A stretch of 53,706 nucleotides of DNA. Origin: Phycisphaeraceae bacterium (GTDB lineage: Bacteria > Planctomycetota > Phycisphaerae > Phycisphaerales > UBA1924). The notes beneath the pieces were generated by a model. That model was not told the origin of the DNA. It did no database searches and saw only the letters and a program-made list of their open reading frames with translations. Made by a program: the position numbers and the translations under genes. Shown one piece after another: positions 1 through 53,706 of this stretch (position 1 is the stretch's first letter; each line of letters opens with the position of its first letter). The stretch spans positions 1 through 53,706 of the forward strand of contig JAHCJH010000004.1 of NCBI GenBank assembly GCA_026126345.1, read 5' to 3'.

Positions 1-801
1 CTCGCAGGCCCACATGCGGCCGGTGCGGCCCAGGCCCGTTTGGATCTCGTCGATGATCAGCAGCGCGCCGTGCCGGCGGCAGAGGCGGGCCGCCTCGCGC
101 AGGTAGCCGGGCCCAGGGAGGTTGACGCCCTTGCCCTGGATCGGCTCGACGATGAACGCCGCGACGCCGCCGGCGAGCAGCTCGCGCTCCAGGGCGTCGG
201 GATCGTCGAACGGGATCTCGGTGGAACCGGGGACGAGCTGGCCGAAACCGTCCTGGAACTCGTGGTTGGCGGTCACGGACAGCGCACCCATGGTCAGGCC
301 GTGGTACGACCTGCGGCAGTGCAGGACGCGCTGGCGGCCGGTAGCTGCGCGGGCGTGCTTGAGCGCGGCGTCAACCGCCTCGCCGCCACCCGACGCGAAG
401 AACACCTTGCCGAGCTCGCCGGGGGCGACCGCCGCGAGCTCCCGCGCCAGCAGACCGGCTGTGCGGAACGACCCGACGCCGGGCAGGTTGGGCAGATCGA
501 GGTCGAGCGCCTGGCGGAGCGCATCGGCGATGGACGGGTGGTTGCGGCCGAGGTTGAACACGGCGTACCCGCCGAGCAGGTCGATGTACCGGTTGCCCCG
601 GGCGTCAAAGAGATAGGCACCCCGGCCGCTGGTGTACCGGGCGTCGAACCCGATGGTGCGCAGCACCGACGCGAACGCGGGGTTCACATGCGACTCGAAC
701 AGGGCCAGGGGGTCGGCCCCGTCGGAGGCCAGCAGCGCGGCCAGGTCGAACTTCGCCTCCGCGGCGCCCGGTCTCGGGATGTCCTGATCGCTCGTCGGCA
801 T
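1..801 (-). CDS. Class III aminotransferase, N-terminal part, cut by window edge
   Basis: A PLP-dependent fold-type I aminotransferase of class III (the family of acetylornithine, ornithine, putrescine and GABA aminotransferases). The visible 267 codons run from ATG at 801 off the left edge with no stop. Seen: GRGAYLFDARGNRYIDLLGG near residue 57, typical of the family N-terminus; the phosphate-binding stretch SGGGEAVDAALKHAR; and IIDEIQTGLGRTG with the Asp that contacts the PLP ring nitrogen. The catalytic Lys would lie beyond the edge. No strong ribosome site precedes the ATG. It follows the amidohydrolase by 35 bases on the same strand, so they are probably co-transcribed. The exact substrate cannot be given; acetylornithine- or ornithine-type are the closest by motif. 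Confidence 0.85.
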   Translation of the reverse strand, partial: MPTSDQDIPRPGAAEAKFDLAALLASDGADPLALFESHVNPAFASVLRTIGFDARYTSGRGAYLFDARGNRYIDLLGGYAVFNLGRNHPSIADALRQALDLDLPNLPGVGSFRTAGLLARELAAVAPGELGKVFFASGGGEAVDAALKHARAATGRQRVLHCRRSYHGLTMGALSVTANHEFQDGFGQLVPGSTEIPFDDPDALERELLAGGVAAFIVEPIQGKGVNLPGPGYLREAARLCRRHGALLIIDEIQTGLGRTGRMWACE

Positions 802-836
802 GAGGACTCATCGTACACGGCGCGATCGCCCGGGCG

Positions 837-1967
837 TCAGCGGCCGCCGTGGTCCGACCACCAGCGGTCCACCACGGCCTCGGCGGCCCCACGGTAGAGC
901 GTTGACAGCAGGTCGCGTGGCAACGACAGGCCCCGCAGCACGGGGGCTGACAAGGGCGTGTGGCGGGCGGGGTCCACCATGGCCAGGTCCGGGTCGGCGA
1001 TGGGGGACTCGCCCTGATGGTCGGTTTCGAACATGGCGCGCAGCGCCCAGTACCGCGAGCAGTACAGCTCGAAGGCGGACTCGGGGGAGTCGGCCAGGTC
1101 GCCCATGGCGCTCATGCCGCTCTTGGCCGGTGAGAGCTGGTCGTCGAGCGTGACCAGATCGCTGCCGAAGATCACCCGCCCGCGGTGCTTGCGGAGGAAG
1201 TCGATCACTTCGTCGCGCCGATGGCGGCTGATCTCCCGGACCATCCACTTGGTCGCGGACGTGTCGAGGTGAAGGTTGGGGTGCCGATCGAGCAGGCCGT
1301 CGAGAAACGCCAGGTCTTCAGGCCAGCCGCCCATGTGCGCCGCGATCCACGGCGAGCCGAACCAATCCAGCATGCGCTCGAGCCCGACGTACTGGTGCGC
1401 CTTGGTGCCGTAGCGCGAGGCGTCCTGGTAGCGGGCGGTGAACCAGGTATCCGGGTCGGCGACGTGCACCATGTGCATCATGCCCAGGCGCTCGGCCAGC
1501 CGGCAGTGCTCCCGCCGCACCGGGCTGTCGATATCGGCCAGATCGCACGCGCCGTCGGGCACGAAGTCGCGCAGCCGGGGCGAGGCCCACACTTTCATCA
1601 TTCGGGAACCGAAGTCCTCGGCGAAACGTTCCATCGTGCGGAGGTACCCGTGCCGGTGCGTCGCGTGCTTGTCGGCGTCGCCCCAGGTCGGGATCGCGAT
1701 GAACCGCACCGAGTCTCCCAGGTGGTCCCGCACCGGGGCCGCCAGGGGCAACTGGGTCATCGTGTAGGTCCGGGTCACGCCGAAGGCCCGCCGGGCCCGG
1801 TCGTAGATCGGCGTCGCCTGACGGCCGTGGATGTGCGTGTGCGCGTCGATGATCTCGACGGGTGGCGGGCCGAGCTGCGCGGCGGCCGACAGGTAGTCCC
1901 ATCCGAAGCGGTTGGCCGGGCTCGCGGGGCGTTCAGGAGAGGAAACACCACGCTCAACGCTGGCCAT
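837..1967 (-). CDS. Amidohydrolase family metal-dependent hydrolase (TIM barrel)
   Basis: A 376-residue protein of the amidohydrolase superfamily, of the type with an uncharacterised TIM-barrel hydrolase domain. Seen: the first metal motif IIDAHTHIHG (H43 and H45), a central MVHVADPD, IAAHMGGWPE with a further metal-ligand-like His, and VIFGSDLVTLD with the late catalytic Asp. This is the usual order for the family. The substrate is unknown. The start at ATG 1967 (MASVERG) is preferred because upstream codons lack family character; an ATG at 2021 is also in frame, and neither has a clear ribosome site. It is divergent from mraZ across 274 bases and lies upstream of the class III aminotransferase. 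Confidence 0.75.
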   Translation of the reverse strand: MASVERGVSSPERPASPANRFGWDYLSAAAQLGPPPVEIIDAHTHIHGRQATPIYDRARRAFGVTRTYTMTQLPLAAPVRDHLGDSVRFIAIPTWGDADKHATHRHGYLRTMERFAEDFGSRMMKVWASPRLRDFVPDGACDLADIDSPVRREHCRLAERLGMMHMVHVADPDTWFTARYQDASRYGTKAHQYVGLERMLDWFGSPWIAAHMGGWPEDLAFLDGLLDRHPNLHLDTSATKWMVREISRHRRDEVIDFLRKHRGRVIFGSDLVTLDDQLSPAKSGMSAMGDLADSPESAFELYCSRYWALRAMFETDHQGESPIADPDLAMVDPARHTPLSAPVLRGLSLPRDLLSTLYRGAAEAVVDRWWSDHGGR

Positions 1968-2180
1968 GTGCGATGGTAGACGCGGCGTCGTGCAACGCGG
2001 GAACCCTGACGGAATCCGCATGAATTGTGAATCCGACTCCGGGAATTCAAGATTCCGGTGCCTCGTTTCGTGTCGGCATCGCGAGTTGTCCACCGCGCAA
2101 GTGCTTGCAAATACGGCCCATGAGCGAAGTTGGGCGCGATTCCTTCACCGGTTTTCCACGTGTCGAACTTGATCAGGGTA

Positions 2181-2210
2181 GTGTTGCAAAGTGTCGCAAA
2201 GTGGGAGAGA
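2181..2210 (+). promoter_or_regulatory. Three 10-bp direct repeats upstream of mraZ, candidate MraZ operator
   Basis: Three abutting 10-base units can be read: GTGTTGCAAA, GTGTCGCAAA and GTGGGAGAGA. They share GTG at the same phase and the first two differ at one position. Known MraZ operators are runs of TGGGN boxes at 10-bp spacing upstream of mraZ, so phase and place fit, although only the third unit contains TGGGA. The repeats lie 32 bases before the chosen GTG start. Autoregulation by MraZ is an inference. Confidence 0.55.
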
Positions 2211-2241
2211 ATCCCACGCATGTCCCTTGGAGCGACCAGCC

Positions 2242-2712
2242 GTGCTCTTCACCGGGTATTCCGAGCACCAGATCGATCCCAAGCAGCGCTTGGCCATTCC
2301 CGCCAAGTACCGCAACCAATGGGATCCGTCGCGGGACGGCGGGGCGTGGTACTGCGTGCCGTGGCCCGACGGGCATCTTCGGCTCTACACCGAATCGACC
2401 TTCACGGAACTGGCACGCCGGGGCGAAACGTCGCTCACGCCAGGCCAATTGGAGGCGGAACTGGAATCGACGCTGTTCGGCTTTGCCGAGCGGCTGGAGA
2501 TGGACAGCGCCGGGCGGATTGCCTTGCCCAAGCGGCACCTGGAGCTGACCGGGCTCAAGAGCGACGTGGTGGTGGTCGGCGCTCGCGTTCGGCTGGAGGT
2601 GCGCGACCGGGCCGCCTGGCAGAAGCAGTCGGAGGACAGGTTCAAGCAGCTTCCCGGTTTGATCGCGCAGATCGAAGCCTACCGGCGCGGCCACGGAGGG
2701 CCCGCCGCATGA
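2242..2712 (+). CDS. mraZ: MraZ-like transcriptional regulator
   Basis: A DNA-binding protein of the MraZ family, which represses its own promoter and division/cell-wall genes in other bacteria and forms rings of double-AbrB (SpoVT-like) units. From GTG 2242 it is 156 residues. It begins with the family N-terminus MLFTGYSEHQIDPKQRLAIP and carries the second copy MDSAGRIALPKRHLEL about 80 residues later. In the first motif the usual DxKGR reads DPKQR. Start choice: GTG 2242 matches the family N-terminus and has GGAG nine bases upstream; a longer in-frame GTG at 2191 would begin inside the repeat operator and adds non-family residues. No rsmH, ftsL or mur genes follow, so this mraZ stands apart from a division/cell-wall cluster. 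A terminator at 2991-3026 closes the unit. Confidence 0.88.
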   Translation: MLFTGYSEHQIDPKQRLAIPAKYRNQWDPSRDGGAWYCVPWPDGHLRLYTESTFTELARRGETSLTPGQLEAELESTLFGFAERLEMDSAGRIALPKRHLELTGLKSDVVVVGARVRLEVRDRAAWQKQSEDRFKQLPGLIAQIEAYRRGHGGPAA

Positions 2713-3041
2713 CCCAGGGGCACCGGACGCCCACGGATCACTGACCCCTCGGGGGTCCGGCTCACGTCCACGCCGTGAGCCGTTCGGACCTGACCTTCCC
2801 GCGCCGCCGGAAACGGCGGCCCGGGGATTGACAATCAAGGACTCGCGGCGGGAAATCGAACGGACTCGCCGCCCTTGCCCCGGCCCGGTTGGGCCCAATC
2901 GCACGGACGCGGTTGGAACCCCGGCCTTGCCGACCACCTCGGGACTCCGCGAACACCCCGGGTAGCAAGGGCATTTCCGCCGCAGACTCGACGCCCGGCC
3001 GGCCGACCCGCCCGCCGGGCGTTTTTCGTTGCGGCGGGGGC
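2713..3041. other. Gene-free stretch between convergent mraZ and kinase genes
   Basis: 329 bases without a convincing gene. It holds a 9-bp hairpin at 2758-2782 (CGGCTCACG, 7-base loop, CGTGAGCCG) lacking a T-run, and the terminator at 2991-3026. Open frames through it are extensions of antisense frames. No repeat or RNA gene was recognised. Confidence 0.6.
2991..3026 (+). terminator. Rho-independent terminator after mraZ
   Basis: A 9-bp stem (ACGCCCGGC at 2991-2999 with GCCGGGCGT at 3014-3022) is followed by four more T residues to 3026. The orientation is for plus-strand transcripts, that is mraZ. It sits 16 bases from the 3' end of the convergent kinase gene. Confidence 0.75.
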
Positions 3042-4823
3042 TCAGGGCGTCGAGCGCGGCGCGCGGTCCTTCCAGATGTCGTACTCGGCCGACAGTTGGG
3101 AGGCGAGCCTGGCGTAGCGCTCCACCTCGGCCGGGTTGGCCAGCAAGTTCCGCCCGTGGAGCTCGGCAAGCACCTGGTACGCCAGGAGCAGGAACTGGGC
3201 GTTGGGCCCGTCGGTGGTCAGGCTCGACACGTACCCGCGAAGGTGCTCGGCGATGGAACGCGCCTCGCCAAGGGGGATGCCGCTGGTGCCCGCCCCGGTC
3301 GCGGCCGCGGCGTTGGCGGCGGCGATGATGCGGTTGGCTCGGGCGGCGGTGTGCAGCAGATCGATGTCGAGCAGCCAGGGGTCCCCGGTCCTGAGCAGGG
3401 CCCGCCACTGCGCGGCGATGACGGAGGCCTCTGGCTCGCTGATGAGGTAGCCCTCGAGCGTGACGGTCCAGAATGTTCGCTCGGTGTCGAGCATGAGGTC
3501 GCGGAGTTTCGAGAGCTGCTCGCCGGTGGTCGCCAGGCGGGCGATACGGTCGATGTCGCCGATGTGGGCGGTCCAGACTCCCTGGGATCGAGCCAGCACG
3601 TCCCGGGCCTGTTCGAGCGTGGGGGGCTCGGCCGTGGAGACACTGACGGGGTTGGCGCGCCGGACCGCGCCGAACACGGCGCGCACCGTATCGCGAGCGG
3701 TCTGCAGGCGAGACTCGGCCGCGGCCGTGCGCTCGCGCTCCAGCAGGAAGCCGATGCGTTGGCGCTCGCGTTCCTGGGCGGATATCAGCGCGGCGTACGC
3801 CAGCCCGGCCAGCGCCAGCGTGGCGACGGCGCCCGCGGCAACGCCCCTGGGGTGGCGGCGGATGATGAGCCGTGCGGTGTGCAGCGCGCCCGGGCGCGTC
3901 CACGCGACCGGGAAGTTGTCGATCCAGAGTTCAAGATCGGCGGCGAACTCGCCGGCCGACGCGTAGCGCTGACGCGGATCGATGGCCAGGGCGCGGGCGC
4001 ATATCCGCGCGAGCGTTCGGTCGACGCCGGCGACCGAGGTGGGAAGCAACGGGGCGCCGGACTTGGCGCCCGCGAGCACCTCGGAGAGCGAGTCGCCCAG
4101 CGGGGCCCTGCCGGTGATCAGCCAGAAGAGCATGGCGCCCAGAGAGAACACGTCGGTGATCGGCGACGTGGGCGCGGGCTCGTCGGCGAGGCGCTCCGGC
4201 GCGGTGAACGCCGGCGTGGCGGCGTGGGTGCCGTCGGCGTCGCCGGCGGTGGGGGAGCGCACCAGCGCGAAGTCCACGATCCGCGGTGCTCCAGAGGCGT
4301 CCAGCAGGATGTTCTGCGGCTTGAGGTCTCCGTGGGAGAGGCCGGCGGAGTGGATGGCCTGCACGCCGCGGGCGACCGAGGCGCACATCTCCGCGGCGGT
4401 CCGGGCGGGGATCCGTCCGTTGCGGCGATCGAGCAGCGCGGTCAGGGTGCCGCCGGGGATGTACTCGTAGACGATGTACGCCTGTCCGTCGGCGGTGACA
4501 TCGCGGTCGAAGACGCGGACGATGGATCGGTGGCTGATCCGCCGTGCCTGGGTGGCTTCATCGGCCAGGCCGCGCCGCGTGTGGCCGGTACGGTCGAACA
4601 CCTTGACCGCGACCATGGCGGGGTGTCCGGGTTCGGAGAGCTGGCGGTCTTCGGCGAGGTAGACGCGTCCGAACGCGCCGGCGCCGATCTGGCGGAGCAG
4701 ACGGTACCTGGGTCGTCCGTCCATTCCAGTGCGGCCGTAGTCGCACGGCATCGGGAACGGAGCGCCGCCGCCGTCAGCTGTGGTCAGGCGGAGGTCTGGT
4801 TTGGCGGGGTGCGAGGAGCTCAT
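3042..4823 (-). CDS. Transmembrane Ser/Thr protein kinase with HGD and DFA motifs
   Basis: A Hanks-type kinase of 593 residues that phosphorylates protein Ser/Thr at the inner membrane. Order: kinase domain about 41-310, one membrane helix about 327-348, then a helical C-terminal part of about 245 residues. Seen: glycine loop IGAGAFGRVYLAE, VAVKVF with K74, catalytic loop HGDLKPQN (H164, G165 in place of Arg, D166, N171), and DFA at 184-186 in place of DFG, followed by TAPE. Asp and Lys needed for ATP/Mg are kept, so activity is possible but regulation may differ. The ATG overlaps the stop of the upstream kinase in ATGA, so translation is probably coupled. It shares the juxtamembrane string AWTRPG with that kinase, which suggests tandem duplication. 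It is the last gene of the sigma-kinase unit. Confidence 0.9.
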   Translation of the reverse strand: MSSSHPAKPDLRLTTADGGGAPFPMPCDYGRTGMDGRPRYRLLRQIGAGAFGRVYLAEDRQLSEPGHPAMVAVKVFDRTGHTRRGLADEATQARRISHRSIVRVFDRDVTADGQAYIVYEYIPGGTLTALLDRRNGRIPARTAAEMCASVARGVQAIHSAGLSHGDLKPQNILLDASGAPRIVDFALVRSPTAGDADGTHAATPAFTAPERLADEPAPTSPITDVFSLGAMLFWLITGRAPLGDSLSEVLAGAKSGAPLLPTSVAGVDRTLARICARALAIDPRQRYASAGEFAADLELWIDNFPVAWTRPGALHTARLIIRRHPRGVAAGAVATLALAGLAYAALISAQERERQRIGFLLERERTAAAESRLQTARDTVRAVFGAVRRANPVSVSTAEPPTLEQARDVLARSQGVWTAHIGDIDRIARLATTGEQLSKLRDLMLDTERTFWTVTLEGYLISEPEASVIAAQWRALLRTGDPWLLDIDLLHTAARANRIIAAANAAAATGAGTSGIPLGEARSIAEHLRGYVSSLTTDGPNAQFLLLAYQVLAELHGRNLLANPAEVERYARLASQLSAEYDIWKDRAPRSTP

Positions 4824-6913
4824 GGCGCGTTCGGCGAATCCGGCGACCACCCTTGAATCGGCTGAACCGGGCGCCGGTGTGAACCGTGTGCGTCCACAGG
4901 CAGGGCCCCGCTGACGATCCGCACCGTTTGCCAGTATTGGACGGCCGCGGGGTCGTCCAGCAACGCCGGGCCGTGCAGCGCTTCCAGGGCCGCCAGGACC
5001 ACGGCGTGGAGGCCTGACCCCGGGGCATCGGCGCCCAGGCGGGACTGAACTCGCGTGAGCTGCTCGCGCACTTCGACGGCCGGGGCCAACAGGGCGACCC
5101 GTGGCGTTGCGGCGCTGAGCGCCGTTAGCGCGTCGACCTTGGCGTGCAGCGCCAGCGCGGTGAGGCCGTCGAGCCAGGGGTCTTCCGGCCCGACGAGTTC
5201 GGACCAGCGCCGGCGGGCGTCTTCGATCATGGGGGTTGCCGTCTTCCAGTCGCCCTCGGCCAGCAGCCAGACCAGGAGCTTGGCCTCCTGCACGCTCCAC
5301 AGCAGCAGCTGCTCGCGACCGGCGCGCCGGCTCAGGTCGATGGTCTGTCTCAGGCTGGCGATCCGCGCCGATCGGTACGCGGCGTTGGCGTCTGCCTCAG
5401 CCAGGAACGGCTGGAGCATCTGGACTTCCAGCGTGATCACCCGGGGAAGTTCGGCTCGAACCGAGAGCGCCGCTTCCCGCTGCCGGGCGACCAGGTCGCT
5501 CTCGCTGCCGAGTTGACGCATCAGCAGCGTGAAGGCGGTGGCGCCGGCGACGAGCGTGAACGACCACACGCCGAACATCAGCAGCGCGACGGGCTGGCGA
5601 CGGGCGACGAGCCGCAGCGATCGCCACGGGCCGGGCCGCGTCCAGGCGATGGGGAATCCGTCCAGCCACGCCGCCAGGTCGTCGGCGAACTGGCCGGCGG
5701 AACCGTATCGAAGCGCCGGGTCGGGTTCGAGCGCCCGGGCGCAGATCCGGACCAGGTCGCGGTCGATGCGCGGGCGGGGCGGGAACTCAGGCGGCGAGCG
5801 GCGGCCGAGCGTGGGGTGGTGCGTCGCGGCGACCTGCTCGGGCGTATCTCCGTTGGGCATCGCTCCGGTGAGCAGCAGGTAGAGAAGCCCGCCGAGGGCG
5901 TACACGTCGCTGGGGGGGCTGAAGGCCGAGGGCTCGGCGCGGAACTGTTCCGGCGAGATGAAGGCGAGGTTGCCGTGCGGGCGACCGGTCGAGCGCGGCG
6001 CGTGGGCGCGCGAGTTGCCCGCTCGCACGGCGATGCCGAAGTCCGCGACCTTGGGGGCGCCGTGGGTCGCCAGCAGGATGTTGCCCGGCTTGAGATCGCA
6101 GTGCACCAGGCCGGCGGCGTGCGCCGCCTGCACGCCGCGGGCGACGCCCAGCATCAACGTCGCGGCCTGACGCGCGGGCATGGGCGGCGGGTGGCGCAGC
6201 AGCCACTCGGCCAGCGATCCGCCGTCGACGTACTCGCAGACGATGAAGTCGTCGCCCTGGTCGCGCCCCGAGTCGAGCACGCGCACCACGTTGGGGTGCT
6301 CGACGCGCCGGGCCTTGGTGGCCTCCTCGGGCACGACGGTGAGCCCCTCGACCGCCGGCAGCACCTTGATGGCGACCGACGCCGGGCTGTCGGGCTCGCT
6401 CAACAGCCGGTCTCGCGCCAGGTACACCTGGCCGTACGCCCCGTAGCCCAGCCGGCTCGTCAGCTCGTACCGCGCGTGCCCGGAAGGCAGGCGCGGGCCG
6501 ATGGCCGAGGGAAGGTCGCGGCTGGCCGGGGCGACGATCCGGTTCTCCAGATCGGTGGTCGAAAGGACCGCGTCGTTCAACGCCGCGGCCTCTTCGATGG
6601 CCCGGCGCAGCGCTGGGTGATCGGCCTGGAGCTGCTGGACGGCCTGGGCCATGGTGGCCCCGAGCTGCACCATCGAAGTGAGCACGACGCTGAGGGCGGC
6701 GTCGAGCGGCTCGGGGCGTCGGGCCAGGTCCTCGACTGCCGCGAGGTAACGGTCGAGACGGACGGGAACACCGACACGGTTGAGGGCGGTACCGTCGTCG
6801 TGGATGGCGTCGGCCAGGAGCGTGTTGCTTTCGAGCGCCGGCGCGAGCCGCCGGCGCAGGGCCGGGTCGTCGTGCGCCGGGTCGGCGGCGGGCGTGCGGG
6901 CGGGGGAGTTCAC
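4820..6913 (-). CDS. Transmembrane Ser/Thr protein kinase with N-terminal helical extension
   Basis: A Hanks-type kinase of 697 residues from GTG 6913. Order: N-terminal helical region 1-145, kinase domain about 150-425, membrane helix about 441-464, and a helical C-terminal part of about 230 residues. Seen: glycine loop LGYGAYGQVYLARD, AIKV with K183, catalytic loop HCDLKPGN (Cys in place of Arg of HRD), intact DFG at 291-293 and SPE instead of APE. The start is fixed by the GTGA overlap with the stop of the sigma gene. Kinases lacking the HRD Arg often need no activation-loop phosphorylation; that is family knowledge, not shown here. Its gene pairs with the downstream kinase and the sigma factor, so a phosphorylation link to sigma control is likely but inferred. 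Confidence 0.9.
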   Translation of the reverse strand: MNSPARTPAADPAHDDPALRRRLAPALESNTLLADAIHDDGTALNRVGVPVRLDRYLAAVEDLARRPEPLDAALSVVLTSMVQLGATMAQAVQQLQADHPALRRAIEEAAALNDAVLSTTDLENRIVAPASRDLPSAIGPRLPSGHARYELTSRLGYGAYGQVYLARDRLLSEPDSPASVAIKVLPAVEGLTVVPEEATKARRVEHPNVVRVLDSGRDQGDDFIVCEYVDGGSLAEWLLRHPPPMPARQAATLMLGVARGVQAAHAAGLVHCDLKPGNILLATHGAPKVADFGIAVRAGNSRAHAPRSTGRPHGNLAFISPEQFRAEPSAFSPPSDVYALGGLLYLLLTGAMPNGDTPEQVAATHHPTLGRRSPPEFPPRPRIDRDLVRICARALEPDPALRYGSAGQFADDLAAWLDGFPIAWTRPGPWRSLRLVARRQPVALLMFGVWSFTLVAGATAFTLLMRQLGSESDLVARQREAALSVRAELPRVITLEVQMLQPFLAEADANAAYRSARIASLRQTIDLSRRAGREQLLLWSVQEAKLLVWLLAEGDWKTATPMIEDARRRWSELVGPEDPWLDGLTALALHAKVDALTALSAATPRVALLAPAVEVREQLTRVQSRLGADAPGSGLHAVVLAALEALHGPALLDDPAAVQYWQTVRIVSGALPVDAHGSHRRPVQPIQGWSPDSPNAP

Positions 6914-7527
6914 TGCGGGGACTCGAATCGGACCTTGAGCCGTTCGCGGATGCCCTGCCAGCGTTTGCGCACGGCGGTGGCGGCCAGGCCGACTTCCGCG
7001 CCGATCGCGGTGTGCGGCAGATCCTTGAGCCACAGGCAGAGGATCTGCCGGTCGATGGGGTCGCGCAGGAAATTGATCGCGGCGTCAAGTTCGATCACGG
7101 CGCCGTCTTCCCGGTCGCGGTCCGCCGCTTCGAGCCGTTCGGCCAGACGATGGGCCAGCGGGCCGTCGTCGCCCTCGGCGATCCGGAGCCGCCGGATGAC
7201 GCGTGCCTTGTCGATCAGCGCGTTGTCGGAGATGGTGTGAAGCAGCGACCAGAACTGCGGCTCGGTTTCCGCCCGGACGCGCCCTTCGCGAACGAACCCG
7301 TCGAGCCGGCGAGCGACGGTGGACAGGATGTCCTGGGAATCGAACAGCCGCTGCATGGGCTTGGAGAGTTTGGAGCGGACACGACGCCGCAAGCGATCAC
7401 CGTACCGTGCGACGAATTCCGCGGCGGCGTGACGGTCTCCCCCGCGCATGCGGGCGAGCAGGTCGGCGACCGGGGGCGCAGCGGTCTGGCCGTCACGGGC
7501 ACCGGGTTGAGCTTCGCTCACGCACAT
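6910..7527 (-). CDS. ECF-like sigma-70 family RNA polymerase sigma factor
   Basis: A 205-residue sigma factor with regions 2 and 4 only. Seen: region 2-like FDSQDILSTVARRLDGFV and the FWSLLHTISDNALIDKARV block; a C-terminal helix-turn-helix LPHTAIGAEVGLAATAVRKR that would read the -35 element. Planctomycete genomes carry many such sigma factors next to Ser/Thr kinases, and this arrangement is present here: the stop overlaps the GTG of the first kinase. The ATG at 7527 is supported by GAGGA eight bases upstream. No anti-sigma factor gene is present, so kinase-based control is the likely alternative (inference). Confidence 0.87.
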   Translation of the reverse strand: MCVSEAQPGARDGQTAAPPVADLLARMRGGDRHAAAEFVARYGDRLRRRVRSKLSKPMQRLFDSQDILSTVARRLDGFVREGRVRAETEPQFWSLLHTISDNALIDKARVIRRLRIAEGDDGPLAHRLAERLEAADRDREDGAVIELDAAINFLRDPIDRQILCLWLKDLPHTAIGAEVGLAATAVRKRWQGIRERLKVRFESPQ

Positions 7528-7670
7528 CGATCGGGTCCTCGTGCCGAGGTCGACCCCGGGCTCGGCAGGCCGCCCGGCCCGGACGCTGGTGCGACCAAAG
7601 TGTAACGCCGAGTGGGCGGGTTCGGTTCGCAGGGGCCGGGCGGAGTCCCCCGGACGGGGCGGTGCGCGGC

Positions 7671-8582
7671 TCAGCGGTCGGCGAGCGCTGCGAGCACTTC
7701 GCGGCCGAATTCATCGCCTCGGTTCTCGGCCCATTGCGCCGCCGTCCAGCCGCGACGGTCCTTGGCCTGACGGTTGGCGCCGGCCTTGAGCAGGGCTCCG
7801 ACGGCGGCACGGTCGCCACGCTCGGCGGCTCGCATCAGCGGGGTGACGCCTTCGGCGTCGGCGAGATCGACGCGGGCGCCCTTGCGGATGAGCAGCTCGA
7901 TGACCTTGATGTCGGCCGAGCCGGCGGCGATGTTGAGGGCGGTGTTGCTGTCGGCGTCGGCGGCATCGATGTTGGCGCCGGCATCGAGCAGTCGCTCGAG
8001 CTTGGCGACGTCGCCGGCGCGGGCGGCGAGCATGAGGGCCGTCTGGCGGTACTTGTTGCGGCTTTCGAGGTCGGCGCCGGCGGTGATGATCTCAGCAAGA
8101 ACGTCGGCCGAGCCGCGGGCGGCGGCGAGGATGAGGGCGTTCCAGTTGTCTTCGGCGCGGGCGTTGACGCGTGCGCCGGCCTCGACGAGCATGCGGACGA
8201 TCTCCGGCCGGTCGCCCATGCCTGCGTAGATGAGCGCGGTGCGGCCGTCTTCCGCGGCGGCGTTGACGTTGGCCTTCGCGTCGATGAGCGCTTTGACGGC
8301 GGCGGTTCGCCCGGCGCGCGCGGCGTACATCAGGGCGGTCATGCCGCGCTCGGGTCCGGCGGCCTGTCGTGCGTTGACGTCGACACCGGCTGCGATCTCA
8401 CGCCGGAGTGCCGGCAGGTCGTCGGCTTCAGCGATGGCGAAGATCGCCGCCGCGCCGCGCGATGGGTCGGCGTTGCTCGGCGTGGTGGCGGCGACGAGGA
8501 GGTAGGTGGCGTAGACGAGCCCGCCGCCGACGACGATCAGCGCGAACAAACGGGCGGCGCGGACGGCGGGTGACGTGACCAT
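7671..8582 (-). CDS. Membrane-anchored ankyrin repeat protein
   Basis: A 303-residue protein with one N-terminal membrane helix (about 11-33, LFALIVVGGGLVYATYLLVA) and then six clear 33-residue ankyrin repeats with partial caps at each end. Repeats show the TALMYAARAG and LLDAGANIDAADAD patterns. Ankyrin repeats bind other proteins; the partner is unknown. With a signal-anchor start the repeats would face the periplasm. ATG 8582 has AAGGAG eight bases upstream. It lies 143 bases upstream of the sigma factor on the same strand and could share its transcript. Confidence 0.87.
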   Translation of the reverse strand: MVTSPAVRAARLFALIVVGGGLVYATYLLVAATTPSNADPSRGAAAIFAIAEADDLPALRREIAAGVDVNARQAAGPERGMTALMYAARAGRTAAVKALIDAKANVNAAAEDGRTALIYAGMGDRPEIVRMLVEAGARVNARAEDNWNALILAAARGSADVLAEIITAGADLESRNKYRQTALMLAARAGDVAKLERLLDAGANIDAADADSNTALNIAAGSADIKVIELLIRKGARVDLADAEGVTPLMRAAERGDRAAVGALLKAGANRQAKDRRGWTAAQWAENRGDEFGREVLAALADR

Positions 8583-8654
8583 GGTGTGGACTCCTTGGGC
8601 GATCGCGTGAGGCCGCGGAACCGGCCGTGTCTGCGGGGAACGGGGGAGCGGGAG

Positions 8655-10727
8655 TCAATCCTCTTCGGCGCGGGGCTTGTACGCGGCGATGACGGCGGCC
8701 TGCACGGTGGCGGGGGTGCGCTCGTCGTGGGAGTAGTCCATGGAGTACGAGCCCTGGCCGCCGGTCATGCTCTTGAGCTCGTTGGAGTAATTCTGGAGCT
8801 CTGAGAGCGGGGCGGTGGCGCGGACGATGCAGATGTCTGACCCCAGAACGTCGGTGGACTGCACGCGTCCGCGCTTGCCGGACAGGTCGGCGGTGATGTC
8901 GCCGAGGTAGCGGCTGGGCGCCGTGATCTCGACGGTGACGAACGGCTCGAGCAACGCGGGCCTGGCCTTGCTGACGGCGTCGATGAACGCTTTCTTGCCG
9001 GCGGCGATGAACGCGACTTCCTTGGAGTCCACGGCGTGGTACTTGCCGTCGTACACCTCGACGCGAACACCGACCATGGGGTACCCGGCGACGGCGCCGC
9101 TGGTGAGCACCTGGCGAACGCCCTTCTCGATCGCGGGCATGAACTGGCGCGGGATCGTGCCGCCCACCGTCGCGTTCTCGAATTCGAAGCCCTCGGGGTG
9201 GTCCGGCGGCAGGGGGGCGACGCGCAGGTAGACCTCGCCGAACTGCCCGGCGCCGCCCGTCTGCTTCTTGTGGCGGTGGTGCCCGTCGGCACGCCCGGTG
9301 ATCGTTTCCTTGTACGCGACCTTGGGCGGGTGCGTGATCAGCTCGATGCCGAACCGGGTCTTGAGCTTCTCCATCGCGATACGCAGGTGCAGCTCGCCCA
9401 GCCCGCGCAACACGGTCTGCCCGGTCGCGGCCACGCGCTCCATCTGGAAGCACGGGTCCTCCTCGCTCATCTTGTGGATGGCGCCGGAGAACTTGGTTTC
9501 GTCGGCGTGGTTCTTCAGTTCCACGGCGACGCCGTAGAGCGGCTTGGGCAACGGCAGCTTCGGAGCCAGCAGGTGGATCGCGGCGTCGGCGTGGAGGATG
9601 GAGTTGAACTTGAGCTCGTCGACCTTGGGCACGCAGCCGATGTCCCCGGCGACGACGTGGTCGACCTCCTGGTGCTCCTTGCCGCGGATGCGCATGAGGT
9701 GGTTGAGCCGCACGGGCTTGCGGCTCTCACCGTGGAGCAGCTCGCTCTTGGTGCGCACGACGCCCTGCAGGACGCGGAACACGGCCAGTTTGCCGACGAA
9801 CGGGTCGTGGATGATCTTGAAGACGTGTGCGACGGCGGGCTTGTCGGCCGAGGCGGCGTCGGGCTCGAAGGCGCTGACGTGCCCGTCCTCGTGGCGCACC
9901 TGAAGGTGGGGAGGGCCGGCCTCCAGGGGGCTGGGGCACTGGCCTGCGATGATGTGCAGCAGGTCTTCCACGCCCGCACCGGTGCGGGCCGAGCAGAAGC
10001 ACACCGGGATCAGGTGGCCGGCGCGCAGCGCCGCTTCCATGGCCTTGTGCACCTTGGCCGGGTCGAGCTTGTCACCCTTCTCGAAATACTCGCCGGTGAG
10101 CTCTTCGTCCATCTCGACGATCTGCTCGTAGACGTGCGTGTGGGCCGCCTCGACCGACATGATGGCCGGCTCGGCGCCCTTCTCGGCGTGGTCGTGATCG
10201 AACACGTCGATCACGTCGGTGTTGTTCCTGATGGGCAGATTGATCGGGATGCACTCGTTGCCGAACGCCTGGTGGATCTGGTCCAGAAGCCCGGCAAGGT
10301 CCACGCCTTCGTGATCGATCTTGTTGACGATGATCAGGCGTGGCACGCCCAGTTCCGCCGCGATGGTCATGATGCGGCGGGTGGTGACCTGGATGCCCGC
10401 ATAGGCGTCGATGACGACGGCGATGCACTCGGCGGCGGGGAGCACGCCGATCGACTGGCCCAGGAAATCGGCCGACCCGGGGGTGTCGATCAGATTGATG
10501 TGGCGGCCTTCGAAGGGGAGGTGGACGACCTTGCTGGTGAGGCTGTGGCCGTGGGCCTTTTCCTCGGGCTCGTAGTCGCAGACCGTGTTCTTCTCCTGCA
10601 CCGAGCCCATCTTGGGGATGACCTTGGCGTGGGCCAGAAGCCGCTCGATGAGCGACGTCTTGCCGGACAGGCCGTGCCCGGTGATCACCACGTTGCGGAT
10701 GTCGGCGGTCTTGACGGCTTGGGCCAT
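8655..10727 (-). CDS. Elongation factor G-like GTPase (EF-G2 type)
   Basis: A 690-residue translational GTPase with the full EF-G layout. Seen: G1 GHGLSGKT (17-24), G3 DTPGSADF (81-88), G4 NKID (135-138), and later EF-G-like domains with LRGLGELHLRIAMEKL and a domain IV/V segment. It differs from housekeeping EF-G: G1 lacks the usual GHIDAGKTT, switch I lacks the ERGITI string, and the His that follows DTPG is Ser. This pattern fits the EF-G2/EF-G-like group, whose cellular role is poorly defined and which often lacks normal translocation activity. The start ATG 10727 has GGAG nine bases upstream; an earlier in-frame ATG at 10811 adds unrelated residues. Confidence 0.87.
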   Translation of the reverse strand: MAQAVKTADIRNVVITGHGLSGKTSLIERLLAHAKVIPKMGSVQEKNTVCDYEPEEKAHGHSLTSKVVHLPFEGRHINLIDTPGSADFLGQSIGVLPAAECIAVVIDAYAGIQVTTRRIMTIAAELGVPRLIIVNKIDHEGVDLAGLLDQIHQAFGNECIPINLPIRNNTDVIDVFDHDHAEKGAEPAIMSVEAAHTHVYEQIVEMDEELTGEYFEKGDKLDPAKVHKAMEAALRAGHLIPVCFCSARTGAGVEDLLHIIAGQCPSPLEAGPPHLQVRHEDGHVSAFEPDAASADKPAVAHVFKIIHDPFVGKLAVFRVLQGVVRTKSELLHGESRKPVRLNHLMRIRGKEHQEVDHVVAGDIGCVPKVDELKFNSILHADAAIHLLAPKLPLPKPLYGVAVELKNHADETKFSGAIHKMSEEDPCFQMERVAATGQTVLRGLGELHLRIAMEKLKTRFGIELITHPPKVAYKETITGRADGHHRHKKQTGGAGQFGEVYLRVAPLPPDHPEGFEFENATVGGTIPRQFMPAIEKGVRQVLTSGAVAGYPMVGVRVEVYDGKYHAVDSKEVAFIAAGKKAFIDAVSKARPALLEPFVTVEITAPSRYLGDITADLSGKRGRVQSTDVLGSDICIVRATAPLSELQNYSNELKSMTGGQGSYSMDYSHDERTPATVQAAVIAAYKPRAEED

Positions 10728-10807
10728 GGTCGGGCACTCCGAGTTGACGGCCGCCGGCGCGGGCCGGGGACCGACTCGGAGTGTACCAGCCGATGACGAA
10801 ATGTGAA

Positions 10808-10830
10808 CCACCCGGCCCTGGGCCGGGTGG
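10808..10830 (-). terminator. Probable terminator after the 146-residue protein gene
   Basis: A perfect 10-bp stem (CCACCCGGCC with GGCCGGGTGG) and a 3-base loop. On the minus strand it is followed by TTCACATTT, a weak T-rich tail. It lies 27 bases beyond the stop of the minus-strand gene at 10858 and upstream of the EF-G2-like gene. Confidence 0.55.
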
Positions 10831-10857
10831 TGGACGGGTGCGGGCGAGCGAGGCGGG

Positions 10858-11298
10858 TCACGCCTGGATGTCGAGCGTTGTGCCGGGCTGTGTAGGCTCG
10901 ATCACGCGATAGGCCACTTCGACCTCCATCACGAAATCGAACGACGGCCCGCCGGGGACCTTGGACGGCTGGGAGTACGCGAAGATCGCCCGCTTGCGGA
11001 TGAACTTCTCGACCAGTCCGGCCAGCGCGGCGTTGGGGTCGGTCTTCGGCTGGTCGGGAGCGGGCGCGGGGCTGCCGCCGGCTGAGGAGAGCTCGACCGT
11101 GTCGCCGTCCGACGCTTCGGCCGGCGAAGGCTCCTCCGGCGCATCAACCCCTGCCATGCGCGTCGGAGCGATTTTGGGGCGGAAGCCGCCCGAGTCGTCG
11201 CCCGAGGCCGTGAGCGCCTGGAGTGCCAGGTTCTGGCGCGGGCGCTCCACCACACCGATGTTGCCCATCGCCGCCGTGACCATGTCGCCGATTCGCAT
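10858..11298 (-). CDS. Hypothetical protein, 146 residues
   Basis: No family recognised. From ATG 11298 the N-terminus reads MRIGDMVTAAMGNIGVVERP; the middle (about 45-90) is acidic and rich in Pro/Ala/Ser and looks disordered; the C-terminal 55 residues (VEKFIRKRAIFAYSQ, then FDFVMEVEVAYRVIEP) look folded with beta character. No signal peptide or membrane helix. The start is chosen because upstream codons are low-complexity Arg/Pro/Ala typical of antisense high-GC frames. It is divergent from queA across 193 bases and is followed by a hairpin. Confidence 0.55.
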   Translation of the reverse strand: MRIGDMVTAAMGNIGVVERPRQNLALQALTASGDDSGGFRPKIAPTRMAGVDAPEEPSPAEASDGDTVELSSAGGSPAPAPDQPKTDPNAALAGLVEKFIRKRAIFAYSQPSKVPGGPSFDFVMEVEVAYRVIEPTQPGTTLDIQA

Positions 11299-11491
11299 GC
11301 GGAACACCCGGCGAGCGCCGTGCCACGCGGCGGCGGGCGGCGGCCGTCCGAGAATCCGCCGGGTGCCGGTGCGCCGGGGCCGGGGCCTAGCGTTGGCCGC
11401 GCCGGGCGAACCCGGGTGTGTTGCCGGACCGCGACACCGGCGCGCGGGAAGCGCGGCAGGCCGTTGCGGCGCCGCCACGCGGGAGCGGACG

Positions 11492-12697
11492 GTGCTGCGG
11501 ACCAGCGACCTTCACTACGACCTGCCGGAGCGGTGCATCGCGACGCACCCGGCCCACCCCCGGGACGCGGCGAAGCTGATGGTGGTGGAACGGTCCGCCG
11601 CGGCACCGGCCCGGCACATGCTGGTGCGCGACCTGCCGTCGGTGCTGCGTGCGGGCGACCTGCTGGTGGTCAACGTGACGCGGGTGATCCCCGCCCGGGT
11701 GCTGGGCTTCCGGGCTGATACGGGCGGCCGGGTCGAGGGGCTGTGGCTGGCCGATGCGCCGTGCGAAGCGGGCGGCGCACCGTGCTGGCGGGTGATGCTG
11801 CGTGGCAAGCGCCTGAAGCCCGGAGTGGAGGTGGCGCTTGACCAGGGACTGGAGGGGGTCGATTCGCGGCTGCGGCTGCGGCTGCTGGGGCGAGACACGG
11901 CGGAACCGGGCGGCGGGGTGTGGCTGGCGGAGGTTGTTGGGTCCCGCGCGGGAGAAACGTCCGTCGCGCTGCTGGAACGGATCGGCGTCACGCCGTTGCC
12001 GCCGTACATCCGCGCCGCTCGGCGCGAAGCCGGGGAAGCCGAGAACGGGCAGGCCGAACGGGCGGACCGCGCCGAGTACCAGACGGTCTACGCCCGCGTC
12101 GAGTCAACGGGCCAGGGGCCGGGTGGAAGCGTGGCGGCGCCCACGGCGGGGCTGCACTTCACGCCGGAACTGCTGGCGCGGCTGGCGGACCTGGGCGTCG
12201 GGCGCGCCGAGGTGACGCTGCACATGGGCACGGGCACGTTCAAACCGGTGGAGACCGAGTTCGTGGAGCAGCACCCGATGCACGCCGAGTGGTGCGAGAT
12301 TCCGCCGCAGACGTGCCGCGCGATCGGGGCCTGCCGGGCCGCGGGCGGGCGAGTGGTGGCGGTGGGGACCACCAGCGCCCGGACGCTGGAGAGCTTCTCT
12401 CCGGAGCAGATCGCGGTGTGCGCGAGCGCGTGCCCGGATGGGCAGTCGTTGGCCGCGTGGACGCGACTGCTGATCACGCCCGGGTTCACCTGGCGCACCG
12501 TTGATGCGTTGATGACGAACTTCCACCTGCCGGGCAGCACGCTGCTGGCGATGGTGGCGTCGTTCGCCGGCGGGGTGGAGCGGGTCAAGTCGCTCTACGC
12601 CGAGGCGATGGAACGGGGGTACCGGTTCTACTCGTACGGGGATGCGATGGTCGTGACTGCTCAGCCTGGGGACGGTGCTGAGCGCGGAATCACTTGA
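11492..12697 (+). CDS. queA: S-adenosylmethionine:tRNA ribosyltransferase-isomerase
   Basis: QueA moves and isomerises the ribosyl part of SAM onto preQ1 at wobble position 34 of tRNA, giving epoxyqueuosine. The 401-residue product begins LRTSDLHYDLPERCIA, the family N-terminus. Seen further on: NVTRVIPARVLGF, LLERIGVTPLPPYIR, the conserved APTAGLHFTPELL, TLHMGTGTFKPV, and LITPGFTWRTVDALMTNFHLP with LLAMVASFAG. It is longer than the usual 340-360 residues because of a charged insert after PPYIR and a loop near residue 90. GTG 11492 is chosen for its GGGAG six bases upstream and the family match. Its 3' end overlaps the convergent acyl-CoA dehydrogenase gene by 8 bases. Confidence 0.93.
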   Translation: MLRTSDLHYDLPERCIATHPAHPRDAAKLMVVERSAAAPARHMLVRDLPSVLRAGDLLVVNVTRVIPARVLGFRADTGGRVEGLWLADAPCEAGGAPCWRVMLRGKRLKPGVEVALDQGLEGVDSRLRLRLLGRDTAEPGGGVWLAEVVGSRAGETSVALLERIGVTPLPPYIRAARREAGEAENGQAERADRAEYQTVYARVESTGQGPGGSVAAPTAGLHFTPELLARLADLGVGRAEVTLHMGTGTFKPVETEFVEQHPMHAEWCEIPPQTCRAIGACRAAGGRVVAVGTTSARTLESFSPEQIAVCASACPDGQSLAAWTRLLITPGFTWRTVDALMTNFHLPGSTLLAMVASFAGGVERVKSLYAEAMERGYRFYSYGDAMVVTAQPGDGAERGIT

Positions 12698-13901
12698 ACG
12701 CTTCCCACTCCTTGCCGCCGAGCACGTGTGAGCCGATCTTGAGCTTCATCACCTCGTCGGTGCCCTCGTAGATGCGGCAGACGCGGACGTCCTGCAGGTG
12801 GCGGAAGGGACGGTAGAGCTCGCTCCAGCCGCGCCCCCCGAAGACCTGCACGGCGTGGTCGGCGGCCTGCCAGGCGGCGTTCGACGCGAAGAACTTGGCC
12901 TGGGCGACGCGGTAGTCGGCCTCGGCCAGCAGGGCCTTGTCGCCCGGGGCGTTGTCGGAGGCCTCCTTGGCCAGGGCGGCGCGCTCGATCATGGCGTCGG
13001 CGGTGGCGCGGGCCATCTCGATCGCCGCGAGGTGTTCCTGCACGAGCTGGTGCTTGCCGATGGGTTTGCCGTGCTGGCGCCGCTCGCGGGCGTAGCGCAC
13101 GCACTCCTCGAGGCAGTCTTCGATCGAGCCGAGGCAGCCCGAGGCGACCGACAGGCGGCCGGAGACCAGCGTGTGCATGGCGATGCGGAAGCCCTCGCCC
13201 TCGGCCCCGAGCAGGTTGGCCGCGGGCACGGGGTGGTTCACCATCTCGAACATGGCGGTGTCGCAGGTGTACATGCCGGGCTTGGCGTGGAGCTGCTCGG
13301 CGTTGAAGGTGTCGGGGTGGGACCCGTCGGGGCGAATGCCGGTCTCGACGATGAACGCGCTCATGCGCCGATCTGCGCCGGTCTTGCCCTCGGGGAAGGC
13401 GAAGACGATCACCACGTGCGCGATCGAGCCGTTGGAGATGAGGTACTTGATCCCGTTGAGCAGGAAGCGGTCGCCCTCGCGCCGGTAGGTGCAGGTGCCC
13501 TCCAGCGGGTTCGAGCCCGCGTCGGGCTCGGTCAGGCCGAACGCCATCACGCACTGGCCTTTGCAGCTGGCCGGAAGGTACTTCTGCTTCTGGGCCTCGG
13601 TGCCGTACTTCATGATCGGGTACTGGCCGATGGAGGTCTGCCCCGAGAAGTAGGTGCGGGGGCCGGACCCCTCGCGGTTGATACGCGCCAGGCACCTGGC
13701 GTACGTCCACGAATCGGCCCCGCGCCCGCCGTACTTCTCCGGCACCGGGATGCCCAGGATGTTGTGCTTCAGCGCCAGCTTCGGTACGGCGTCGTTGTAC
13801 TTGTGCTCGAGGTAACAAATCTCCTCGATCGGGCGGAGTTCCTGGCAGTAGGCCTCGACATCTGCCATCAACTTGGCGCGGGCATCGGGGGACATCGTCA
13901 C
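12690..13901 (-). CDS. Acyl-CoA dehydrogenase
   Basis: An FAD-dependent enzyme that introduces the alpha-beta double bond into acyl-CoA thioesters. The 403-residue product has the three-domain family layout: N-terminal helical part with PVPEKYGGRGADS, the beta-domain signature VMAFGLTEPDAGSNPLEGTC, and the C-terminal helical part ending with VRVCRIYEGTDEVMK, where E379 is the expected catalytic base. The acyl chain preferred is not evident. No electron-transfer flavoprotein genes lie next to it. A 3-hydroxyacyl-CoA dehydrogenase is present at 52138 but in a separate unit. Confidence 0.9.
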   Translation of the reverse strand: MTMSPDARAKLMADVEAYCQELRPIEEICYLEHKYNDAVPKLALKHNILGIPVPEKYGGRGADSWTYARCLARINREGSGPRTYFSGQTSIGQYPIMKYGTEAQKQKYLPASCKGQCVMAFGLTEPDAGSNPLEGTCTYRREGDRFLLNGIKYLISNGSIAHVVIVFAFPEGKTGADRRMSAFIVETGIRPDGSHPDTFNAEQLHAKPGMYTCDTAMFEMVNHPVPAANLLGAEGEGFRIAMHTLVSGRLSVASGCLGSIEDCLEECVRYARERRQHGKPIGKHQLVQEHLAAIEMARATADAMIERAALAKEASDNAPGDKALLAEADYRVAQAKFFASNAAWQAADHAVQVFGGRGWSELYRPFRHLQDVRVCRIYEGTDEVMKLKIGSHVLGGKEWEAFK

Positions 13902-14195
13902 GGGGCACCTCGGGCGTGGTCGAAGCGTGCGGGTTGGCCCGGTTCGGCCGGGCGACAGCCGCGGCGGACCGGGGCGGGACTGTAGAGCGTTGATCGGCCC
14001 CCGGGGCGGGTTTCCGCACCAGGGGTGGCGCGCCGAGGGCGGAGCGGTGCTGATCCTCGCCGGGGCCGAACGAATCGACCCGCGCGGCGGGGCTTCGGCG
14101 GTCGACCTGGACGATTCGGCGACGCGCCTGGCGGGCTCCGTGGTAGGCTGCGGCCGCCCGCACCGGTTGGGTCAACGCGGGCCCGGAGCGTGCGC

Positions 14196-14543
14196 ATGCT
14201 GGCGGTGAACTGTGAATCGTGGGGGCGGGGGGTCGTGGTGCGGCTGGGCGGCCGGGCGGACTTCGCGGCGGTGGATCACCTGCGCGAGTCGCTGCAGGCG
14301 GCAGCACGTCAGCACCCGCATGCCGCGATCATCGACGCGTCGGGGCTCGAGTTCATCGGCAGCGCGGGCATCGGGGTTCTGGTGGAGTTCCGCAAGGCGC
14401 TGATGCGTCTGGGCGGTCGGGTGGTGATGTCGGGCGCCAACGAGTACATCGCCGGCTGCTTCAAGCTGAGCCGGCTGGACCAGGCGTTCGAGCAGTTCGA
14501 GTCGGTCGACGCGGCACGGACGGCGCTGGGCGACCCGGAGTGA
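14196..14543 (+). CDS. STAS domain protein, anti-sigma factor antagonist type
   Basis: A 115-residue single STAS domain of the SpoIIAA/RsbV class. Seen: RLGGRADFAAVDHLRESL, then IIDASGLEFIGSAGIGVLVE. Against SpoIIAA the regulatory Ser of D-S-S-G-L-G is kept (GSAGIG) but the Asp before it is Gly. Such proteins bind an anti-sigma kinase when unphosphorylated. No anti-sigma kinase or PP2C gene is adjacent, so the partner must lie elsewhere. ATG 14196 has GGAG seven bases upstream. The 294 bases before it, up to the divergent acyl-CoA dehydrogenase start, hold no other recognisable feature. Confidence 0.85.
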   Translation: MLAVNCESWGRGVVVRLGGRADFAAVDHLRESLQAAARQHPHAAIIDASGLEFIGSAGIGVLVEFRKALMRLGGRVVMSGANEYIAGCFKLSRLDQAFEQFESVDAARTALGDPE

Positions 14544-14565
14544 GCCGCCGGCGGCGCACCGAGCG

Positions 14566-15444
14566 TCAGGGTTTGGAGTGAGCGGCGGCGGGGCGAGGCT
14601 GGTAGGGCGAGTCGCCCGCGGCGCGCTGCGCGACGATCCGAACCCACTGGCGGCCCGCGTCCTCGATCGCCGGACCGAGGGACGCCAGCGGCCGGACGAA
14701 CGGCGGCGGTTTGTCGGTCAGCCCGACGAGGTCGTTGAGAACCAGCACCTGGCCGTCGGTCCGCGGGCCGGCGCCGATGCCGATCACCGGCACCGTGCGC
14801 CCGCCGGCGCGGGCCAGAGTCATCAGCTCGGCGGTGACGCTCTGCGGCACGGCCTCGACCAGCAGCATGGGGCACCCGGCGTCGATCATGGCGCGGGCGT
14901 CGGCGATGATCTGGCGAGCCTCGGCGTCGGTGCGCCCTGCCGAGGCGTAGCCGCCGGTGACCGCCGAGCGTTGCGGCCTGCTGCCAACGTGGGCGCAGAT
15001 GGGCACGCCGGCGCGGACCATGCGCTCGACCACGGGCGCCAGCGACTCATCAACCTCGAGTTTCACGGCGTCGGCCAGCCCCTCGGTGAGGAAGCGGCCG
15101 GCGTTGCGCACCGCGTCGTCGGCCCGCGCCTGGTACGACATGAAGGGCATGTCGCCCATGACCAGCGGCACCCGTGCCTCGGGAGCCGGCGCGCCCTCAA
15201 AGGCCGATTCCGCGCCTCGGCGCACGCCGGCGGTGAGCGCCAGCAGCGGCTCCAACGGGCAGTCGAGCGTTCGCGCAAAGCCGAAGACCGTCTCGGCGGC
15301 CGTGTCGCCGACCAGCAGCACGTGCACCCCCGCGCGGGTGAGCCAGCGGGCGGTCGTCGCGTCGTAGCACGTCAGGCTGGCGAACGGCTCGCCGGCCTGG
15401 GCCATCTTGCGGATCGTCGCGATGGTGATGCGGGCCGTCGGCAC
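14566..15444 (-). CDS. panB: 3-methyl-2-oxobutanoate hydroxymethyltransferase
   Basis: PanB adds a hydroxymethyl group from methylene-tetrahydrofolate to 3-methyl-2-oxobutanoate, the first step of pantothenate (CoA) synthesis. The 292-residue product shows the family order: MAQAGEPFASLTCYDATTAR, LLVGDTAAETVFGF, LVMGDMPFMSYQ, AVKLEVDE, ICAHVGSRPQ, the general-base region MLLVEAVP, and VIGIGAGPRTDGQVLVLND. A GTG at 15444 gives the best N-terminus. It is the last gene of a three-gene minus-strand unit, 24 bases after bcp. No panC or panD is seen in the window. Confidence 0.93.
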   Translation of the reverse strand: MPTARITIATIRKMAQAGEPFASLTCYDATTARWLTRAGVHVLLVGDTAAETVFGFARTLDCPLEPLLALTAGVRRGAESAFEGAPAPEARVPLVMGDMPFMSYQARADDAVRNAGRFLTEGLADAVKLEVDESLAPVVERMVRAGVPICAHVGSRPQRSAVTGGYASAGRTDAEARQIIADARAMIDAGCPMLLVEAVPQSVTAELMTLARAGGRTVPVIGIGAGPRTDGQVLVLNDLVGLTDKPPPFVRPLASLGPAIEDAGRQWVRIVAQRAAGDSPYQPRPAAAHSKP

Positions 15445-15468
15445 GCATCAATGGTAGTGGCGCGTCGG

Positions 15469-15963
15469 TCAGTCCGCGCCGCCGAGCGCCCGCAAGGCCG
15501 CGGCCATGCGGTCGGCGTGCCCCTTGACCCGGACATTGGCGAACCGGGCGGCGATGCGCCCGGCGGGGTCGAGAAGCACGGTGGTTCGGATGAGGCCGAT
15601 GGAGCGCCTCCCGTACAGCACTTTCGGACCCCAAGCGCCCAGGGCCGCGATGGTCTTCGGCACGCCGTCGGGCCCCGGCGGGTCGGACAGCAGCGGGAAC
15701 GAAAGGCCGAACCGCTCGGCGAACGCCGCCAGGCGCGAGGGTTCATCGGGCGAGATTCCCGCTACGGCGGCTCGGAGTGCGGCCAGTTCGGGCAGCGCGG
15801 ACTGGAACGCGCACGCCTGGAAGGTGCACGCCGGCGTTTCGGCCTCCGGGTAGATGTAGAGCACCAGCCACCGGCCCTTGAAGTCGGTCCGGCGGACGAC
15901 GCGGCCGCGCTGGTCGCGCAGCGCAAACGCCGGGGCGAGCGGGCGGGCCTTGGGCTGGGGCAT
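15469..15963 (-). CDS. bcp: Peroxiredoxin of the BCP/PrxQ type
   Basis: A thiol peroxidase of 164 residues that reduces hydrogen peroxide and lipid hydroperoxides with thioredoxin as donor. Seen: LAPAFALRDQRGRVV, LVLYIYPEAETPACTFQACA with the peroxidatic Cys in TPAC and a second Cys five residues later, as in two-Cys BCP proteins. The rest follows the AhpC/TSA fold. ATG 15963 is chosen because the preceding 19 codons are Arg-rich and unlike the family. It lies 8 bases after the membrane protein gene and 24 before panB. Confidence 0.87.
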   Translation of the reverse strand: MPQPKARPLAPAFALRDQRGRVVRRTDFKGRWLVLYIYPEAETPACTFQACAFQSALPELAALRAAVAGISPDEPSRLAAFAERFGLSFPLLSDPPGPDGVPKTIAALGAWGPKVLYGRRSIGLIRTTVLLDPAGRIAARFANVRVKGHADRMAAALRALGGAD

Positions 15964-15971
15964 GCGCGAGG

Positions 15972-16520
15972 TTATCCGGCGCGGGCGACCCAAGCGCACA
16001 TGACGTACGTCGCCATGCACGCGAGGATGGTCAGGCCGATGAGCGGTCCGAGCCAGTTGGCGGTCTTGACCGGCGGGTCGGCGGGGCGCACGAGCGTGAG
16101 CCGGGACTCGCAGTCGGGGTTGAGCGCCCCGCGCCCGGAGCGCCGGCCGTCCTGCACGATGGCGATGATCAGATTCGCGTCGAACGGGCGCAGCCCCAGC
16201 CGCACGGCGATGTCGACGAGCTTGCGGCGCACCTCGGGTCGGATGATCGCGGCGACGCCCCCCTCGAGCGCATCGGCGGCACGCAACGCGAAGATCCAGC
16301 GGGCATCGTCGGGCATCATGCCCGAGGCCAGCACGTTGGCCCGGGCGACATCCCGCCGGGCGCGGGTTTCATCGCCGGTCCGCGAAGGCGCGGGCGAGAC
16401 CGTCCGTGCGGCCGAGAGGCCGGCGGTCGGGCGGGTGTGGCGTCCGGGCAGCGCGCCGGGACGCTGGGCAACATCGCTGTTGACCAGACGCAACGCGGGT
16501 TGGCCGTTCTGCCGGTTCAT
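15972..16520 (-). CDS. Hypothetical tail-anchored membrane protein
   Basis: A 182-residue protein of no recognised family. The first 60 residues are polar and Arg/Pro/Ala-rich. Residues about 72-125 look helical (RWIFALRAADALEGG, then VRRKLVDIAVRLGLRPFDANLI, IAIVQDGRR). One membrane helix lies near the C-terminus (WLGPLIGLTILACMATYVMC), so the bulk is probably cytoplasmic. It is first in a unit with bcp and panB. ATG 16520 has no clear ribosome site. Confidence 0.6.
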   Translation of the reverse strand: MNRQNGQPALRLVNSDVAQRPGALPGRHTRPTAGLSAARTVSPAPSRTGDETRARRDVARANVLASGMMPDDARWIFALRAADALEGGVAAIIRPEVRRKLVDIAVRLGLRPFDANLIIAIVQDGRRSGRGALNPDCESRLTLVRPADPPVKTANWLGPLIGLTILACMATYVMCAWVARAG

Positions 16521-16658
16521 CGCTGACGATGAACCTAGTGGCGAGCGGCGTGCCAGCGGGCGCTACCGACAGGAAGTCAACCGCGCCGGTCCCGCCCCGC
16601 TGCGGAAACCGGTCCTCTGGACCGATAAAGTCCACCAGCGATCAGCCGGAACCCGCGC

Positions 16659-17264
16659 ATGAGCGATGCCCCCAATCCAGCGGCCTCCAGCAACGCTCCC
16701 CAGCCGAGCGGCTCGGAAGAGTCGATCGTTCCGTTGCGCGTACCGCTGCCCGAACTCGTCGCGCCCTACGGCTTGGCGGAAGTGGAAGCGCGGCTCGACG
16801 CGGCGGCTCGTCGCGGCCGCCTGGCGGGGTTCGAGACGATCGGCCGATCCCAGCCGGACCCGGTGGGGCAGGACGTGTTTGAGGCCAGCGCGTTCGGCGC
16901 GCCGTTCGACGGCGTGCTGATCGCCACGTGCGAACAGGTGCTTCCGGACGGGGGCACGGTGCTGTCGTTCCGCGCTCACATGAAGCCCCTCATGCCGTGG
17001 GTGGTGGCCGTCGTGCTGGTGCTGACGGTCTGGCCGGGCGTGGTGGTGACCGAGTCGATGCTGGCATCCATGTTCCCCACGTGGGACTGGCTCTGGGGCA
17101 CGACCTGGTACTGGTACCTGGCCCTGACGGCCCCGTTCGTGCCTTGGGTGCTGTGGCGGTCGGTCTCCCGCAGCCGCGCGGTGATCCACGACTCGGCCCA
17201 CAAAGCCGTCGCTTCGGTGGCCAAGGAGCTCGGGGCCGAGTTTCGTGCCGCGGCGCGGGCGTAG
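16659..17264 (+). CDS. Hypothetical membrane protein with two helices
   Basis: A 201-residue protein of no recognised family. A soluble N-terminal part of about 105 residues is followed by two membrane helices (MPWVVAVVLVLTVWPGVVV and WYWYLALTAPFVPWVLWR) separated by a short loop, and a basic C-terminal tail that would be cytoplasmic. The N-terminal part contains the string FDGVLIATCEQVLPDGGTVL, which looks like a small beta structure. Divergent from the 182-residue membrane protein gene across 138 bases. Function unknown. Confidence 0.62.
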   Translation: MSDAPNPAASSNAPQPSGSEESIVPLRVPLPELVAPYGLAEVEARLDAAARRGRLAGFETIGRSQPDPVGQDVFEASAFGAPFDGVLIATCEQVLPDGGTVLSFRAHMKPLMPWVVAVVLVLTVWPGVVVTESMLASMFPTWDWLWGTTWYWYLALTAPFVPWVLWRSVSRSRAVIHDSAHKAVASVAKELGAEFRAAARA

Positions 17265-17397
17265 GTTGCCTGGTTCGGGCCCGGGCCGCGGACGGGATGC
17301 TTCTGGTAGAATGGCGACACGCGGCCGGCGGCCCAGTGGGGGCCCCGGTCGAAGGTGATCAGTCGCGGCGCCGAATCGGCGTCCCGGGAGCACGCAG

Positions 17398-18663
17398 ATG
17401 CTGTCACGTCGCTGGGCGTTGTCGATCGTCGTCGCCGGGTTGGGGCTGGTGGCGGGTGCGGGCGGGTGCGAGAAGAAATCCGAGGCGCCCAAGGGGCCCG
17501 CTCCGGCCGCCAAGACTCCCGATTCGGGTTCCAAGGCGGGGACAGAGGCTCCCAAGGCCGGCGGCGCCGCCGCCGACAAGGCGCCGCCTTCCGGCACGGG
17601 TCCGATCCTGATCGGGCACTACGGCTCGCTCACAGGCAGCGAGGCGACGTTCGGCAAGAGCACCAGCGAGGGCATCCGCCTGGCGATCAAGGAGTTCAAC
17701 GCCGCCGGCGGCCTCAACGGCCGGATGGTGGAGGTGAAGGAATACGACACCAAGGGAGACGCCAAGGAGGCCAAGCTCGCGGTGGAGCGCCTGGTCAAGA
17801 GCGACGGCGTGGTGGCGGTGCTGGGCGAGGTGGCCAGCGGCCTGAGCCTGGCCGGCGGGCCGGTCTGCCAGGAGGCGGGAGTCCCGATGATCTCGCCCAG
17901 CAGCACCAACCCGCGGGTGACCAAGATCGGCGACATGATCTTCCGCGTCTGCTTCATCGACCCGTTCCAAGGCTTCGTCGGCGCCAAGTTTGCCCGCGAG
18001 AATCTCAAGGCCGCCAAGGCCGCGATGCTGTACGACCAGAAGGCGCCGTACTCCGTGGGCCTGGCTCAGGAATTCAAAAAGGCCTTCGAGAAGCTCGGCG
18101 GGCAGGTCGTCGCCGAGCAGACCTACAACGGCGGCGACCAGGATTTCACGGCCCAGCTCACCAGCATCCGCGGCGGCAAGCCCGACGTCATCTACGTCCC
18201 CGGCTACTACACCGACATCGGCAACATCGCCCTGCAGACCCGCAAGCTGAACATCAGCGCCCCGTTGCTCGGCGGCGACGGGTGGGACAGCGAGGAGCTC
18301 GGCAAGATCGCCGGCGACGCCATCAAGGGCTCGTTCTATTCCAATCACTACGCGCCAGACCAGGCCGACGCCGCGGTCAAGGACTTCATCAAGCGCTACC
18401 AGGCCGAGTTCAACGGCAAGACGCCCGACGGGCTGGCGGCGCTGGGGTACGACGCGGCGTGCCTGCTGTTCGACGCGATGAAGCGGTCCAAGAGCCTCGG
18501 CGGGCGCGACCTGCGCGACGCGATCGCCGCGACCCGCGATTTCAAGGGCGTGACCGGTTCGATCACCATCGACGAGAACCGCGACGCCAAGAAGGGCGCG
18601 GTGATCGTGGAGATGGCCGGCAGCCCGCTGGGGCCGAAGTTCCGGGCGCAGATCAACCCGTAG
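17398..18663 (+). CDS. livJ: Branched-chain amino acid ABC transporter substrate-binding lipoprotein
   Basis: A 421-residue periplasmic binding protein of the Leu/Ile/Val (type I, LivJ/LivK) family, anchored as a lipoprotein: signal sequence with lipobox GAGGC (Cys24). A flexible Lys/Ala/Pro/Gly linker to about residue 65 leads to the domain, which starts PILIGHYGSLTGSEATFGKS. Seen also: IRLAIKEFNAAGGLNG, VAVLGEVASGLSLAGG and MISPSSTNPRVT, typical of the fold. The ligand could be another amino acid, amide or urea; the sequence does not decide. GGGAG seven bases upstream supports ATG 17398. A TAGAAT box lies at 17307-17312. First gene of the livJHMGF unit. Confidence 0.9.
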   Translation: MLSRRWALSIVVAGLGLVAGAGGCEKKSEAPKGPAPAAKTPDSGSKAGTEAPKAGGAAADKAPPSGTGPILIGHYGSLTGSEATFGKSTSEGIRLAIKEFNAAGGLNGRMVEVKEYDTKGDAKEAKLAVERLVKSDGVVAVLGEVASGLSLAGGPVCQEAGVPMISPSSTNPRVTKIGDMIFRVCFIDPFQGFVGAKFARENLKAAKAAMLYDQKAPYSVGLAQEFKKAFEKLGGQVVAEQTYNGGDQDFTAQLTSIRGGKPDVIYVPGYYTDIGNIALQTRKLNISAPLLGGDGWDSEELGKIAGDAIKGSFYSNHYAPDQADAAVKDFIKRYQAEFNGKTPDGLAALGYDAACLLFDAMKRSKSLGGRDLRDAIAATRDFKGVTGSITIDENRDAKKGAVIVEMAGSPLGPKFRAQINP

Positions 18664-18710
18664 CGGTGGCCGGTGCGGAACGTCAGCGCGGTTGCTAGAC
18701 TGCCCGCCCT

Positions 18711-19712
18711 GTGGCCGATTTCCTTCAGATTCTCGTCACCGCGGTGGCCGTGGGGAGCCTGTACGCGCTCATCGCCCTCGGCTACACGATGGTGTACGGG
18801 ATCCTGAAGTTCATCAACTTCGCGCACTCGGACGTCTTCGTGCTCGGGGCGTGGACGGGGTTCACCGCCTCGACGCTGCTCATCTCGCGGTTCTCGATCT
18901 CCGGCCCGCCGCCGCTGTGGCTGGGGCCGCTGGTGCTGGTGACGGCGATGGTGGTGTGCGGGCTGGTGGGGTTCACGATCGAGCGGCTCGCGTACAAGCC
19001 GCTGCGCAAGGCGCCGCGCCTCAACGTGCTGATCACGGCGATCGGCGTGTCGCTGCTGCTTCAGAACGTCGGCCAGTTGCAGTTCCCCATCGCGCCGGAC
19101 CTGGCCCTGCCGTTCGGCGCTTCGCCCAAGCGCATGCCCGAGCTGCTGCCCGACGCGGCGCTGCTCACCATGTCATTCGGCGACAACCAGGTCGTCATCG
19201 GACTGGTGGACGTCATCATCGTGGTCTCGGCGATCACCCTGATGCTGGCGCTGGAGGTGCTGGTCTACCGCACGCGCCTCGGCGCCGCCATGCGGGCCGT
19301 GAGCTTCAACACCGACAACGCCGCGCTCATGGGCATCCCGGTCGACCGCGTGATCTCCATCACGTTCGTCACCGGGGCGATGCTGGCGGCGGCGGCGGGG
19401 TTTCTCTACTCGATGAAGTACCCGGGCCTGAACCAGCCGGCGCACGAGGTGTGGGTGCTGCTGGGGCTCAAGGCGTTCGTGGCGGCGGTGGTGGGGGGCA
19501 TCGGCAACGTGCGCGGCGCGGTCCTGGGCGGGTTCCTGATCGCGCTGATCGAGTTCATGGGCCAGTTCGTGTGGGCCAGGACGCTCGATCAGTGGTTCAG
19601 TACGTCGATGGCCCCGACGCTGCGCGACGTCTACGTCTTCGCGGTGCTCATCATCGTGCTGCTGGTCAAGCCCACGGGCCTCTTGGGCACGCCGATCCGG
19701 GAGAAGGTCTGA
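18711..19712 (+). CDS. livH: Branched-chain amino acid ABC transporter permease LivH
   Basis: An inner-membrane permease of 333 residues with about eight helices. Seen: VGSLYALIALGYTMVYGILK and FINFAHSDVFVLGAW, the LivH signature, and near the C-terminus a LGLKAFVAAVVGGIGNVRGA block, the cytoplasmic loop that contacts the ATPases. GTG 18711 lies 47 bases after livJ; no ribosome site is visible and a TAGACT box ends nine bases before it, so a short-leader internal start is possible. Followed after 3 bases by livM. Confidence 0.93.
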   Translation: MADFLQILVTAVAVGSLYALIALGYTMVYGILKFINFAHSDVFVLGAWTGFTASTLLISRFSISGPPPLWLGPLVLVTAMVVCGLVGFTIERLAYKPLRKAPRLNVLITAIGVSLLLQNVGQLQFPIAPDLALPFGASPKRMPELLPDAALLTMSFGDNQVVIGLVDVIIVVSAITLMLALEVLVYRTRLGAAMRAVSFNTDNAALMGIPVDRVISITFVTGAMLAAAAGFLYSMKYPGLNQPAHEVWVLLGLKAFVAAVVGGIGNVRGAVLGGFLIALIEFMGQFVWARTLDQWFSTSMAPTLRDVYVFAVLIIVLLVKPTGLLGTPIREKV

Positions 19713-19715
19713 GCC

Positions 19716-21038
19716 ATGCAGAGCCTGGCCGACAATCTGGCCCATCAGCCGGCCCGGGGCGTGCGCGACCGAGTGCTGGCGCAGGCGCCCTGGGGGGTGG
19801 CCCTGCTCGTGGCCCTGGTGGTGCACTTCGTGCTGGGGCCCGTGCTCGGCCCGTACTGGTCTCAGGTCGCGACGCAGGCGGCCATCGCGGTCATGCTGGC
19901 CGTGTCGCTGAACATCGTCAACGGGTACACCGGGCAGTTCTCGATCGGCCACGCCGGGTTCGCAGCCGTCGGCGGGTTCACCGGCGCCGCCGTGTCGTAC
20001 TACGGGGCGCTGGCGCTCTGGGGCGGTGCGACCAAGCAAGAGGGGTTCCTGGTCCCGGGTGAGTGGCTGATGGTCGGCGGTTCGCTGCTCGGCGCCGTGC
20101 TGGCTGCGGGCTTGGGGTACATCGTGGGCCTTCCCGCGCTCCGCCTGCGGGGCGACTATCTGGCGATCGTCACGCTGGGGTTCGGCGAGATCGTCCGCGT
20201 GCTGCTGCAGATCTCAGGCCCGCAGCTCTTCGAGGCCGATGATCTGCGCTCCAGCGGCTTCAAGCAGTGGTTCCCGCCGCCCCTGGGCGGAGCTCAGGGC
20301 TTCACCGGCGTGCCCACGTACGCCAGCCTGTTCTGGGTCGGGCTGTTCGCGGCCCTGGTCTGCATCGTCGCCTACCGCATCAAGTTCTCCAGCCCCGGCC
20401 GGGCGCTGCTCTCGAGCCGCGAGGATGAGATCGCCGCGCGTGCCATGGGCGTGAATCTCGCCCGCTACAAAGTGCGGGCGTTCGTGCTGGCGGCGGCGCT
20501 GGCGGGCCTGGCCGGCGGGCTGTACGCGCACACGGGCGTGGTGATGCAGCCGCGCGAAGCGGGGTTCATCAAGTCGTTCGAGATCATCATCTTCGTGGTG
20601 CTGGGTGGCCTGGGCTCGATCTCCGGCGTGGTTCTGGCGGCGATCGGGTTGACGGTGCTCCCCGAGATCCTGCGCGACCCGCAGCGGTTGATCGAGGCGT
20701 GGGGGCTGCTCGCCGCCGTGGGTGTGCTCGCAACGGTCGGCGGCGTCGCGATGCGGCGTTCGGGTTCGCGCTGGGCTCCGCTCGCGGTCGGGCTGGGGGC
20801 AACGGCCCTGGGCCTGCTGGCCGTTGCGCTGGTCGCGTCGGGCGCCAACGCGCTGATGCGCAGCGCCACCGGCGACCCGCAGGCAAACATCGGCAAGTAC
20901 CGCATGATCTTCTACTCGCTCATGCTCATCGGCGCCATGCTCCTTCGGCCGCAGGGGCTCATGGGCGTGCGCGAAGTGTGGGACCATTTCCGGCGCGCCC
21001 GGCCCGCGCCAGGCAGGCCCGGGGGGGCGGCGACGTGA
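19716..21038 (+). CDS. livM: Branched-chain amino acid ABC transporter permease LivM
   Basis: The second inner-membrane permease, 440 residues. Seen: MLAVSLNIVNGYTGQFSIGH followed by AGFAAVGGFTGA, the LivM signature, LPALRLRGDYLAIVTLGFGE, and IFVVLGGLGSISGVVLAAI, the ATPase-contact loop. It is longer than many LivM because of additional helices near residues 320-380. GAGAAGG lies ten bases before the ATG. Its stop overlaps the GTG of livG in GTGA. Confidence 0.93.
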   Translation: MQSLADNLAHQPARGVRDRVLAQAPWGVALLVALVVHFVLGPVLGPYWSQVATQAAIAVMLAVSLNIVNGYTGQFSIGHAGFAAVGGFTGAAVSYYGALALWGGATKQEGFLVPGEWLMVGGSLLGAVLAAGLGYIVGLPALRLRGDYLAIVTLGFGEIVRVLLQISGPQLFEADDLRSSGFKQWFPPPLGGAQGFTGVPTYASLFWVGLFAALVCIVAYRIKFSSPGRALLSSREDEIAARAMGVNLARYKVRAFVLAAALAGLAGGLYAHTGVVMQPREAGFIKSFEIIIFVVLGGLGSISGVVLAAIGLTVLPEILRDPQRLIEAWGLLAAVGVLATVGGVAMRRSGSRWAPLAVGLGATALGLLAVALVASGANALMRSATGDPQANIGKYRMIFYSLMLIGAMLLRPQGLMGVREVWDHFRRARPAPGRPGGAAT

Positions 21039-21811
21039 GCGATGCGCTGCTCCAGGTCCGCGGGATCGGCATCAGCTTCGGCGGCCTCAAGGCCGTGCAG
21101 GACTTCTCGTTGTCGCTGCCGCGCGGCGGGCTGTACGGCCTGATCGGCCCCAACGGCGCGGGCAAGACCACCGCGTTCAACCTGCTGACGGGCGTGTACC
21201 AGGCGCAGTCGGGCACCGTCGAACTCGACGGCCGGCGGATCGAGCGGCTCAAGCCTCACGAGATCGCCCATGCCGGCCTCAGCCGCACGTTCCAGAACAT
21301 CCGCCTGTTCGGTGAGCTGAGCGTGCTGGACAACGTCATGCTCGCGTGCCACTGCCGGGGGCGGCACACGCTGCTCGGCACGGTGCTGCGTCTGAGCCGG
21401 TTCGTTCGCCAGGAGGCGGCGATGCGCCGGCGCGCGACATCGCTGCTCGAACTGTTCGGCCTGGCCCGCTTGGCCGACGAACAAGCCAAGAGCCTTCCCT
21501 ACGGCGACCAGCGTCGGCTGGAGATCTGCCGCGCCCTGGCCACCGAGCCCAAGGTGCTGCTGCTCGACGAGCCGGCGGCGGGGATGAACCCCAGCGAGAA
21601 GAAGTCGCTGGCGGCTTCGATCCGCGACATCCGCGACCGGTTCGCGATGACGATCCTGCTGATCGAGCACGACATGGGCCTGGTGATGGACATCTGCGAA
21701 CAGATCACGGTGCTGGACTACGGTGTGACGATCGCCCAGGGGCCGCCCCGGCAGGTTCAGCAGGACCCGCGCGTGATCGAGGCGTACCTCGGGGAGCCGG
21801 CCAAAGCCTGA
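21035..21811 (+). CDS. livG: Branched-chain amino acid ABC transporter ATPase LivG
   Basis: A 258-residue ATP-binding subunit. Seen: GISFGGLKAVQDFSL, Walker A GPNGAGKTT, LSRTFQNIRLFGELSVLDNV typical of LivG, Walker B VLLLDEPAAGMNP, and the switch His in LLIEHDMGLVMDIC. The ABC signature is altered: the usual LSYGxQR reads LPYGDQRRLE. The start is set at GTG 21035 by the GTGA overlap with livM, which puts the family N-terminus in frame. Confidence 0.93.
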   Translation: MSDALLQVRGIGISFGGLKAVQDFSLSLPRGGLYGLIGPNGAGKTTAFNLLTGVYQAQSGTVELDGRRIERLKPHEIAHAGLSRTFQNIRLFGELSVLDNVMLACHCRGRHTLLGTVLRLSRFVRQEAAMRRRATSLLELFGLARLADEQAKSLPYGDQRRLEICRALATEPKVLLLDEPAAGMNPSEKKSLAASIRDIRDRFAMTILLIEHDMGLVMDICEQITVLDYGVTIAQGPPRQVQQDPRVIEAYLGEPAKA

Positions 21812-21844
21812 CCGCTCGGATCACCAAGCCACGGAATCAACCGC

Positions 21845-22558
21845 GTGCCACTGCTGGAAGTGAAGAACCTGAGCGTCGCTTACGGGGCCATCAAGGCCCT
21901 GCACGGGGTCGATCTGTCGGTCGAGCAGGGGCAGATCCTGACGCTCATCGGTTGCAACGGCGCGGGCAAGACGACGACGCTCCGCGCCATCTCCGGCATG
22001 GTCCGGCCCTCGGCCGGACAGGTGCTGCTCGATGGCAAGCCGGTCACCGGCCTCAAGCCCCACGAGATCGTCCGGCTGGGTATGAGCCACTGCCCTGAAG
22101 GTCGCGGCATTTTCGCGAATCTGACCGTCGACGAGAACCTCGCCCTCGGCGCGTTCATGCGCCGCGACCACGCCGCCGTCAACCAGGACCGCCAGCGCGT
22201 CTTCACGCTCTTCCCGCGTCTCAAGGAGCGTCTGAAACAGAACGCCGGCACGCTCTCCGGCGGCGAGCAGCAGATGCTCGCGATCGGCCGGGCGCTGCTG
22301 GCCCGACCGCGCTTGCTGCTGCTCGACGAGCCCAGCCTCGGCCTGGCGCCGCAGCTCGTGCAGACCATCTTCCGGATCATCACGGAAATCAACCAGCAGG
22401 GCGTGACCATCCTCCTGGTCGAGCAGAACGCCCACATGGCCCTCAACGTCGCGCACCGCGCCGTGGTGCTGGAGACCGGCGCCGTCGCCATGAGCGGAGA
22501 CGCCAAGGCTCTGGCCAGCAGCGACGAGGTGAAGAAGGCCTACCTGGGGCACGGCTGA
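21845..22558 (+). CDS. livF: Branched-chain amino acid ABC transporter ATPase LivF
   Basis: The second ATP-binding subunit, 237 residues, the usual LivF size. Seen: LLEVKNLSVAYGAIKALHGV, Walker A GCNGAGKTTT (Cys where most have Pro or Ala), the LivF string MSHCPEGRGIFANLTVDENL, ABC signature LSGGEQQML, Walker B LLLLDEPSLGLAP, and LLVEQNAHMALNVAHR. It starts at GTG 21845, 33 bases after livG. The next gene starts 2 bases after its stop. Confidence 0.93.
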   Translation: MPLLEVKNLSVAYGAIKALHGVDLSVEQGQILTLIGCNGAGKTTTLRAISGMVRPSAGQVLLDGKPVTGLKPHEIVRLGMSHCPEGRGIFANLTVDENLALGAFMRRDHAAVNQDRQRVFTLFPRLKERLKQNAGTLSGGEQQMLAIGRALLARPRLLLLDEPSLGLAPQLVQTIFRIITEINQQGVTILLVEQNAHMALNVAHRAVVLETGAVAMSGDAKALASSDEVKKAYLGHG

Positions 22559-22560
22559 CC

Positions 22561-23313
22561 GTGTGGAACGCGCAGGACATCGCCGACGCCGCGGCGGGGG
22601 CGATCGCACGCGAGGAAGCCCGACGCACCGCCGAGGGCTCGCCCTACGGGGTTGAATCGCTCGACGAGATCGCGCTGCACCCGGTCATCGAGTCCGCGCT
22701 GCGGGACTTGGGCTGCGGCGTGCTGCGCGAGCAGGTGTACCCGGCCGAATGGTCCGCGCGCCGGTCCGGGCGGGGGCGGCGCAAGCCTCTGCCCGAAGAA
22801 AGCGAGCGGCAACGGTGCGACTTCGTGCTGACGCCCCGGCCCGAACAGGCGCTGGCCGACCCGCTGCGCGAGCAGCGGGAAGCCAACGAATCCAGGCGGC
22901 GGGCCGCAGGCACCTTGTTCGAGCCCGTGGCCGAAGCCGCGCCGGTGCCCGCACACCCCGGCCTCCGGCCCGACGAGGTCTACTGGCTCGAGTGCAAGGT
23001 GGTCGGGCAGTTCGAGTACCACGCCGGCGTGCCCGGGCCCAACGGTTCGTATGCCTCGGTCCTGGTGCGGGGCGTCGGCGCCGATCTGCGCAAGATCCGC
23101 GACGACCCGTCCGTCGCCCGAGGCGGGGTGCTGCTGGTGCTCTTCGCGGCCGACGAATCGGTGGTGCGGGCCGATCTGGCCATCCTGCTGCACCGGCTCA
23201 TGGACAAGGACCTGCTCGTCCGCTCGCCGGCGATCGCGGGCGTGCCCGTTCCGGATCGCATCGGCAACGGCTGGGCCGCGGCGATCGTCATGGAGCCGAT
23301 GAGGTCGGGCTGA
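22561..23313 (+). CDS. PD-(D/E)XK nuclease-like protein, uncharacterised
   Basis: A 250-residue soluble protein of no named family. The arrangement of acidic residues fits a PD-(D/E)XK nuclease core: helix LHPVIESALRDLG with E44, then RCDFVLTP (D87), then YWLECKVVGQF with E144-x-K146 on a predicted strand, and later LRKIRDDP and GGVLLVLFAAD as the next helix and strand. Between them lies a charged insert (about 95-125). This is motif reading, not a proven homology. It starts at GTG 22561, 2 bases after livF, so it is co-transcribed with the transporter, but no functional link is evident. Its last 26 bases overlap the convergent lpxB gene. No methylase or restriction partner is nearby. Confidence 0.6.
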   Translation: MWNAQDIADAAAGAIAREEARRTAEGSPYGVESLDEIALHPVIESALRDLGCGVLREQVYPAEWSARRSGRGRRKPLPEESERQRCDFVLTPRPEQALADPLREQREANESRRRAAGTLFEPVAEAAPVPAHPGLRPDEVYWLECKVVGQFEYHAGVPGPNGSYASVLVRGVGADLRKIRDDPSVARGGVLLVLFAADESVVRADLAILLHRLMDKDLLVRSPAIAGVPVPDRIGNGWAAAIVMEPMRSG

Positions 23314-24574
23314 GCGGTTTGGTTTCGGGTGTGCCGGTCGCCAGGGGGTTGAACGACGCGGTGGTCGGCACGATGGGTGCCAGGCCGATGAGCTGCTCGA
23401 TGGCGTCGGCCGCCAGCGGCCCGGCGCGGTGGTGCTCGAACTTGCGGCAGAGCGCCGCAAGGGCCTCGCGCTGGTCGTCGGCAAAGCCGGGCTGGCGCAG
23501 CAGGCGGTAGACGCCCACGGCCAGGTCGCGCCCATCGCCGAAGTGGGGGACGAGCTCCGGAACGATGCGCCGCCCCATGACGACGTTGGGCAGGGTGAAC
23601 AGTTTGGTCGTGAAAATGAGCCGCCCGAAGAGCGCGAAGACGGGCCTCAGGATCTTGGGCAGGCGGTAGAACGTGACCATCGGCTTGACCTGCCGCGCCA
23701 CCTGCAGCGTGACCGTGCCGCTGGCGACCAGGGCCATGTCGCACCAGCGGATCACCGCGTCGGTCCCGCCGCAGACCACATCGAGCCCTTCCGGCCAGCC
23801 GCCCAGCGAGCCGGCGCGGGCACGGATCTCGCTCTCGACTTCGGGCTTCGTTACCGCCACCACCGCCGACACTGATGGGAAGTCCGCCCTGATGCGTCGC
23901 AGCGCGTCCAGAAGCGGCGGGAGCGAGCGCCGGATCTCGCTGGGGCGAGAGCCGGGCATGAGCGCGAGCTTGGGCGTGCCCCGCGGCAGGGCGGCGGCCA
24001 GGCGGTCCAGGGCCGCGGTGTCGAGCGGCTCGTTGAACAACGGGTGGCCGATGAAGCGCGCCGGCACGCGCCGTGAAACGAACCAGTCTTCCTCGAACGG
24101 CAGCACGCAGAGCACCAGATCGGTCAGGCGGCGGAGCTTGCGGATCCGTCCCTCGCGCCAGGCCCAGAGCTGCGGCGCCACCAGGTGGATCACGCGCGCG
24201 CCGCGGTCCTTGGCGAGCCGACAGATGGCGAAGTTGGCGTCCGGCGAATCGACCGGGATGTGCGCCGCGACCCGGTTGCGGTCGAGCCACTCCTCGATCC
24301 GCCGGTTGATCCGGATGTGTTCGATGATCTTGCCGATGCCCGGCAGGCCCATCACCGCGTCGTGGCCCGTGCGTTCGACGATGGTGGCGCCGGCCTTCTC
24401 CATCTTGGGGCCGCCCCAGGCGTAGATCGGCAGGTCCGGGTGCCGCCGCTTCAGCTCGGCGATGACGATCGACGCGTGGTCGTCTCCCGACGGCTCGAAG
24501 CTCGTGAACAGCACGCCCCGGCGCAGGGCCGACGCCCCCGTCGCGTCCGTCGTGTTGGTGCCCGGGCTCTTCAC
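23288..24574 (-). CDS. lpxB: Lipid-A-disaccharide synthase
   Basis: LpxB (GT19) joins UDP-diacylglucosamine and lipid X to make the lipid A disaccharide at the inner membrane. Seen: FTSFEPSGDDHASIVIAEL (LpxB normally has GEASGD here), YAWGGPKMEKAG, LVAPQLWAWREGRI, FEEDWF and FIGHPL, LALMPGSRPSEI, and MALVASGTVTLQVA. The 428 residues compare with about 380-400 for the family; the extra lies at the C-terminus. No ATG precedes the domain; GTG 24574 is the nearest plausible start and the choice is uncertain. Last gene of the priA-to-lpxB unit, 49 bases after the lipoprotein gene. Confidence 0.87.
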   Translation of the reverse strand: MKSPGTNTTDATGASALRRGVLFTSFEPSGDDHASIVIAELKRRHPDLPIYAWGGPKMEKAGATIVERTGHDAVMGLPGIGKIIEHIRINRRIEEWLDRNRVAAHIPVDSPDANFAICRLAKDRGARVIHLVAPQLWAWREGRIRKLRRLTDLVLCVLPFEEDWFVSRRVPARFIGHPLFNEPLDTAALDRLAAALPRGTPKLALMPGSRPSEIRRSLPPLLDALRRIRADFPSVSAVVAVTKPEVESEIRARAGSLGGWPEGLDVVCGGTDAVIRWCDMALVASGTVTLQVARQVKPMVTFYRLPKILRPVFALFGRLIFTTKLFTLPNVVMGRRIVPELVPHFGDGRDLAVGVYRLLRQPGFADDQREALAALCRKFEHHRAGPLAADAIEQLIGLAPIVPTTASFNPLATGTPETKPLSPTSSAP

Positions 24575-24623
24575 CGGCTCGATTGTTGCGCCCCGACGCG
24601 GGCCGGTCCGGCCGGCGCCGGCA

Positions 24624-25490
24624 TCAATTTCGGTCCCGCGGCTCGATGACGATGGTGACCGGCGTGCCGGCGCGCGGAACGATCCGCCGATCGGCGATCC
24701 ACTCCGGCTCCTGGGCCCCCGCGTCCGGCGAGATGACCTGCCGCCAGGCGATCGTCTCGGAGCCAAAGGTGCACAGGCCCACCAGCGTGCCGGCGCCGTC
24801 GCCCTCATACGCGTCCACCATCCGGCCGGTCGCCTGGTCCAGCCTCCACACCGATCGCGAACCCGCGAAGCAGAAGCCCCCCGGCAGCCGGACGCCGGGC
24901 TGGTCGGGCCGGGGCGCGCCGAACCGGCGACCGTCGCGCGCCGAAACGACCCACTCGTGCAGGTCGCACGTTCGCGAGGCTCCGTCCGGTGTAGTCCACC
25001 GCACGCGGACCGAGACCGAAGGCCCCGAAGGCTGCGTGACGATCGGCCCCCGATCGCCGAACTCGAACAGGCCGGGAGCTCCGGGCGACAGCCCGAGCAT
25101 CAGCAGCGACGCGTGCACGTGCGCCGCCTTGACGCGCGTGACCACCAACGATTCGTGCTCGCGGGTGTCCGACGTGCACACCATCAGCTCCAGGTACGCG
25201 TTCGGCGCATCGGGGTCGTGCGCATCGATCGGGACGACCCCGTCGAACTCGACCGTGCGCGCCGATAGATCCAGCCGCACCCCTGGCAACACCTCGCGAG
25301 GGCCCGCCGGCGGCGGTGCGGGCGGTTGTTCCCCCGCCGTCGGCGGCACCGCGGGCGACTGCGCGGCCGTCGGAACCGGGTGCATGTGATCGTCGGCCGC
25401 CGGTGCGGGCGCTGGCGCCTGGCCCGGGCCGGCACACCCGCCGATCATGACCGCCATGACCGCAGTCCAGATGGTCGCACGAATGTTCAC
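24624..25490 (-). CDS. YdjY-domain lipoprotein
   Basis: A 288-residue secreted lipoprotein: signal [19 protein letters not shown] with lipobox Cys19, then a Pro/Ala-rich spacer to about residue 65. The folded part has the features of the YdjY domain: [20 protein letters not shown] and [17 protein letters not shown] (families read HE-L and H-ALL-LG). Such proteins are frequent in planctomycetes; their function is unknown. The start is fixed by the GTGA overlap with the murD stop. Its place between murD and lpxB suggests an envelope role (inference). Confidence 0.78.
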
Positions 25491-26932
25491 GGCGATCGCT
25501 CCCGGTCGAGCGAACGCGCCAGCTCCGCGAACCGTCGCCCGCGTTCCTCGAAGTTGGTGAACTGATCCCAGGAGGCGCACGCCGGTGACAGCAGTACCAC
25601 GTCTCCCGGGCGCGCCGCCGCGGACGCCGCCGCGACCGCCCGGTCCAGTGCGGCGCACTCCTGCACGCTGGCCCCGCTGCGTCGCGCTTCGGCGGCGATG
25701 GTCGGTCCTGTGACGCCGATGGTGTAGACGCCCGCCAGGCCCGCCCCGGCCCGAGCGACCGGGGACAGGTCGCTCCCCTTGTCGTAGCCGCCGGCGATCA
25801 GATGGATGCGCCTCGGCCCGACCCCCGGCTCTTCCGCGAACGCCCGCACGGCCAGCAGCGCCGCCTCGGGCGTGGTGCACTTGCTGTCGTTGTAGTAGCG
25901 CACGCCGCCCCGTTCGCACACGAACGACAACCGATGGTCCAGCCCGGCGAAAGTCGCCAGCGATTCGGCCAGACGGCGGGCCAGGTCCGCCCCGCGCGGC
26001 TCGCCGGTGAAACGCTCCACCGCGCACGCCGCCGCCGCCACCGCCACACGGGCGTTCAGCCGGTTGTGCGCCCCGGGGATGTTCAGGCGCAGCCAGGACG
26101 ACACGTCCCACGGATCGCCGGCCGGATCGTCGGCCTGCAGCCGCACCACGCGCGCCCGCGGCGTGGGCCACTCGCGCAGGGCGGGGTTGAGCGCGGGATC
26201 GTCGGCGGTGACGAAATCGTCGCGATCGGGTCCGCGCTGGTGCGCCGCGATGACCGCCTTGCTCCGGGCGTAGTGCTCAAGGTCGCCGTGCCAGTCCAGG
26301 TGGTTGGGCGACAGGTTGGTCAGCACCGCGACGCGCGGCGAGAATCCGGCTGCGTCCGGCACCCCGGCCCCTGCGTCCAGCCAGTGCAACTGCGCCGAGG
26401 AGAGTTCCAGCACCACCGCGTCGCCGGGCCCGAACGACTCCACTTCATCGAGCAGCGAGCCGCCGATGTTGCCGCCCAATCGCGTGCTCAAGCCCGCCGC
26501 ACGAAGGCAATGCGCGATCATCGCGCTGGTGGTGGACTTCCCCGCCGAGCCGGTGATGCCGACGGTGCGCTCCGGGTTGGGGAGGCGTTCGACCGCCAGG
26601 CGAATCTCCGTCGTGATCGGCACGCCCGCATCGTGCGCCGCCTTGAGAAACCGATTGGCCCACGGCCGCGGCACCGCGGGGTTGGCGATCACCAGGTCCG
26701 CACCCGCGAAGTCTTCCTCGCGGTGCTCGCCCAGCCGAAGGCGAACGGCCCCGGCCGAGATCAGGTCGCCGATCGCGTCGACCGGCTCGGCCAGCTCGGC
26801 CTCCGGAACCAGGTCTGTCACCAGCACCCGAGCCCCCAGACGCGCCAGGTAGCGCGCAACCCCAACGCCGCCGCCGAAGCGGCCGAGGCCCATGACGGTG
26901 ACGCGGCGTCCTCGAAGGTGCGCGTGAATCAT
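25487..26932 (-). CDS. murD: UDP-N-acetylmuramoyl-L-alanine:D-glutamate ligase
   Basis: MurD adds D-glutamate to UDP-MurNAc-L-Ala in the cytoplasm with ATP. The 481-residue product shows [20 protein letters not shown] (the N-terminal nucleotide fold), the ATP loop [53 protein letters not shown], and [20 protein letters not shown], followed by [11 protein letters not shown]. It is slightly longer than the usual 440-450. It sits 12 bases after the D-amino-acid-transaminase-like gene, whose product could provide D-glutamate. No other mur genes are adjacent. Confidence 0.93.
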
Positions 26933-26944
26933 GCGGGCGCGAGT

Positions 26945-27913
26945 CTAGCCGACGCGCGCCGAACTCGTGCCCCGCCGCGCGGGCGTGTCGCACGCCGGTT
27001 CGTCGGCGCCGGTGCGGATCGCGTCCATGAGCCGTCGGAACAGGTGGCCGGCGACCGGGCCGGGCCGGCCGTCGCCGATCGGCCGCCCGTCGAGCCGGGA
27101 AACCGACGTCACCATCGTGGTCGTCCCCACCAGGATGATCTCCGCAGCGCGGTCCAGGTCCGCCGCGTCGATCGCTCCTTCGGTGAGATTCGGTTCGACC
27201 TCGAGCAGGATCTCGCGTGTAACGCCCGCCAGCAGCGGCGCACTGGCCAGCGAAGGCGTGGCGACTTCGTACCGATCGAACGGTGGCGGCAGGTGACCCG
27301 CCGGTGCCGACCGCGCTGTCGCGATGACCACGTTGGTGTACGTCCCCTCGGTCACCAGCCGCCGCCGGGCGTGGTCGCGCACCAGAATCGCCTCGTCGGC
27401 TCCCCGTTCCGCGGCGTCGATCGCTTCCATCACGTTGCCGAGCAGGCTGATCGACTTGACGTGACCGAGTTCCCAACGCCGGTCGGGCCGCGTGGCGCAC
27501 GACTTCAGCGCGGGCTCCGCCAGCCCCGCCAGCGCCGGAAGAGGGGCACAGTACCCGAACACCGTCGGACGAAGCCCCGGCGGCGGCACGCGCGATCGCG
27601 GCGCGTGCGTCGACAGGTCCGGCGCGCCCCGGGTGACCTGCCAGTAGATGAACGCCTCACGCAGCCCGTTGGCGTCGAGCAGGGCTTCGGTCGCGGGACC
27701 CAGCGTCGCCGGATCGAACGCGATCCCCGCCGTCGCCAGGCCCGAGCCCATGCGCCGCACGTGCCTCGACAGGCCGATCACCCTTCGCCGCCCGCCGACC
27801 ACCCCGCATCGGAGCCCCTCGTAAATGCCGTCGCCGAACAGAAACCCGCGGTCGAACGGGCTGACGCGGGCCTGGTCCGCGGGCAGAATGGCGCCGTTGA
27901 GGTGAACGAGCAT
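26945..27913 (-). CDS. Class IV aminotransferase, D-amino-acid transaminase-like
   Basis: A 322-residue PLP enzyme of fold type IV (branched-chain, D-amino acid and aminodeoxychorismate lyase family). Seen: PFDRGFLFGDGIYEGLRC, RPDRRWELGHVKSISLLGNV with the expected Schiff-base Lys153, EGTYTNVVIA, and TREILLEV, with VGTTTMVTSVSRLDGRPIGDG. The HVKSISLLGNV block is closer to D-alanine transaminases (DIKSLNLLGNV) than to IlvE. It probably makes D-glutamate or D-alanine, which fits murD 12 bases downstream; an IlvE-like role remains possible. The C-terminal tail after RTGADEPA is low-complexity. Confidence 0.83.
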   Translation of the reverse strand: MLVHLNGAILPADQARVSPFDRGFLFGDGIYEGLRCGVVGGRRRVIGLSRHVRRMGSGLATAGIAFDPATLGPATEALLDANGLREAFIYWQVTRGAPDLSTHAPRSRVPPPGLRPTVFGYCAPLPALAGLAEPALKSCATRPDRRWELGHVKSISLLGNVMEAIDAAERGADEAILVRDHARRRLVTEGTYTNVVIATARSAPAGHLPPPFDRYEVATPSLASAPLLAGVTREILLEVEPNLTEGAIDAADLDRAAEIILVGTTTMVTSVSRLDGRPIGDGRPGPVAGHLFRRLMDAIRTGADEPACDTPARRGTSSARVG

Positions 27914-27941
27914 TGTGCGGAGGCCTCGGGCGGGCGACGGA

Positions 27942-29000
27942 TCATCGCGCCGGTGCGCCGTTCATCGGCCGTCGCAGCAGCGTCCAGTGAGCGAACAGGT
28001 CGTTCTCCAGATCCATCCCCTGCACGTCCCACCCCAGGGCCTTGGCTATGGCCCGGGCCGCCGCATCGTCGGTGCGGTCGAACTCCAGCACCTCGAAGCC
28101 CGCGCCCTGGAGCACCGCGCGATCGAACGGGCATCGCCCGTCGGACCATGGCTTGTACGGCTGGTCGGGTTTCGATGGCGCCGGCGACAGGTTGTAGATC
28201 ATCACCAGCCCCCCCGGCTTGAGCGCCTCGTACATCGAGCGCACGAACCGCTCGTCGCTCACCCCCAGCCGGATCAGCGTCCGCGGGTCCGCTTCGCGCT
28301 CCGGGTGGATGTACCCACGCTTGAGCGTGTTCTTCGACAGGATCAGGTCGAAGCCGGTGCCGACGGCCGCGGCCGCCTCGCTCTCGCCCGGCCATTGCCC
28401 GATCACCAGCCGCGCCGCGCCGCCGGCCGAGCCGACCGGCCCCTGGTCCGTCGGGTGGCTGTACAGGGCGCCCAGCAGCGGGTCCACATCCACGCCCACG
28501 GACTCGGCGCCCAGGATCGCCATCAGCCGGACGGGACCGATGCCGCCGCAGCCAAAGTCCATCACCCGCGCCCCGCGCAGGTCGGATCGCTGCTTCCACG
28601 GCTCGTGCGCGCCGATGAGATCGATCGCCCGCGCGTACGCCAGCGGCGACCCGTACCGGGTGGTGTAGTAGAACTCCTCGTCCAGCACGCGGGGCTTCAG
28701 CGCGGCTCGCTCGGCCTCGGGAAGCGCCGCCGCCTGCTCGGGCGTCAGCCATGCTTTCGTAGTCGGGTTCTGGTACAGGCTCCGCGGCTCGATTTCGGGC
28801 AGCCGATCCGCCGCCGCCACGAACGCCCGAGCCAGCGCCGAGATCACCAGCGGGTCAGAAGCGCGTGCATCCTGCCGCAAACGCTCGACGCCCTTGGCCG
28901 GCTGCGCAGGTGGAGGCGTCGCCTGCGGGTCGGCCGGCTTGGGCGTCGCCGCCGGTTGCGGGAACAGGTTGAGCAGCAGGCACAGGGTCAGGGTGGTCAT
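27942..29000 (-). CDS. Class I SAM-dependent methyltransferase-like protein with hydrophobic N-terminus
   Basis: A 352-residue protein with a Rossmann-type methyltransferase core: motif I VMDFGCGGIGPVRLMAILGA followed by VGVDVDP with the acidic residue after strand 2, FDLILSKNTLKRGYI, and LKPGGLVMIYNLSP. Before the core is an N-terminal stretch MTTLTLCLLLNLFPQP and a Pro/Ala linker, which resembles a signal or anchor segment but lacks basic residues. An export role would be odd for a SAM enzyme because SAM is cytoplasmic. The substrate is unknown. ATG 29000 is chosen over ATG 29021. It lies between priA (51 bases) and the aminotransferase (28 bases). Confidence 0.7.
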   Translation of the reverse strand: MTTLTLCLLLNLFPQPAATPKPADPQATPPPAQPAKGVERLRQDARASDPLVISALARAFVAAADRLPEIEPRSLYQNPTTKAWLTPEQAAALPEAERAALKPRVLDEEFYYTTRYGSPLAYARAIDLIGAHEPWKQRSDLRGARVMDFGCGGIGPVRLMAILGAESVGVDVDPLLGALYSHPTDQGPVGSAGGAARLVIGQWPGESEAAAAVGTGFDLILSKNTLKRGYIHPEREADPRTLIRLGVSDERFVRSMYEALKPGGLVMIYNLSPAPSKPDQPYKPWSDGRCPFDRAVLQGAGFEVLEFDRTDDAAARAIAKALGWDVQGMDLENDLFAHWTLLRRPMNGAPAR

Positions 29001-29051
29001 GGTCGGCTCTGCATTCGGCACACCGCGGCAAGCGTATCGGACTTCGCGCCG

Positions 29052-31484
29052 CTACAGCAGCGCGATCGGGTCCACGTCGACCGCTGTCCGGGCGTCGCTG
29101 GTCACCAGCCCGCGGGACCGCACCTCGGCCAGCAGCCGCTGCAGCGTGCCCCGTCCCAGCGGCGGCGCGGCCATCACCTCGATCGCGACCCGGTGGAAGC
29201 CGCCGATCCTGGAGATGGGGCACGGGAACGGCCCGCGAACGTGCACAGCGCCCCCCTCGCCCGCGAGGCGCCCGGCGGACCGGCGCAGCGCATCGGCGAT
29301 CGAACCAGCCGAGGCGCGGGCGGCGCCGACGTCCTCGTCCCGGCAGACGATCCGCACCATGCGGCCGACGGGCGGCAGGGCGGCCCGGGACCGCACCGCC
29401 AGTTCGCCCTCGGCAAACCCCACGTAGTCGTGGCGCGACGCAAGCACGATGGCCGGCTCGGCCGGGCTCATGGTCTGCACGACCACCCGTCCCGGCTGGT
29501 CGGCCCGCCCGGCGCGCCCAGCGACCTGGCAGACCAGTTGGAACGTGCGCTCCGCGGCCCGGAAATCCGGCAGGTTGAGCGCCGTGTCGGCGTTGACGAT
29601 GCCCACCAGGCGAACGTTGGGAAAGTCAAGCCCCTTGGCGATCATCTGCGTGCCGAGCATGACACGTGCCTGGCCCGCGGCGAAGCGGTCCAGTGCTTCG
29701 AAGTAGTCGTTCGCGGTGCGCATCGTGTCGCCATCGACGCGGATGAGCGTCGATCCGATCCGCAGGCCGTGCGTGTGGATGAACTTGCGCTCCAGCTCCT
29801 GCTCGATGCGCTGCGTGCCGAGTCCGAAGGTGTTGACACGCCCGCCGCAGGCCGGACACTTGGCCGGCAAGAGCTGCTCGGCCAGACAGTGGTGGCAACG
29901 AACAAACCCGCGAGCCCCGCGGTCCGCGGCCTGTGCATGGAGGTGGTACACGCTCGTGGCGTCGCACTGGTCGCACCGCATGGTCCAGCCGCAACGCGGA
30001 TCGGTGCAGCAGATGTAGTTGGCATAGCCGCGACGATTCAGCAGCAGGATGGCCTGCCCGCCGTCGTCGAGCGTCCGCCGAAGCGCCCCTTCGAGCGTCG
30101 GCCCCAGCAGGTGCAGCTGGCGGTCGGCGGCGGCCCCTGGCTGGTCCGCCCGGCGGCGACGCTCCTCGGCCAGGTCCACGATGTCCACCCGGGGCAGCGG
30201 CGCGTTGGTGGCGCGCCGCGACAGCGTCCACAGGCGGTACTTGGGCGGGCCCGAGCCGTGCGGTCGGGTATTGATCCATGATTCCAGCGACGGCGTCGCC
30301 GACCCGAGCACCACCGTGCACCCTTCCAGTGACGCCCGCACCACCGCGACATCGCGCGCGTGGTACCGGGGCAGCTGATCCTGCTTGTACGAGCCGTCGT
30401 GCTCCTCGTCCACGATGATCAGCCCCACCCCAGTCAGCGGCGCGAAGATCGCCGACCTCGCGCCGACCACCAGCGACACGCTGCCATCGGCGCACGCCCG
30501 CCACTGCTGGTGCCGCTGCGCGCCGGTCAGCCCCGAGTGCAGCACCGCCACCCGCCCGGGGAACCGCGCCAGAAACCGTTCGCTGGTCTGCGGCGTCAGC
30601 GCGATCTCCGGGACCAGCACGATCGCCGTCGCCCGCGGATCGCGCCGGAACAGCGCGTCGATCAGCCGCAGGTACACCTCGGTCTTGCCCGAGCCTGTCA
30701 CGCCACGCAGCACGTGCGCGCTGAACGAGCCGAGCGCCGGCGTCAGCCCATGCACGACCGCCGCCTGCTCGTCGGTGAGCGTCGGCGCCAAGGCCGGCAC
30801 CCCCGCCGCCGACGACCGCAGCGCTCGAGCCTGGACGCCCGCCCGCTCGGTCGAGACCAGCAGACCGGCGTTCAGGAGTTTCTTCACCGCCGCGGATGAG
30901 ACGCCCTCCACCGCCGCAACGATTGCCCGGGCCGTTGCCGGCAGCTCCACGGCGTCCTGCTCCAGAAGTCGGTGCCACGCCGCGCCCAGCCGCGGCGAGA
31001 GCTCCGTCAGCCGCCGGGCACGCTCCGAATCGCTCAACGGCGCCAGAGATACCTCAGCCACCGTCGTGCGCCCCACGGCGCGCTTCACCGCGGCCGGAAC
31101 CATCGTGCCGAACACCATCCCCAGCGGGCAGACGTAGTACCCCGCGATCCACTCGGCCAGGCGCACGAGGTTCGGCGGAAGCCCCGCGCCGGTGCGGGCC
31201 AGCACGAATTTCACCTTTGCCGGGTCGAGCCCGTCGAGCAGCTCGCGCCCCCCGGTCCGCACCACGATGCCCGCGGCTCGGGTGTTGCCCCGCCCCAGCG
31301 GAACCTCCACCCGCTCGCCGACCTCCGGCTCCGGGCCATCCGGCAGGGCGTAGCTCAGCGAGCTGTCGATCAGCCCCCCCTCCCGCCCCGCGCGCTCGAT
31401 GCCCCGTTCCACCACCACGCGGACGAACCGCGTCGCGGTCGGTCGGGCCGGTTCTGGAGCGGGCTGTGCGAAGAGACTGGTCAC
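29052..31484 (-). CDS. priA: Primosomal protein N', replication restart helicase
   Basis: PriA binds stalled forks and loads the replicative helicase. The 810-residue product has the N-terminal DNA-binding part (YALPDGPEPEVGERVEVPLG), helicase motif I GVTGSGKTEVYLRLI (about 262), ATAIVLVPEIALTPQT, the DEEH box IIVDEEHDGSYKQ (about 357), GSATPSLESW, and a zinc-binding Cys cluster (CGWTMRCDQC, RCHHC, CPACGG; about 490-546), then motifs V and VI (LGTQMIAKGLDFPNV). It is complete. First gene of the six-gene minus-strand unit. Its ATG lies only 44 bases from carA on the other strand. Confidence 0.94.
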   Translation of the reverse strand: MTSLFAQPAPEPARPTATRFVRVVVERGIERAGREGGLIDSSLSYALPDGPEPEVGERVEVPLGRGNTRAAGIVVRTGGRELLDGLDPAKVKFVLARTGAGLPPNLVRLAEWIAGYYVCPLGMVFGTMVPAAVKRAVGRTTVAEVSLAPLSDSERARRLTELSPRLGAAWHRLLEQDAVELPATARAIVAAVEGVSSAAVKKLLNAGLLVSTERAGVQARALRSSAAGVPALAPTLTDEQAAVVHGLTPALGSFSAHVLRGVTGSGKTEVYLRLIDALFRRDPRATAIVLVPEIALTPQTSERFLARFPGRVAVLHSGLTGAQRHQQWRACADGSVSLVVGARSAIFAPLTGVGLIIVDEEHDGSYKQDQLPRYHARDVAVVRASLEGCTVVLGSATPSLESWINTRPHGSGPPKYRLWTLSRRATNAPLPRVDIVDLAEERRRRADQPGAAADRQLHLLGPTLEGALRRTLDDGGQAILLLNRRGYANYICCTDPRCGWTMRCDQCDATSVYHLHAQAADRGARGFVRCHHCLAEQLLPAKCPACGGRVNTFGLGTQRIEQELERKFIHTHGLRIGSTLIRVDGDTMRTANDYFEALDRFAAGQARVMLGTQMIAKGLDFPNVRLVGIVNADTALNLPDFRAAERTFQLVCQVAGRAGRADQPGRVVVQTMSPAEPAIVLASRHDYVGFAEGELAVRSRAALPPVGRMVRIVCRDEDVGAARASAGSIADALRRSAGRLAGEGGAVHVRGPFPCPISRIGGFHRVAIEVMAAPPLGRGTLQRLLAEVRSRGLVTSDARTAVDVDPIALL

Positions 31485-31528
31485 GGTGCAGCTCGCCGCG
31501 TGCGGCGCGTCGGTTCTAAAGTAGCGGC

Positions 31529-32761
31529 ATGATCCAGCATTCGGCCAGCGTCGGGGCGAACAGCAGGCAGGAGTCCCGGCCCGCCCGGCTGGCGCTGGCC
31601 GACGGCGCGGTGTTCCACGGAGCGGCGTTCGGCGCCAAGGGCGTGACTCGCACGGCCGAAGTCGTGTTCAACACCGCCATGTGCGGCTACCAGGAGGCTC
31701 TGACCGACCCGTCCTACACCGGCCAGATCCTGGTGATGACGTACCCCATGATGGGCAACTACGGAGTCAACCCCGAAGACGTCGAGAGCCGCAAGGTGCA
31801 GGTATCGGGGTTCGTCGTGCGGGAACTGGTTCGACTGGCGTGCAACTACCGGGCGACGCTCCCGCTCGACGAATACCTGGAAAAGGCCGGCGTGCTGGGC
31901 ATCACCGGCATCGACACCCGGGCGCTCACCCGGCGCTTGCGGTCGGCCGGCGTCATGCAGGGCGTGATCAGCGATGACCCCTCGCCCACCGATCAGCAGT
32001 TGGTCGACATGGCACGGGCAGCCCCGTCCATGGCGGGCCAGAACCTTGTGCCCCTGGTCGGTTGCAACGCGAAGCAGACGTGGAACGAGACGCTGGGCGA
32101 GTGGTCGCTGGAATCCCAGCTCCCCGGGGCGCACGCCAACGCAGGCCCCCGCACCTACCGAGTGCTGGCCCTGGACTGCGGCGCCAAGAGCAACATCCTC
32201 CGCAATCTGTCCCAGCGGGGATGCCAGGTTGAGGTGGTGCCACACACGATCTCCGCCGCGGAGATCAAGGAGCGATTCCGGCGCGGCGAAGCCGATGGGC
32301 TGTTCATCAGCAACGGCCCGGGCGACCCGGCGGCAGTGAACGCTACCATCAATACCCTGAAACAGGTGGTGGCGGATCCAGATGGCCTGACCATCCCCAC
32401 ATTCGGTATTTGTCTGGGTCACCAACTTCTGGGCTTGGCGATCGGTGCCAGGACGTTCAAACTGCCGTTTGGCCACCGTGGCGCGAACCAGCCCGTCAAG
32501 AACCTCATGAACGGCCGCGTGGAGATCACCAGCCAGAATCACGGGTTCGCGGTAGACCCCAAGAGCCTGGAGCAGGCCGGCGCGGAGCCCACGCACGTGC
32601 ACCTCAACGACGGCACGCTGGCCGGTTTCCGCCTGAAGAACCGCCCGGTGTTCTGTGTTCAGTACCACCCCGAAGCGAGCCCGGGTCCGCACGATTCGGC
32701 GTACCTGTTCGACGCGTTCGTGAAGATGATGGACGACAAGAAGCCGGTCGTCTTCTCCTGA
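31529..32761 (+). CDS. carA: Carbamoyl-phosphate synthase small subunit
   Basis: CarA is the glutamine amidotransferase subunit that supplies ammonia for carbamoyl phosphate (arginine and pyrimidine synthesis). The 410-residue product shows LADGAVFHGAAFGAKGVTRT, VFNTAMCGYQEALTDPSY, MMGNYGVNPEDVES, FISNGPGDPAA, and the triad: Cys295 in FGICLGHQLLGLA, His380 and Glu382 in CVQYHPEA. It runs a little longer than usual. carB is not present downstream. A TAAAGT box at 31517-31522 ends six bases before the ATG and no ribosome site is seen, which would fit a very short leader. Confidence 0.94.
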   Translation: MIQHSASVGANSRQESRPARLALADGAVFHGAAFGAKGVTRTAEVVFNTAMCGYQEALTDPSYTGQILVMTYPMMGNYGVNPEDVESRKVQVSGFVVRELVRLACNYRATLPLDEYLEKAGVLGITGIDTRALTRRLRSAGVMQGVISDDPSPTDQQLVDMARAAPSMAGQNLVPLVGCNAKQTWNETLGEWSLESQLPGAHANAGPRTYRVLALDCGAKSNILRNLSQRGCQVEVVPHTISAAEIKERFRRGEADGLFISNGPGDPAAVNATINTLKQVVADPDGLTIPTFGICLGHQLLGLAIGARTFKLPFGHRGANQPVKNLMNGRVEITSQNHGFAVDPKSLEQAGAEPTHVHLNDGTLAGFRLKNRPVFCVQYHPEASPGPHDSAYLFDAFVKMMDDKKPVVFS

Positions 32762-32893
32762 ACTCCCCCCAATGGGGTTGTCCCCGAACGCAACCAAACC
32801 GCAAACAAGCAATAGCAGTTCCCGGACGGCGTTCGGCCGTTCGCACGGGGGCGGATTGCCTTCCTCCAACCACTCGTTCTCTGGGAGTTCGAC

Positions 32894-34249
32894 ATGTTCG
32901 CCAACGCTGCCCGCACCGTGAAGTCCGCGTCGGTCGCCCTTGCCCTCGTCTTGGCGGTTGGCGGTTCGGCCGCGCTGGCACAACCCGGTGGCGGCGGAGG
33001 CCGCGGCCCCGGGGGTGGTGGCGGCATGGGCGGGATGGGCATGATGATGGGCGGCCTTGGTGGCATGGGCGGGCGGATGGGCGCGCCGTTCAGCGCCAAC
33101 GACGTGGACAAGTTCGCGCCGATCCTGAACCTGACGGACGAGCAGAAGGAAGCGGCCAAGACGCTGCTGGTCGGGCACCTGTCGGCGTACCAGGAGCAGG
33201 CCGATGCGTTCCGCAAGGAGATGGACCGGGTCCGCGAGGAATTCCGCGAGACGCGCGATCCGTCGGTGTGGGGCGGCCTGCGCGAAGCGGGCACCAAGCT
33301 GGCCGAAGCCCGCAAGGCGATGGAAACCGCCTACGTCGCGGACCTCAAGTCGATCCTGAACGACGATCAGATCGCCGCCTGGCCGAAGGTCGAGATGATG
33401 CGTCGGCGTGAGCAGACCATCAACATGGGCCTGATGGCCGGCGAGCGCGTGGACGTCATCCGCATCGTCGACCAGCTCAAGCCCGAGCCGACGGTCATGG
33501 ACGAGCTGCGCCCGATCCTCGAGGCGTATGCCGCCGACGTCGATCGCGCCCTGCAGAAGCGCAACGAGCTCTTCGAGCGCGGCATGCAGCAGGGTATGGA
33601 GATGTTCCAGAACGGCGACACCGCTGGCATTCAGAAGATGTTCGAGGAGGCCCGCGAGGCGTCCACGGCCGTCCGCGACACCAACCGGCGCTACGCCCGG
33701 CAGGTCGAGGGCGCTCTTCCGCCCGAGCTCGCCGCCAAGTTCGCCGCTGAGTTCAAGCGCGAGAGCTTCCCACAGGTCTACCGCGACCGCTACCCGAATC
33801 AGGCCCTCAAGGCCGCGGCGGCGTTCGACGACCTCGACGACGCCCAGAAGGCGAGCATCGCCAGCCTGATGGAGTCGTACCAGCGCGATTCGGCAACGCT
33901 CAACGAGAAGGGCGAGAAGGCCACCGAAGCGCAGGAAGCCGCCTTCAGCCCGGCGCAGATGATGCAGCGCGGCCAGGGTGGCGGGCCCGGCGGCTTCGGC
34001 GAGAACCCCGCGATGCAGGAATACCGCACGGCCCGGCGTGAATTGGACAACCGAACCGTCGAAGCCCTCAAGGCGATCCTCAACGATCAGCAGCGCGCCC
34101 GTCTGCCCGAGCAGCCGGGCGGCGGCGGCGACGGCGGACCGCGCATGCGACAGGGCGGCGACAACAACGGCGACCAGTTGCAGCGCCGGCGTGGCAACGT
34201 CGGCAACCAGCCCAGGGCCAACCCGCCCCAGCAGCCCCGCAATAACTGA
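32894..34249 (+). CDS. Secreted Gly-rich protein with repeated LTxxQ-like motifs
   Basis: A 451-residue exported protein with a classic signal peptide cut near residue 29 (GGSAALAQ). Residues 31-64 are a Gly/Met tract. The rest is mostly helical and charged. LTDEQKEAAKTLL (80-92) and LDDAQKASIASLM (314-326), and LKSILNDDQ (151-159) and LKAILNDQQ (392-400), are paired, so the protein probably arose from a two-fold duplication. The LTxxQ motif recalls periplasmic Spy/CpxP-like proteins, but that similarity is weak. The C-terminal 45 residues are Gly/Asn/Pro/Gln-rich. GGGAG precedes the ATG by eight bases. It lies between carA and the T2SS operon. Confidence 0.78.
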   Translation: MFANAARTVKSASVALALVLAVGGSAALAQPGGGGGRGPGGGGGMGGMGMMMGGLGGMGGRMGAPFSANDVDKFAPILNLTDEQKEAAKTLLVGHLSAYQEQADAFRKEMDRVREEFRETRDPSVWGGLREAGTKLAEARKAMETAYVADLKSILNDDQIAAWPKVEMMRRREQTINMGLMAGERVDVIRIVDQLKPEPTVMDELRPILEAYAADVDRALQKRNELFERGMQQGMEMFQNGDTAGIQKMFEEAREASTAVRDTNRRYARQVEGALPPELAAKFAAEFKRESFPQVYRDRYPNQALKAAAAFDDLDDAQKASIASLMESYQRDSATLNEKGEKATEAQEAAFSPAQMMQRGQGGGPGGFGENPAMQEYRTARRELDNRTVEALKAILNDQQRARLPEQPGGGGDGGPRMRQGGDNNGDQLQRRRGNVGNQPRANPPQQPRNN

Positions 34250-34297
34250 TCCGCGCCGCGGCGGCATCCCCAGCGGCACGCATCTGTAGAATCCGGC

Positions 34298-35938
34298 ATG
34301 CCGACGCAGCCCCTGTCAGCCCCGACGTCCGGCCCGACCGATTCTCCGGCCGTGGCGAACGGTCACGGTGCACCCGCCGCCGCCCGCAAGGCCCGGGCTC
34401 GGCGCACCCTGACCGAAAAGCCGACGATCGACGCCGACGCCAGCCGGCTCATCACCGCCGAGCAGGCCGTGCGGCTGGGGTGCGTGCCCTACGGCTTCGA
34501 CGGGCACCGCCTGCTGGTGGCGATGTCCAACCCCGAGGACTTCGCGGCGGCCGATGAAATTTCGGTGGTCACCGGCAAGCCGGTGACGCGCGTCGAGATC
34601 GCCAAGGAACACTTCGACGAACTGCTCCGCACCGCGTACGGCGCCACCGCGACGCAGATGGCCGCACGCCTGGGCGGCGAACAGGAGCCCGCCGACGAAC
34701 TGCTGGCGAACCTCGAGGCGGTGGACGCCGCGGACGTGCACCGCATGGCCGAGGAGCCCTCGGTCATCAACCTGGTGAACCTGATCATCCTCGAAGCGGT
34801 CAAGGGCCGAGCCAGCGACGTGCACGTCGAGCCGTTCGACCGATCGCTGGCGGTCAAGTACCGCATCGACGGCCTGCTCCGCACGCAGAACAGCCCGCCC
34901 AAGGCGCTGCAGGCGGCCATCACCAGCCGCATCAAGATCATGGCGGGAATGGACATTGCCGAGCGCTACGTGCCGCAGGACGGCCACATCGGCCTGCGGT
35001 TCGAGGGGCGCAAGGTGGACATCCGCGTCAGCACGGTGCCGACGATCTACGGCGAATCGGTCGTGATGCGCATCCTCGACAAGCAGGCCATCACGTTGGA
35101 CCTCAAGGCTCTGGGCATGAGCGAGGCCGACCGGGACTCCATGGACCGGCTCATCGCCCTGCCGCACGGCATGGTGCTGGTCACCGGCCCCACCGGCAGC
35201 GGCAAGACCACGACCCTCTACGCCGCGCTGACCAAGCTCTACGACCCCACGCTGAAGATCATCACCATCGAGGACCCGGTCGAGTACGAACTGGCGGGCG
35301 TGAACCAGATCCCGGTGAACCCGGACCGTGGCCTGTCGTTCGCCAACGGGCTGCGCGCCATCCTGCGCCAGGACCCGGACGTGGTGATGGTGGGCGAGAT
35401 CCGCGACGCTGAAACGGCGGAGATCTCTGTTCGTGCCGCCCTGACCGGCCACCTGATCTTCAGCACGCTGCACACCAACGATGCGCCCAGCGCCGTCGGC
35501 CGCCTGCTGGACATGGAGATCGAGCCGTTCCTGCTGGCCAGCGTGATCGAGGGCATCGTGGCCCAGCGGCTGGGGCGGCGCACGTGCCAGGTCTGCGTCC
35601 GGCCGGAGAAGATCGCCGAGGCCCTGCAGCACCGCATCCTGGAGGCCGAGCGGCCGCTGTTCCCGAACATGATGGCGTTCAGCGGCGCCGGCTGCGAGAA
35701 GTGCGAGAAGACCGGCTTCCGCGGGCGCGTCGGCTACTACGAAATGCTGATGATCACGGGGCCCATGCGCGCCGCCATCGCCAAGGGCCGCACGACCACC
35801 CCCGAGCTGCTCGCCCACGCGGCGCCCGGCCACCTCAGCATGCGCCGCGACGGGCTCATCAAGGCCTCGCAAGGACTCACCACCGTCGACGAAGTGCTCC
35901 GCGCCACGCAGGACGCCGAAGACCCCGGCTCGCGCTGA
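34298..35938 (+). CDS. gspE: Type II secretion ATPase GspE (PilB/GspE family)
   Basis: A hexameric cytoplasmic ATPase of 546 residues that drives pseudopilus assembly. Seen: N-terminal MshEN-like part (ITAEQAVRLGCVPYGFDG), ASDVHVEPFDRSLAVKYRID, Walker A GPTGSGKTTTLY (about 298-309), the Asp box TIEDPVEYEL, Walker B RQDPDVVMVGEIRDAETAEI, the His box TGHLIFSTLHTND, and a four-Cys zinc site (CQVC about 430-433, CEKC about 466-469). A TAGAAT box at 34287-34292 ends five bases before the ATG and no ribosome site is seen. First gene of the T2SS operon. Confidence 0.93.
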   Translation: MPTQPLSAPTSGPTDSPAVANGHGAPAAARKARARRTLTEKPTIDADASRLITAEQAVRLGCVPYGFDGHRLLVAMSNPEDFAAADEISVVTGKPVTRVEIAKEHFDELLRTAYGATATQMAARLGGEQEPADELLANLEAVDAADVHRMAEEPSVINLVNLIILEAVKGRASDVHVEPFDRSLAVKYRIDGLLRTQNSPPKALQAAITSRIKIMAGMDIAERYVPQDGHIGLRFEGRKVDIRVSTVPTIYGESVVMRILDKQAITLDLKALGMSEADRDSMDRLIALPHGMVLVTGPTGSGKTTTLYAALTKLYDPTLKIITIEDPVEYELAGVNQIPVNPDRGLSFANGLRAILRQDPDVVMVGEIRDAETAEISVRAALTGHLIFSTLHTNDAPSAVGRLLDMEIEPFLLASVIEGIVAQRLGRRTCQVCVRPEKIAEALQHRILEAERPLFPNMMAFSGAGCEKCEKTGFRGRVGYYEMLMITGPMRAAIAKGRTTTPELLAHAAPGHLSMRRDGLIKASQGLTTVDEVLRATQDAEDPGSR

Positions 35939-35968
35939 CCCCCAGCGCCGCCCCAGCACGGACGCCCC

Positions 35969-37279
35969 ATGCCCACGTTCCGCTACAAGTCGTCGAGCCA
36001 GTCCGCCGGGGGCGCGGGCGTCATCGACGCGCCGGATCGGGCCGCGGCGGTGCGGCTGCTCGTCGGCCGGGGGATCACGCCGGCGGCGGTCGAGGCGCTC
36101 GACGGCCCCGTTCCGGAGCCCAAGCCGTCGCCGGCCAAGGGTTCGGCGGGGCAGAACGGTCGAGCGGGTCAGGCCCAGTCGCCGACGGCTCCGCAGGCCC
36201 GCCCGAGCGCTTCCCCGGCGCCGACCCGGCGCGGTCGAGCGATGAACCTTGGCGAGACCGCGTCGTTCATCCGCGAGTTGGCCACCGCGACGCAGGCGGG
36301 CCTGCCGCTGGTGCCGGCCCTGCGCACGCTGGCCAAGAGCGGCCGCACGCCGGCCCAGTCGGCGATGCTGGCGCACCTGATCGAGCGCGTCGAGCAGGGC
36401 ACGGCCCTGGCCGAGGCGTGCCGGTCGTGGGGCAAGCCGTTCGACGAGCTGGTGGTCAACCTCATCCGCGCCGGCGAGGTGTCCGGCCGGCTCACCGACG
36501 TGCTGCACCAGTGCGCCGACCTGCTGGAGAAGGACCTGGAGCTCCGCCGCTCGATCATGGGCGCGACGCTCTACCCCGCGATCCTGACGGTCCTCGTCGG
36601 CGCCGCGGTGGTGGTCGTGACCACGTTCATCGTGCCGCAGGTGCTCAAGCCGCTCAAGGGCCAGAACATCGTGCTGCCGCTGCCGACGCGCATCGTCGAG
36701 GGCTTCGCCGGGTTCATGTCAACGTATTGGTGGCTGGTCATGGGCGCGATCGCGGCGCTCATCCTGGCCTGGTCGCGTGCCCGCGCCACGCCCGGACCGC
36801 GCCTGGTCATCGACCGAACCATCCTGGCCACGCCCGTGCTCGGCCCCCTGGTGCGCGACGCGCTGGTCGCCCGCTTCACGCGCACGCTCGGCACGCTGGT
36901 CAAGGCCGGCCTGCCGGTGCTCAGCGCGCTGCGCCTGACCGCCGCGACGATCACCAACCACGCCATGCGCGGCGCCGTCAACGTGGTGTGCGATCAAGTG
37001 GCCGCCGGCAAGACCATCGCCGAGCCGCTGGAGCGCACCGGGCTGTTCCCGCCCCTGCTCGTCCAGATCGTCTCGCTCGGCGAACGCTCCGGCCGCCTGC
37101 CCGACCTGCTCACGCAGGCCGCCGGCGCGCTCGAGGGTCGCACCGAGACCCGCGTCAAGATCTTCACCACCATCCTCCCGCCTCTGCTCATCGTCATGCT
37201 CGCCGTCATCGTCGGCTGCGTCGTCGCGGCCATCATCCTGCCGCTGCTGCAGATGCAGGACGCCGTCGGCCGCATGTAG
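35969..37279 (+). CDS. gspF: Type II secretion inner-membrane platform protein GspF
   Basis: A 436-residue polytopic protein that anchors the ATPase to the pseudopilus machinery. It begins TFRYKSSSQSAGGAGVIDAP, the family start, then has a Pro/Ala/Ser linker (about 45-90). Two GspF repeats follow: FIRELATATQAGLPLVPALR with NLIRAGEVSGRLTDVL, and FTRTLGTLVKAGLPVLSALR with VSLGERSGRLPDLL. Three membrane helices are seen, the last near the C-terminus (PPLLIVMLAVIVGCVVAAII). Starts 30 bases after gspE. Confidence 0.92.
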   Translation: MPTFRYKSSSQSAGGAGVIDAPDRAAAVRLLVGRGITPAAVEALDGPVPEPKPSPAKGSAGQNGRAGQAQSPTAPQARPSASPAPTRRGRAMNLGETASFIRELATATQAGLPLVPALRTLAKSGRTPAQSAMLAHLIERVEQGTALAEACRSWGKPFDELVVNLIRAGEVSGRLTDVLHQCADLLEKDLELRRSIMGATLYPAILTVLVGAAVVVVTTFIVPQVLKPLKGQNIVLPLPTRIVEGFAGFMSTYWWLVMGAIAALILAWSRARATPGPRLVIDRTILATPVLGPLVRDALVARFTRTLGTLVKAGLPVLSALRLTAATITNHAMRGAVNVVCDQVAAGKTIAEPLERTGLFPPLLVQIVSLGERSGRLPDLLTQAAGALEGRTETRVKIFTTILPPLLIVMLAVIVGCVVAAIILPLLQMQDAVGRM

Positions 37280-37335
37280 CCCGCGTCCCCGTTCCACTCC
37301 CGGGCCGTTGCCCGGAACCCACCGGATTCCAGCCC

Positions 37336-37761
37336 ATGATGCACCTCTCCAGAAACCGTCGTCGTTCCCGCTCCGGCCGGGCCTTCACGATCATCGAGAT
37401 CGTTGTCGTCGTGGTCATCATCGGCATCCTGGCCGCCGTGATCGCCCCGCGTATCTTCGGGCGCGTCGGCCAGGCCAAGCAATCGGTCGCCGCCAGCAAC
37501 GCCGCGGCGATCGCCAACGCCGTCCGTCTCTACATGACCGACAACGAGGGCCGTCTTCCGCAGGGCGTGTCGCTGGAGCAGATGCTCATGGGCGGCGCCA
37601 CCAAGTACATGGACAACGCCGACCAGCTGATCGACCCGTGGGGCAACCCGTTCGTGCTGATCGTCCCGGGCCGCAAGAACGCCGATTTCGACGTCGTCTC
37701 CTACGGCGCCGACAAGCGCGAAGGCGGCGAGGGCGACGACAAGGACATCGTCAAGCCGTGA
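37336..37761 (+). CDS. gspG: Major pseudopilin GspG
   Basis: A 141-residue pseudopilin, the main fibre subunit. The prepilin site reads RAFTIIEIVVVVVIIGILAA, with Ala at -1 instead of the usual Gly and Glu at +5; the C-terminal part has the GspG string IDPWGNPFVLIVPG and SYGADKREGGEGDDKDI, the calcium-site region. ATG codons at 37336 and 37339 are both possible. Its stop overlaps the next GTG in GTGA. Confidence 0.92.
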   Translation: MMHLSRNRRRSRSGRAFTIIEIVVVVVIIGILAAVIAPRIFGRVGQAKQSVAASNAAAIANAVRLYMTDNEGRLPQGVSLEQMLMGGATKYMDNADQLIDPWGNPFVLIVPGRKNADFDVVSYGADKREGGEGDDKDIVKP

Positions 37762-38366
37762 ACCGCCGCCCGACAGCGACCGCCGCCGCCCGCCGCGCGT
37801 TCTCGATGATCGAGATCGTCGTGGTCGTTGCGCTGCTGGCGATCGTGGGGGGCGTGATCGTGCCCCGGTTGGTCTCGACCGGAGCCCGCCAGGCGCAGGT
37901 CGAGGCGCAGGCCGTGCGGGCGATGCTCTCGGCCGCGGCGCAGCGCGACGCGCTGTCGAACCAGTCGATGGCGCTGGAGTTTGACTCGGCGAACCGCGAG
38001 CTGTCGCTGTGGGTGCAATTGACGGGCGAGAACGAGGGCGACGCCGTCTGGGCTCCGGCGCCGCTGGTGCGCCCGGTGCGCGTGGAGGTGGGCGAACTGA
38101 GGTCGGTCGCGATCGACGGCCGCGCGTCCAACGCGCGCCAGTGGCGCATCGACTTTCCGGGGGGCCAGCCGCGCCCCAGCGTCTCGCTGCTGATCGTGTT
38201 CGACGGCTCGGCCCTGGGCGGGAGCACCGCCTGGCAGGTCGATCTTCCGCCCGACGCCACCGCCGCGATCATCACGCCCCTGCCCGGCGAGGGCGACTGG
38301 CGGCCCGCCACCAGCACCAACGGCATTGACCTGGACGCCACGGGCCGAAGGGGCACGCCGTGGTGA
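37758..38366 (+). CDS. gspH: Minor pseudopilin GspH-like
   Basis: A 202-residue minor pseudopilin. The leader ends RRAFSMIEIVVVVALLAIVG, giving a cut after Ala, with Glu at +5. The rest is a beta-rich globular part (LSLWVQL, VRVEVGELRSVAID, VSLLIVFDGSALGG). The gspH name rests on position after gspG and size. GTG 37758 overlaps the gspG stop (GTGA). Confidence 0.85.
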   Translation: MNRRPTATAAARRAFSMIEIVVVVALLAIVGGVIVPRLVSTGARQAQVEAQAVRAMLSAAAQRDALSNQSMALEFDSANRELSLWVQLTGENEGDAVWAPAPLVRPVRVEVGELRSVAIDGRASNARQWRIDFPGGQPRPSVSLLIVFDGSALGGSTAWQVDLPPDATAAIITPLPGEGDWRPATSTNGIDLDATGRRGTPW

Positions 38367-38800
38367 AGCGCTCGGCAACCCGTCGCGGCGTGGCGCTCAT
38401 CGACGCGATCGTCGGTGCGGTCGTGCTGGGCATCTCATTGGCCGCGATCATCGGCCTCGGCGGTCAGGCCGCCCGGTCGCAGAGCCACGGCGAAGAGCTC
38501 CAGGTCGCCGCGATGCTGGCCGACGAGCAGCTCAACCTCGTCCTGGCCCGCGGGCCCGATGACTACGCCAAGCGGTTCCCCGTGCGGGGCCAGTGCGATG
38601 CGCCGTTCGAGCGGTTCGGGTTCGAGCTGGCCATCTCCGGCGGCACGGGCGGTGCCCCGTACCGGGTTCGGACCACGATCGCCTGGCCCTCGGGCGGCGA
38701 CTCGCGGTCGCTGGTGATCGAAGCGTTCATCGCCCCGCGCCCCGGCGACGACCCCGACCCCATCCGCTACCCCGGTGCGCCCGTGGAGCGCATCCAATGA
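38363..38800 (+). CDS. gspI: Minor pseudopilin GspI-like
   Basis: A 145-residue minor pseudopilin. Seen: RRGVALIDAIVGAVVLGISL, with the prepilin cut after Gly and Asp at +5 instead of Glu, followed by AAMLADEQLNLVLARG, the GspI-like helix. GTG 38363 overlaps the previous stop in GTGA and is preferred; GTG 38360 is also in frame. Its stop overlaps gspJ in ATGA. Confidence 0.84.
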   Translation: MKRSATRRGVALIDAIVGAVVLGISLAAIIGLGGQAARSQSHGEELQVAAMLADEQLNLVLARGPDDYAKRFPVRGQCDAPFERFGFELAISGGTGGAPYRVRTTIAWPSGGDSRSLVIEAFIAPRPGDDPDPIRYPGAPVERIQ

Positions 38801-39765
38801 CCGGCGCACCCACGCCACGTCGGGCCGCGGCGTTCACGCTGGCGGAAGTGATCGTCGCCGTGGTGATCGTCGCGCTCATCGGCGGCGCCACGACCCTGGT
38901 GCTCTCGCGATCGATCAAGACGCGCGACACGCTCGCCGCGCGCCACGAGGCGTTCCAGCGGGCCCAGGCGGCCGTCGGCCTGGTCGCTCGCGACCTCATA
39001 AACGTCGCTCGCGACAGCGACCTGGCGCAGACCCGCGTGCGACTGTCCGGCGGAGATCAGGGCGAACTGCTGCTCAAGGCCGTGGGCCTGCGTCCGGTCC
39101 GCCCCGTCTCGCAGCAGAACGAAGGGCCCGTGCACGAAGTGCAGTACCGTGTCGCGCCCGGGCCCGAGCAGGCCCCGACGCTCTGGCGCCGGGACGACCC
39201 GTTCCCCGATGAACTGCAGGACGCAGGAGGCGTTGCCTCCCCGCTGGTGCCGGGCGTCGTGGCCATCCGACTGCAGGCGTACGACGGCAACGAGTGGTTC
39301 GATCAGTGGGATACCGATTCCGACGGCTACCCGCACGCGGTCAAGGTCGAAGTTGTCGCCGCGGGAGGCGCCGGTGATTTCACCGCGATCGCCCGCCAGA
39401 TCATCGCCATCGACCGCGTGCCGCTTCCTGATTCCGAGCCGGCCGAGGAACAACCGCAGGAGCCGACGCAGCCCGCGGCCAACCCCGGCGGTACCAACAC
39501 CGGCGCCGGTGCGACCGGTGGTGGCAACAACACCGGTGGCGGGAACAACGCCGGCGGCAATGGTGGCCGCGGCCCCGGAGGACGTCCCCGCCAGCCCGGC
39601 GGCGGTCAACCCGGGGGAGGACGGCCCGGCGGCGGCGGTGGGGGGGGCGGCGGCGGAGGCATCCAGCCGGGCGGGCAACCGCCCGCGGGCACGCCGGGTA
39701 CGCCCAGGCCCGGCGGCGGCGGAAGTGGAGGCGGTGGTGGGGGAGGCGGAACACGTCCACGGTAG
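38797..39765 (+). CDS. gspJ: Minor pseudopilin GspJ-like with long Gly-rich tail
   Basis: A 322-residue minor pseudopilin. The leader is RRAAAFTLAEVIVAVVIVAL with cut after Ala and Glu at +5, and the globular part to about residue 215 has LVARDLINVARDSDL, EVQYRVAPG and VAIRLQAYDGNEWFDQWDTD, as in GspJ. The last about 95 residues are almost only Gly, Pro, Asn, Thr and Arg, with runs of up to eleven Gly. Usual GspJ proteins are near 200 residues, so this tail is an addition. ATG overlaps the previous stop (ATGA). Confidence 0.87.
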   Translation: MTGAPTPRRAAAFTLAEVIVAVVIVALIGGATTLVLSRSIKTRDTLAARHEAFQRAQAAVGLVARDLINVARDSDLAQTRVRLSGGDQGELLLKAVGLRPVRPVSQQNEGPVHEVQYRVAPGPEQAPTLWRRDDPFPDELQDAGGVASPLVPGVVAIRLQAYDGNEWFDQWDTDSDGYPHAVKVEVVAAGGAGDFTAIARQIIAIDRVPLPDSEPAEEQPQEPTQPAANPGGTNTGAGATGGGNNTGGGNNAGGNGGRGPGGRPRQPGGGQPGGGRPGGGGGGGGGGGIQPGGQPPAGTPGTPRPGGGGSGGGGGGGGTRPR

Positions 39766-41174
39766 TGACCCACGGCCAGGCCATGCACACGCTCCCAACC
39801 CATCCCGCTGCCCGTGCCCGCCGCGGCTTCGCGACGGCGCTGGTGCTCTGGGCGGTGGCGATCTCGTCGATCGTGCTGGTGTCGCTGCAGGTCAGCGCCT
39901 GGCGGCAGGCCGCGGCGGGGCGCGAAGAGGTGGCCCGCGTCCGAGCCAAGTGGGCGGCGCGGTCCGGCATCGAGGCGATGATCGCGCGCCTGCAGTCCGA
40001 AACGCAGCAGAGCCAGCCCGTCGGCCCCGGCGCGCTGCTCAAGGCGCTGGCGGACGATGCGCAGGGCGAGTTGGCCGGTTGCTCGTTCCGGGTCGGGACG
40101 TCGAACCTGGGCCGTTTCGAGCCCGGCGCCGAAGACACCGGAGCGCTCATCAACATCAACACCATGACCCGCGAGGACCTCATGCTCCTTTCGGGCATGA
40201 CCGAGGACATCGCCGACGCCATTCTCTCGTGGATCAACGGCGACAGCGACACCTCGTTCACCATGTACAACGCCGACTACTACCGCGGGCTGCCGCACAG
40301 CTACGTGCCCCGAGGCAAGCCCATCCGCAGCCTCGCCGAACTGGAGTTGGTGGCGGGGGTGACGCCCGATCTGATCCGGGGCGAGGATTGGAACCTCAAC
40401 GGCGTGCTGGACGCCAACGAGAACGACGGCAACGCGTCGTGGCCGCCCGACAACGCCGACGGCGTGCTCGACCGGGGCTGGTCGGCCATCATCACCGCTT
40501 CCAGTTCCTTCAACGCGCTCGGACCCTCCGGCGAACCACGGCTCGACCTCAAGTCGGCCACGGCCAATGAGGTCGCGGCCCTGCTGCGGCTCGAGAGCCT
40601 CCAGGCCGACGCCATCGTCGCCTACGCCCAGGCCGATGGGGCGACCATGGAGACGCTCATCAGCACCGACCTCAACACGCTGTACCAGCAGGTGCTCCAG
40701 CAGCAGCAGCAACAGCAACAGCAGGCCGGCGGCTTCGCCGGGACCATTCGCGGTGGGCGCAACAATCGCACCCCCACCGTCCGCGCCCTGACGCGCGACC
40801 AGACCGCGATGCTCTACGACGATTGCTCCATCGGTCCCCCCAAGTCCGGCCAACCCGGCAAGATCAACCTGAACACAGTGTCGCGCGAAACCCTGAACTA
40901 CCTCGCGTCGGTCGATCCCGCCACCGCCGACGCCATCATTGCCCACCGCGATTCGGCCGGCGGAGAGCTCACAAGCATCGTCGACCTGCTGGACATTCAG
41001 GGCATGACCACCGCGCAGCTTGCCGAGCTGGCCGCCAAGTTCGACGTGCGCTCCAGTGTCTTTGCTGTCACCAGCCGGGGCAAGGACGCCGCCACGGGCA
41101 CCGAAGTCGAAATCCGGGCGGAAATCGACCGTTCGAGACTCCCGGTGGTCATCCGTACCCTGATCGTTCGATGA
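39765..41174 (+). CDS. gspK: Minor pseudopilin GspK with helix-hairpin-helix domain
   Basis: A 469-residue tip pseudopilin, larger than the others as expected for GspK and without Glu at +5. Leader: RRGFATALVLWAVAISSIVL. The domain has NINTMTREDLMLLSGM, LSWINGDSDTSF, and INLNTVSRETLNYLASV, so HhH/T2SK-like repeats, followed by SRGKDAATGTEVEIRAEID. A nine-Gln run is at 40698-40724. GTG 39765 shares one base with the gspJ stop; ATG 39783 is an alternative. Confidence 0.88.
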   Translation: MTHGQAMHTLPTHPAARARRGFATALVLWAVAISSIVLVSLQVSAWRQAAAGREEVARVRAKWAARSGIEAMIARLQSETQQSQPVGPGALLKALADDAQGELAGCSFRVGTSNLGRFEPGAEDTGALININTMTREDLMLLSGMTEDIADAILSWINGDSDTSFTMYNADYYRGLPHSYVPRGKPIRSLAELELVAGVTPDLIRGEDWNLNGVLDANENDGNASWPPDNADGVLDRGWSAIITASSSFNALGPSGEPRLDLKSATANEVAALLRLESLQADAIVAYAQADGATMETLISTDLNTLYQQVLQQQQQQQQQAGGFAGTIRGGRNNRTPTVRALTRDQTAMLYDDCSIGPPKSGQPGKINLNTVSRETLNYLASVDPATADAIIAHRDSAGGELTSIVDLLDIQGMTTAQLAELAAKFDVRSSVFAVTSRGKDAATGTEVEIRAEIDRSRLPVVIRTLIVR

Positions 41175-41209
41175 ACTGCCAATCCAGCCGCTTTGATTGA
41201 ATCTCCAGA

Positions 41210-43018
41210 ATGGCCAAAGACCCCAACAAGTCGAACAACGCACCCAGGCAAGGCCGCTTCGTCGCCATCCGCCGCGCCGCCGATGCCTGGTACCTGGCCG
41301 TCGCATCGCCTTCCGCCGGCGGGCCGCGGATCACCGAGACCCTCTCGGTCCCATTGGCCGACGAGGCCGGGCTCGACAAGGCCCTGACGCGAATCCGGCC
41401 CGACGTGCTCGTCGGCGTCGTCCCCACCGGCCAGACCGTCTGGCGGGCGGTCGATGCGCCGCCCCCTTCCGGCACACCCGCCGAAGTGGCCGCGGCCCTC
41501 GATCTGATCGCCGAAGCCCACGCGCCAACCGGAACGCCCCCGCACCGGCGCGCCTGCGGCCTGCTGCGGCTGACGGCCCACGATTCGGGTCTGGCCGCTG
41601 TCGCCTGGACCGGCGAGCTTCAGGGCTGGCCCGATGCGCTGGCCCAGGCCGTCGCCCGCTGGGTTCCCGAGCCCGCGGCGGTCGCGTGGCTCGCCGCCGC
41701 CACCGGCCGCGCCCCCGGCGTTCTCCACGTCGCGTGCGATCGTCCCACCGGCGCGATCGCCCTCGTGGGGTTGGTGCCGGGTGATCGCGATCAGGTACCC
41801 GAGCTTCGACCCCGGGTGGTCGCCCGCGTGCTGAGGGAGGACGGCGCGGACCCCGCCGAATGGGCCGAGGCTGTCGGCGCCGCCGCCGAAGAAATTGCCC
41901 AGGCCGCCGGGCTTTCGAGCGAGCACGCCGTCACGACCCCTGACCGTGCCTCGACGGTGCTGCTCGGCGCCGCCACCGAAGCGCCCGCCGGTCAGGGGTT
42001 CATGTCCGATCGCGATTGGCTCGACCGGTTCGGCATCGTCTCCGGAGCCGCGGCCATGGCCGCGTGGCACGATCCGGCCTCGGCCCCGCTGCTGGCCATG
42101 CGGCCCAACCCGCCCACGCAGCGGCGGTCGATCATCGAGTTCACGGTGGAGTGGCTCGCCCGCCCGGCGCGGGCGTACGCGGTGATCGCCGCGTGCCTGG
42201 TGGTCGCGGCGCTCTGGCCCCTGGGGGTCGCCTTCAGCCGCTGGAGCATTCTCAAGGCCCAAGCCGCGGAGGCCGCGCCCACGAAGGCCGATTACCTCAA
42301 GGCCGCCGAAGAAGCCGACTTCTATCAGGCGCTCCGGGAGCGGCGCCTGCCCCTGGTCAAAACGCTCGCCGAACTGATCGGCCCCGCGCCCAAGGGGATC
42401 ATCATCGACTCTCTGGTCGTCGACCAGCGGCGCATCGTGGTCCGCGGCATCGCCGACTCGGCCGAGGAAGTCTCGGCGTGGCGCAACGCGTTGTCTTCCG
42501 CCCGTGTCTTCGATGAGGTGAAGACCCCCAACATCGAATCGGGCGTCTCGCCGATCACTTGGGAGCTCAACGCCACCATCGGCCAGCCGCTGCTGGCGTT
42601 CACCCCGTCGGGCACGCCCGTCGCCGTCGCTCCGACGCCGCGCTCGCAGCAGCAGCCCGCGGCCGCCCCCGTTGGCGAACCGGGCTCGCGGCGATCGAGC
42701 GAGAACGGCGCGGGTCAGGGCAAGGCGCCGCCTTCGCGCAGCACGCGCACCGGCACGGGGACGACGCGGGAGAGCGCTCGCCCCTCCGCTCCGGCAGGAT
42801 CCGAACCCGCCGCCAAGGGCGCGCCGGTCATCCCGCCGCCGATCTCGGCCGATGAGATCGCCGCCCTCGACCGCGGCAGCGCGATCCGGGAATTCGCGGC
42901 CAGACGCGCCGCCAGCGTCAACCCGCAGGTTGACGAGCCGACCCGCAACCGCCTGGCCGACGAGGCCGCCCGTCTGCAGGAACGCATGCGTACGGCGCCG
43001 CAGGGAGGTGGTTCGTGA
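41210..43018 (+). CDS. GspL-like fusion of PilM-like and PilN-like parts
   Basis: A 602-residue bitopic protein. Residues about 15-290 look like an actin-fold PilM/GspL cytoplasmic part; one membrane helix lies about 317-340 (AYAVIAACLVVAALWPLGVA); the part after it has the PilN/GspL-like arrangement KADYLKAAEEADFYQALRER, then LIGPAPKGIIIDSLVVD. From about residue 455 there is a Pro/Ala/Ser/Gln-rich tail with a short helical end. Called by position (after gspK, before gspM) and layout, not by a strong motif. Starts 35 bases after gspK. Confidence 0.72.
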   Translation: MAKDPNKSNNAPRQGRFVAIRRAADAWYLAVASPSAGGPRITETLSVPLADEAGLDKALTRIRPDVLVGVVPTGQTVWRAVDAPPPSGTPAEVAAALDLIAEAHAPTGTPPHRRACGLLRLTAHDSGLAAVAWTGELQGWPDALAQAVARWVPEPAAVAWLAAATGRAPGVLHVACDRPTGAIALVGLVPGDRDQVPELRPRVVARVLREDGADPAEWAEAVGAAAEEIAQAAGLSSEHAVTTPDRASTVLLGAATEAPAGQGFMSDRDWLDRFGIVSGAAAMAAWHDPASAPLLAMRPNPPTQRRSIIEFTVEWLARPARAYAVIAACLVVAALWPLGVAFSRWSILKAQAAEAAPTKADYLKAAEEADFYQALRERRLPLVKTLAELIGPAPKGIIIDSLVVDQRRIVVRGIADSAEEVSAWRNALSSARVFDEVKTPNIESGVSPITWELNATIGQPLLAFTPSGTPVAVAPTPRSQQQPAAAPVGEPGSRRSSENGAGQGKAPPSRSTRTGTGTTRESARPSAPAGSEPAAKGAPVIPPPISADEIAALDRGSAIREFAARRAASVNPQVDEPTRNRLADEAARLQERMRTAPQGGGS

Positions 43019-43632
43019 ACTCCTTGCTCGCCCGTTTCAAGGCTCTGCCCCGCGCCGCCAAGTGGCTCACGGCGTTCGTCGTGTTCATCGGCGCCTACTT
43101 CCTGGCCATCGAGCCCATGCTCGACGCCATCCGCAAGTACAACGTCGAAGCCGACAAGATCGAGGCCGAACTGGCCGCCCGGCGCGACACTCGCGACCGC
43201 GTGTTGAACTCGGCGGGTGAAATGGAACGGGCCATGCTGGCATACGGCAAGCCCGCCCTCCCCGGGAAGGGCGCCGACGCCGCCGCGGCCCTGGAGCGCC
43301 GCCTCAATCAGGTGCTCGCGGCCCACGGTGTCCGCGAGACGCGCAAGACGTTCAAGGACCCTGTGCCCCTGACCGTCGGGCGCGAGCAGACGCCGCGCTA
43401 CAACCGCGTGGCCATCGAACTGAACTTCGAGTGCGACACCACCAAACTGCTGGCCGTGCTGAAGGATCTGGAGCGGGCGCCGGAAGTGACCGCGATCGGT
43501 CGCCTGTCGGTTCGCCGGGTCAACGAGCCGGCGGGTCGCGGCGCCAAAGGCGACTCGGGGCTCTTGCAGGTGCAGATGTCGCCGGAAACTTGGACGCTGG
43601 CGTCCGCCGCCGGCGAGAGGAGCAACCCATGA
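43015..43632 (+). CDS. GspM/PilO-like assembly protein
   Basis: A 205-residue bitopic protein: short cytoplasmic start, one helix (TAFVVFIGAYFLAIEPML), then a coiled-coil-like region and an alpha/beta end (FECDTTKLLAVLKDLERAPE, IGRLSVRRV), which is the PilO/GspM layout. GTG 43015 has GGGAGG six bases upstream and overlaps the previous stop in GTGA. Confidence 0.78.
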   Translation: MNSLLARFKALPRAAKWLTAFVVFIGAYFLAIEPMLDAIRKYNVEADKIEAELAARRDTRDRVLNSAGEMERAMLAYGKPALPGKGADAAAALERRLNQVLAAHGVRETRKTFKDPVPLTVGREQTPRYNRVAIELNFECDTTKLLAVLKDLERAPEVTAIGRLSVRRVNEPAGRGAKGDSGLLQVQMSPETWTLASAAGERSNP

Positions 43633-44597
43633 GCGGGGGACAGTTGTTCTCGGCGTTGAAGCAGCAGGCGTCCGCGCACGGGCGGCTCGGTCTGGCGGCG
43701 CTGGTGGTGCTGCTGCTCACCGCGGTGTACCTGACGTACGCCGCGGTTCCGCTGATCTCGGCCTGGAACTCCAAGCACGACGTGGCCCTTTCGCCGACCG
43801 ACGATGCGACGCTCCGCGCCCGCAAGTCGAAGTTCGACTCGCTGCTGTCGGGGGCCGCCGACACCATCGACCGGCGATGGCCTTTCGCCGCCGAACGCAA
43901 GGTGGTGGCCAACACGCCGCGCCCCGCCACGCCCGCCCGGTACGGCGGGCCCGACCTGGTCGCGATGGTCGCCGACGTCGCGATCTTCCGCGACGGCAAG
44001 CAGCGCAAGGTCGGCGGCGACGAGATCGACGGCGTCGCGGTCGTCGCCATGGACCCGCCCTGGAGCGCCCGCGTGCGATGGATGGGTGCCGAGTTCACCG
44101 TCAATCTGTTCGAGCGCAACCCGACCCTGTTGGTGGCCGGGCCCGGCCTGCTCCGCCCCGGCCAGCCCGTCGGCAACTCAGCGCCGATCGGCACGCAGGG
44201 GGGCGCGACGGGTGCCGCGCCCGGCGGCCGGCCCGGCGGGCTCGACACCGGCGCGGGCGTTGCGGAGATCTCCACGCTGTCAATGCCCGGCGGGCCCACC
44301 GCCGGCGGCAACGCCAAGGGCGGCAAGGGCAATGTCACGACGTTCACCGCGAACGGCCCTCAAGTGATCAGCGGCGCTCCGGTGATGCTCCAGTCCTCCG
44401 GCGGAGCCATGTTCATCCCGCCCGAAGGCGCCGACGTTCAGACCTTTACCACCCCCGACGGCACCGTGGTGCGTCGGGTGATCATGCCCGCCGGCGCAGC
44501 ACCGGCGCAAGGCGTTCCGGTTCCGGCGCAGGGTCAGCCGGTCCCCGTTCCTCCACCTCCACCGCCGCCGCCCGACGAGACCCCGCCGAAGAACTGA
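43629..44597 (+). CDS. GspC-like inner-membrane protein with Pro-rich tail
   Basis: A 322-residue protein: short cytoplasmic start, helix about 21-44 (GLAALVVLLLTAVYLTYAAV), and a periplasmic part. Residues about 115-165 (VAIFRDGKQRKVGGDEIDG, ARVRWMGAEFTVNLFE) look like the GspC HR domain that contacts the secretin. The remaining half is Gly/Pro-rich, ending in nine Pro residues before DETPPKN. No PDZ domain is seen. GAGAGGAG precedes the ATG. Overlaps gspM in ATGA. Confidence 0.68.
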   Translation: MSGGQLFSALKQQASAHGRLGLAALVVLLLTAVYLTYAAVPLISAWNSKHDVALSPTDDATLRARKSKFDSLLSGAADTIDRRWPFAAERKVVANTPRPATPARYGGPDLVAMVADVAIFRDGKQRKVGGDEIDGVAVVAMDPPWSARVRWMGAEFTVNLFERNPTLLVAGPGLLRPGQPVGNSAPIGTQGGATGAAPGGRPGGLDTGAGVAEISTLSMPGGPTAGGNAKGGKGNVTTFTANGPQVISGAPVMLQSSGGAMFIPPEGADVQTFTTPDGTVVRRVIMPAGAAPAQGVPVPAQGQPVPVPPPPPPPPDETPPKN

Positions 44598-44655
44598 GGC
44601 CGCGATCCACCGCCACCAACGCCGGGACTGAGCCATCGCTCGCGCCGGCCAGCAA

Positions 44656-47334
44656 GTGAACACCAACATGCCCACCCGACCCAATCCGCGTCTGATCGCG
44701 TTCCTCCTGCTGACGCTCGCCGGCTCGCCGTGGTCGCTGACGGCGCGCGCCGCGGTGCTCGCCGAGCCCGATGCGCCGGAACAGCCCGAACCCGCCGCCC
44801 CCGGGCAGCCCCAACCGGCCAATCCGTCGCCAACGCCGGCCGATCAGCCCGCGCCCGGCACGCCGTCGCCGACCCCGGCGCCGGTTCAGCCTCCCGCCAG
44901 TCCCGAAAGCGAGCACGACCCCCTGGGCCGGCGCAAGGTGTACGGAGAGCCCACCAAACTCGGTTTCCGCAACGTCACGGTCGACCAGGTGATCCCGTTC
45001 ATCGTCGAGTCCACCGGCAAGGTCGTGCTCCCACAGCAGGACGTCATGGCCCGGCGCATCACGCTGCTGAACGACCGGCCGATCCCGCGCGATCAGGCGC
45101 TCGACCTGGTGTTCCTGGCCCTGCAGCAGGTCGGCGTCGCGGTGATTGAGAGCCGCGAGATCATCCTCCTGCGCGACATCGGCGACGTCGACAAGCAGAC
45201 GCTCCCGGTGCTGGGCCCGGACGAGCGAGTCGGCGACCGGCGCGACCTGGGCTCGATGGTGCAGAAGGTCTTTGCGCTCCGCTACGCCGTCGCGTCCAAT
45301 ATCGGCGAGATCCTCAAGCCCTCGTTGCCCGACACCGCCAAGATGTCGGTCGACAACGACTCCAACCAGGTCGTGCTCGTCGCGCCGATCGCGGTGCTCC
45401 AGAAGGTTGAGCGGCTCATCGGCACGCTCGACAAGCCCGCCGCGGCGGCCCTGATCACCGAGACGTTCCGCCTCCGCTTCGCCGACTCCGAGCAGGTGGC
45501 GGCGAACATCCGGGATCTCTTCGGCGCCGGGGGCAACGTTCAGGGCCAGGGGAACCGGCCGGGTCAGCAGAACAACCGCAATCCGCAGCAATTCCGGCCC
45601 GGTCAGCCCAACCAGCCCCAGCAGGGTCAGCAGGGCCAGCAGGTCACCAGCACCAACCTCCGCGTGACGACCAACGCCGCGCAGAACTCGGTCACGGTGC
45701 TGGCCGAGGCAACGGTCATCGAGAAGATCCGCGAGCAGATCGAGAAGTTCTGGGATCGCCCGCTGCCCGAAGACGTGGTGGTGCCGCGCGTGTACCAGTT
45801 GAAGAACGCCGACCCCATCCGCATGAAGGAAGTGCTCGACGGCCTGTTCGGCAGCGGGTCGCAGACCGCGATCGGCACGCAGTTCGGCCAGCGGCAGACC
45901 CAGTTGCAGCAGGGCGTCGGCCGGCTCGCCGGCCAGTTTTCATTCCAGGCGATCCCGGAGGCTGGCCGGCTCATCGCCGTCAGCAAGAGCCCCGACAACA
46001 TGCAGGTGCTCGACCAGATCATCGAGGATCTCGACCAGCCGGTGAGCACGGGCATGCCGCAGATCATCGAGCTCAAGCACGCCACCGCCGAGGACCTGGC
46101 CGAGCAGCTCAACGCGTTGCTCGCCCAGGAGGGCACGCTCGCGAGCATCCGGCGCGTCAACACCGATCTGACCGCCCGCGGGCAGTCCGCCATCAGCCCC
46201 TTCAGTTCCAACGCGTCCACGACCGCAACGACCAACGCCACGCAGACCGCTCAGGCCGACCAGCTCCAGCTCTGGTGGCAGCGTGCCCGGCCGCCGACGG
46301 ATACCGCCGGCGCCTCGAACCTCGTGGGCAAGATCCGCATCGTCCCCGTCGCCCGCCAGAACGCCATCATGGTCATGGCCCCCACGGAGTACCGCGAGGC
46401 CGTCGCCGCGCTGATCGACGAACTCGACAAGGCCGGCCGCCAGGTGCTCATCGCCGCCATCATCGTCGAGTTGACCAGCGAAGACGCCACGGCGTTGGGC
46501 ATCCGCTTCAGCAACCAGACGATCACCCCGCGCTTCAGCGACAACGCGATCGGGATCCAGGGCACCACCAGCACCGGCGCCGCCGGCCCCCTGCTGCAGG
46601 GCACCAAGAACAACCTGCTGCCGGGGCTCTTCGACACCTCGGTGCTCCAGGTCGGCGTCGACGTGAACCTGCTGCTGCAGGCGCTGGCCCAGGACACCAA
46701 AGTCACGATCCTTTCCGAGCCGCGCATCTTCACCGGCGACAACCAGGAGGCCGACTTCTTCGACGGCCAGGACATCCCCTTCATCACCGACTCGCAAGTC
46801 ACCGACAACGGCAACCTGGTCCAGTCGTTCGACTACCGCGCCGTCGGCATCCAGCTCCGCGTCCGCCCGCGCATCACTCCCCAGCGCAGCGTGGACCTGA
46901 AGGTCAACCTGACGCTCGCCAACCTCTCCCCGCAGACCACCAACAACGGCGCGTTCATCGTCGAACGCCGCGAGACCACCACCCAGCTCATCGTCGACGA
47001 CGGTCAGACCATCGTCATCAGCGGCATCATGCGCACCGAGGATTCCGACGTGAAGCGCAAGGTGCCCCTGTTCGGCGACATCCCGCTCATCGGCCTGGCC
47101 TTCCAGAGCACCGAGCGCGTCAAGACCAAGACCGAACTGGTCGCGTTCATCACCCCCGTCGTCGTCGAGGGCCGGACCGACATGGACTCCAGCAACGCCG
47201 CCGATCGAGCCCGCCTGGAGCAGCTCCGCAAGGTGATCAACCCCGAACGGGCCACCCCCGGTTCATCGCCCGACAAGCCGCCGGCCAAGGGGCCCAAGCC
47301 CACCATCCAGCCCGCCGATCAGACCGGGCAGTGA
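44656..47334 (+). CDS. gspD: Type II secretion outer-membrane secretin GspD
   Basis: An 892-residue secretin that forms the outer-membrane pore. Order: signal peptide (residues about 12-33), Pro/Ala-rich spacer, N-domains (FRNVTVDQVIPFIVESTGKV; VFALRYAVASNIGEILKPSL; VYQLKNADPIRMKEVLDGLF; IIELKHATAEDLAEQLNALL), and the secretin core with VGVDVNLLLQALAQDTKVTI, LSEPRIFTGDNQEADF, QLRVRPRITPQRSVDLKVNL and TTTQLIVDDGQTIVISGI, ending KVPLFGDIPLIGLAFQST. A Gln/Asn-rich insert lies at residues about 296-332. GTG 44656 or ATG 44668 both fit. Starts 58 bases after the gspC-like gene. Confidence 0.94.
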   Translation: MNTNMPTRPNPRLIAFLLLTLAGSPWSLTARAAVLAEPDAPEQPEPAAPGQPQPANPSPTPADQPAPGTPSPTPAPVQPPASPESEHDPLGRRKVYGEPTKLGFRNVTVDQVIPFIVESTGKVVLPQQDVMARRITLLNDRPIPRDQALDLVFLALQQVGVAVIESREIILLRDIGDVDKQTLPVLGPDERVGDRRDLGSMVQKVFALRYAVASNIGEILKPSLPDTAKMSVDNDSNQVVLVAPIAVLQKVERLIGTLDKPAAAALITETFRLRFADSEQVAANIRDLFGAGGNVQGQGNRPGQQNNRNPQQFRPGQPNQPQQGQQGQQVTSTNLRVTTNAAQNSVTVLAEATVIEKIREQIEKFWDRPLPEDVVVPRVYQLKNADPIRMKEVLDGLFGSGSQTAIGTQFGQRQTQLQQGVGRLAGQFSFQAIPEAGRLIAVSKSPDNMQVLDQIIEDLDQPVSTGMPQIIELKHATAEDLAEQLNALLAQEGTLASIRRVNTDLTARGQSAISPFSSNASTTATTNATQTAQADQLQLWWQRARPPTDTAGASNLVGKIRIVPVARQNAIMVMAPTEYREAVAALIDELDKAGRQVLIAAIIVELTSEDATALGIRFSNQTITPRFSDNAIGIQGTTSTGAAGPLLQGTKNNLLPGLFDTSVLQVGVDVNLLLQALAQDTKVTILSEPRIFTGDNQEADFFDGQDIPFITDSQVTDNGNLVQSFDYRAVGIQLRVRPRITPQRSVDLKVNLTLANLSPQTTNNGAFIVERRETTTQLIVDDGQTIVISGIMRTEDSDVKRKVPLFGDIPLIGLAFQSTERVKTKTELVAFITPVVVEGRTDMDSSNAADRARLEQLRKVINPERATPGSSPDKPPAKGPKPTIQPADQTGQ

Positions 47335-47391
47335 CCCCACTGGGGGATGACGGGCTGTCGCCGAAGCCCGTCGTTCCATCGGAGCCGAACC

Positions 47392-48606
47392 GTGCCGCGA
47401 GCGCTCCGGGCCTTGCCGCTGGTCATCGCCGCAGGGCTCGCCGCCGGCTGCGTCACAGAGTCGATCTCCCCGGTCCGGCCGGTCGGAGTCGCCGCGGAGC
47501 CCCCTCGGGCCGTCGGCCAGGGCAGTTCCCAAGCAGCGCCCGGCGCGACCACCCTGAGCCTGGTACCGCTGGGTGCGGTCCGTTACGACGGAGTGCACCT
47601 TCCGATCGCATCGGGCGGCGGCGAGTTCATCGTCGTCGCGTCGGGGCTCGCGCCCGACGACAGCGCCCTGCTGGCCGCGCCGGGGGCCAGGCCGCCGGTC
47701 GGCTCCGGCCCCCGGCGCTACGACCTTCGAACGGGCCGGCCCGAGCCCATGGACCCTCCGGGCATGCTCGACGGACTGCTGCTCGGGCGCAGCGCCGATG
47801 ACGCGGGCGTCACGCTGGAGTGGCCGCGGCCCGACGGCTCGCGCTGGATCGGCCGCCTGCCGTGGAACGGCGGGCCGCCGCAATGGTCGATCGCCGACGA
47901 CCACGTCAACGCGTTCGCGATCTGCCCCGGCGCCGACCGGATGATCTACTGCCGGCGGGCCGCCGATGCGCCGGGCTTTGCGCTGGTCGAGTACCGCGCC
48001 GGCTCGGAGCGGGTGATCGACTCCGCCCAAGGCGAATCGCTGGTCTTTCCGGCGATATCGCCCGATCGCACGCTGCTCGCGGCGGTGCGGCTCTCGGCAC
48101 GCGGACTTGAAATCTCCGTGTACGCGGCCGGCGGCGACGGCTGGTCGCACGCGTTCACGCGGCCGCTGGGTGTTCCGGCGTCCATGCAGGCCGCCGAAGT
48201 GGTGTTCGCCGCCATGGAGCCGTGCCCATCGTCTCTGCGAGAAGGGAATCTCGCGGGCGTGGTGCTGGCGCGGTCGCCCGCGACGGGAGAAATGATGGTC
48301 GTGTCGGCCGAAGGCGTGGCGCCCATCGGCGTGCCCGTTGAATCGTTGTCGCGCGCCGAGTCGGTCGAACCGGGCGCCGTCATCGGTGCGGCGGGCGCGC
48401 GCGTCGCGCTCATCCGCCTGGCGCTGCGCGACGGTCGATGGACCTCGGTGCCGATGCTTCAGGTGGCGCAGCGTCGCCTGGCGGTGTGCGGCAGAACCGG
48501 ACAGGCCGGACCGTGGCTGGTGGTGGCGCCGGGCGTGGAGTCCGTGGGATCGCGGCTTGATCTAGCCCGGTTGGAGCTTCGATTGCCCGCCGGCAAGCCA
48601 TTTTGA
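47392..48606 (+). CDS. Beta-propeller-like lipoprotein downstream of gspD
   Basis: A 404-residue lipoprotein: signal VPRALRALPLVIAAGLAAGC with lipobox Cys20. The rest shows repeated beta strands (GAVRYDGVHLPIA, RYDLRTGRP, GVTLEWPRPDGSRWIG, VFPAISPDRTLLAAVRLS), which recall WD40/TolB-like propellers, but no clear signature. No named family. GTG 47392 has GGAG seven bases upstream; an earlier ATG at 47347 would push the signal sequence inward. 57 bases after gspD on the same strand, so possibly a pilotin or accessory protein of the secretin; that is a guess from position. Confidence 0.7.
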   Translation: MPRALRALPLVIAAGLAAGCVTESISPVRPVGVAAEPPRAVGQGSSQAAPGATTLSLVPLGAVRYDGVHLPIASGGGEFIVVASGLAPDDSALLAAPGARPPVGSGPRRYDLRTGRPEPMDPPGMLDGLLLGRSADDAGVTLEWPRPDGSRWIGRLPWNGGPPQWSIADDHVNAFAICPGADRMIYCRRAADAPGFALVEYRAGSERVIDSAQGESLVFPAISPDRTLLAAVRLSARGLEISVYAAGGDGWSHAFTRPLGVPASMQAAEVVFAAMEPCPSSLREGNLAGVVLARSPATGEMMVVSAEGVAPIGVPVESLSRAESVEPGAVIGAAGARVALIRLALRDGRWTSVPMLQVAQRRLAVCGRTGQAGPWLVVAPGVESVGSRLDLARLELRLPAGKPF

Positions 48607-48674
48607 CCACCTGCAGCGGCCCAAACCGGCTCGAAGACCTCCAGAACGTGAATTTGGGCAAGAGATAGGCCCGA

Positions 48675-48701
48675 ACGCCGGGGAAACTACCGGCGTCTTT
48701 T
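48675..48701 (+). terminator. Terminator after the T2SS lipoprotein gene
   Basis: A 7-bp stem ACGCCGG/CCGGCGT with an 8-base loop followed by CTTTT. It closes the long plus-strand unit from gspE and separates it from the promoter at 48724. Confidence 0.7.
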
Positions 48702-48723
48702 GCCGGTTTTTGACACAGAATCC

Positions 48724-48752
48724 TTGACAGCCCCCGCGGCGTCGGGTATCTT
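48724..48752 (+). promoter_or_regulatory. Strong sigma-70 type promoter for the PEP-CTERM-like gene
   Basis: TTGACA at 48724-48729, a 17-base spacer, and TATCTT at 48747-48752. This is the best promoter match seen in the window. It gives a leader of about 65 bases that ends with AAGGAG six bases before GTG 48823. Confidence 0.8.
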
Positions 48753-48822
48753 CCCCCTGTCGTGTTCGCTTTACCGCGAGTCTATAGGTCCATTTCACAG
48801 TGGTAGGAAGAAGGAGAAGCAC

Positions 48823-49812
48823 GTGAACAAGAGCGTTCTCGTCGGCATGATTTCGGTGGCCGGTCTGGCCTCGTCCCTGTTCGCTCAGGGCGGCGCCACG
48901 GGCCCGGGTCGCCCCAGCAACACTGCTGCTGGTCACACCATCGAACTGCGCATCGTCGTTGACGGCGCGCCCGGTTCCCCCTCCGCGGGCAGCGGCATCC
49001 AGCAGTTCCTGCCCACGACCAGCACCCCCGGCTATCAGCCGTTCTGGGTGTCGGCCGTCGGCCTGACTGTCCAGGCCCGCGTCCTGCGTCCCGCCACCGT
49101 GCCGGACGCTGAGGGCGGCACCAACCCCCCGGTCGCCGTTCAGAACTTCGGCATCTCGGCGTTCAGCAACATCTCCGTCTCGGGCACCAACCCGCAGTAC
49201 GCGACGATCTCGATGAGCGATCCGCTGGGCAACGGTGACTTCCAGCGCGGCCGCATCAACGCCGGCGGCACCCTCTTCGGCGCCTACAACCCGTTCCGCG
49301 GCCTGTTCACCACGGCCGAGAACAACACCAGCACCGGCGGCAACCGCGCCACCGGCAACGCCAACGGCGCTTCGCTGGCCACGAACACCAACGTTCGCAA
49401 CGGCTTCATCGACAACGACAGCAACGGCAACGAGCGCATCCGCGGCATGGACCTCGGCTACGGGGCCAACTCCACGAACCGCACGGCGCCGCTGCCCACG
49501 CTGAGCAACGACCCCAACTCCACGAGCAACTGGCAGAACCTGTACCGCATGATCTACATCCCGACGGCCGTCGTCGGCGGTGCGCCCCGTGACATCACGG
49601 TCAGCGTGATCGGCGCTCTGCGGTTCTTCTTCCAGGAGCTCTTCAGCGATCCGGACGGCGAGGCCGGCACGGGCGACGAGCGGTGGACGTACCTCGGCCT
49701 GTCCGAGACCGCCATCCGCGAGGCGTCGGTCACCTTCACGGTCCCGACCCCCGGCGCTGCGGCCATCCTCGGCCTCGGCGGCCTGGCCATGGCGCGTCGC
49801 CGTCGGGCCTGA
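48823..49812 (+). CDS. Secreted protein with PEP-CTERM-like C-terminal sorting signal
   Basis: A 329-residue exported protein. Signal peptide to about residue 21 (SVAGLASSLFAQ). The middle is rich in Asn, Thr, Gly and Ser, with beta character (ELRIVVDGAPGSPSAGSG, VTFTVP) and an NDSNGNERIRGMDLGYG segment. The last 23 residues are VPTPGAAAILGLGGLAMA then RRRRA: short Pro motif, hydrophobic span, basic end, the layout of PEP-CTERM signals for exosortase sorting in Phycisphaerae and others. Here the motif is PTPG rather than PEP. It has its own promoter, a perfect AAGGAG ribosome site and a terminator, so it is probably strongly expressed. GTG 48823 is preferred over an upstream in-frame ATG at 48700, which lies before the promoter. 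Function and anchor unknown. Confidence 0.83.
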   Translation: MNKSVLVGMISVAGLASSLFAQGGATGPGRPSNTAAGHTIELRIVVDGAPGSPSAGSGIQQFLPTTSTPGYQPFWVSAVGLTVQARVLRPATVPDAEGGTNPPVAVQNFGISAFSNISVSGTNPQYATISMSDPLGNGDFQRGRINAGGTLFGAYNPFRGLFTTAENNTSTGGNRATGNANGASLATNTNVRNGFIDNDSNGNERIRGMDLGYGANSTNRTAPLPTLSNDPNSTSNWQNLYRMIYIPTAVVGGAPRDITVSVIGALRFFFQELFSDPDGEAGTGDERWTYLGLSETAIREASVTFTVPTPGAAAILGLGGLAMARRRRA

Positions 49813-49860
49813 GTCCCGACCGCTGACTCGACCTGTAGAGTCTTGAACACGTGCGATCCG

Positions 49861-49892
49861 CGGGGCCCTCGCGAAAGCGTGGGCCCCGTTTT
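49861..49892 (+). terminator. Strong terminator after the PEP-CTERM-like gene
   Basis: Stem CGGGGCCC-T-CGC, tetraloop GAAA, GCG-T-GGGCCCCG, then TTTT. A GNRA loop, 11 base pairs around a T-T mismatch, and a T-run; only the plus strand has the T-run. Confidence 0.85.
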
Positions 49893-49963
49893 CATTTCCG
49901 CCCGCCCCGCTCGCCCGCGCAGCCGGCGCGCGCCACGGGCGATCATGTGCCCCACGTGCGAGT

Positions 49964-50371
49964 TCAGTATCTCGGCACCGACGCATCCACCCCCAACGAC
50001 CAGGCGTCGATGCCGCCCGCCATCGACACGGCCCCCGCGAATCCGTGGGCCCGCAGCGCCCCGACAACCCGCAGCGACCGACGCCCGTGGTGGCAGTACA
50101 CAATCACCCGCCGCCCGCGCCCGAGCGCATCGTCTTCCAGTTCGTCGAGCCGCTGCTCAACCTGGCCCATCGGCACCAGCACCGCCCCCTCGATGCGGCA
50201 CAGCGCCCACTCGTCCGGTTCGCGGCAGTCGAGCAGCAGCGGCCGCTGGGCCGTCGGGCGTGCGAGTTCTTCCTGTGTCTGCCGGGGCGTCAGTTCCCAA
50301 TCTGGCCGAAACGTGTACCCCTTCGGCAGCCCGAGTTCATCGAGCGATTCCCGACCCGCGGCGTCGCTCAC
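49964..50371 (-). CDS. Rhodanese-like domain protein
   Basis: A 135-residue single rhodanese domain. Seen: LLLDCREPDEWALCRIEGA, VLVPMGQVEQRLDEL, and the active loop VYCHHGRRS with Cys93, followed by LRAHGFAGAVSMAGGIDAW. It may transfer sulfane sulfur; the acceptor is unknown. GTG 50371 is chosen for the GTGA overlap with the lipoprotein stop; an upstream ATG at 50482 would overlap that gene for over 110 bases. Last gene of a four-gene minus-strand unit. Confidence 0.85.
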   Translation of the reverse strand: MSDAAGRESLDELGLPKGYTFRPDWELTPRQTQEELARPTAQRPLLLDCREPDEWALCRIEGAVLVPMGQVEQRLDELEDDALGRGRRVIVYCHHGRRSLRVVGALRAHGFAGAVSMAGGIDAWSLGVDASVPRY

Positions 50372-50913
50372 GGCTTCGCCTCGGACGCGCCCGGCATCGA
50401 TCCCGGCGACGTGGGCGCCCTGGGCGGGCCCGATCGGGGCGTCACGGTGATCGACCACGGCGCCGCGTGCACCATGCGGCACGGGGCCGAAACGATGTCC
50501 AGCGCCGCCCAGAACGAAGCCGCCGCGGCCTCAGCGATCATCGCCCCGCGCGTCTCCGGCGACCAGGTGTCCAGAACCGTTTCGGCGGTGGGGTACTCAC
50601 CGCGCTGGCGGGCCAGGTCGCGGGCGTACCGCGGCTGCAAGCCGCTCGAATATGTGGGGTGGTGCCGGGCTCCGTCCGACGGCACGACGAACGTTCGCTC
50701 CTGCCAGGCGCTCCGGTCGAGCGCCGTGACCGACGGCCCGTCGCTCTCACCGGGCGCCGGCGCGGGGCCGATCCACGGCGATCCATCGCCCAGCGATTCG
50801 AGTCCGACCGTGTCGCCCAGACGCGAGGAGTGGTTCAGATCGCCGCAACCGGCGAAGATCCCCAGCGCCACCGACGAGCATGCCATCGCGCCCCGTGTGA
50901 TCGATCGTGCCAT
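50368..50913 (-). CDS. Hypothetical lipoprotein
   Basis: A 181-residue predicted lipoprotein: ITRGAMACSSVALGIFAGC with lipobox Cys23 (FAGC). No family recognised. The mature part has SAWQERTFVVPSDGARHHPT, YARDLARQRGEYPTAETVLD, and EAAAASFWAALDIVSAPCRM; the C-terminus is Pro/Gly-rich. ATG 50913 places the lipobox correctly. It follows recX by 16 bases and overlaps the rhodanese gene. Confidence 0.72.
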   Translation of the reverse strand: MARSITRGAMACSSVALGIFAGCGDLNHSSRLGDTVGLESLGDGSPWIGPAPAPGESDGPSVTALDRSAWQERTFVVPSDGARHHPTYSSGLQPRYARDLARQRGEYPTAETVLDTWSPETRGAMIAEAAAASFWAALDIVSAPCRMVHAAPWSITVTPRSGPPRAPTSPGSMPGASEAKP

Positions 50914-50929
50914 CGTGCCCCAAGGGTAC

Positions 50930-51676
50930 TCACCGGCCCGCGGCGTCCGCCTGTCCACCACCTGCCGCCCGTTCGGCCAGGGCCGTGCGCACCGCCCGCC
51001 GGCAGACGTCGGCGTCAAAGCCCCGACGGGCCAGCAGCCCCAGCAGTCGGCGCTCGACGCGATCCCGGTCCAGGCCCGCTGACATTCGGCCCAACCGATG
51101 GCGTGCCAGCCGCAGGGCGTCGGCCAGCGGTTCCCTGCCCGCTGTTTCCTGGGTCACCGCCCGCGCCGCAGCGGGCGAAGCAATCCCCCGTCGGGCAAGC
51201 TTGCTCCGCAGCAGGCGCGCCCCGGCGGGCTTGCGGGCCAGTTCACCCCGGACGATCGCGCCGGCCAGCGCTCCCTCGTTGATCAGACCCAGGGACTCCA
51301 TGGTCCGCGCCGCCGCCTCGGCGTGCGCCCGGCGGTGGCCCCGGCGCGCCAGCCGCGGGCGCCCCTCGCGCCCGCTCCGCGCCCGGCGCGGCCGCAGGCG
51401 CTCGGCATCATCGCGCGCCGCCAGCGACGCGGTGCACTCGGCCACCGCCGCCGCCAGTTCGGCCGTCCAGACGCACCTTTCTTCAAGCCCGACCTTCGAG
51501 GCCAAGGCCCGGGTGGCGATGCCGACACGCACCCGGCCCACACGGACGATCAGCCGCTCGGGGCGCGACATCATCGGCCGAAGCACGCCCACGACCGCCG
51601 ACCCATCGGTCGGTGGTGGCGTGGCGGCGGGCCTGGCCCCTGGCCGCGCGCGGGATCGTGAACTCCGCCATGCCAT
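50930..51676 (-). CDS. recX: RecX-like regulatory protein
   Basis: A 248-residue protein with the tandem three-helix repeats of RecX, which binds RecA filaments and limits their activity. Seen: AHAEAAARTMESLGLINEGA with LARKPAGARLLRSKLARRGI and DRVERRLLGLLARRGFDADV followed by CRRAVRTAL. The N-terminal about 100 residues are unlike RecX and Arg/Ala-rich, so the start is uncertain; ATG 51574 is an alternative. recA is not in the window. Confidence 0.72.
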   Translation of the reverse strand: MAWRSSRSRARPGARPAATPPPTDGSAVVGVLRPMMSRPERLIVRVGRVRVGIATRALASKVGLEERCVWTAELAAAVAECTASLAARDDAERLRPRRARSGREGRPRLARRGHRRAHAEAAARTMESLGLINEGALAGAIVRGELARKPAGARLLRSKLARRGIASPAAARAVTQETAGREPLADALRLARHRLGRMSAGLDRDRVERRLLGLLARRGFDADVCRRAVRTALAERAAGGGQADAAGR

Positions 51677-51716
51677 GCATGCAGCCTATCGCCAACGCAC
51701 CCACTGGGCCTCGGCG

Positions 51717-52046
51717 TCAGCGGGCCTCGGCCAACTCGATCTGCAGCCCCGAAAGCTCCCCGTGCGCCTTGGCATCGCCCGCCCGCAGCGCCGCCTGCAC
51801 CCCGGCCAGAACAGTCTGACGCGCCGCCGCGAGATTGCCCGCGGCCTGCAGCGACCGCGCCTTGTGGTAATAGGCGTAGCAGTAGGCCGGATCGACCTCC
51901 AGGCAGCGGTTGTAGAAGTCCACGGCCCGGGCGTGGTCGCCCATCTTGGCGTGCTCCTGGGCCAGGCCGTAGAGCACGAACGTATCTCGTCCATCCAGGG
52001 CCAGCAGTTTCTCGAGTTTGGCGAGTCGGTCGGTGGTGCCGGCCAT
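51717..52046 (-). CDS. Small tetratricopeptide repeat protein
   Basis: A 109-residue protein with about two TPR units: FVLYGLAQEHAKMGDHARAV followed by DFYNRCLEVDPAYCYAYYHK and ARSLQAAGNLAAARQTVLAG. TPRs bind other proteins. No signal peptide. ATG 52046 is preferred; the ATG at 52139 would start beyond the divergent dehydrogenase start. First gene of the unit with recX (40 bases apart). Confidence 0.8.
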   Translation of the reverse strand: MAGTTDRLAKLEKLLALDGRDTFVLYGLAQEHAKMGDHARAVDFYNRCLEVDPAYCYAYYHKARSLQAAGNLAAARQTVLAGVQAALRAGDAKAHGELSGLQIELAEAR

Positions 52047-52137
52047 GGCCGAATCAAAGCCCGGCCGTCCGCGTGGGTCTACCCTCCGGCGCTCGCCCGG
52101 CCGCACCGGCCGGGACTCACCACGCAGAGGTTTCTCC

Positions 52138-53034
52138 ATGGATCACGGCATCAAGACGGTCGGCATCATCGGCGCGGGGCAGATGGGCGGCGGCATCGCC
52201 CAGGTTTCGGCGGTCGCCGGCTTCAAGACCATTGTGTACGACGCGTTCCCCAAGAGCCTCGACAAGGCTAAGGCCGACCACGAAAAGCGCCTGGCCCGCG
52301 ACGTCGAAAAGGGCAAGCTCACCGCCGAGGCCAAGTCCGCCGCGCAGGGGCGGCTCCAGTACGTCTCGAGCCTCGACACCTTCGGCATGTGCGACATCGT
52401 GATCGAGGCGATCGTCGAAGACGCGAAGGTCAAGAAGGACCTGTTCGTCCGCCTGGGCGAGATGTTCGCCAAGATCCCCGGGCGGCAGATCATCGCCAGC
52501 AACACCAGCAGCATCTCGATCACCGAACTGGCCGCGGCGTGCAAGCACTTGTCCGGCCCGTCGATGAACGCCGAGAGCCAGATCATCGGCATGCACTTCT
52601 TCAACCCGGTGCCGGTGATGAAACTGGTGGAGGTGATCAAGGGCCTGGGCACCAGCGACGAGACGACGCAGCGGACCATCGCCCTGGCGCGGGCGATGGG
52701 CAAGGAGCCGCTGGCCGCCAACGACCGCCCGGGGTTCGTGAGCAACCGGGTGCTGATGCCGATGATCAACGAGGCCTTCTACGCCCTGATGGAGGGCGTG
52801 GCCGGACCGGAGGAGATCGACGGCATCATGAAGCTGGGCTGCAATTTCCCCATGGGACCGCTCAACCTGGCCGACTTCATCGGTCTGGACACCTGCGTGC
52901 ACATCATGGACGTGCTGGCCGACGGCCTGAACAACGACCGCTACCGGGCCTGCCCGCTGCTGAAGCAACTGGTGACCGCCGGCCGCCTTGGCGTCAAGAC
53001 CGGCCGCGGCGTATTCGTGTACCCGGCGAAGTAA
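52138..53034 (+). CDS. 3-hydroxybutyryl-CoA (3-hydroxyacyl-CoA) dehydrogenase
   Basis: A 298-residue NAD(P)-dependent dehydrogenase that interconverts 3-hydroxyacyl-CoA and 3-ketoacyl-CoA. Seen: nucleotide loop VGIIGAGQMGGGIAQVSAV, VIEAIVEDAKVKKDLF, IIASNTSSISITEL, IIGMHFFNPVPVMKLVEVI with the catalytic His153, and GFVSNRVLMPMINEAFYALM, with MGPLNLADFIGLDTC. The size and single-domain layout fit Hbd/PaaH types rather than fused FadB. GAGG seven bases upstream supports ATG 52138. Confidence 0.92.
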   Translation: MDHGIKTVGIIGAGQMGGGIAQVSAVAGFKTIVYDAFPKSLDKAKADHEKRLARDVEKGKLTAEAKSAAQGRLQYVSSLDTFGMCDIVIEAIVEDAKVKKDLFVRLGEMFAKIPGRQIIASNTSSISITELAAACKHLSGPSMNAESQIIGMHFFNPVPVMKLVEVIKGLGTSDETTQRTIALARAMGKEPLAANDRPGFVSNRVLMPMINEAFYALMEGVAGPEEIDGIMKLGCNFPMGPLNLADFIGLDTCVHIMDVLADGLNNDRYRACPLLKQLVTAGRLGVKTGRGVFVYPAK

Positions 53035-53088
53035 GCGCATTCCGCCGCGCCACCCCGGCTGGTGTCCAATCTCCGCAACCTTGCGTTG

Positions 53089-53094
53089 TATACT
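53089..53094 (+). promoter_or_regulatory. Possible -10 element upstream of the RRM gene
   Basis: TATACT at 53089-53094 matches a -10 box well, but no good -35 stands 16-18 bases before it. It would give a leader of about 115 bases before GTG 53217. RRM genes of this type often have long leaders. Confidence 0.35.
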
Positions 53095-53216
53095 TGGCCG
53101 TCCCTGCCGGCGATCGTGGCCGGGGGGCCTCTCTCCGAGCCGATGTCCATGCCTGCGCCGGTCGAGTTTCGGAAGACGATGATGAGCCTCGCGAGCGCGG
53201 GCAGGGGATTCGACCC

Positions 53217-53633
53217 GTGAACCTTTACGTCGGCAACCTCCCGTACAGCACCACCGACTCCGACCTGCAGCAGGCGTTCAGCCAGCATGGCACCGTCGCC
53301 CGGGCCAGCGTGGTCATCGACCGCGACACCGGCCGCAGCCGCGGCTTCGGCTTCGTCGAAATGCCCAACGACGACGAAGCCCGCAAGGCCATCACCGCTA
53401 TGAACGGCGCCGACATGGACGGGCGCGCTCTGGTCGTCAACGAGGCGCGCCCGCGCGAGGAGCGGCCCCGAGGCGGCTTCGGCGGCGGAGGTGGGGGTGG
53501 CGGGCGCGGCGGGTACGGCGGTGGTGGGGGTGGCGGTGGGCGCGGCGGGTACGGCGGCGGTGGCGGCGGTGGGCGCGGCGGATACGGCGGCGGGGGTGGT
53601 GGTCGCGGCGGTCGCGACGGTGGGTCTTGGTAA
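53217..53633 (+). CDS. RRM RNA-binding protein with RGG-rich tail
   Basis: A 138-residue single RRM protein. RNP2 is LYVGNLPY (3-10) and RNP1 is RGFGFVEM (42-49), and the domain ends at about residue 78. The tail from about residue 86 is GGGGGGGRGGY-type repeats ending GRDGGSW. It resembles cyanobacterial Rbp proteins; it probably binds RNA as a cold or stress chaperone (inference). GTG 53217 is the only start that keeps the RNP2 region near the N-terminus. Confidence 0.9.
   Translation: MNLYVGNLPYSTTDSDLQQAFSQHGTVARASVVIDRDTGRSRGFGFVEMPNDDEARKAITAMNGADMDGRALVVNEARPREERPRGGFGGGGGGGGRGGYGGGGGGGGRGGYGGGGGGGRGGYGGGGGGRGGRDGGSW
53481..53615 (+). repeat. Coding tandem repeats for the Gly/Arg/Tyr tail
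   Basis: Three full units (53481-53516, 53517-53552, 53553-53585; 36, 36 and 33 bases) and a partial fourth. Each codes a Gly run, then RGGY; the units differ mostly at third positions. Confidence 0.8.
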
Positions 53634-53665
53634 GCCGGGCCGTAATAGCACACAACGGGCCATCG

Positions 53666-53694
53666 ACGGGCCGGCGCAGCGCCGGCCCGTTGTC
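53666..53694 (+). terminator. Terminator after the RRM gene
   Basis: Stem ACGGGCCGG/CCGGCCCGT (arms may extend by CGC/GCG) followed by TGTCATT. The T-run is weak, but the GC-rich stem and place after the last gene fit a terminator. An upstream ACAACGGGCC copy could pair with the same right arm. Confidence 0.65.
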
Positions 53695-53706
53695 ATTCGT
53701 GCGGCG

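Follow-up and report, generated by a model that had tools for sequence, protein, structure and literature searches.

An ECF-like sigma factor and kinase gene pair conserved in Planctomycetota, with a second, diverged kinase in a Phycisphaeraceae bacterium

Three genes in a row on the minus strand of a Phycisphaeraceae bacterium encode an ECF-like sigma factor and two membrane kinases, here K1 and K2. Based on sequence comparison, they could be considered as a kinase-regulated ECF sigma system (probability about 0.6), in which K1 would phosphorylate and activate the sigma factor, K2 would act on or with K1, and the ankyrin-repeat gene upstream would be a mere neighbour. The window, that is, the whole analysed stretch of 53,706 nucleotides, is contig C188 of a genome of 3.0 Mb in 253 contigs, which is 86.5% complete. 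The minus-strand order is EF-G, ankyrin protein, sigma factor, K1 and K2, followed by the convergent mraZ (Table 1). An earlier note on this DNA described the ankyrin membrane protein, sigma factor, kinase and kinase as a single signalling unit; its gene order and coordinates are correct, as are its two stop/start junctions, GTGA at 6913-6910 (sigma/K1) and ATGA at 4823-4820 (K1/K2). It also listed no anti-sigma factor gene, and in the window none is seen between or beside the sigma factor and kinase genes. No consensus sigma-70 promoter is found in the region, and there is no Rfam match to a known RNA element. mraZ stands alone in the window, with no same-strand cell-division gene after it in this neighbourhood.

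Table 1. Positions of the genes and sequence elements discussed, in window coordinates.
Feature	Coordinates	Strand	Evidence or remark
EF-G-like gene	8655..10811	-	context; paired with the ankyrin gene in relatives
Membrane-anchored ankyrin-repeat gene	7671..8582	-	PF12796, 167 bits; conserved EF-G/ankyrin pair
ECF-like (group 4) sigma factor gene, kinase-linked	6910..7527	-	PF07638 and 40 related loci with a kinase directly downstream
Sigma region 2.2, residues 59-70, QRLFDSQDILST	7318..7353	-	41-sigma alignment and own-genome controls
GTGA stop/start overlap, sigma to K1	6910..6913	-	sequence; recurs in relatives
K1: helical N-terminal domain, Ser/Thr kinase domain, one predicted transmembrane segment, TPR-like domain at the C terminus	4820..6913	-	
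K1 N-terminal domain, core of ~120 aa, predicted helical bundle	6470..6913	-	
ATGA stop/start overlap, K1 to K2	4820..4823	-	sequence
K2: diverged K1 paralogue without the N-terminal helical domain, one predicted transmembrane segment, homologue of the TPR-like K1 domain at the C terminus	3042..4823	-	
K2 DFG-motif region, VDFALV (DFG to DFA)	4260..4277	-	
mraZ	2191..2712		convergent to K2

With K2 as the query against 163 genomes of the family, relatives are found in 42 genomes, and 40 related loci were fetched and examined for gene order. In every one of these loci, the gene immediately before the kinase encodes a sigma factor of the same clade. The two genes overlap or are at most 4 bp apart in 35 of the 40, and the 4-base overlap itself is seen in 20, which indicates that the overlap is not due to chance. 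In a scan of named genomes with a tight sigma alignment, 22 of 23 loci have the sigma-then-kinase order, so the pairing assumed in the earlier note is present in named Phycisphaerales and other Planctomycetota as well. Close homologues are from metagenome-assembled genomes (MAGs) of Phycisphaerales and other Planctomycetota. Judged from this synteny, the sigma factor and K1 are an old, conserved pair. The adjacent Ser/Thr kinase gene, the lack of an anti-sigma gene beside the pair in the window and the conservation in relatives are the features of a kinase-linked ECF sigma factor.

The strong PF07638 sigma factors of the family are mostly followed by a kinase gene too, which makes sigma-kinase pairing ordinary in this family. 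The genome of the window carries a second sigma-kinase pair of this kind (L001, G000:C70), with the same order of sigma and then kinase and an ECF43-like region 2.2 (QPTALVHE/EPTALVHE). The region 2.2 of such strong PF07638 sigma factors (QPTALVHE in L001) differs from that of the window sigma factor, RLFDSQDILST. Another arrangement is seen at L102 (G230, 3342-7201), where one kinase gene has a sigma gene upstream on the same strand and a convergent sigma gene behind it, both of the present clade. L210 likewise has one kinase between two sigma genes of the clade. These loci are the mirror image of the one sigma factor and two kinases of the window.

Upstream of the sigma gene, 17 of 48 relatives contain the element GGCG-N16-TGTGA, where 0.5 occurrences are expected. 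It is possibly an autoregulatory promoter of the sigma-kinase genes. A fuller form, GAGGCG-N16-TGTGA[C/G], with nearly fixed spacing, is seen for example at G033:C1:1775009-1775036 and G182:C26:24407-24434. Genome-wide matches to the element are at chance level, and no regulon is claimed for that reason. The element is not found upstream of the sigma gene in the window or in G157. In the window, the sigma-kinase genes may thus be expressed from a different promoter or by read-through from the ankyrin gene.

The sigma factor matches PF07638 with 44.1 bits against a cut-off of 21.1 (residues 20-200 of 205), and its matches to solved ECF sigma factors are weak. It consists of sigma2 and sigma4 domains only, with Sigma70_ECF above the cut-off, which places it among the ECF (group 4) sigma factors. 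According to PMC13147305 and PMC8999054, region 2.2 of canonical ECF sigma factors reads DxxDxxQE, and its acids contact the polymerase clamp. The favoured register pairs Q65-[D/E]66 with QE and also brings two conserved anchors into line, Leu at Q+10 and Phe/Tyr at Q+13. It is backed by one PDB match and by comparing profiles with those of canonical ECFs; other registers result from a second PDB match and when strong PF07638 sigma factors are used for the comparison. In one alternative register, DxxD is retained and QE is replaced by ST; this was the first reading, and it was dropped after the profile comparison and in view of the anchors at Q+10 and Q+13.

In the favoured register, the positions of the DAED acids are mostly RR[LV]F in the clade and QRLF in the window. 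Position 4 is acidic in none of the 41 aligned sigma factors, and 39 of them have no acid at position 1, 3 or 4. Position 3 is L/V/I in 36 sequences and T in none. Ser or Thr is conserved at position 6 (40/41) and position 12 (41/41), Ser at position 11 (36/41), and an acid at position 8 (D/E, 41/41). In contrast, all six other ECF-like sigma factors of the same genome that were compared, which have no kinase neighbour, have D at position 4. Asp63 may partially substitute for the lost acids. The missing acids together with Ser/Thr at new positions, unlike these own-genome controls, look like a second route to a charge-deficient, kinase-dependent sigma factor, in a region 2.2 whose register is not fully certain.

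The first route is that of ECF43. Its sigma factors have no DAED acids, and phosphorylation of a Thr in region 2.2 switches them on (PMC8999054, PMC13147305). In the ECF43 pairs EcfP-PknT of Vibrio parahaemolyticus and EcfK-PknS of Xanthomonas citri, as in the window, the ECF sigma gene adjoins a gene for a membrane Hanks-type kinase and no anti-sigma is present. In the favoured register, the absence of the DAED acids and the presence of conserved Ser/Thr in region 2.2 are also shared. The Ser/Thr residues, however, are at canonical positions 6, 11 and 12, whereas ECF43 has its phosphorylated Thr at position 3 in a QTTA/STTA-type motif, a motif that the present clade does not have. Unlike the ECF43 pairs, the window also has the N-terminal helical domain of K1 and a second kinase. 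Further kinase-linked groups in planctomycetes are ECF59, ECF61, ECF62 and ECF217, in which ECF genes likewise lie beside Ser/Thr kinase genes and control by phosphorylation is proposed; the available text of PMC8999054 mentions no two-kinase member among them. The kind of system, a sigma-kinase pair, is already known, and what is new here is the extra diverged kinase and the distinct region 2.2.

K1 is a Hanks-type kinase (PF00069, 1.5e-36) in which the catalytic Lys, HxD, Asn and DFG are all present. More specific identities suggested by PADLOC and NCBIfam kinase matches amount to generic kinase-domain similarity and were dropped. The ~120 residues before the kinase domain are conserved and confidently predicted to form a helical bundle (mean pLDDT 81.8, core mostly >90), for which neither a Pfam match nor a sequence-level PDB match is found. 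Known folds were considered for this domain, but Foldseek gives no match at E <=0.001, and VIA-align scores are only middling and mostly to designed helical proteins. In a search of 61 genomes, all 13 matches to the domain at E <=1e-13 are in kinases adjacent to a sigma gene. Its near confinement to sigma-linked kinases makes it a candidate sigma-docking domain, and it probably docks the sigma factor. The domain after the transmembrane segment is TPR-like; planctomycete kinases commonly carry TPR or WD40 domains on their outer side (PMC11032199).

K2 (PF00069, 9.7e-37) shares 35% identity with K1 across 561 aa. The earlier note regarded a sigma factor with two tandem kinases as uncommon, and indeed none of the other loci examined (40 related and 22 named) has a second kinase of the clade behind the first. 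K2 is a diverged paralogue of K1, and the phylogeny does not suggest a plain recent copy. K1 falls with the G157 kinase (94/90). K2 groups with the kinase of G110 in both trees (82/95; SH-aLRT 80), and this could mean that K2 did not arise by tandem duplication of K1: it would be either an acquired kinase or what is left of a second sigma-kinase unit, its original sigma partner having been lost. Such an origin is a serious alternative, to which we give a little less than an even chance, because K2 is on a long branch, its kinase region has its highest identity (46%) to K1, and a K1+K2 clade, as expected for a recent tandem duplicate, is neither favoured nor rejected (AU p 0.33). The long branch, the change of DFG to DFA, the shorter activation segment and the lack of the K1-type N-terminal domain would also suit a catalytically impaired kinase that serves K1 as a decoy or allosteric partner. 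We consider this somewhat unlikely: K2 retains the catalytic Lys, the HxD Asp, the Asn and the metal-binding DFG Asp, and a few of the clade's single kinases that are linked to a sigma factor also have another residue in place of the DFG glycine (DFD, DFS), indicating that its loss may be tolerated. K2 could still be inactive, given DFA, or act elsewhere.

The other alternative is that the ankyrin protein, the sigma factor and both kinases form one four-component operon, with the ankyrin protein as a sensor or scaffold, as suggested in the earlier note. The four genes are on the same strand, the order EF-G, ankyrin, sigma and kinase recurs in G157 and only there, and in neither of these two loci is the promoter element detectable before the sigma gene, so that read-through could operate. 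Nevertheless, synteny makes this operon very improbable. Apart from the window and G157, 18 relatives have the ankyrin orthologue (39-54% identity) behind EF-G, with the sigma-kinase pair elsewhere or missing. The ankyrin gene was rejected as a component of the unit on this ground. The 18 relatives are L109, L111-L115, L117, L120-L122, L124-L130 and L132, often with mraZ on the other side. The ankyrin protein has a hydrophobic stretch near its N terminus (residues 10-30). Of the 163 family genomes, 47 contain an orthologue of it, many of them without a sigma-kinase pair, and genomes with both mostly have them on different contigs or far apart. L111, L114 and L115 have the EF-G, ankyrin and mraZ block uninterrupted by sigma-kinase genes, although G095 and G199 carry sigma-kinase pairs at other places. 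Most parsimoniously, an EF-G/ankyrin/mraZ neighbourhood already existed, and the sigma-kinase unit now lies within it. In the window itself, 143 bp separate the ankyrin and sigma genes, which limits tight coupling to the sigma factor, K1 and K2. The operon model thus holds for the sigma factor and K1 and is plausible for K2, but the ankyrin gene does not belong in it as a conserved component.

Under the preferred reading of a kinase-regulated sigma factor, K1 would have its kinase domain inside the cell and its TPR-like domain probably outside, where it would sense a signal. With the sigma factor held by the N-terminal domain, K1 would phosphorylate it at one or more of the conserved Ser/Thr residues within or beside the helix that binds RNA polymerase, the candidates being Ser64, Ser69 and Thr70. 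The phosphate would supply the missing negative charge of region 2.2, and the sigma factor could then bind core polymerase. K2 is presumably made in step with K1 by coupled translation through the ATGA overlap. Because it has no N-terminal domain, K2 most likely does not act directly on the sigma factor. It would rather act on or with K1, as a second sensor input, a heterodimer partner or a trans-regulator. It can be speculated further that the clade is a distinct class of phosphorylation-switched sigma factors in Phycisphaerae, in which an acid-less polymerase-binding helix is charged at Ser64/Ser69/Thr70 by a kinase docked through a private helical domain, and that the present locus, to which this lineage would have added a translationally coupled second kinase, is a two-kinase, two-input switch. 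In this full form the proposal is unlikely.

In the parts of the literature that were available, direct control of a sigma factor by phosphorylation is shown for the ECF43 group alone. The present clade would be a second, sequence-distinct set, for which the same principle predicts the residues named above and of which dozens of natural variants exist. With its two kinases, the present locus would illustrate how duplication or capture gives a sigma-kinase pair a second input.
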